From Sphaerotilus sulfidivorans (GTDB lineage Bacteria; Pseudomonadota; Gammaproteobacteria; Burkholderiales; Burkholderiaceae_C), in assembly GCF_013426975.1 (NCBI RefSeq), contig NZ_JACCPY010000040.1, positions 1 to 32,053 on the forward strand: a stretch of 32,053 nt of DNA, in the 5' to 3' direction. Numbering within the stretch: the stretch's first letter is position 1; each line of letters starts with the position of its first letter. Shown piece by piece: positions 1 to 32,053 of the stretch. The notes under the pieces are model-generated. The model was not told the origin of the DNA, searched no databases, and saw nothing but the letters and a program-made list of their open reading frames with translations. The position numbers and the translations under genes were made by a program.

Positions 1-893
1 CCTGACAGGGTGAGGTTCTCGAGGTTGGCGCCGAGGGTCCAGGAGACGGAGCTGATGACGGTGTCGGTGCCGGCACCGGCCTGCTCGGTGATGCGGTCGA
101 GGCTGCTGTCGACCAGGTAGGTGTCGTCGCCTTCATGTCCGACCAGCGTGTCGTTGCCTGCACCACCGCTGAGGGTGTCCGTCAAGAATGATCCTCGGAT
201 CGAATCATTGCCTGAAGTGCCGGCAAAAACGATGGTCTTGAGATCGTCGAGTGACCACTGGCTGCCGTCAGCGAAGCGCACGACCTGTGCGCCGGTCATG
301 CGTGTTCCGATGCCGGCTCCGCTGAAGGGGGATGGGGCATAAAACTGCTGCAGCGTGACGGAGTCGGTCGTGCCACGTAACGACAGAACCAGATCGCTAC
401 CAGAGACGCGCACGTCGATGTCCGCCTGCGTGATGCCAAAGCCGAACTGCAGGATGTTGGGTGAGATGGCTGTATCCGGGCGCGATCCGATGATGTCTTG
501 GCCGTCGCCGCGGTCGAACAGAATGGTCGCGGTACCTGTTCGTGCCGAGATGATGTCGTTGCCTGTGCCACCATGGATGACGGCACCGAAGCCATGGGCG
601 GTGATCGTGTCGTTGCCGGCACCACCCAGAATCGTGTCGGCTCCATCGAGTCCGCCAATGATGGAGTCGTTGCCATCGCCGCCGAGAATGTAGTCGGCAT
701 GGATCACGCTGCCGAGTATCGTGTCGTTGCCTGAGCCGCCGTCGATCGTGTTGCGGCCCAGGCCACCGTCCAGCCAGTCATCGCCAGCCATCCCCAGCAG
801 GGTGTCGTCTCCATCCTGACCATGCAGCGTATCGCCCTCTTGGCTGCCCTGCATGAAGTCGGCACTTGCCGAGCCCGATCGACTGATAGCCAT
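1..893 (-). CDS. RTX / hemolysin-type calcium-binding repeat protein (partial, N-terminal part)
   Basis: Reading the minus strand from the ATG at 893 gives an open frame of about 297 codons that leaves the window without a stop. The start has a purine-rich GGGGAAAGAAA just upstream. The protein has no N-terminal signal peptide and begins almost at once with glycine/aspartate nonapeptide repeats such as GGSGNDTIL, GGDGNDSII, GGAGNDTIT and GGTGNDIIS. These are the calcium-binding beta-roll repeats of RTX proteins. A middle segment (FGFGITQADIDV to VRFADGSQWSLDDL) matches the haemolysin-type calcium-binding related domain found between RTX blocks. After it come another repeat (GGAGNDTLV) and the start of a segment of the type SSVSWTLGANLENLTL. 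By family knowledge such proteins are exported by type I secretion through a C-terminal signal, here outside the window. Effector function cannot be told from the visible part. Confidence 0.9.
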   Translation of the reverse strand, partial: MAISRSGSASADFMQGSQEGDTLHGQDGDDTLLGMAGDDWLDGGLGRNTIDGGSGNDTILGSVIHADYILGGDGNDSIIGGLDGADTILGGAGNDTITAHGFGAVIHGGTGNDIISARTGTATILFDRGDGQDIIGSRPDTAISPNILQFGFGITQADIDVRVSGSDLVLSLRGTTDSVTLQQFYAPSPFSGAGIGTRMTGAQVVRFADGSQWSLDDLKTIVFAGTSGNDSIRGSFLTDTLSGGAGNDTLVGHEGDDTYLVDSSLDRITEQAGAGTDTVISSVSWTLGANLENLTLS

Positions 894-912
894 TTTCTTT
901 CCCCTGAGCCTG

Positions 913-951
913 AAAAATTGAAAACGGCGTGATTCTGTAGGTTCACGCCGT
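913..951 (-). terminator. Putative intrinsic terminator of the thrB/BPSS1780 unit
   Basis: A perfect 9-base inverted repeat (924-932 with 943-951, 10-base loop) lies 67 bases after the stop of the BPSS1780 gene. Read on the minus strand the stem is followed by TTT, CAA and TTTTT, as in a rho-independent terminator. It also lies 31 bases before the RTX start codon, so it could instead be a leader or operator element of that gene. Confidence 0.55.
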
Positions 952-1018
952 GATCATGGGGAGGTGGCTGACCCCGTGTTCAGGGGGTGTCTTGTGGACG
1001 ATGAGGCTCTTTCTCGAA

Positions 1019-1789
1019 TCAGTCCTCGAACTCGATGCACCCGTCCACGCTGGCCTGCATCGACACATGGAAGCCTGCGGAGAACAGCAGCACCGCCGGC
1101 AGCACCAGCACCATGCCGATCGCGCCCAGGCCGAGCAGGCCCACCAGCGCGCCCAGCAGCGCCGACATCATCAGGTCGGCGCCCAGCCAGGCCAGGCCGT
1201 AGACCACGAAGGCGCCGATGTTGCGCGTCGAGGCGGTGATGCTGACGAACAGCGCCTTGGCCGCGCCGGCGCCGGTGCGCAGGGCCACCGCCGGCGCATG
1301 CCAGAAGGCCAGCAGCAGCGGCAGCAGCAGGGCGGCGCGCAGCATCATGCCCTGCTGCAGCGTGGCGACCGCCTCGATCATCGTGCCGTCGCCGCCCTGG
1401 CCGGAGCGGAAGGCTTCCCAGGCGGCGGCCATGTCCGGATCGATCAGGTCGCCGATCTCCAGCAGCAGCCACGCCCCGATCGCCTTGACCGCGCCGAGCT
1501 GCAGCAGCACCTTGCGCGCCGGGCTGCGCAGCGGGGCGAGCAGGGTGGCCGGGGCGGGCGTGCCGCCGTCCTGCATCAGCCGGCCGACCTGGTACCAGCC
1601 GGCGCCCAGCGCCGGCAGCAGCAGCGCCACGAGCAGCGGTCCGACCCAGGGCAGGCCGAGCAGCAGCGACAGCAGCAGCATCACCATCGCGAACAGGCCG
1701 GACAGCGCCATCGGTGCGGCACGCAGCCGGGTCAGGCCGGTCATCATCCAGCGCAGGCCGTCGCGCGGGGAGGTCTGGCGCAGCTTCAT
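1019..1789 (-). CDS. BPSS1780 family membrane protein
   Basis: This 256-aa integral membrane protein starts MKLRQTSPRDGLRWM and has several hydrophobic stretches: about residues 28-62 (two helices rich in Leu), about 95-115, about 140-165 and two or three near the C-terminus. The N-terminal pattern, a short amphipathic segment before paired helices with PWVGPLLVALLLPALGAGWY, is typical of the BPSS1780 family, which is widespread in Burkholderiales and of unknown biochemical function. It lies 28 bases downstream of thrB on the same strand, so the two are probably co-transcribed; thrB followed by this gene is a recurrent order in the group. Function is unknown; the family assignment is from sequence pattern. 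Confidence 0.8.
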   Translation of the reverse strand: MKLRQTSPRDGLRWMMTGLTRLRAAPMALSGLFAMVMLLLSLLLGLPWVGPLLVALLLPALGAGWYQVGRLMQDGGTPAPATLLAPLRSPARKVLLQLGAVKAIGAWLLLEIGDLIDPDMAAAWEAFRSGQGGDGTMIEAVATLQQGMMLRAALLLPLLLAFWHAPAVALRTGAGAAKALFVSITASTRNIGAFVVYGLAWLGADLMMSALLGALVGLLGLGAIGMVLVLPAVLLFSAGFHVSMQASVDGCIEFED

Positions 1790-1817
1790 CTTGCTCGGGA
1801 TTCCGTCGTGCGCCGCT

Positions 1818-2789
1818 TCAGCCGCGCATCCAGTGCCACGGGTTGGCCACGCGTTCGCGCAGCACCCGCTCGAAGTGGGTCGGGTCGTGCGGCTTGAGCA
1901 TCGAGGCCTCGCGCGGCAGGTGGAAGTCCCACAGCCGCGAGGTCCAGAAGCGCAGCGCGCCTGCGCGCATCATCGCCGGCAGCAGGCGCAGCTCGTCGGC
2001 GCTCAGGGGGCATTCGGCGTCGTAGGCGGCGACCATCGCGCTGGCGCGGTCCTCGTCGAGGCGGCCGGTGGGCAGGTCGATGCACCAGTCGTTCAAGCAC
2101 ACCGCCAGATCGAACAGCCAGGTGTCGACGCCGGCGAAGTAGAAGTCGAAGAAGCCGGTGAGCTTCTCGTGGCCGGGCAGGCCGTCGAACATCACGTTGT
2201 CGCGGAACAGGTCGGCGTGCACCGGGCCGCGCGGCAGCGCCTGGTAGCCGGCGGTCTCGGCCAGATGGCGCTGAAAGGCCAGCTCGTCCTCGATGAGCCG
2301 GCGGGCGCTCTCGTCCATGTGCGGCACCACCACCGGCACCGTCTCGATCCACCAGGACAGGCCGCGCAGGTTGGGCTGGTGGCGCGGGTAGTCTCGCCCG
2401 GCCAGGTGCATGCGCGCCAGCATCTGGCCGACCTGGCGGCAGTGCCAGACCGAGGGCGCGAGCTGGTGGCCGCCGGAGAGCTTGTCCACCAGCGCCGCGG
2501 GCTTGCCGCAGACGGTGTGCAGGATCTCGCCGCTGGCGTCGGCCTGCGGATCGGGCACCGGGATGCCGCGCCCGGCCAGGTGCTTCATCAGGTGCAGGTA
2601 GAAGGGCAGCTGCTCGTGCGTCAGGCGCTCGAACAGCGTCAGCACCCACTCGCCGCGCTCGGTGGTCACGAAATAGTTGGTGTTCTCGATGCCCGAGGCG
2701 ATGCCGCGCAGCGCGGTGACGGGCCCGAGGCCCAGACGGTCGACGAGCGCCTGGGCGTCGGCGAGGGAGACTTCGGTGAAGACGGCCAT
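1818..2789 (-). CDS. thrB: Homoserine kinase (APH-fold type)
   Basis: The predicted 323-aa cytoplasmic enzyme phosphorylates L-homoserine with ATP on the way to threonine. It belongs to the aminoglycoside-phosphotransferase-like ThrB type rather than the GHMP type. Supporting motifs are the N-terminal strand region [20 protein letters not shown], the catalytic loop [16 protein letters not shown] with the HxDxxxxN pattern (about residues 198-213), and the metal-binding FFDFYFAG that follows. Length matches the family (about 315-335). The frame stays open upstream to 2894, but the start MAVFTEVSL at 2789 was chosen because it is the conserved beginning of this family and the upstream extension is low-complexity Arg-rich sequence. 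It is divergent from polA with 103 bases between them and is followed by a BPSS1780 gene. Confidence 0.93.
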
Positions 2790-2833
2790 CGGAGAACAGT
2801 GCAGCGAGCAGCGGAGGAGCGGGCGAAACGCGG

Positions 2834-2839
2834 ATTGTA
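2834..2839 (-). promoter_or_regulatory. Candidate -10 box for thrB
   Basis: On the minus strand TACAAT (2839 to 2834) is the best -10-like hexamer in the 103-base thrB/polA gap and would give a leader of about 38 bases. No good -35 was found at the usual spacing, so the call rests on the -10 alone. Confidence 0.35.
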
Positions 2840-2892
2840 GGCGGCGCCGTCCGTGAGCCGCGTCACGCCGGGCGATCGCCGACAATTCCGCC

Positions 2893-5733
<2,841 letters not shown>

Positions 5734-5739
5734 GCCGCA

Positions 5740-5776
5740 TTGCAAATGCGGGCGAGAAACCCCGACGCATTTGCAA
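5740..5776. repeat. Inverted repeat just after polA
   Basis: Perfect 11-base arms TTGCAAATGCG (5740-5750) and CGCATTTGCAA (5766-5776) enclose a 15-base loop, 6 bases after the polA stop. No T-tract follows, so it may be a 3'-end stabilising hairpin or factor-dependent terminator. It also sits directly before the extended -10 element at 5783-5791 and could be an operator. Confidence 0.6.
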
Positions 5777-5782
5777 GAAGCG

Positions 5783-5791
5783 TGCTACGAT
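5783..5791 (+). promoter_or_regulatory. Candidate extended -10 promoter for the RRM gene
   Basis: TG-C-TACGAT (5783-5791) matches an extended -10 element; no convincing -35 is seen. Transcription would start near 5798, which gives a leader of about 450 bases before the RRM start codon. The element is inferred by eye. Confidence 0.4.
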
Positions 5792-6248
5792 GAAAAATCG
5801 ACGATCAGGACAAGCTCCTGATCGTTCAGAGATCTCAGTTGGTCTCTCCTTCCGCCAGAAAGCAGATCGCCGCGGTGATCTCCATGTTCTGGCCGCCCCT
5901 GGGACGCACAGCCAGCAACCCTGTGCCCCAGCCGCCGGACAGCGAGTTCAACGTCCGCACGAAGTGCATCCCCTGCCTTCGACCTTCTGATCGCCGCTGC
6001 CCCAGACCCGACCTCTCGCAGCGGCTCGCGAAAGCTTCGTATCCCCGTCTCGTTCCGATCGGCAGCGTGCACCGCACCTGCCAGCCCGCTTCTGTCCAGC
6101 CGCCTGCACGACGCCCGCGCCGTCCCGCCCATGCGCCATGCCCTGCAGCGCATCCTTTCCCGTACCGGCACGAGCTGGGGTCTTGCCCCGCTCGCCGCCT
6201 CCAGCGCAGCTTCCTGCGCTTCCTCTTCTTCCCGAATCAGGTAACACC
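5792..6248 (+). promoter_or_regulatory. Long non-coding leader of the RRM gene
   Basis: About 457 bases without a convincing gene separate the candidate promoter from the RRM start. A perfect 10-base-pair hairpin (5801-5810 with 5816-5825, 5-base loop) would lie at the very 5' end of the transcript. Open frames across the stretch, for example 5839-6252 on the plus strand, give Pro/Arg/Cys-rich, non-protein-like translations. Base use is C-rich and less codon-structured than the neighbours. Long leaders are known for cold-shock and RNA-binding protein genes; a regulatory role here is inference. Confidence 0.45.
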
Positions 6249-6557
6249 ATGACCAGCAAGCTCTACGTCGGCAATCTGTCCTACTCCATCAGCAATGCCG
6301 ACCTGCACGAACAGTTCTCCCGTCACGGCGATGTGCGCACCGCCACCGTCATGACCGACCGCGACAGCGGCCGCTCGAAGGGCTTCGGCTTTGTCGAGAT
6401 GGACTCCGAATCGGCTGCGCAGGCGGCCATCAGCGCGCTGAACGGCAAGTCGGTCGACGGTCGCGCGCTCACCGTCAACATCGCCCGTCCCCGCGAGGAG
6501 CGCCCGTCCGGCTTTGGCGGCGGCCGGAGCTTCGGCGGCTACAGCAGCCGGACGTGA
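6249..6557 (+). CDS. RRM-type RNA-binding protein
   Basis: This 102-aa protein consists of one RNA recognition motif followed by a short Gly/Arg/Ser-rich tail. RNP2 is KLYVGNLSY (about residues 4-12) and RNP1 is SKGFGFVEM (about 42-50), with aromatic residues in the RNA-contacting positions. The tail GGGRSFGGYSSRT resembles that of bacterial and cyanobacterial Rbp proteins, which are often cold-induced and bind single-stranded RNA. The ATG at 6249 was chosen because the RRM fold begins at MTSKLYVG and a CAGG motif lies before it; the in-frame upstream extension to 6138 is not protein-like. The stop overlaps the GTG start of the next gene (GTGA, 6554-6557), so the two are probably translationally coupled. 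Confidence 0.92.
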   Translation: MTSKLYVGNLSYSISNADLHEQFSRHGDVRTATVMTDRDSGRSKGFGFVEMDSESAAQAAISALNGKSVDGRALTVNIARPREERPSGFGGGRSFGGYSSRT

Positions 6558-7426
6558 TACGGATCGGCTTCTCGATCGACCTGGGCTACGAGGTGGCCGC
6601 ACCGGGTGCGGACTTCATCTTCAACGTCCAGGCCGCTCGCACGCACCAGCAGCGGGTGATCGAGGAGCGACTGGCGATCAGCCAGCGCGTGGGGCTGCAT
6701 CTGCACACCGACGAGATCAGCCGCACGCGACATGTCCGGCTCACCGCGCACCCGGGTGTGCTGATGCTGCACTCGGATGCGATCGTCGAGGTGGCTCACC
6801 ATGTCGAGGCACCGCAGGTGCTGACCGAGATGCCGGTCGCCCGACTGCCGGCCCACGTCCTGCCGTTCCTGTACCCGAGCCGCTACTGCGAGTCGGATCA
6901 GCTCCAGGCCTTGGCCAACGCCGAATTCGGTGCCCTGCCTCGGGGCTGCCTGCGCGTGATGGCGATCCGGGACTGGGTGCGCCAGCGCATCGCGTTTCGC
7001 AGCGGCGCCTCCGACAGCAGCACCTCGGCTCTGGCGACGCTGAACAATGGCGCCGGGGTCTGCCGCGACTTCGCGCATGTGATGATCGCGCTGTGCCGGG
7101 CCCTGAACCTGCCCGCACGCTTCATCACCGGGTTCGACTTCGGCGCCGATCCTGCGCTGGGGCCCCCTGATTTCCACGCCTATGTGGAGGTCTACCTCTC
7201 CGGGCGCTGGTATCTGTTCGACCCGTCCGGCACGGCGATCCCGATGGGGCTGCTGCGGCTGGCGTGCGGGCGTGATGCGGCCGATGCCGCCTTCGCGACC
7301 CTCTTCGGCGCGGTGATCTGCCACCCGCCGATCATCGGCGTGCATCTGATCTCCGGCCATGTCGGCACGCGGATGCACCCTGCCCATGCCCTGAACGCGA
7401 TCTCGACCGACAGCGGCGCGGGCTGA
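6554..7426 (+). CDS. Transglutaminase-like (papain-fold) family protein
   Basis: The predicted protein has 290 aa. The N-terminal half is the beta-rich region that precedes bacterial transglutaminase-like domains. The core contains the catalytic triad pattern: Cys in NNGAGVCRDFAH, His in PDFHAYVEVYLSGRWYLF, and the following Asp in FDPSG. By family knowledge (COG1305 type) these are cysteine hydrolases, peptidases or transferases of mostly unknown substrate. No signal peptide is apparent, so it is probably cytoplasmic. It starts with GTG inside the stop region of the RRM gene, an unusual partner. The last 40 residues (ICHPPIIGVHL to the end) also match the family. Confidence 0.88.
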   Translation: MIRIGFSIDLGYEVAAPGADFIFNVQAARTHQQRVIEERLAISQRVGLHLHTDEISRTRHVRLTAHPGVLMLHSDAIVEVAHHVEAPQVLTEMPVARLPAHVLPFLYPSRYCESDQLQALANAEFGALPRGCLRVMAIRDWVRQRIAFRSGASDSSTSALATLNNGAGVCRDFAHVMIALCRALNLPARFITGFDFGADPALGPPDFHAYVEVYLSGRWYLFDPSGTAIPMGLLRLACGRDAADAAFATLFGAVICHPPIIGVHLISGHVGTRMHPAHALNAISTDSGAG

Positions 7427-7446
7427 GGCCGAGGCGCCGCGGCAGC

Positions 7447-8220
7447 TCACACGCCCGGCTCCAGCCGCGCGTGCAGCGCGACGAACTCCTGCGTCAGGCG
7501 GTGCTTCGGGTCGAGGTGGATCATCGGCAGCGACTGCTCGTGCGATTCCTTCACCCGCACCGTCGACGACAGGTAGGGCTCGAGCACCGGCAGGCCCTCG
7601 GCCACCAGCTCGCCGACGATCTTGCGCGGCAGCGTCGCGCGCGGCTGGAACTGGTTGACGATGATGCCCTCGACCGCCAGGCCGCGGTTGTGGTCGGCCT
7701 GCAGCTCGCGCACGTTCTCCAGCAGCGCGTAGAGCGCGCGGCGCGAGAAGTCGTCGCAGTCGAACGGGATCAGGCAGCGCTCCGAGGCGATCAGCGCCGA
7801 GCGGGTGTAGAAGTTCAGCGCCGGCGGCGTGTCGATGTAGATGCGGTCGTAGCGTCCGGCCAGCTCGTCGAGCGCGTCGCGCAGCTTGTAGATCTTGTAG
7901 CGCGACTCCAGCTTGCCCTGCAGCTCCTCCAGCGCCGGGCTGGAGGGCATCAGGTGCAGATGCTCGAAGGGCGTGGGCACGACGAAGCCCTCGGCACCTT
8001 TCGGGTTCATCGTGAAGCGCAGCGTCTGGTCGAAGAAAGCCGCCAGGTCGGGCTGGGCCGCATCTGCTGCGGCGCCGAGCAGGTAGCGGGTGCTGTTGCC
8101 CTGTGCATCGAGATCGAGCAGCAGCGTGCGCAGCCCGCGGCTGGCGCTGATCGCGGCCAGGTTGCAGGCGATCGTCGACTTGCCGACGCCACCCTTCTGA
8201 TTGAACACGACACGACGCAT
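7447..8220 (-). CDS. ParA family ATPase (orphan)
   Basis: This 257-aa protein of the deviant Walker-A ParA/MinD superfamily starts MRRVVFNQKGGVGKST, with the signature lysine at 9 and P-loop lysine at 14. It then shows LLLDLDAQGNSTRYL (Walker A' region) and DRIYIDTPPALNF (Walker B). The C-terminal part (RVKESHEQSLPMIHLDPKH) is typical of ParA proteins that act on cargo or plasmid/chromosome positioning. No parB or parS-like repeats are seen next to it, so it is an orphan whose cargo is unknown. The reading frame stays open far upstream to 9267, but the start at 8220 fits the P-loop position exactly. It is convergent with the transglutaminase gene and divergent from the GIY-YIG gene. Confidence 0.92.
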   Translation of the reverse strand: MRRVVFNQKGGVGKSTIACNLAAISASRGLRTLLLDLDAQGNSTRYLLGAAADAAQPDLAAFFDQTLRFTMNPKGAEGFVVPTPFEHLHLMPSSPALEELQGKLESRYKIYKLRDALDELAGRYDRIYIDTPPALNFYTRSALIASERCLIPFDCDDFSRRALYALLENVRELQADHNRGLAVEGIIVNQFQPRATLPRKIVGELVAEGLPVLEPYLSSTVRVKESHEQSLPMIHLDPKHRLTQEFVALHARLEPGV

Positions 8221-8448
8221 GAGGCTGGGCTCCCGAGCTGGACGGCCCCGATTGTGCCAAGCCGCCCGACTCCGGGGGGAAAAGGATGCTGCGCCGCAAC
8301 AGGCACTGATTTCCGGCCATCCCGTGCCTGAGGGGGCGAAGGCCGGATCAGATCCGGACTGGCGGGTATCACTTCCAGAATGCAGCGGTCGCCCTGAAAT
8401 GACAATCATCCAACAAGAGAAAACCTGCCTCGTGGGGGAGGCTGATCG

Positions 8449-8949
8449 ATGGCTGTTCCGCAAGTGATCCTGCGCTTCTCCGGCTACTGGAGCGAGTTCA
8501 ACAGCGGCCTGATGCCGCGCCGTCCGGGGCTGTTCTGCGTCTACCGCGCGCGCTTCGATGACCTCGACAAGTCGACGACCATGCTGGAGCTGCTGCATGT
8601 GGGCGCGTCGAGCAATGTCAACCAGTGCGTGACCGGCTCGCGCGACCTGGCGCGCTGGCGCAGCCGCCTGGCGCCGGGCGAGGCGCTGTCCTTCAGCTAC
8701 AGCCCGGTCGCCGAGGACGATCTGGCCGCCTGCGAGGCGGCGATGCTGCTGCGCCACCGCCCGTCGATGAGTCCGGCGCTGCCCGAGCGCTTCGCCTTCG
8801 GCGGGCTGGCGCTGCGCCTGGATGGACGCACGCCGCTGCTCGACCGCGAGTTCACCGTCGGTCATGCGGTGGTCAAGGGCTATTCGGGCCGCGGCTCGAC
8901 CTGGCTGCGGCGCGGCATCGATTTCCTGCGCACCACGGTCAACGGCTGA
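8449..8949 (+). CDS. Diverged GIY-YIG nuclease-fold protein
   Basis: This 166-aa protein has the order of elements of a GIY-YIG family: GLFCVYRARFD (GIY strand), LLHVGASSNVNQ (YIG strand, here HVG), SFSYSPVAEDD, then CEAAMLLRHRPSMSP carrying the metal-ligand Glu. A C-terminal block with DGRTPLLDREFTV is shared with stand-alone GIY-YIG proteins. The first motif Tyr is kept, but the second is His, and the usual Asn after the KPP/RPS motif is Ser. Nuclease activity is therefore doubtful. The ATG at 8449 follows a strong GGGGGAGG ribosome site. The 228-base gap upstream to parA probably holds divergent promoters, but none was identified with confidence. Confidence 0.65.
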   Translation: MAVPQVILRFSGYWSEFNSGLMPRRPGLFCVYRARFDDLDKSTTMLELLHVGASSNVNQCVTGSRDLARWRSRLAPGEALSFSYSPVAEDDLAACEAAMLLRHRPSMSPALPERFAFGGLALRLDGRTPLLDREFTVGHAVVKGYSGRGSTWLRRGIDFLRTTVNG

Positions 8950-9094
8950 ACGCGCCGCGCCTGCGCTCGGCTTTTGCAAGCTGTTTCGTTTCAAGCGGTC
9001 GTGAATGATGCGTCTGAAATGAAAATGGTCGCAAAGAAATGCGCGATCGAACCAGGTCGCGCAAGACTCCCTCTTCCGACCTGCTCCTGCCTGC

Positions 9095-9484
9095 ATGACC
9101 GATCTTCCTGTCGATGAGCTGCTGACTCGCCTGCGTGCCGCTCTGGGCCGCGAATTTGGCGAGATCCGCTTCTGGGGCTTTGCGGTGGTGCGGCCGAGCG
9201 ATCGCAGCTGGCGCCTCGAGTCGGTCGAGCGCGAAGGCAGCACGCTGCTGCTGGGGCTGCGCGACATGGCCGGCCCGCCGCTGCCGGCGCTGCTGTCGCT
9301 GGATCGGCCGATCGGCCTGACGGTGTCCGCGCACGGGCTGACCTTCGAGCGGGCGGTCCGCCTCGGCTTCGACGGCCATGAGGCCTGGCCGGATGCGGAT
9401 GGCCGCCACTACGGCCTGGCCACCCCGCGTGGCACCGGCCGCTTCGAGATCCAGGGCCTGCCGGCGCTGACGCTGCAGGCCTGA
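9095..9484 (+). CDS. Hypothetical protein
   Basis: This 129-aa soluble protein was not recognised as a member of a family. It begins MTDLPVDELLTRLRAALG, an amphipathic helix, followed by alternating strands such as IRFWGFAVVRPSDRSWRLESV and LSLDRPIGLTVSAHGLTFE. It has no signal peptide or membrane segment. Codon bias matches genuine neighbours, which supports it being real. It lies 145 bases after the GIY-YIG gene and is convergent with the MFS gene. The 8950-9094 gap is less GC-rich than its surroundings and probably contains a promoter, but no clear hexamers were found. Confidence 0.65.
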   Translation: MTDLPVDELLTRLRAALGREFGEIRFWGFAVVRPSDRSWRLESVEREGSTLLLGLRDMAGPPLPALLSLDRPIGLTVSAHGLTFERAVRLGFDGHEAWPDADGRHYGLATPRGTGRFEIQGLPALTLQA

Positions 9485-9530
9485 GGCGGATCTTGGCGGG
9501 TTCGCGTCCGAAGAAGAGCACGTCCTGAAC

Positions 9531-10784
9531 TCAGCCCTGACCGGCATGCAGCCGGTCGCGCTGCCACAGCGCCGGAAAGAGCCGGGTCCACAGTCCGGCC
9601 ACCAGCAGCACGCCCACGCCGCCCAGCAGCACCGAGCCCACCGGCCCGAGCAGCGCCGCGGTGGCGCCAGACTCGAATTCGCCGAGCTGGTTGCTCGCGC
9701 CGATGAAGACCGAGTTGACCGCGCTGACCCGGCCGCGCATCGCGTCGGGCGTCTCCAGCTGCACCAGCGTCTGGCGGATCACCACGCTGACCATGTCCGC
9801 CGCGCCCGAGACCGCCAGCGCGATCAGCGACAGCCAGAACGAGGCCGACAGTGCGAACACCAGCATCGCCACGCCGAACACCGCCACCGCGCCGATCAGC
9901 GTGCGCCCGACCCGGCGCTCGAGCGGATGCTGGGCCAGCCAGACCGACAGCAGCAGCGCGCCCACGGCGGGCGCGGCCCGCAGCAGGCCCAGGCCCCACG
10001 GACCGACATGCAGGATGTCCTTGGCGAACATCGGCAGCAGCGCGGTCGCACCGCCCAGCAGCACCGCGAACAGGTCCAGCGAGATCGCGCCCAGCATCAC
10101 CGGCTGGCCGCGCAGGAAGCCGATGCCGGCCAGCACGCTGCGCCAGCTCGCCGGCTCCTTCGGCGCGGGCGGGCGGTCGTAGCGCACTGCGGCGGCCAGC
10201 ACGCAGCCGATCAGCAGCAGCGCCGCGCCGCAGGCGTGCACGGTGGCGGTGCCCTGCACATAGAGCAGGCCGCCCAGGGCCGGCCCGCCGATGATCGCCA
10301 CCTGCATGCCGCTCGAGCCGAAGGCCACCGCCTGCGCCAGCAGCGGCGCCGGCACCAGCAGCGCCGGCAGCGCCTGCGAGGCCGGCATCTGGAAGGCCTT
10401 GCCGATGCCCAGCAGCGCCGAGACCGCCAGGATCAGCGTGCGGTCCATCCAGCCGCCGTGCGTGCCGGCGGCCAGCAGCAGCGCCGCCAGCGTCTGCAGT
10501 GCGGTGGCGGCCATCATCACGCGGCCGCGGTGATGGCGGTCGGCGATGTGGCCGGCCGGCAGCGTCAGCAGCAGCGCAGGCAGGAACTGAACCAGTCCGA
10601 CCAGGCCCAGGTCCCAGGCGCTGCCGGTCAGGTCGTACATCTGCCAGCCCAGCGCGACCATCATCATCTGCGAGGCCATCTGGGTCAGCACCCGGGTCAG
10701 CCAGTAGCAGGCGTAGGCGGGGCGCGCCAGCAGCGCACGCACGCCGCCGGATGTCGCGGCGGCGCGCTCGGTCTTCAGGCTCAT
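9531..10784 (-). CDS. MFS transporter (EntS/MFS_3-like exporter)
   Basis: This 417-aa protein has about 12 hydrophobic segments. After a short cytoplasmic N-terminus ([14 protein letters not shown]) come the first helix region with [19 protein letters not shown] and the MFS signature loop [13 protein letters not shown] between helices 2 and 3. The overall pattern fits the MFS_3 group (enterobactin-exporter-like). Its ATG overlaps the ureF stop by 4 bases (ATGA, 10784-10781), so it is translated as the last gene of the urease unit. That position suggests a link to nickel, ammonium or urea physiology, but the substrate cannot be told. No His-rich tail like that of the nickel exporter NreB is present. 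The upstream in-frame extension to 11165 is a shadow within ureF. Confidence 0.88.
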
Positions 10785-11515
10785 GAGCGGAACAGCCGTG
10801 AATACTGCGTCTCGTGCCGGGCCGACAGGATGGCCAGCATCGGCGCGTGGGCCTGGCGCTCGGCATCCGGCAGCGCGATCGCCTGATCGACCGCCTGCGG
10901 CATCGTCGCGATCAGCGTGGCGAGCATGCGCTGGCCGGCGCTCTGGCCGAGCGGCACCGCCTTGATCGCGGCCTGGACCATGTTCTCGGCCCAGCCGAAG
11001 GCATGCGAGAGCAGCGCCTCGCGCAGCGGCGCGCCGGTGCGGTGCACCGCCAGCGCGAAGGCCACCGGCCAGGTCGGCGCGGGCCGCAGCGCCGCCAGCT
11101 GCGCGATGCGGCCGTCGGGCTCGCTGCCGTCGGCCACCGCGGCGGCGTCCACCGTGCGCAGCCACTCGACCAGCGAGCGGCCCATCTGCTCGGTCTGCAG
11201 CCGCAGCTCCATCGTCTCGCGGGTCAGCCGCACCCAGTCGTTGAGCTCGGTGATGCGCGCCGTGTCGCCGCGTGACCAGGCGCGGTGCGCACCGGCCACC
11301 ACCGCCAGGTCGGCGCGCGCCAGCGTCAGGTGCAGCTGGTCGACGATCCAGGCGCCGGCGGTGGCCTCGTCATGGACGCGGCCGGTGTCGACCGCCGCCT
11401 CCAGCCCTTCGGAATAGCTGAAGCCGCCCACCGGCAGCGCCGGCGAGGCCAGCCACATCAGCTGCAGCAGCGCGGTCGCCGTCAGCGGCGCCGGCCGGGA
11501 GATCACCTTCGGCAT
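10781..11515 (-). CDS. ureF: Urease accessory protein UreF
   Basis: UreF is a 244-aa all-helical chaperone that works with UreD/UreH and UreG to deliver nickel and CO2 to the urease apoenzyme. The hallmark N-terminal motif [20 protein letters not shown] is present at about residues 19-38. The C-terminal tail includes the conserved RLFRS end seen in this family. Length is as expected for betaproteobacterial UreF. It follows ureE by 27 bases and overlaps the MFS gene. Normally ureG comes next, but here it does not. Confidence 0.95.
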
Positions 11516-11542
11516 CGGGAATCAGGGCTCGGTGATCAGGGT

Positions 11543-12199
11543 TCAGTGGTCGTGGCCGCAGCCGGGGCCGTGCACATGCGGCGCGGCCTCGGAACGCACC
11601 GCGATGCCGATCGGGCGGCCGCGGGCCGGGGCGCTCGGCGCGGGTGCCGGTGCGTGCGAGTGGCCGTGATCATGACCATGACCATGACCATGATCGTGAT
11701 CGTGCGAATGGTCGTGCGCATGTTCATGCGCGTGGCTGTGGCCGCCGGCTGCATAGGCACCGCCCTCGGGCTCGAAGGCGGCCTGCGTCTCGGTGACGAT
11801 CAGGTGCATCTGGCGCAGCATGTCGGCCAGCACATGATCCGGCTCGAGCTTGAGGTGATCGGGCTGCAGCTCGAGCTGCACATGGCGGTTGCCGAGGTGA
11901 TAGGCCGCACGCAGCAGGTCGAAGGGCGTGCCGTGCGCGCTGCAGATGCGCACCTCCAGCACCGGCTGTGCCGCGGCGATGACCTTGATCATCGAGCCGT
12001 CCTCGGCCACAAGCACATCGCCGCCGCGCACCAGCGTGCCGCGCGGCAGGAAGACGCCGAGATGGCGGCCGCCGCTGTCGGTGGCATCGAAGCGGCTTTT
12101 CTGGCGCACGTCCCAGTCGAGCTCGACGGTCGTCGCACGGTTCAGCAGCACGCGGGCCAGGCCGCGGCCCTGGGGCAGGAGTTTGTTGACGGTCAGCAT
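11543..12199 (-). CDS. ureE: Urease accessory nickel chaperone UreE with long His-rich tail
   Basis: This 218-aa protein collects Ni(II) for urease maturation. The N-terminal domain (MLTVNKLLPQGRG to about residue 70) and the metal-binding C-terminal domain (HGTPFDLLRAAYHLGNRHVQ, with the conserved GNRH His) are both present. After about residue 155 there is a tail of roughly 60 residues with alternating His/Asp/Gly (HEHAHDHSHDHDHGHGH) and a final HVHGPGCGHDH, which should bind many nickel ions. The start at 12199 was chosen over the one at 12235 because MLTVNK is the family N-terminus. Part of the tail is encoded by a hexamer repeat (11671-11700). Confidence 0.96.
   Translation of the reverse strand: MLTVNKLLPQGRGLARVLLNRATTVELDWDVRQKSRFDATDSGGRHLGVFLPRGTLVRGGDVLVAEDGSMIKVIAAAQPVLEVRICSAHGTPFDLLRAAYHLGNRHVQLELQPDHLKLEPDHVLADMLRQMHLIVTETQAAFEPEGGAYAAGGHSHAHEHAHDHSHDHDHGHGHGHDHGHSHAPAPAPSAPARGRPIGIAVRSEAAPHVHGPGCGHDH
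11671..11700. repeat. CATGAC hexamer microsatellite inside ureE
   Basis: Three perfect CATGAC units (11671-11688) are followed by CATGAT and CGTGAT, five 6-base units in all. On the minus strand they code for alternating His-Gly/His-Asp pairs of the UreE tail. Unit gain or loss would keep the frame and change the number of histidines. Confidence 0.75.
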
Positions 12200-12268
12200 G
12201 ATCGGCGCATTGTGCTGCAAGTCACATGCCTGCACGATGCGCCGGGCGGGTGCGTTCTGGGGGCCGCG

Positions 12269-12601
12269 TCAGCCTCGCAGGCGCAGCATCAGTCGCTGGT
12301 GCCAGGGGCGCTCGCACCAGGCGGCCAGCGCACGCTCGGCGAACTGCTCGCCGTCGGAGGTCAGCCGGTAGTAGTGCAGGCCCTCGAAGCCGTCCGGGTT
12401 GTCGAACTCCTCGACCAGACCATAGGCGTCGAGCGAGCGGAAGGACCACTGCAGCCCCATGCCGTCAAGAATGCAGGTGCGCTTGTCGGCGTCCATCACG
12501 ACGATGACATGGCCGCGCCGCAGCGCCGCCAGCGTGTCGACGAATTCGCCGAGGTGGACCACGGCGGGCGACGGAGTGCGGGGGTGGGGAAGGGCGGCCA
12601 T
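12269..12601 (-). CDS. Hypothetical protein between ureC and ureE
   Basis: This 110-aa (113 aa from the GTG at 12610) soluble protein was not firmly recognised. The middle (HVIVVMDADKRTCILDGMG) looks like a short beta strand pair. The segment LDAYGLVEEFDNPDGFEGLHYYRLTSDGEQFAERALAAW resembles the recognition helix and wing of a small winged-helix protein; this is a weak inference. It is co-oriented with the urease genes, 67 bases before ureE's upstream neighbour position and 97 bases after ureC, so it is probably in the same transcript. A role in urease expression or assembly is suggested only by position. Confidence 0.65.
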   Translation of the reverse strand: MAALPHPRTPSPAVVHLGEFVDTLAALRRGHVIVVMDADKRTCILDGMGLQWSFRSLDAYGLVEEFDNPDGFEGLHYYRLTSDGEQFAERALAAWCERPWHQRLMLRLRG

Positions 12602-12697
12602 GCTTCGCACGATAGCGAAGCTGACGCCAGTCTGACGCCGGAATAGTGAGGATCTTTGCCGCCGATGGGGGCTTTCAGCGGCAGGGATCCTCCCGGC

Positions 12698-14437
<1,740 letters not shown>

Positions 14438-14438
14438 G

Positions 14439-14744
14439 TCAGAGCGCTCCTTGCACCAGGCCGCGGAAGCCCCAGACCTGCCGGTCGCCGGCGAAATCGC
14501 ACAGCTCGACGGTGCGCTGCTGGCCCGGTTCGAAGCGCACCGCCAGTCCGCTGGCGATGTTCAGCCGCATGCCGCGCGCGGCCGCGCGGTCGAAGCGCAG
14601 GCCGGCGTTGGTCTCGGCGAAGTGGTAGTGCGAGCCGACCTGGATCGGCCGGTCGCTGGCGTTCTCGACCACCAGCGTCAGCGTGCGCCGGCCGGGGTTG
14701 AGCAGGTGCTCGCCTGCGTCGGTGAAGAGTTCTCCGGGAATCAT
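14439..14744 (-). CDS. ureB: Urease beta subunit
   Basis: The protein has 101 aa, starts MIPGELF and contains the conserved [15 protein letters not shown] and [17 protein letters not shown] segments of UreB. It packs against UreC and UreA in the (UreABC)3 trimer. Length is standard for separate-subunit bacterial ureases. It lies 46 bases downstream of the 59-aa peptide gene, not directly after ureA as in the usual order. Confidence 0.98.
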
Positions 14745-14790
14745 GCGGCGTCTCCGTGGGTGATGGCCGATCGGCGGTGCTCGGCCCGGA

Positions 14791-14970
14791 TCACTTGCGG
14801 CGGTTGAACCACAGCAGCGCGACGATGCCTGCGGCGAGCAGATAGCCGATCACGTCGGTCGAGTGCCAGTGCGCGCTGCCAGGCAGGCCGTGGCCCTCGT
14901 GGGCAAGCGCAGGCAGCGCGGCGCCAAGACTCAGCAGTGCGGCGGACAGCAGGGAGGCGGTCTTCTTCAT
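14791..14970 (-). CDS. Small His-containing membrane peptide between ureA and ureB
   Basis: This 59-aa protein begins with a signal peptide ([23 protein letters not shown]), probably cleaved after ALA at residue 23. A short mature part [16 protein letters not shown] with four histidines follows, then one membrane helix ([16 protein letters not shown]) and a basic end NRRK. The topology would place the histidines in the periplasm, anchored to the inner membrane. It lies 62 bases after ureA and 46 before ureB on the same strand, so it is in the urease transcript. The His-rich stretch next to a nickel enzyme suggests metal binding, but this is inference. No named family was recognised; it is much shorter than HupE/UreJ nickel permeases. 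Confidence 0.8.
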
Positions 14971-15032
14971 GGTCGGGAGCAGGGCAGTGAGGAGCGGATT
15001 CGATGCGCCATGCTGGTGCGCACCGGTATGGT

Positions 15033-15335
<303 letters not shown>

Positions 15336-15360
15336 GGTGCAGGTGCGGACGTGACTTCGG

Positions 15361-15384
15361 CCGGTCTGACAGGCGGCAGACCGG
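15361..15384. promoter_or_regulatory. 24-base inverted repeat in the ureA/kinase divergent gap, putative operator
   Basis: CCGGTCTG (15361-15368), an 8-base spacer, then CAGACCGG (15377-15384) form a perfect dyad, 25 bases before the ureA start and 31 before the kinase ATG. The even 8-8-8 layout suits a dimeric DNA-binding regulator such as a LuxR-type response regulator; it could also form a leader hairpin on either strand. Confidence 0.5.
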
Positions 15385-15415
15385 GCTGGTGCGTTTCTTG
15401 AGTGCTTCCGCCCCC

Positions 15416-18400
15416 ATGAGCGCGGTCGGAAACACATCGGCAACAGGCCTGCAGGCAGAAATCGGGCCAGCCTGCGGGGCGGGCGGCGCGAGCGTGGTCG
15501 GCGAGCCGGTGCAGCGCGTCATCAAGATCCGCCGCGACTACAACGACTGGGTCGCCAGCGAGACGCTGGAGGACTATGCGCTGCGCTTCGCGCCGCGCAG
15601 CAGCCGGCGCTGGAGCATCGGCCGGGTGGCGGTGACCTCGCTGGGCGGCGCAGGTGCCTTCCTGGTGCTGGAGGCGGTGGGCGCGACGCTGCTGGTGCAG
15701 CACGGCTTCGTCAATGCCGCGCTGGCCATCCTGGCCACCGGGCTGATCATCTTCCTGGCGGGTCTGCCGATCAGCGTCTACGCCGCGCGCCATGGCGTCG
15801 ACATGGACCTGCTGACCCGCGGCGCGGGCTTCGGCTACATCGGCTCGACGCTGACCTCGCTGATCTACGCCAGCTTCACCTTCATCTTCTTCGCCCTGGA
15901 GGCGGCGGTGATGGCCTATGCGCTGGAGCTGGCCTTCGACATTCCGCCGGCCTGGGGCTATCTGATCTGTGCGGCGGTGGTGCTGCCGCTGGTCACGCAC
16001 GGGGTGACGGTGATCAGCCGGCTGCAGGTCTGGACCCAGCCGCTGTGGGCGGTGATGCTGGTGCTGCCCTATGCCTTCGTGCTGCACGAGAACCCGGGCG
16101 TGATCGATGCGCTGATGGCCTACGGCGGCGAGTCCGACCTGACCGGCTTCAGTCCGCAGGCCTTCGGCGCGGCGATGACGGTGGGCATCGCGCTGTTCAC
16201 GCAGATGGGCGAGCAGGCCGACTACCTGCGTTTCATGCCCGAGCGCACGCGCGAGAACCGGCTGCGCTGGTGGGCCGGCGTGGTCACCGGCGGCCCCGGC
16301 TGGGTGGTGTTCGGCGTGCTGAAGATGCTGGGCGGCGCGCTGCTGGCCTCGCTGGCGATCGGCCACATGGTGCCGATCGAGCGCGCGGTCGACCCGAACC
16401 AGATGTATCTGGCCGCCTACGAGTATGTCTTCCCGCACTACGGCTGGGCGGTCGCGGCCACCGCGGTCTTCGTGGTGATCTCGCAGCTCAAGATCAATGT
16501 CACCAACGCCTATGCCGGCTCGCTGGCCTGGTCGAACTTCTTCTCGCGCATCACGCACAGCCATCCGGGGCGGGTGGTCTGGGTGGTGTTCAACACCGGC
16601 ATCGCGCTGATGCTGATGGAGATGGAGGTCTTCCAGGCGCTCGGCGGCGTGCTGAGCCTGTACTCCAACATCGCCATCAGCTGGATGATGGCGGTGGTGG
16701 CCGATCTGGTCATCAACAAGCCGCTGGGCCTGAGCCCGAAGGGCATCGAGTTCCGCCGCGCGCATCTCTACGACATCAATCCGGTCGGCGTCGGTGCGAT
16801 GGGCGCGGCCTCGCTGGTGTCGGTGGCGGCCTATCTGGGCGTCTTCGGCGCGATGGCGCAGGCCTGGTCGGCGCCGATCGCGCTGGTGACGGCGCTGCTC
16901 GTCTCTCCGCTGCTGGCCTGGGCCACGCGCGGGCGCTTCTACCTGGCGCCCCGGGTGGACGACGGCGGCGACACCTACCGCCGCTATGCCGCGCCGCAGC
17001 GCTGCACCGTCTGCGAGCGCGAGTACGAGGGCGAGGACATGACGCACTGCCCCGCCTACCGCGGCGCGATCTGCTCGCTGTGCTGCACGCTCGACGTGCG
17101 CTGCCATGACCTGTGCAAGCTGCCGCAGGCGCATCTGTCGGTGCAGTGGGCCGGGGCGCTGCGCCGGCTGCTGCCGCGCCCGGTCTGGCCCTATCTGGAG
17201 CGTGGACTCGGCCACTATCTGCTGATGATGGCGGTGCTGCTGCCGCTGCTGGCGCTGCTGGCCGGCATGCGCCGCGAGCTGGTGCTGCCGACGCTGGCGC
17301 TGGTGTCGGGCGTGATCGCCTGGTGGCTGGTGCTGGCGCACAAGAGCCGCCAGGTGGCGCAGGAGGAGGCCAACCGCCAGACCCAGGCGCTGCACGAGCA
17401 GACGCTGGCGCTGCGCCGCGAGATCGAGTCGCACCGCCAGACCGATCTGGCGCTGCAGCAGGCCAAGCAAGTGGCCGAGTCGGCCAACCTCGCCAAGAGC
17501 CGCTACATCACCACGATCAGCCATGAGCTGCGCACGCCGCTGAACTCCATCCTCGGCTATGCCCAGCTGCTCGAAGAGGACGAGACGATGCCGCCGCAGC
17601 GCCGCCAGGCCGTCAGCGTCATCCGCCGCGGCGGCGACCACCTGCTGTCGCTGATCGAGGGCACGCTGGACCTGGCGCGCATCGAGAGCGGCCGGCTGCG
17701 CCTGGATGTTCGCCCGATGCGCTTCGCCGAGACGCTGGGCGAGATCACCCGGCTGCTGGAGCTGCAGGCCGCCGCCAAGGGCCTGGTCTTCCGCAGCGAG
17801 ATCGCCGGCGCGCCGGCCTGCGTGCGCGCCGACGACAAGCGGCTGCGCCAGATCCTGATCAACATCGTCGGCAACGCGATCAAGTTCACCCGCGAGGGCG
17901 AGGTGGTGCTGCGGCTGCAGTACGCGCGCGAGATCGCCCGCTTCGAGGTCGTCGACACCGGCCCGGGCATGACGGCCGAGGAGATGGCGCGCATCTTCGA
18001 GCCCTTCGAGCGTGGCTCGGCGGCCGCTGGCGGCAGCGTCAGCGGCGGCGCCGGTCTCGGGCTGACGATCAGCCGCATGCTCGCCGACCTGATGGGCGGC
18101 GAGCTGACGGTCGACAGCCAGCCCGGCCGCGGCACCACCTTCCGGCTGCGGCTGTTCCTGCCGGAGGTGTGCGAGGGTGCGACCGGCCGACCGGCACCGG
18201 TGCGCCGGCGCATCGGGGTGGCCGGCCGGCCGCGCTGCATCTGGGTGGTCGACAACGAGGAGGTCGACCGCGGCCTGATCGTCAGCCTGCTGCAGCCGCT
18301 GGGCTTCACGATCCGCCAGGCCGCCAGCGGCGAGGAATGCCTGCGCGCGCTGCAGGAGGCGGGCGGCGCCCTGCCCGACGCGATCTTCATGGACCTGGCC

Positions 18401-18937
18401 ATGCCCGGCATCGACGGCTGGGAGACGCTGCGCCGCATCCGCGCCCAGGGCCTGCTGCCGGCGGGCACGCCAGCGGCGATCGTCTCGGCCAATGCCTTCG
18501 ACAAGGGCCTGGACAACGATGTGGGCATCGAGCCGGGCGACTTCCTGGTCAAGCCGGTGCGGGTCAGCGAGCTGCTCGACTGGCTGGGCCGGCGCCTGGC
18601 GCTGCAGTGGATCGAGGCCGAGGCGCCTGCCGCGGAACCGGTCCTGCACGCGCCGGGCGCGTCGGCCCGGCCGCAGGCGCCGGAGGTGCCGCTGCGCATC
18701 GACCCGGAGCGGCTGCGTGCGCTGCGCGATGCGATCGGCATCGGGCATGTGCGCGGCGTGATGCGCGAGCTCGACCGCATCGAGGCCGCGCAGCCCGAAT
18801 GCGCCGGGCTGGTCGGGCGGCTGCGCGCGCTGGCGCGCCAGTTCCAGCTCGACGCGATGAACGGACTGCTGCGCAGGACGCTGGATGAGAACGACCCACG
18901 CGATGGCCATGACGACACCGATGAACGCTCCCGCTGA
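15416..18937 (+). CDS. NCS1-transporter / hybrid sensor histidine kinase / receiver fusion
   Basis: This predicted 1173-aa inner-membrane protein has four parts. Residues about 25-505 form a multi-helix module like the nucleobase:cation symporter-1 (purine-cytosine permease) family, with [13 protein letters not shown] and [19 protein letters not shown]. Residues about 530-567 form a Cys-rich segment with eight cysteines ([19 protein letters not shown]), possibly metal-binding. Two further membrane helices (about 600-640) lead by a coiled-coil linker to a histidine kinase with phospho-His 703 in [11 protein letters not shown]-box [10 protein letters not shown]1 VVDTGPGM and G2 GAGLGLTI. The C-terminal receiver has Asp 993 in [11 protein letters not shown]. 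Transporter-like sensor kinases (CbrA, CrbS) use an SSS module; this one uses NCS1. A GTG at 15389 is an alternative start. It overlaps the LuxR regulator and is divergent from ureA; sensing urea or purine products is inference. Confidence 0.93.
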
Positions 18938-19880
18938 CCGCCGCGCCGATGTGGTGCTGATCGTCGACGACGTGCCCGACAACCTCGCGGTGCTGCACGA
19001 CACGCTCGACGAGTCGGGCTACACCGTGCTGGTGGCCACCGACGGCCCCAGCGCGCTCGAGCGTGCGCTGCGCGCCCAGCCCGACGTGATCCTGCTCGAC
19101 GCGATGATGCCGGGCATGGACGGCTTCGAGGTCGCGCGCCGGCTCAAGGCCGAGGCGCGCACCGCCGCGATTCCGATCATCTTCATGACCGGCCTGACCG
19201 AGACCGAGCATGTGGTGGCCGCCTTCGCCGCCGGCGGCACCGACTATGTGACCAAGCCGATCCGCGCCCGCGAGGTGATCGCGCGCATCACCGCGCACTC
19301 GCTGGCCGCGCGCGAGCAGCAGCAGGCACGCAACGCGCTCGATGCCTTCGGCCATGCCACGCTGATGGTGCGCATGCATGACGGGCGCATCGTCTGGCAG
19401 ACCGCGCTGGCGCGGCAGCTGCTGGAGCAGCATTTCGCCTCCGACGGCCGGCGCGCGCCGGTGGCGGTGCTGGCCTGGCTGCAGCGCGAGACGGCACGGC
19501 TGGTCGGGCTGGAGGAGGGGCCGGTGCCGGGCTCGCCCTCGCTGGTGGTCGATGCGGCGGCCAGCGGGCGGCGGCTGCGCTTCACGCTGCACGAGGCTTC
19601 CGGCGACGGCCAGTGGCTGCTGGTGCTGCGCGAGGCCGATGATGCGGCCGCGCTGGAGGCGCTGTCGCTGGCCTTCGGCCTGACCCCGCGCGAGGCCGAG
19701 GTGCTCTACTGGGTCGCCCGTGGCAAGACCAACCGCGACATCGGCGACATCCTGGGCAGCAGCCCGGCCACCGTCAAGAAGCACCTCGAGCATGTCTACG
19801 AGAAGCTCGGCGTGGAGACCCGAACCGCCGCCGCATCGCTGGCGCTGGCCCGCGCGCCGATGCGGCCGCATGGGACGTGA
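18885..19880 (+). CDS. LuxR-type response regulator
   Basis: This 331-aa regulator is presumably the partner of the preceding kinase. The receiver has the acidic pair in LIVDDVPDNLA, phospho-acceptor Asp 72 in LLDAMMPGMDG, the Thr of FMTGLTE and the Lys of VTKPIR. A middle region (about residues 145-260) resembles a PAS-like or linker domain without clear motifs. The C-terminal helix-turn-helix (about 266-320, LTPREAEVLYWVARGKTN to TVKKHLEHVYEKLGV) is of the NarL/LuxR type. The start is uncertain: ATGs at 18885, 18903, 18909 and 18921 all lie inside the end of the kinase gene, an overlap of 17-53 bases that implies coupling. Likely targets are the divergent urease genes or urt; this is untested. 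Confidence 0.93.
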   Translation: MRTTHAMAMTTPMNAPADRRADVVLIVDDVPDNLAVLHDTLDESGYTVLVATDGPSALERALRAQPDVILLDAMMPGMDGFEVARRLKAEARTAAIPIIFMTGLTETEHVVAAFAAGGTDYVTKPIRAREVIARITAHSLAAREQQQARNALDAFGHATLMVRMHDGRIVWQTALARQLLEQHFASDGRRAPVAVLAWLQRETARLVGLEEGPVPGSPSLVVDAAASGRRLRFTLHEASGDGQWLLVLREADDAAALEALSLAFGLTPREAEVLYWVARGKTNRDIGDILGSSPATVKKHLEHVYEKLGVETRTAAASLALARAPMRPHGT

Positions 19881-19951
19881 GTCGACACGGATGATTTGCG
19901 CATGAGGCGGCGCGGCTGGAGAATGCCGGCACGACCTGATCCGGAGCGGCC

Positions 19952-20773
19952 ATGTCCTCTTCCATTCTCGAGCGCAACCATGTCAACTGCATCGGTGAGC
20001 AGGGACCGGTGCTGCTGTATGGCCACGGCTTCGGCTGCCACCAGGGCATGTGGTCGGGCGTCACGCCGGGCTTCGCGCACAGCCATCGGCAGGTGCTGAT
20101 GGACTATGTCGGCAGCGGGCGCTCCGACCGCTCCGCCTTCATGCCGAGCCGCTATGCCCGGCTGGAAGGCTATGCCCGCGATGTGCTGGAGGTCTGCGAT
20201 GCGCTCGGCCTGGAGCGCGGCGTCACCTTTGTCGGCCATTCGGTCGGCTGCAGCATCGGCATGCTGGCGCAGATCGCCCGGCCGGCGCTGTTCGAGCGGC
20301 TGGTGCTGGTCGGCCCCTCGCCCTGTTTCCTGAACCATCCGCCGCACTATCACGGCGGCTTCGAGCGCGAGGATCTCGAGGGCCTGCTGGCGCTGATGGA
20401 CCAGAACTACATCGGCTGGGCCGATCATCTGGCCCCGGTGGTTGCCGGTGGCAGCGAGGCCACCAGCGACCGGCTGCACGACAGCTTCTGCTCGACCGAT
20501 CCGCAGACCGCACGCGTCTTCGCCCGGGCGACCTTCTTCGCCGACAACCGCGCCGATCTGCCCCGGGTGAGCTGCCCGAGCCTGATCCTGCAGCATGCGC
20601 ACGACGCGCTGGTGCCGCCCGAGGTCGGTGACTACCTGCACCGCCAGCTTGCCGGCAGCACGCTGCGGGTGCTGGAGGTGGCCGGCCATTGCGCGCACCT
20701 GAGCCATCCCGAGCTGGTGATTGCGGCGATGCGCGACTTCCTGGGCCCGCCCGGCACCGATATCGGCACCTGA
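19952..20773 (+). CDS. RsbQ-like alpha/beta hydrolase
   Basis: This 273-aa cytoplasmic protein has the RsbQ/KAI2-type pattern: oxyanion region LLYGHGFGCHQGMW, MDYVGSGRSD, nucleophile Ser 97 in FVGHSVGCS, Asp 218 in HAHDALVPP and His 246 in VAGHCAHLSHP. RsbQ of Bacillus has its triad at nearly the same positions (96, 219, 247). In Bacillus RsbQ is needed to activate the PAS-phosphatase RsbP in the energy-stress pathway. Here the next gene, 2 bases downstream, begins with a PAS domain of the same type, so the two probably form a sensing pair. The ligand or substrate is unknown. Confidence 0.9.
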   Translation: MSSSILERNHVNCIGEQGPVLLYGHGFGCHQGMWSGVTPGFAHSHRQVLMDYVGSGRSDRSAFMPSRYARLEGYARDVLEVCDALGLERGVTFVGHSVGCSIGMLAQIARPALFERLVLVGPSPCFLNHPPHYHGGFEREDLEGLLALMDQNYIGWADHLAPVVAGGSEATSDRLHDSFCSTDPQTARVFARATFFADNRADLPRVSCPSLILQHAHDALVPPEVGDYLHRQLAGSTLRVLEVAGHCAHLSHPELVIAAMRDFLGPPGTDIGT

Positions 20774-20775
20774 TC

Positions 20776-23679
20776 ATGCCGACTGGCCTGGATGCGCTGC
20801 CCTGCGCGGTGCTGGTCACCGACGGCCAGGGCCTGCTGCAGGAGCTCAATGCCGAGCTGCTGGCCTGGGTCGGCGGCGAGCCGGCCGACTGGATCGGCCG
20901 GCGCATCGAGCTGCTGCTGGTGCCGGCCAGCCGGATCTTCCTGCAGACCCATGTCTGGCCGCTGCTGCTGCATCAGCAGCGGGTGCACGAGCTGCAGCTG
21001 ATGCTGCGCGAGGCCGCCGGCACCCGCCTGCCGGTGCTGCTCAGTGCCCGGTGCACGCAGGACGCGCCTGATCCTGCGGCCCGGCGCTTCACCTGGGTGC
21101 TGTTCCCGGCCCGGGAGCGCCAGCGCTTCGAGGCCGAGCTGGTCCAGGCCCGCCAGCGGCTGCAGCATCTGATCGAGAGCACGGATGCCGGCACCTGGGA
21201 GTGGAATGTGCAGACCGGCGAGCTGCGCCTGAACGAGCGCGGCTGGCGCATTCTCGGCCTGGCGCCGGACGAGGCCCGGCCGCTGCGGCTCGATCACCGC
21301 TTCCGCCTCGAGATCGCCCATCCGGCCGAGCGATCGCGCACGCTGCGCCGGCTGATGCGCCATTTCGCCGGCCGCAGCGAGACTCATGTCGACGAGGTGC
21401 GGCTGCGCCGCCTCGACGGCAGCTGGGTCTGGGTGCAGGAGCGCGGGCGGGTGATCTCGCGCACGCCCGACGGCCAGCCGGAGTGGATGTTCGGCACCCA
21501 CATCGACATCGACCCGATCCAGCGCCAGCAGGAAGCGCTGCGCCGCAGCAAGGCACTGCTGGACCGCACCAACGAGCTGGCGGGTGTCGGCGGCTGGGAA
21601 GTCGACCTGCATGATCCGCGGCAGCCGCTGCTCTACTGGTCCGAGCAGACCTGCCGGATTCACGGCGTGCCACCGGGCTATCAGCCCGCGCTCGACGAGG
21701 CCATCGGCTTCTTCCTGCCCGAGCATCGGCACCGCATCGAGGCAGCGGTGCAGCGCGGCATCACCGAAGGCCTCGGCTGGGATCTGGAGCTGCAGCTGCG
21801 ACGCCGCGACGGTGCGGTGCTGTGGGTGCGTGCGCTCGGCCGGGTGGAGTTCGAGCAGGGTCGGGTGGTGCGACTGATCGGCGCGGTGCAGGACATCAGC
21901 GAACGGGTGCGCGAGCGTGCCGAGCTGCACCAGCTCGCCGCTCAGCTCGCCGAGCAGCATGAGCTGCTGCGGGTGACGCTGCAGTCGATCGGCGATGCGG
22001 TCATCACCACCGATGTCGCGGGCCGGGTGACCTGGCTCAATCCGGTGGCCGAGCGGCTGAGTGGCTGGCTGCAGACCGAGGCCGCCGGCCGGCCGCTGAT
22101 GCAGGTCTTCCAGGCGGTCGACGAGCGCGATCGCCGGCCGCTGCCGGATCCGGTTGTGCCGAGCCTGAATGGTGGCATGGGCGCTGCGGCCGAGACTGGG
22201 GCGCCGCTGCTGATCTCGCGCGATGGCCGCGAGGCCGGCGTCGAGATCTCGGCCGCGGCGATCCGCGGTGCCGACGGCCGTGTGCATGGCGCGGTGCTGG
22301 TCTTCCGCGACGTGACCGAGCAGCGTCGCATGGCCGGCGAGATGAGCTACCGGGCTTCTCACGATGCGCTGACCGGGCTGATCAACCGGATGGAGTTCGA
22401 GGCGCGGCTGGAGCGCACCCGGTTGCGCGCCCAGAGCGAGGGCAGCCACCATGCGCTGCTGTTCATCGATCTGGACCAGTTCAAGCTGGTCAACGATGCC
22501 TGCGGGCATGCGGCCGGCGATCTGCTGCTGCAGCAGGTCTCGCGGCTGATGCGCCAGACGGTGCGCAGCCGCGACACGCTGGCCCGGCTGGGCGGCGACG
22601 AGTTCGCGGTGATTCTCGAGCATTGCGACGAGGCCCAGGCGCAGCGGGTCGCGCATCTGATCTGCGAGCGTTTCGATGCCTTCCGCTTCATCCATGACGA
22701 GCGGCGCTTCCGGGTGGGGGCGAGCGTCGGCCTGGTGCCGCTGGACAGGCGCTGGCGCAGCATCACCGCGCTGATGCAGGCGGCCGATGTGTCCTGCTAC
22801 GCGGCCAAGGAGGCCGGGCGCAACCGGGTGCATGTCTGGTTCGACAGCGACCAGGCGGTGCGCCAGCGCCACGGCGAGATGCGCTGGGCCTCCCGGCTGG
22901 AGCAGGCGCTGGACGAGGACCGCTTCGTGCTGCATGCGCAGCGCATCCTGCCGTGCCGGCCGGAGCCGGCGCAGGCGCGGCCGGCGCTGCATGCCGAGGT
23001 GCTGGTGCGCCTGCGCGAGCCCGATGGCCAGCTGGTGGCGCCTGGCGCCTTCTTGCCCGCGGCCGAGCGCTTCCACCTGGCCTCGCGCATCGACCGGCGG
23101 GTGCTGCAGCTCAGCCTGCAGGCGCTGGGCCGGCAGCCGGCCGCGGCGCCGCCCTGGCTGCTGTCGGTGAACCTGTCGGGCCAGTCGATCGGCGACCGCC
23201 ATTTCTGCCAGGATGTGCTGGACATGCTCGAGCGGGCGGGGCCGTCGATCTGCCGTCAGCTCTGCCTGGAGATCACCGAGACCGCCGCGATCGGCAGCAT
23301 GAGCGAGGCGGCCCGCTTCACCAGCCAGGTGCGCGAGCACGGCGTGCAGGTGGCGCTGGATGACTTCGGCGCCGGTGCCTCCTCCTTCGGCTACCTGAAG
23401 CATCTGACGGTCGACTGGCTCAAGATCGACGGCCAGTTCGTGCGCGACCTGCTGGACGATCCGCTCGACGAAGCGGCCGTGCGTTCCTTCGTCGATGTGG
23501 CGCGGGTCATGGGCCTGGCGACGGTGGCCGAATTCGTCGATCACCCGCAGGTGCTGCAGCGGCTGCAGGCCATGGGTGTGAGCCGGGCGCAGGGTTTCCT
23601 GCTCCATCGGCCCGAGCCGCTCGAGAATCTGCTGGATTCAGTGCCTGAAATGAAGGAATCAGGCCGGCACGAAACTTGA
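20776..23679 (+). CDS. PAS(x4)-GGDEF-EAL cyclic-di-GMP protein, RsbQ partner
   Basis: This 967-aa predicted cytoplasmic protein has no membrane segments. PAS 1 (about residues 5-120) has PASRIFLQTHVWPLL and LPVLLSARC, the signature of PAS domains that accompany RsbQ-like hydrolases. PAS 2 (about 125-260) and PAS 3 (about 265-385) are of the PAS_3 type with WVWVQERGR and LWVRALGRV. PAS 4 (about 395-525) starts SIGDAVITTDVAGRVTWLN. The GGDEF domain has an intact GGDEF at 606-610 and an upstream RSRD that fits the inhibitory I-site, so diguanylate cyclase activity is likely. The EAL domain has EVL (E741 kept), NLSGQS, EITET, DDFGAG, LKIDG and AEFVD, so phosphodiesterase activity is possible. The start MPTGLDALP at 20776 follows the hydrolase stop by 2 bases. 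Confidence 0.93.
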   Translation: MPTGLDALPCAVLVTDGQGLLQELNAELLAWVGGEPADWIGRRIELLLVPASRIFLQTHVWPLLLHQQRVHELQLMLREAAGTRLPVLLSARCTQDAPDPAARRFTWVLFPARERQRFEAELVQARQRLQHLIESTDAGTWEWNVQTGELRLNERGWRILGLAPDEARPLRLDHRFRLEIAHPAERSRTLRRLMRHFAGRSETHVDEVRLRRLDGSWVWVQERGRVISRTPDGQPEWMFGTHIDIDPIQRQQEALRRSKALLDRTNELAGVGGWEVDLHDPRQPLLYWSEQTCRIHGVPPGYQPALDEAIGFFLPEHRHRIEAAVQRGITEGLGWDLELQLRRRDGAVLWVRALGRVEFEQGRVVRLIGAVQDISERVRERAELHQLAAQLAEQHELLRVTLQSIGDAVITTDVAGRVTWLNPVAERLSGWLQTEAAGRPLMQVFQAVDERDRRPLPDPVVPSLNGGMGAAAETGAPLLISRDGREAGVEISAAAIRGADGRVHGAVLVFRDVTEQRRMAGEMSYRASHDALTGLINRMEFEARLERTRLRAQSEGSHHALLFIDLDQFKLVNDACGHAAGDLLLQQVSRLMRQTVRSRDTLARLGGDEFAVILEHCDEAQAQRVAHLICERFDAFRFIHDERRFRVGASVGLVPLDRRWRSITALMQAADVSCYAAKEAGRNRVHVWFDSDQAVRQRHGEMRWASRLEQALDEDRFVLHAQRILPCRPEPAQARPALHAEVLVRLREPDGQLVAPGAFLPAAERFHLASRIDRRVLQLSLQALGRQPAAAPPWLLSVNLSGQSIGDRHFCQDVLDMLERAGPSICRQLCLEITETAAIGSMSEAARFTSQVREHGVQVALDDFGAGASSFGYLKHLTVDWLKIDGQFVRDLLDDPLDEAAVRSFVDVARVMGLATVAEFVDHPQVLQRLQAMGVSRAQGFLLHRPEPLENLLDSVPEMKESGRHET

Positions 23680-23782
23680 ATTGGCCGGGCGACGCGAGGT
23701 ATTCCGTCCATCGAACGCCGGATGTTTTTTCTAGACTGCACAGCATCCGATCTCACGGACCTGCAGTTTCAGGAGAAACCCG

Positions 23783-24496
23783 ATGTTCAAGTCACTGTCG
23801 TCACTGTGCAAGCCCGCCGCGCTGGCTCTGGCCGCGTGCCTGGGCGGGCTGCCGGCACATGCTGCGCCGGCCGGCTTCGAGTCGGGCGACACGCAGGGCT
23901 GGACGGTCAGCGCCGATGGCGTGACGCTGACGGCGCAGGGCAGCTACACCGTCACGCTGACCGACGATCATGACCCGTCGTTTGCCTACACCACCACCGT
24001 CACGCCGGTGAGCGGCGGCTACTTCGGTCTGCTGCAGATGGGCCCGATGCCCGCGACCGGCGCCACCACGCCGGTGAGCCACAGCAGCCAGGCGGAGTTC
24101 ACGCTGGATCTGCCTTCGGCGGCTGGCGACAAGCTGTTCCTGCGTCTGCTGACGGCGGACTATTTCTACTCGGACGCCGGCCCGGGCATTCCGGCCTACG
24201 ACGACAGCGTGTCCGTGGTCTACGACGGCGACACCGCCAATCCCGATGTCTGGCGGGCGTCCGACATCCTGGCGGCCGGCTGGTCGGGCGACTCGGGCTG
24301 GCAGCCTTTTGCGCTGCCGGCCGGCACCCAGCATCTGCAGTTCACGCTGAGCAATCGCTACAGCATCGATGGCAGCAATGCGCCGCTGGTGGCCATCGAC
24401 TTCTCCGTCGCCTCGGTGCCGGAGCCCTCATCCTTCGCGCTGATGGCCCTGGGCCTCGGCGTGCTGGTTCGTGTCAGGTCGCGCCCGCGCGCCTGA
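23783..24496 (+). CDS. PEP-CTERM sorting-domain protein
   Basis: This 237-aa exported protein has a signal peptide (residues 1-27, ending LPAHA) and a mature region of Ser/Thr/Asp/Gly-rich beta-type sequence without a recognised domain. Its C-terminal sorting signal is VPEPSSFALMAL, then a hydrophobic helix and RVRSRPRA. By family knowledge, exosortase EpsH/XrtA-type enzymes process such proteins in species that make exopolysaccharide; the exosortase itself is not in this window. The ATG at 23783 follows a clear CAGGAG ribosome site. The 103-base gap upstream includes an A/T-rich stretch, so it likely has its own promoter; no sigma-54-type site was found. Confidence 0.9.
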   Translation: MFKSLSSLCKPAALALAACLGGLPAHAAPAGFESGDTQGWTVSADGVTLTAQGSYTVTLTDDHDPSFAYTTTVTPVSGGYFGLLQMGPMPATGATTPVSHSSQAEFTLDLPSAAGDKLFLRLLTADYFYSDAGPGIPAYDDSVSVVYDGDTANPDVWRASDILAAGWSGDSGWQPFALPAGTQHLQFTLSNRYSIDGSNAPLVAIDFSVASVPEPSSFALMALGLGVLVRVRSRPRA

Positions 24497-24574
24497 TCGA
24501 TCTTCCGGTCGGTCCCCCTGCCGACCGTCGCTCTTTGTTCTTGCTCTTTTGTCTCTTCAATCCGTACCTTTGAT

Positions 24575-24605
24575 GCCGCTCCCATGCCGGGAGCGGCTTT
24601 TTTTT
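24575..24605 (+). terminator. Rho-independent terminator after the PEP-CTERM gene
   Basis: A perfect 9-base-pair GC-rich stem (24575-24583 with 24589-24597, 5-base loop) is followed by eight T. It lies 79 bases after the PEP-CTERM stop and also separates it from the convergent DUF2177/galU unit. Confidence 0.95.
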
Positions 24606-24640
24606 GGCCTGGATTCCGGGCTGGAACCAGGGGGCTGGAA

Positions 24641-25027
24641 TCAGGGACGTGTGGCCGCGAAGGCGGCCGCGCCGGCAGCGGCGCTGACCAGCGTGCCCCA
24701 GGCGATGTCGACCAGCGCCAGGCGCAGGCTCCAGTGGCGCAGCGTCGCCATGTTGGTCAGGTCGTAGGTGCCGTAGACCAGCAGGCCGATCAGTGCGGCG
24801 CGCAGCACCGCTTCGCCCATCGCGTCGGGCCGGGGCCACAGCAGCAGCGTCACCAGCCCGGCGGGATAGCCGACATAGAACAGCAGCGCCGGCAGCGCAC
24901 GCACCTGCGGCGTCATCAGGTCGCCCAGCTCGCGCACATAGAAGCCGCGCGCCAGCCAGCCCAGCCACAGCGCGTCGAGCACGCCGACGGCCAGCAGCGC
25001 CGCGCCCCAGGCCTTCAGCCACAGCAT
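24641..25027 (-). CDS. DUF2177 family membrane protein
   Basis: This 128-aa protein with about four membrane helices has the DUF2177 pattern: LDALWLGWLARGFYVREL, LPALLFYVGYPAGLV, GLLVYGTYDLTNMATLRHW and LALVDIAWGTLVSA. Function of the family is unknown. The start at 25027 has a good GAGGAAG ribosome site and gives the normal N-terminus; it lies 13 bases after the galU stop, so the two are co-transcribed. A near-duplicated 14-base sequence spans its stop codon (24619-24647). Confidence 0.88.
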   Translation of the reverse strand: MLWLKAWGAALLAVGVLDALWLGWLARGFYVRELGDLMTPQVRALPALLFYVGYPAGLVTLLLWPRPDAMGEAVLRAALIGLLVYGTYDLTNMATLRHWSLRLALVDIAWGTLVSAAAGAAAFAATRP

Positions 25028-25040
25028 CGGGCGATCTTCC

Positions 25041-25919
<879 letters not shown>

Positions 25920-26205
25920 CACGTGTGCGCTCCGTGCTCTTGGCTTGACGTTGCAGAAGAAGGGGAAAGGGGAGAGTGAATGGGCGAGGGAAAGGCAAGA
26001 CTGCTGCCATGCAGTCTGCACCAGAGCCAGGGGGACTGCATGAAAGTTGATCGGCTGCCGCGCGCTGTCGCGCACATCCAGGGGGGAGAAACACTACGCC
26101 ATCCGGCGTATTTCACGAATCGGCCGCGACTTCGACACTGACTCCATTCCAACGCTGCCAACGCAACCCGTCAGCTTCTCAGCCTCTTCCCGGAGTCAAC
26201 CTGTC
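25920..26205. promoter_or_regulatory. Divergent galU/urtA intergenic region
   Basis: The 286 bases hold the promoters of both genes, but no hexamer pair stood out by eye, nor a sigma-54/NtrC-like TGGC-N-TTGC site. A short dyad TACGCC-ATCC-GGCGTA (26095-26110) lies about 95 bases before urtA and could be a binding site. The urtA ribosome site is CCCGGAG, about 10 bases before the ATG. Confidence 0.4.
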
Positions 26206-27483
26206 ATGCAAGCTTCCCGTCGCTCCTTTGCCGCCAAGCTCAGCGCCGTCGCCCTGGGCGTCGCCGTGACCACGCTGCCGATGCTGGCCCAGGCCGCCGA
26301 CACCATCAAGGTCGGCATCCTGCACAGCCTGTCGGGCACGATGGCCATCTCGGAGACCGTCCTGAAGGACGTCGCGCTGATGACGATCGACGAGATCAAC
26401 GCCAAGGGCGGCGTGCTGGGCAAGAAGCTCGAGCCGGTCGTGGTCGATCCGGCCTCCAACTGGCCGCTGTTCGCCGAAAAGGCCAAGCAGCTGATCGACC
26501 AGGACAAGGTTGCCGTGACCTTCGGCTGCTGGACCTCGGTGTCGCGCAAGTCGGTGCTGCCGGTGTTCGAAGAGAAGAACTCGCTGCTGTTCTACCCGGT
26601 GCAGTACGAAGGTGAAGAGCTGTCGAAGAACGTGTTCTACACCGGTGCCGCGCCGAACCAGCAGGCCATCCCCGCGGTGGAATACCTGATGAGCAAGGAC
26701 GGCGGCTCGGCCAAGCGCTTCGTGCTGCTGGGCACCGACTACGTCTACCCGCGCACGACCAACAAGATCCTGCGCGCCTTCCTGAAGTCCAAGGGCATCC
26801 CCGAGTCGGACATCATGGAGGAGTACACCCCCTTCGGTCACTCCGACTACCAGTCGATCATCGCCAAGATCAAGAAGTTCTCCAGCGAAGGCAAGAAGAC
26901 CGCGGTGGTCTCGACCATCAACGGCGACTCCAACGTGCCCTTCTACAAGGAACTGGGCAACCAGGGCCTGAAGGCGACCGACGTGCCGGTGGTGGCCTTC
27001 TCGGTGGGTGAGGAAGAGCTGCGCGGCGTGGACACCAAGCCGCTGGTGGGTCACCTGGCCGCATGGAACTACTTCATGTCGATCAAGAACCCGACCAACG
27101 CGGCGTTCATCAAGCAGTGGAGCGACTACGCCAAGGCCAAGAACATCGCCGGCCACAAGGACAAGCCGCTGACCAACGACCCGATGGAAGCCACCTACAT
27201 CGGCATCAAGATGTGGGCGCAGGCGGTCGAGAAGGCCAAGTCCACCGACACCGACAAGGTCATCGCCGCGATGGCCGGCCAGACCGTGAAGGCCCCGGGC
27301 GGCTTCACGTCCACGATGGACAAGGAAAACCACCACCTGCACAAGCCGGTCTTCATCGGCGAGATCAAGGCGGATGGCCAGTTCAACGTGGTCTGGAAGA
27401 CCCCGGGCCCGGTGGTCGCCGATCCGTGGAGCGACTACATCGCCGAGAACAAGGGCAAGAAGAACGTGCCTGAGAAGAAGTGA
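26206..27483 (+). CDS. urtA: Urea ABC transporter substrate-binding protein
   Basis: This 425-aa periplasmic binding protein has a Sec-type signal peptide (MQASRRSFAAKL to AQA, about 31 residues). The mature start is IKVGILHSLSGTMAISETV. UrtA-specific segments are VVDPASNWPLFAEKAKQL, FGCWTSVSRKSVLPVFEE, LLFYPVQYEGEE, YVYPRTTNKILRAFL and DPMEATYIGIKMWAQAVE. It delivers urea to UrtBC. Codon choice is the most expression-optimised of the window (many AAG, GAA and CTG), which suits an abundant binding protein. The start was chosen at the signal peptide; the upstream frame to 26047 is not conserved-looking. Confidence 0.98.
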   Translation: MQASRRSFAAKLSAVALGVAVTTLPMLAQAADTIKVGILHSLSGTMAISETVLKDVALMTIDEINAKGGVLGKKLEPVVVDPASNWPLFAEKAKQLIDQDKVAVTFGCWTSVSRKSVLPVFEEKNSLLFYPVQYEGEELSKNVFYTGAAPNQQAIPAVEYLMSKDGGSAKRFVLLGTDYVYPRTTNKILRAFLKSKGIPESDIMEEYTPFGHSDYQSIIAKIKKFSSEGKKTAVVSTINGDSNVPFYKELGNQGLKATDVPVVAFSVGEEELRGVDTKPLVGHLAAWNYFMSIKNPTNAAFIKQWSDYAKAKNIAGHKDKPLTNDPMEATYIGIKMWAQAVEKAKSTDTDKVIAAMAGQTVKAPGGFTSTMDKENHHLHKPVFIGEIKADGQFNVVWKTPGPVVADPWSDYIAENKGKKNVPEKK

Positions 27484-27502
27484 TGTGAGCCGCGGAGGGG
27501 AA

Positions 27503-27600
27503 CCCCCTCCCAACCCTCCCCCGCTGGGGGAGGGCTCAACTCAAGTCAAGCCATCCTCCTCTGTCTTTCTCCTCCCCCAGCGGGGGAGGTCGGGAGGGGG
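27503..27600. repeat. Pair of inverted REP-like palindromic units between urtA and urtB
   Basis: Unit 1 (27503-27534) contains a perfect 9-base hairpin (27514-27522 with 27526-27534). Unit 2 (27571-27600) is nearly its reverse complement and has an 8-base hairpin (27571-27578 with 27582-27589). The two units face each other across about 36 bases, like a BIME. They start 20 bases after the urtA stop and could stabilise urtA mRNA or dampen read-through into urtB. Confidence 0.8.
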
Positions 27601-27629
27601 TCTTCGCACGCTGTGACCCTGCAACCCCC

Positions 27630-29186
27630 GTGACCCACCTGCGAACACTCCTCCTTCTGGTCATGGCCCTCCTGGCGCCTGTCGCCCACGCGCTGACGCC
27701 TGACCAGGCCGCCGCCATCGCCATCGGCGACACCGATTCCCGCATCGCGGCGCTGAACAAGTCCGCCGCCGACGCCGACCCCGAGCTGGCCCCCTTCGTG
27801 CGCGCCCTGCTGGACGGCGAAGTCAAGACCGCCGACGGCAAGGTCTACGTCGTCCAGGGCGACAAGACGGCGCCCGACACCGCCGAAGACGTCATCAACA
27901 ACAACCGCATGCGCGGCGCGCTCGAAGCCGCGCTGGGCGCGCTCAAGCTGGTCTCGCCCGACGCCAAGGTGCGCGCCGAGGCGGTCGAGGAGTTGCGCAA
28001 GCAGTCGCTCGACGAGGCGCAGCTGCCGCTGATCGAGAAGGCCTGGGCCGCCGAGAGCGATGCGGGCCTGAAGTCGCGGTTGGCGCTGATGCGCGCCACG
28101 ATCCTGGTCTCGTCGTCCGATGTCGCCAAGCGCCTGGCTGCGGCGCAGGCCTTGTCCGCCAGCAGCGAGCCGGCCGTGAAGAGCCTGCTGCAGGAGCGCC
28201 TGGCCCCGGGCGTCGAGACGGACCCGGCGGTGCGCGGCGCGCTGATGACGGCGCTGGACGCGGTCGAGGGTCGTCTGGCCTGGGGCGAGCGGCTGGGCGT
28301 GCTGTTCACCGGCGCCAGCCTGGGCTCGATCCTGCTGCTGGTGGCGCTGGGCCTGGCGATCACCTATGGCCTGATGGGCGTGATCAACATGGCGCACGGC
28401 GAGCTGATGATGATCGGCGCCTACGCCACCTTCGTGGTGCAGAACCTGTTCCGGCAGTACCTGCCCGGGGCCTTCGACTGGTACATCGTGCTGGCGATTC
28501 CGGTGTCCTTCCTGGTGTCGGCGCTGGTGGGTGCGGCACTCGAGCGCAGCGTGATCCGCTGGCTCTACGGCCGCCCGCTTGAGACCTTGCTGGCCACCTG
28601 GGGCATCTCGCTGGTGCTGATGCAGGGCGTGCGCAGCCTGTTCGGCGCGCAGAACGTCGCGGTCGAGAACCCGGCGTGGCTGTCGGGCGGCGTGCAGGTG
28701 ATGTCGAACCTGATCCTGCCCTACAACCGGCTGGCCATCATCGCCTTCGCCTTCCTGGTGCTGGCGGGCGTGACGCTGATGATCAACAGGACGCGCCTGG
28801 GCCTGTTCGTGCGCGGTGTCACCCAGAACCGCCGCATGGCCGCCTGCGTCGGCATCCCGACCGCACGCATCGACACCTATGCCTTCAGCCTCGGCGCGGG
28901 CATCGCCGGTCTGGCGGGCTGCGCGCTCAGCCAGGTCGGCAACGTCGGGCCCGATCTGGGCCAGGGCTACATCGTCGACGCCTTCATGGTGGTGGTCACC
29001 GGTGGCGTGGGCCAGCTTGCCGGCACGGTCTACGCCGCGCTGGGCCTGGGTGTGCTCAACAAGTTCCTCGAGGGCTTCGCCGGCGCGGTGCTGGCCAAGA
29101 TCATGGTGCTGGTGTGCATCGTGATCTTCATCCAGAAACGTCCGCAAGGCCTGTTCGCCATGAAGGGCCGGAGTGCCGAAGCATGA
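27630..29186 (+). CDS. urtB: Urea ABC transporter permease UrtB
   Basis: This 518-aa inner-membrane permease starts with GTG at 27630. It has a signal-like N-terminus (LLLLVMALLAPVAHA), then the extra periplasmic helical region typical of UrtB (about residues 22-215, with NNNRMRGALEAALGALKL). The LivH-like permease core follows, with ITYGLMGVINMAHGELMMIGAYA, TWGISLVLMQGVRSLFGAQN and RMAACVGIPTARIDTYAF. It pairs with UrtC to form the channel. The stop overlaps the urtC start (ATGA, 29183-29186). It is 146 bases after urtA, a gap filled largely by the REP-like pair. Confidence 0.97.
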   Translation: MTHLRTLLLLVMALLAPVAHALTPDQAAAIAIGDTDSRIAALNKSAADADPELAPFVRALLDGEVKTADGKVYVVQGDKTAPDTAEDVINNNRMRGALEAALGALKLVSPDAKVRAEAVEELRKQSLDEAQLPLIEKAWAAESDAGLKSRLALMRATILVSSSDVAKRLAAAQALSASSEPAVKSLLQERLAPGVETDPAVRGALMTALDAVEGRLAWGERLGVLFTGASLGSILLLVALGLAITYGLMGVINMAHGELMMIGAYATFVVQNLFRQYLPGAFDWYIVLAIPVSFLVSALVGAALERSVIRWLYGRPLETLLATWGISLVLMQGVRSLFGAQNVAVENPAWLSGGVQVMSNLILPYNRLAIIAFAFLVLAGVTLMINRTRLGLFVRGVTQNRRMAACVGIPTARIDTYAFSLGAGIAGLAGCALSQVGNVGPDLGQGYIVDAFMVVVTGGVGQLAGTVYAALGLGVLNKFLEGFAGAVLAKIMVLVCIVIFIQKRPQGLFAMKGRSAEA

Positions 29187-30315
29187 GTGCCATCCCGATG
29201 ACTTCTTCCCTGGACCTGACGCCGCGCCGCGGCCTGCTGCTCGGCCCGAAGGGCTGGGCGGCGGTGATGGCCGCCGCCATCACCGTGACGGTGCTGGCGC
29301 CGCTGCTCAACCTGGTGGTGCCTGAAGGCCACGCCTTCCATCTCAGCGACTACGCGGTGGCACTGATCGGAAAGATCATGTGCTACGCCATCTGCGCGCT
29401 GGCGATGGACCTGATCTGGGGCTACACCGGCATCCTGAGCCTGGGCCACGGCCTGTTCTTCGCGCTGGGCGGCTACGGCATGGGCATGTACCTGATGCGC
29501 CAGATCGGCCGCGACGGCAACTACAAGAGCGATCTGCCTGACTTCATGGTCTTCCTCGACTGGAAGGAGCTGCCCTGGGCCTGGACCTTCTCGGACAGCT
29601 TCCTGTTCCAGATGGCGATGGTGGTGCTGGTGCCGGGGCTGCTGGCGCTGGTCTTCGGCTTCTTCGCCTTCCGCAGCCGCATCAAGGGCGTGTACTTCTC
29701 GATCATCACGCAGGCGATGACCTTCGCGGCGATGCTGCTGTTCTTCCGCAACGAGACCGGCTTCGGCGGCAACAACGGCTTCACCGACTTCAAGCGCATC
29801 CTGGGCGTGCCGATCGCGCTGCCCGAGACCCGGATGATGCTGTTCGTGCTGACCGGCCTGACGCTGATCGGCTTCTACCTGATGGCCCGCTGGATCGTGC
29901 ACAGCAAGTTCGGCCGGGTGCTGCAGGCGATCCGCGACGCCGAGAGCCGGGTGATGTTCACCGGCTACGACCCGCTGGCCTACAAGCTGGCGATCTGGAC
30001 GCTGTCGGCGGTGATGTGCGCGGTGGCCGGGGCGCTCTATGTGCCGCAGGTCGGCATCATCAATCCCGGCGAGATGAGCGCCGCGGCCTCGATCGAGATC
30101 GCGATCTGGGCGGCGGTGGGCGGGCGCGCCACGCTGATCGGCCCGATCCTGGGCGCCTTCTTCGTCAACGGCGCCAAGAGCTGGTTCACCCAGGTCTTCC
30201 CGGAGTTCTGGCTGTATTTCCTCGGCGCGCTGTTCATCGCGGTGACGCTGTTCCTGCCGCAGGGCATCGTCGGCCTGTTCGACAAGTTCTCGTCCAAGAA
30301 GAAGGAGACCCGCGC

Positions 30316-30319
<4 letters not shown>
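29183..30319 (+). CDS. urtC: Urea ABC transporter permease UrtC
   Basis: This 378-aa LivM-type permease has a short N-terminal arm (MSAIPMTSSLDLTPRRG) followed by about ten membrane segments. Family motifs are DLIWGYTGILSLGHGLFFALG, FRSRIKGVYFSIITQAMT, ETGFGGNNGFTDFK and LQAIRDAESRVMFTGYDP. The start was fixed by the ATGA overlap with urtB; the longer in-frame upstream reading is a shadow of urtB. Its stop overlaps the urtD start in the same ATGA way, so urtB-C-D are coupled. Confidence 0.97.
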
Positions 30320-31194
<875 letters not shown>

Positions 31195-31225
31195 CGCCCA
31201 GATTCATCAGGAAAGAAGCGACGCG

Positions 31226-31918
31226 ATGCTGAAGGTTTCCGGTCTGCACCAGTATTACGGCGGCTCGCACATCCTGCGCGGGCTGGATTTCGAGGCCCGG
31301 CTCGGCGAGGTGACGGTCGTGCTGGGCCGCAACGGCGTGGGCAAGACCACGCTGCTGAAGAGCCTGATGGGCGTGGTGCCGATCCGCAGCGGCGCCGTCA
31401 CGCTGGACGGCGTGGACATCTCGAAGGACACCTCCTACGACCGGGTGCGCAAGGGAATGGGCTATGTGCCGCAGGGCCGCGAGATCTTCGGCCGGCTCAC
31501 GGTCGAGGAGAACCTGCGCATGGGCCTGGCCAGCCGGCCGGCGCGCACGCCGATTCCCGCCGAGCTGTTCGAGCTGTTTCCGATCCTGAAGCAGTTCATG
31601 CACCGCCGCGGCGGCGACCTCTCGGGCGGGCAGCAGCAGCAGCTCGCCATCGCCCGTGCGCTGGCGCCGGGGCCGAAGCTGCTGATCCTCGACGAGCCGA
31701 CCGAGGGCATCCAGCCCAGCATCATCAAGGACATCGGCCGCGTCATCCGCATGCTGGCCGACCGCGGCGACATGGCCATCGTGCTGGTCGAGCAGTTCTA
31801 CGACTTCGCCGCGGAGCTGGCGGATCAGTACCTCGTGATGGAGCGGGGGGAGATCATTCAGCGGGGGCGGGGGGGTGACATGGAGGCCGAGGGGGTTCGG
31901 GGGCTGATGTCGATTTGA
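31226..31918 (+). CDS. urtE: Urea ABC transporter ATP-binding protein UrtE
   Basis: This 230-aa LivF-like ATPase has Walker A GRNGVGKTTLLKSLMG, signature DLSGGQQQQLAIARAL, Walker B LLILDEPTEGIQPS and the H/Q-loop partner VLVEQFYDFA. It starts 31 bases after urtD with an AGGAAAGAAG ribosome site. The C-terminus (GDMEAEGVRGLMSI) is the normal family end, so the gene is intact. Its last 26 or so codons switch to GGG for glycine and give long G runs, unlike the GGC used earlier. An IS3-like element begins 9 bases after the stop. Confidence 0.97.
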   Translation: MLKVSGLHQYYGGSHILRGLDFEARLGEVTVVLGRNGVGKTTLLKSLMGVVPIRSGAVTLDGVDISKDTSYDRVRKGMGYVPQGREIFGRLTVEENLRMGLASRPARTPIPAELFELFPILKQFMHRRGGDLSGGQQQQLAIARALAPGPKLLILDEPTEGIQPSIIKDIGRVIRMLADRGDMAIVLVEQFYDFAAELADQYLVMERGEIIQRGRGGDMEAEGVRGLMSI

Positions 31919-31927
31919 GGCCAGAAC

Positions 31928-32053
31928 TGACCTTGCCCCCAGAAACCGTCTCCCATGCTGAGTGATGCAATGTCAGCAAGGAGAGCGGAAATGACGAAGC
32001 CGAAGGCTGCGCCGAGGGCGCGCTACACATTGGAATTCAAGCAGGAGGCGGTG
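31928..32053 (+). mobile_element. Left end of an IS3-family insertion sequence (partial)
   Basis: The sequence beginning TGACCTTGCCCCCAGAAACC (31928-31947) looks like an IS3-family terminal inverted repeat, followed 44 bases later by the start of an orfA-type transposase gene. The element runs off the right edge, so the other end and any target duplication cannot be seen. Confidence 0.75.
31991..32053 (+). CDS. IS3-family transposase OrfA (partial, N-terminal 21 residues)
   Basis: The ATG at 31991 follows an AAGGAGAGCGGAA ribosome site and opens MTKPKAAPRARYTLEFKQEA. The RYTLEFKQEAV segment is the typical beginning of the helix-turn-helix domain of IS3-family OrfA proteins, which bind the element ends and are fused to OrfB by frameshifting. 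Only 21 residues are in the window, so subgroup and integrity are unknown. Confidence 0.82.
   Translation, partial: MTKPKAAPRARYTLEFKQEAV

Follow-up and report, generated by a model that had tools for sequence, protein, structure and literature searches.

Amongst described bacterial sensors, the closest in build to the one considered here are CbrA and CrbS, the SLC5/SSS-STAC kinases, in which a whole LeuT-fold transporter module is joined through a linker to a histidine kinase that is paired with a response regulator (PMC7096432). For CbrA that paper describes an SLC5 module that transports histidine and that is dispensable for signalling, with histidine itself having no effect on the activity of the kinase. 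The sensor kinase of Sphaerotilus sulfidivorans described here, found in a window of 32,053 nucleotides (the whole stretch of DNA analysed), follows the same general plan; however, its membrane module is NCS1-like and not SLC5, a cassette of eight cysteines fills the place where STAC would be expected, there is no PAS match, a receiver is carried on the kinase itself, the partner is a LuxR-type regulator and the linked genes are those of urea and amide use. Indeed the SSF model for the SLC5 module (PF00474) had no match in the window protein or in contig C80, with seven matches on other contigs of the same genome. In the Pfam library used, which may lack a STAC model, the protein matched no domain beyond HisKA, HATPase_c and Response_reg. 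By analogy, the sensor may work like the SLC5-type transporter kinases, with another transporter fold and another linker.

A further likeness is to the NahK/ErcS hybrid kinases (NCBIfam NF041832), with which the kinase-receiver half of the window protein aligns (aa 688-1053), but the score of 167.6 bits lies below the cut-off of 400 and the N-terminal half is unlike theirs. The reading that we favour, and consider rather probable, is that the fusion of module and kinase is a sensor of urea, with formamide or acetamide as the signal in paralogues, that controls genes for uptake and hydrolysis.

Anatomy of the sensor kinase and its locus

The kinase gene lies in an open frame at 15389-18937 of the forward strand, and a putative ATG start at 15416 gives a transporter-fused hybrid sensor kinase of 1173 aa (15416-18937). 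In the AlphaFold model (pLDDT 78.8) the protein begins with a LeuT-like bundle whose first helix is broken, the NCS1-like module of about aa 32-512 (15509-16951). This is followed by the cysteine cassette (aa 530-567; 17003-17116), its residues at 530, 533, 545, 553, 556, 557, 563 and 567 being the eight cysteines of aa 501-600, and then by two helices, aa 588-618 and 624-689 (model residues 559-589 and 595-660; 17177-17482), the second of which is very long and is probably a coiled coil leading into the kinase. The catalytic part (17492-18160) consists of HisKA (aa 693-759, E 5.6e-19) with the H-box histidine at His703 and HATPase_c (aa 806-915, E 3.9e-28), and ahead of the C-terminus is a receiver (aa 942-1055, E 7.5e-15; 18239-18580) with its aspartate at Asp993, so that all the parts of a hybrid histidine kinase are in place. 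Pfam, the model and the cysteine positions thus agree with the preliminary description, which had placed all these parts in a single frame. The architecture is far beyond what chance would give, as long frames that contain a strong copy of the module occur in 51 further genomes of a 398-genome sample of the Pseudomonadota (51/397).

The end of the kinase frame is overlapped, as had been noted before, by a gene with a putative start (18885-19880, forward strand) that encodes a LuxR-type response regulator with a receiver (E 6.2e-28) and a GerE domain (E 3e-17). Also borne out is the divergent arrangement of this pair from ureA (urease gamma; 15033-15335, reverse strand), the position of which agrees with that of urease gamma in Mitsuaria L038. 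Further along the reverse strand are the urease beta subunit (14439-14744, 78% to Mitsuaria urease beta by tblastn) and ureC for urease alpha (12698-14437; TIGR01792, 947.9 bits against a cut-off of 680). The 80 bp that separate ureA from the kinase gene (15336-15415) are likely to contain regulated promoters; a scan for sigma-54-like promoters did no better than on shuffled sequence, and no clear shared operator motif came out of upstream regions. The urt genes do lie on the far side of the pair, at about 26.0-31.9 kb, but some 6 kb away, with genes for an alpha/beta hydrolase and a PAS-GGDEF-EAL protein between. They comprise urtA (frame limits 26047-27483, forward strand, putative start; 41% to Methylobacterium UrtA by tblastn) and then urtB, urtC, urtD and urtE in order (outer frame limits 27630-31918, forward strand; ordered tblastn matches of 41-51%). 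The position of the kinase and LuxR genes suggests that the pair controls ure and urt.

The membrane module and its kinase-free relatives

A Foldseek search with the AlphaFold model had the NCS1 transporters Mhp1 and CodB as its first five of 479 hits (E 4.8e-8 to 5.4e-7), and these carriers of hydantoin and cytosine respectively are the closest solved folds to the module, which is thus LeuT-type with its nearest neighbours in NCS1. They differ from it in that identity in the fold alignment is about 18% and in that the window module has a kinase attached and no match to PF02133. The preliminary description had called the module purine/cytosine-permease-like, a view that holds by fold and fails by the Pfam NCS1 model: aa 1-685 match no Pfam family up to E 10, PF02133 included, and there was no NCS1 match to the window protein in Pfam, NCBIfam or the PDB sequences. 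One standalone relative is above the PF02133 cut-off (E 1.4e-9), three others being without a match. Sequence proof of NCS1 kinship was sought and given up, as hhalign gave weak probabilities of 30% for CodB and 34% for Mhp1 and a profile search brought up no PDB chain at E 1. The assignment to NCS1 is therefore one of predicted fold together with a single standalone relative, and not of a match to the window protein itself. Distant NCS1-like outgroup sequences lack the E266-Q267 pair that sensor modules possess.

Relatives of the module also exist without a kinase, and in 12 of 17 such loci urease, urea carboxylase, formamidase or amidase genes adjoin. These proteins, currently labelled "cytosine permease", "allantoin permease" or hypothetical, are candidate urea/amide permeases. 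When they are aligned with the sensors, F82, E86 and A367, at the break in TM1 and in TM8, set all sensors apart from all permeases, which have Y/F or Q/S; E86 and A367 occur in every aligned sensor and no permease. In the LeuT fold this is the place where a change would affect ion coupling. Other residues are common to both groups, namely E162, Q263, E266, Q267 and N364, with a single V at 162 among 148 sensors. The cysteine cassette is complete in 148/148 fused sequences and eroded in most permeases.

These patterns bear on whether the module might still transport urea or an amide, with cycling or flux setting the activity of the kinase. The shared residues would fit such a dual role, as would the histidine transport described for CbrA, but the strict split at the TM1 break and TM8 argues against it, as does the ABC importer that already adjoins the kinase in most loci, and it would seem rather unlikely.

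In the unconstrained tree the permeases are nested among the sensors. A settled direction from sensor to transporter was not retained, as the alternative topology that puts every sensor on one side is not rejected (p-AU 0.76) and even has a slightly better score. Nor was the cassette equated with a known zinc domain: its profile matched mostly short C2H2-finger stretches in the PDB, and the chain that covers most of it, 2n94, which we take to be zf-HIT, is at E 0.69 a lead only.

Gene neighbourhoods and the predicted ligand

The preliminary description had proposed that the neighbourhoods of homologues be tabulated for urea genes, and this has upheld the link. In the 398-genome sample urease, urt or formamidase genes adjoin 54 of 56 further strong copies, the neighbourhood of the other two ending at a contig edge, against 1/20 for other hybrid kinases taken from 20 of the same genomes. 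Amongst closer named loci a ure or urt neighbour is present in 63/80; a further 11 lack one despite flanks that reach about 5 kb or more, although ureC is matched elsewhere in ten of these genomes and urtA in nine. In Acinetobacter baumannii (L042) the kinase has no urea gene nearby. At least 80% of the module, fused or not, was found in 524 of 72,556 plasmid records; viral contigs held no relative.

A point that had been missed before is that formamidase or amidase genes adjoin most homologues in the broad sample, and the signals read by the family therefore probably include small amides besides urea. Two strong copies occur in five sampled genomes, in four of which one copy is linked to ure and the other to formamidase. 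Of the 73 fused sequences in the tree, the neighbours are exclusively of formamidase/amidase type for 41, exclusively of urea type for 23 and of neither type for 9, and ure-linked modules fall in clades separate from those linked to formamidase. Four ure-linked clades share D326, where formamidase-linked modules mostly have E, and all four are also shifted at G425; as 2 of 70 mock groupings do likewise, these marks of ure linkage are suggestive only. The weight of amide neighbours, and the small number of columns that part the two linkage types, could mean that even in this branch the signal for the module is some small amide and not urea, or that urea and amides are both read. The separate clades, and D326 with the same proviso, speak against this, and we regard it as unlikely.

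The signal could also be read further inside, as nitrogen status, redox or a metal, perhaps through the eight cysteines, with the NCS1-like module not being the ligand sensor. The strict retention of the cysteines with the kinase is consistent with this, as are the signalling by CbrA without its SLC5 module and the indifference of its kinase activity to histidine, as given in PMC7096432. However, in two loci (L186 and L189) the module sits on a different, shorter kinase frame and formamidase still adjoins, hence it is the module that the substrate genes accompany; the urea and amide neighbours likewise stay in those 12 of 17 loci that have no kinase at all. A signal read only further inside is therefore quite improbable.

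Sensing of urea, allantoin or a purine had originally been proposed, of which the urea part is sustained by the 54/56 linkage and the remainder is not. Allantoin, uric acid or another purine is a very improbable ligand: the closest solved folds carry hydantoin and cytosine and some standalone relatives bear allantoin or cytosine permease labels, but none of 14 E. coli purine, allantoin and cytosine proteins had a match in the 56, 80 and 17 neighbourhoods or in the window, at a cut of 30% identity and 60% cover that distant versions could escape, and in the S. sulfidivorans genome PF02133 finds no match and no allantoinase scores above cut-off.

A putative urea sensor and its wider meaning

For the ure/urt-linked branch, we would anticipate that urea binds the NCS1-like module at the transporter's central site, and that the sensor-specific residues around TM1 and TM8 make it a binder that is probably not a working pump. 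The change between bound and unbound shapes would pass through the last helices to the cassette, which probably holds two metals, and on to HisKA through the pair of helices behind the cassette. The kinase would then phosphorylate His703 and in turn its own receiver, the overlapping LuxR regulator or both, and the regulator would activate the genes of urease and of the urea importer. In paralogues of this build that adjoin formamidase or amidase genes, the signal may be formamide or acetamide.

A similar gene set is found on plasmids. The "UTS" of Klebsiella pneumoniae CG307 is a urea ABC importer/amidase set, and a plasmid record (L043) likewise has urtABCDE and formamidase, here divergent from a fused kinase of the same family. 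The main text of the UTS paper (PMC13060141) names UrtABC and AmiF, with "two-component" and "histidine kinase" each occurring zero times. The record may well represent the same plasmid set.

As a source of nitrogen urea is of major importance in soil, water and the body, and we know of no described bacterial kinase that is dedicated to sensing it. A literature search found no description of an NCS1-like urea/amide sensor kinase, and the fusion is probably a urea/amide sensor without earlier description; to speak of a distinct sensor class, as was first suggested, is reasonable given the NCS1-like module and its private cassette. More tentatively, a single membrane family may supply both the transporters and the sensors of the smallest amides (urea, formamide and acetamide), with an intact two-metal cassette and a handful of residues, at the break in TM1 and in TM8, deciding which. 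The sensor would have been drawn from, or turned back into, the permease stock of the uptake system that it accompanies, and sensing and uptake would share a binding site.

The module is widespread, yet the database records inspected read "ATP-binding protein" or similar. Furthermore, the strict residue contrast between sensors and permeases gives direct access to the question of how a receptor is made out of a transporter fold.

The sensor kinase and its NCS1-related module

The frame from 15416 (ATG) to 18937 encodes a sensor kinase of 1173 aa, within which HisKA, HATPase_c and a receiver are found by Pfam, and its end is overlapped by a LuxR regulator gene (18885-19880) whose receiver and GerE are separated by ~120 aa with no Pfam family match. 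As described preliminarily, this pair lies between the urease (ure) genes and those of the urea ABC importer (urt), with ureA divergent from the kinase gene and 80 bp away; urtA starts ~6 kb beyond the regulator, with genes for an alpha/beta hydrolase and then a PAS-GGDEF-EAL protein in between (19952-23679). The hydrolase presumably resembles RsbQ, and the two may be a separate sensing pair with a c-di-GMP output. Flanked by ureA and the gene for urease beta is a frame for a 59-aa hydrophobic, His-containing peptide (14791-14970, minus strand), which may be a shortened HupE/UreJ; at the equivalent position in a Mitsuaria locus (L038) is a HupE/UreJ gene (10909-11568). The window also holds a 946-aa frame (2893-5733, plus strand), the start of which we take to be like DNA polymerase I.

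The module ahead of the kinase had been likened to purine/cytosine permeases, a likeness that holds for the fold but not for Pfam, which finds no family in aa 1-685 with the E limit at 10; the one NCBIfam match within aa 1-571 is at chance level (E 0.41). AlphaFold was run on aa 30-690 with the window protein and 76 relatives, the model (mean pLDDT 78.8, pTM 0.79) was compared with the PDB by Foldseek, and among 479 hits ranks 1-5 are Mhp1 and CodB chains (E 4.8e-8 to 5.4e-7), other LeuT-fold carriers ranking below. PF02133 is matched by a kinase-free relative from Klebsiella (E 1.4e-9) and not by three other relatives searched alongside it. Because of these ranks, the one PF02133 match and the lack of any Pfam match in the window protein, we call the module NCS1-related on its predicted fold, but outside membership by the Pfam rule.

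The module is followed by a cassette of eight Cys, complete in 148 of 148 fused rows. Among the kinase-free putative permeases all eight are kept in Methylovirgula, four (530, 533, 553 and 556) in Klebsiella, Acinetobacter, Moraxella, L208 and L209, five in two from Streptomyces, and one or two in Arthrobacter and Tsukamurella; of three outgroup rows, one has a single Cys in its tail and the other two lack any. That 545, 557, 563 and 567 are lost together would suggest two four-Cys metal sites. When 200 genomes were searched with a profile of the cassette, 28 of the 30 matches lay within long frames belonging to the sensor family and two were at E ~0.005; Pfam matched none of nine members. The cassette thus looks private to the sensor/permease family and strict only where there is a kinase, which makes it probably a coupling element.

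Urea and amide genes around the fused kinases

Urea genes, the neighbours expected of homologues, or formamidase genes recur across a sample of Pseudomonadota. A profile from eight relatives, run on 398 genomes spread evenly over the phylum, that of Sphaerotilus included, matched in 63 at E 0.001; loci of up to 20 kb were compared at 56 strong places besides the window (51 genomes) and at the weaker L192 (180 bits); the rest of the rows, which are weak or belong to split pieces, were left out. Of the 56 strong loci, 54 carry genes for urease (12 loci), urt or formamidase, the exceptions, L148 and L191, both ending at a contig end. As a control, one other hybrid kinase was taken from each of 20 of the same genomes, the next best outside the sensor family (for G204 a near-equal row clear of the contig end), three stretches falling below 20 kb (13.2-18 kb): urease genes are found at one of these 20 loci (L220), and urt, formamidase or amidase genes at none. 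A LuxR-type regulator follows the kinase in the same direction at 54 of the 56 loci, all except L186 and L189.

Among close relatives (the best 80 of 583, 67-95% identical), 33 loci have ure, 24 ure and urt, six urt and 17 neither. Six of these 17 lack a flank on one side (L049, L054, L058, L071, L110, L126); in the other eleven each flank is at least ~5 kb long (L064, L068, L078, L096, L097, L103, L109, L113, L114, L116, L123). Ten of these eleven genomes match ureC, the L096 genome with no more than a 184-aa piece and the L116 genome with two pieces; nine match urtA, the L109 genome at 45% identity. The genome of L123 has neither.

Two types of linkage are seen in the broad sample: a urease and/or urt set like that of the window, and a second type of urt set that is usually joined by formamidase and in many cases by aliphatic amidase. 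Five sampled genomes hold two strong copies, one of each type in G216, G281, G302 and G431, and both of the formamidase type in G150. A tree of 89 modules requires five changes of the linkage label, standalone and outgroup rows being counted among the labelled. All four ure-linked clades are shifted at columns 326 (E to D) and 425 (G to M, C or S), which the helices of the AlphaFold model would place at EL4 and TM10; an equal result came from two of 70 mock groupings made up of formamidase-linked clades, so that these columns are only suggestive as marks of ure linkage. L186 and L189 have the same module and cassette in shorter frames (885 and 894 aa), each with formamidase nearby and an adjoining separate receiver-HisKA-HATPase protein; by Pfam the L189 kinase is HisKA and HATPase_c without a receiver, and an OmpR-type regulator is also present there. 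It is the module, rather than one kinase type, that the substrate genes accompany.

Kinase-free relatives

The module occurs, fused or standalone, in 535 records of a plasmid collection. Judged by frame length, none of the strong broad-sample places is kinase-free; close kinase-free copies were found in three of 246 genomes of the family containing a Klebsiella-like genome, and among the best rows of a plasmid search. Seventeen kinase-free loci were compared (H108, H109, H112 and H117 left out) and 12 have urea or amide genes, several of the 17 being near-identical and the independent cases therefore fewer. Urease genes accompany the permease in Klebsiella L044 and in L207 (99% identical in permease protein) and on the Acinetobacter plasmids L195, L204, L205 and L206. 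The neighbour is a formamidase gene in Moraxella L196 and Tsukamurella L198 and an amidase gene in Arthrobacter U41 (L199); Methylovirgula L200 combines both with a fused kinase, and L208 (3441-11554) and L209 have allophanate hydrolase and urea carboxylase. The permease gene of L208 is separated from those for the two enzymes by the gene for a GntR regulator. No urea/amide genes were found in the 25.6-kb stretch of A. baumannii L042, where the genes for the permease and a fused kinase diverge, nor any such link at the actinobacterial loci L045, L197, L201 and L202. The permease genes of L044 (11941-13548) and L195 (9956-11563), annotated as 'cytosine permease' and 'allantoin permease', directly adjoin urease genes; both products are candidate urea permeases. 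Distant kinase-free NCS1-like genes (26-28% identical) occur at L192, L211 and L212, each with a gene for a UrtA-like binding protein (28-31%) ~3 kb away.

Sensors and permeases were aligned in 168 rows, 148 fused (one contig-cut) and 20 standalone, with near-identical loci repeated. All 147 sensor rows that extend over these positions have F82 and E86, and A367 is found in 148 of 148; the standalone rows have Y82 and S367 in 20 of 20 and F86 in 19, with Q86 in one; in three NCS1-like outgroup rows the residues are A82, F86 and S367. E266 and Q267 are found in 168 of 168 rows and are absent from the outgroup. In the AlphaFold model these residues fall at the break in TM1 and in TM6 and TM8, the region of ion and substrate binding in LeuT-fold carriers, and we infer that the sensors would bind a ligand but may do so without pumping. 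In the free tree the standalone rows are a single clade (98% SH-aLRT) nested among the sensors, but a tree with all sensors kept together is not rejected (p-AU 0.76); a change from sensor to permease or the reverse would be compatible with the trees.

Ligand and place of the family

Allantoin or a purine had been offered as a possible signal, which the neighbourhoods do not support: purine, allantoin or cytosine markers are found at none of the 56 broad-sample loci, the 80 close loci (best 80 of 583) or the 17 kinase-free loci, nor in the window, and the Sphaerotilus genome has no allantoinase above the cut-off (three weaker matches) and no PF02133 match. An allA match was seen at three of the 20 control loci. 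The simplest reading is that urea is the ligand of the window's branch.

The kinase family was not found described in the titles and abstract openings listed from an open-access library, in which subscription journals are mostly absent, nor an NCS1-kinase fusion in the accessible part of PMC3924187. From the accessible part of PMC9699525, growth on metformin requires an NCS1 homologue, a lead only. The module is present, fused or standalone, in 342 Klebsiella records of the plasmid collection, two of which were read (L043, L044) together with a K. quasipneumoniae record (L046); on the K. pneumoniae plasmid of L043 (5897-15369) urtABCDE and formamidase are divergent from a fused kinase of the window's family. 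A UrtABC/AmiF set is reported from K. pneumoniae CG307 (PMC13060141, seen in part), in the main text of which 'two-component' and 'histidine kinase' have zero occurrences.

The likeness to CbrA is that of a transporter module fused to a kinase, SLC5 and STAC in CbrA, NCS1-related and with an eight-Cys cassette in the window; the accessible text on CbrA has STAC joining a module that transports histidine and is dispensable for signalling (PMC7096432). The family described here is a real and widespread one of transporter-type sensor kinases linked to urea and small-amide use. It is a variant of the transporter-fused kinases, with a putative urea or amide ligand and putative regulation of ure/urt.
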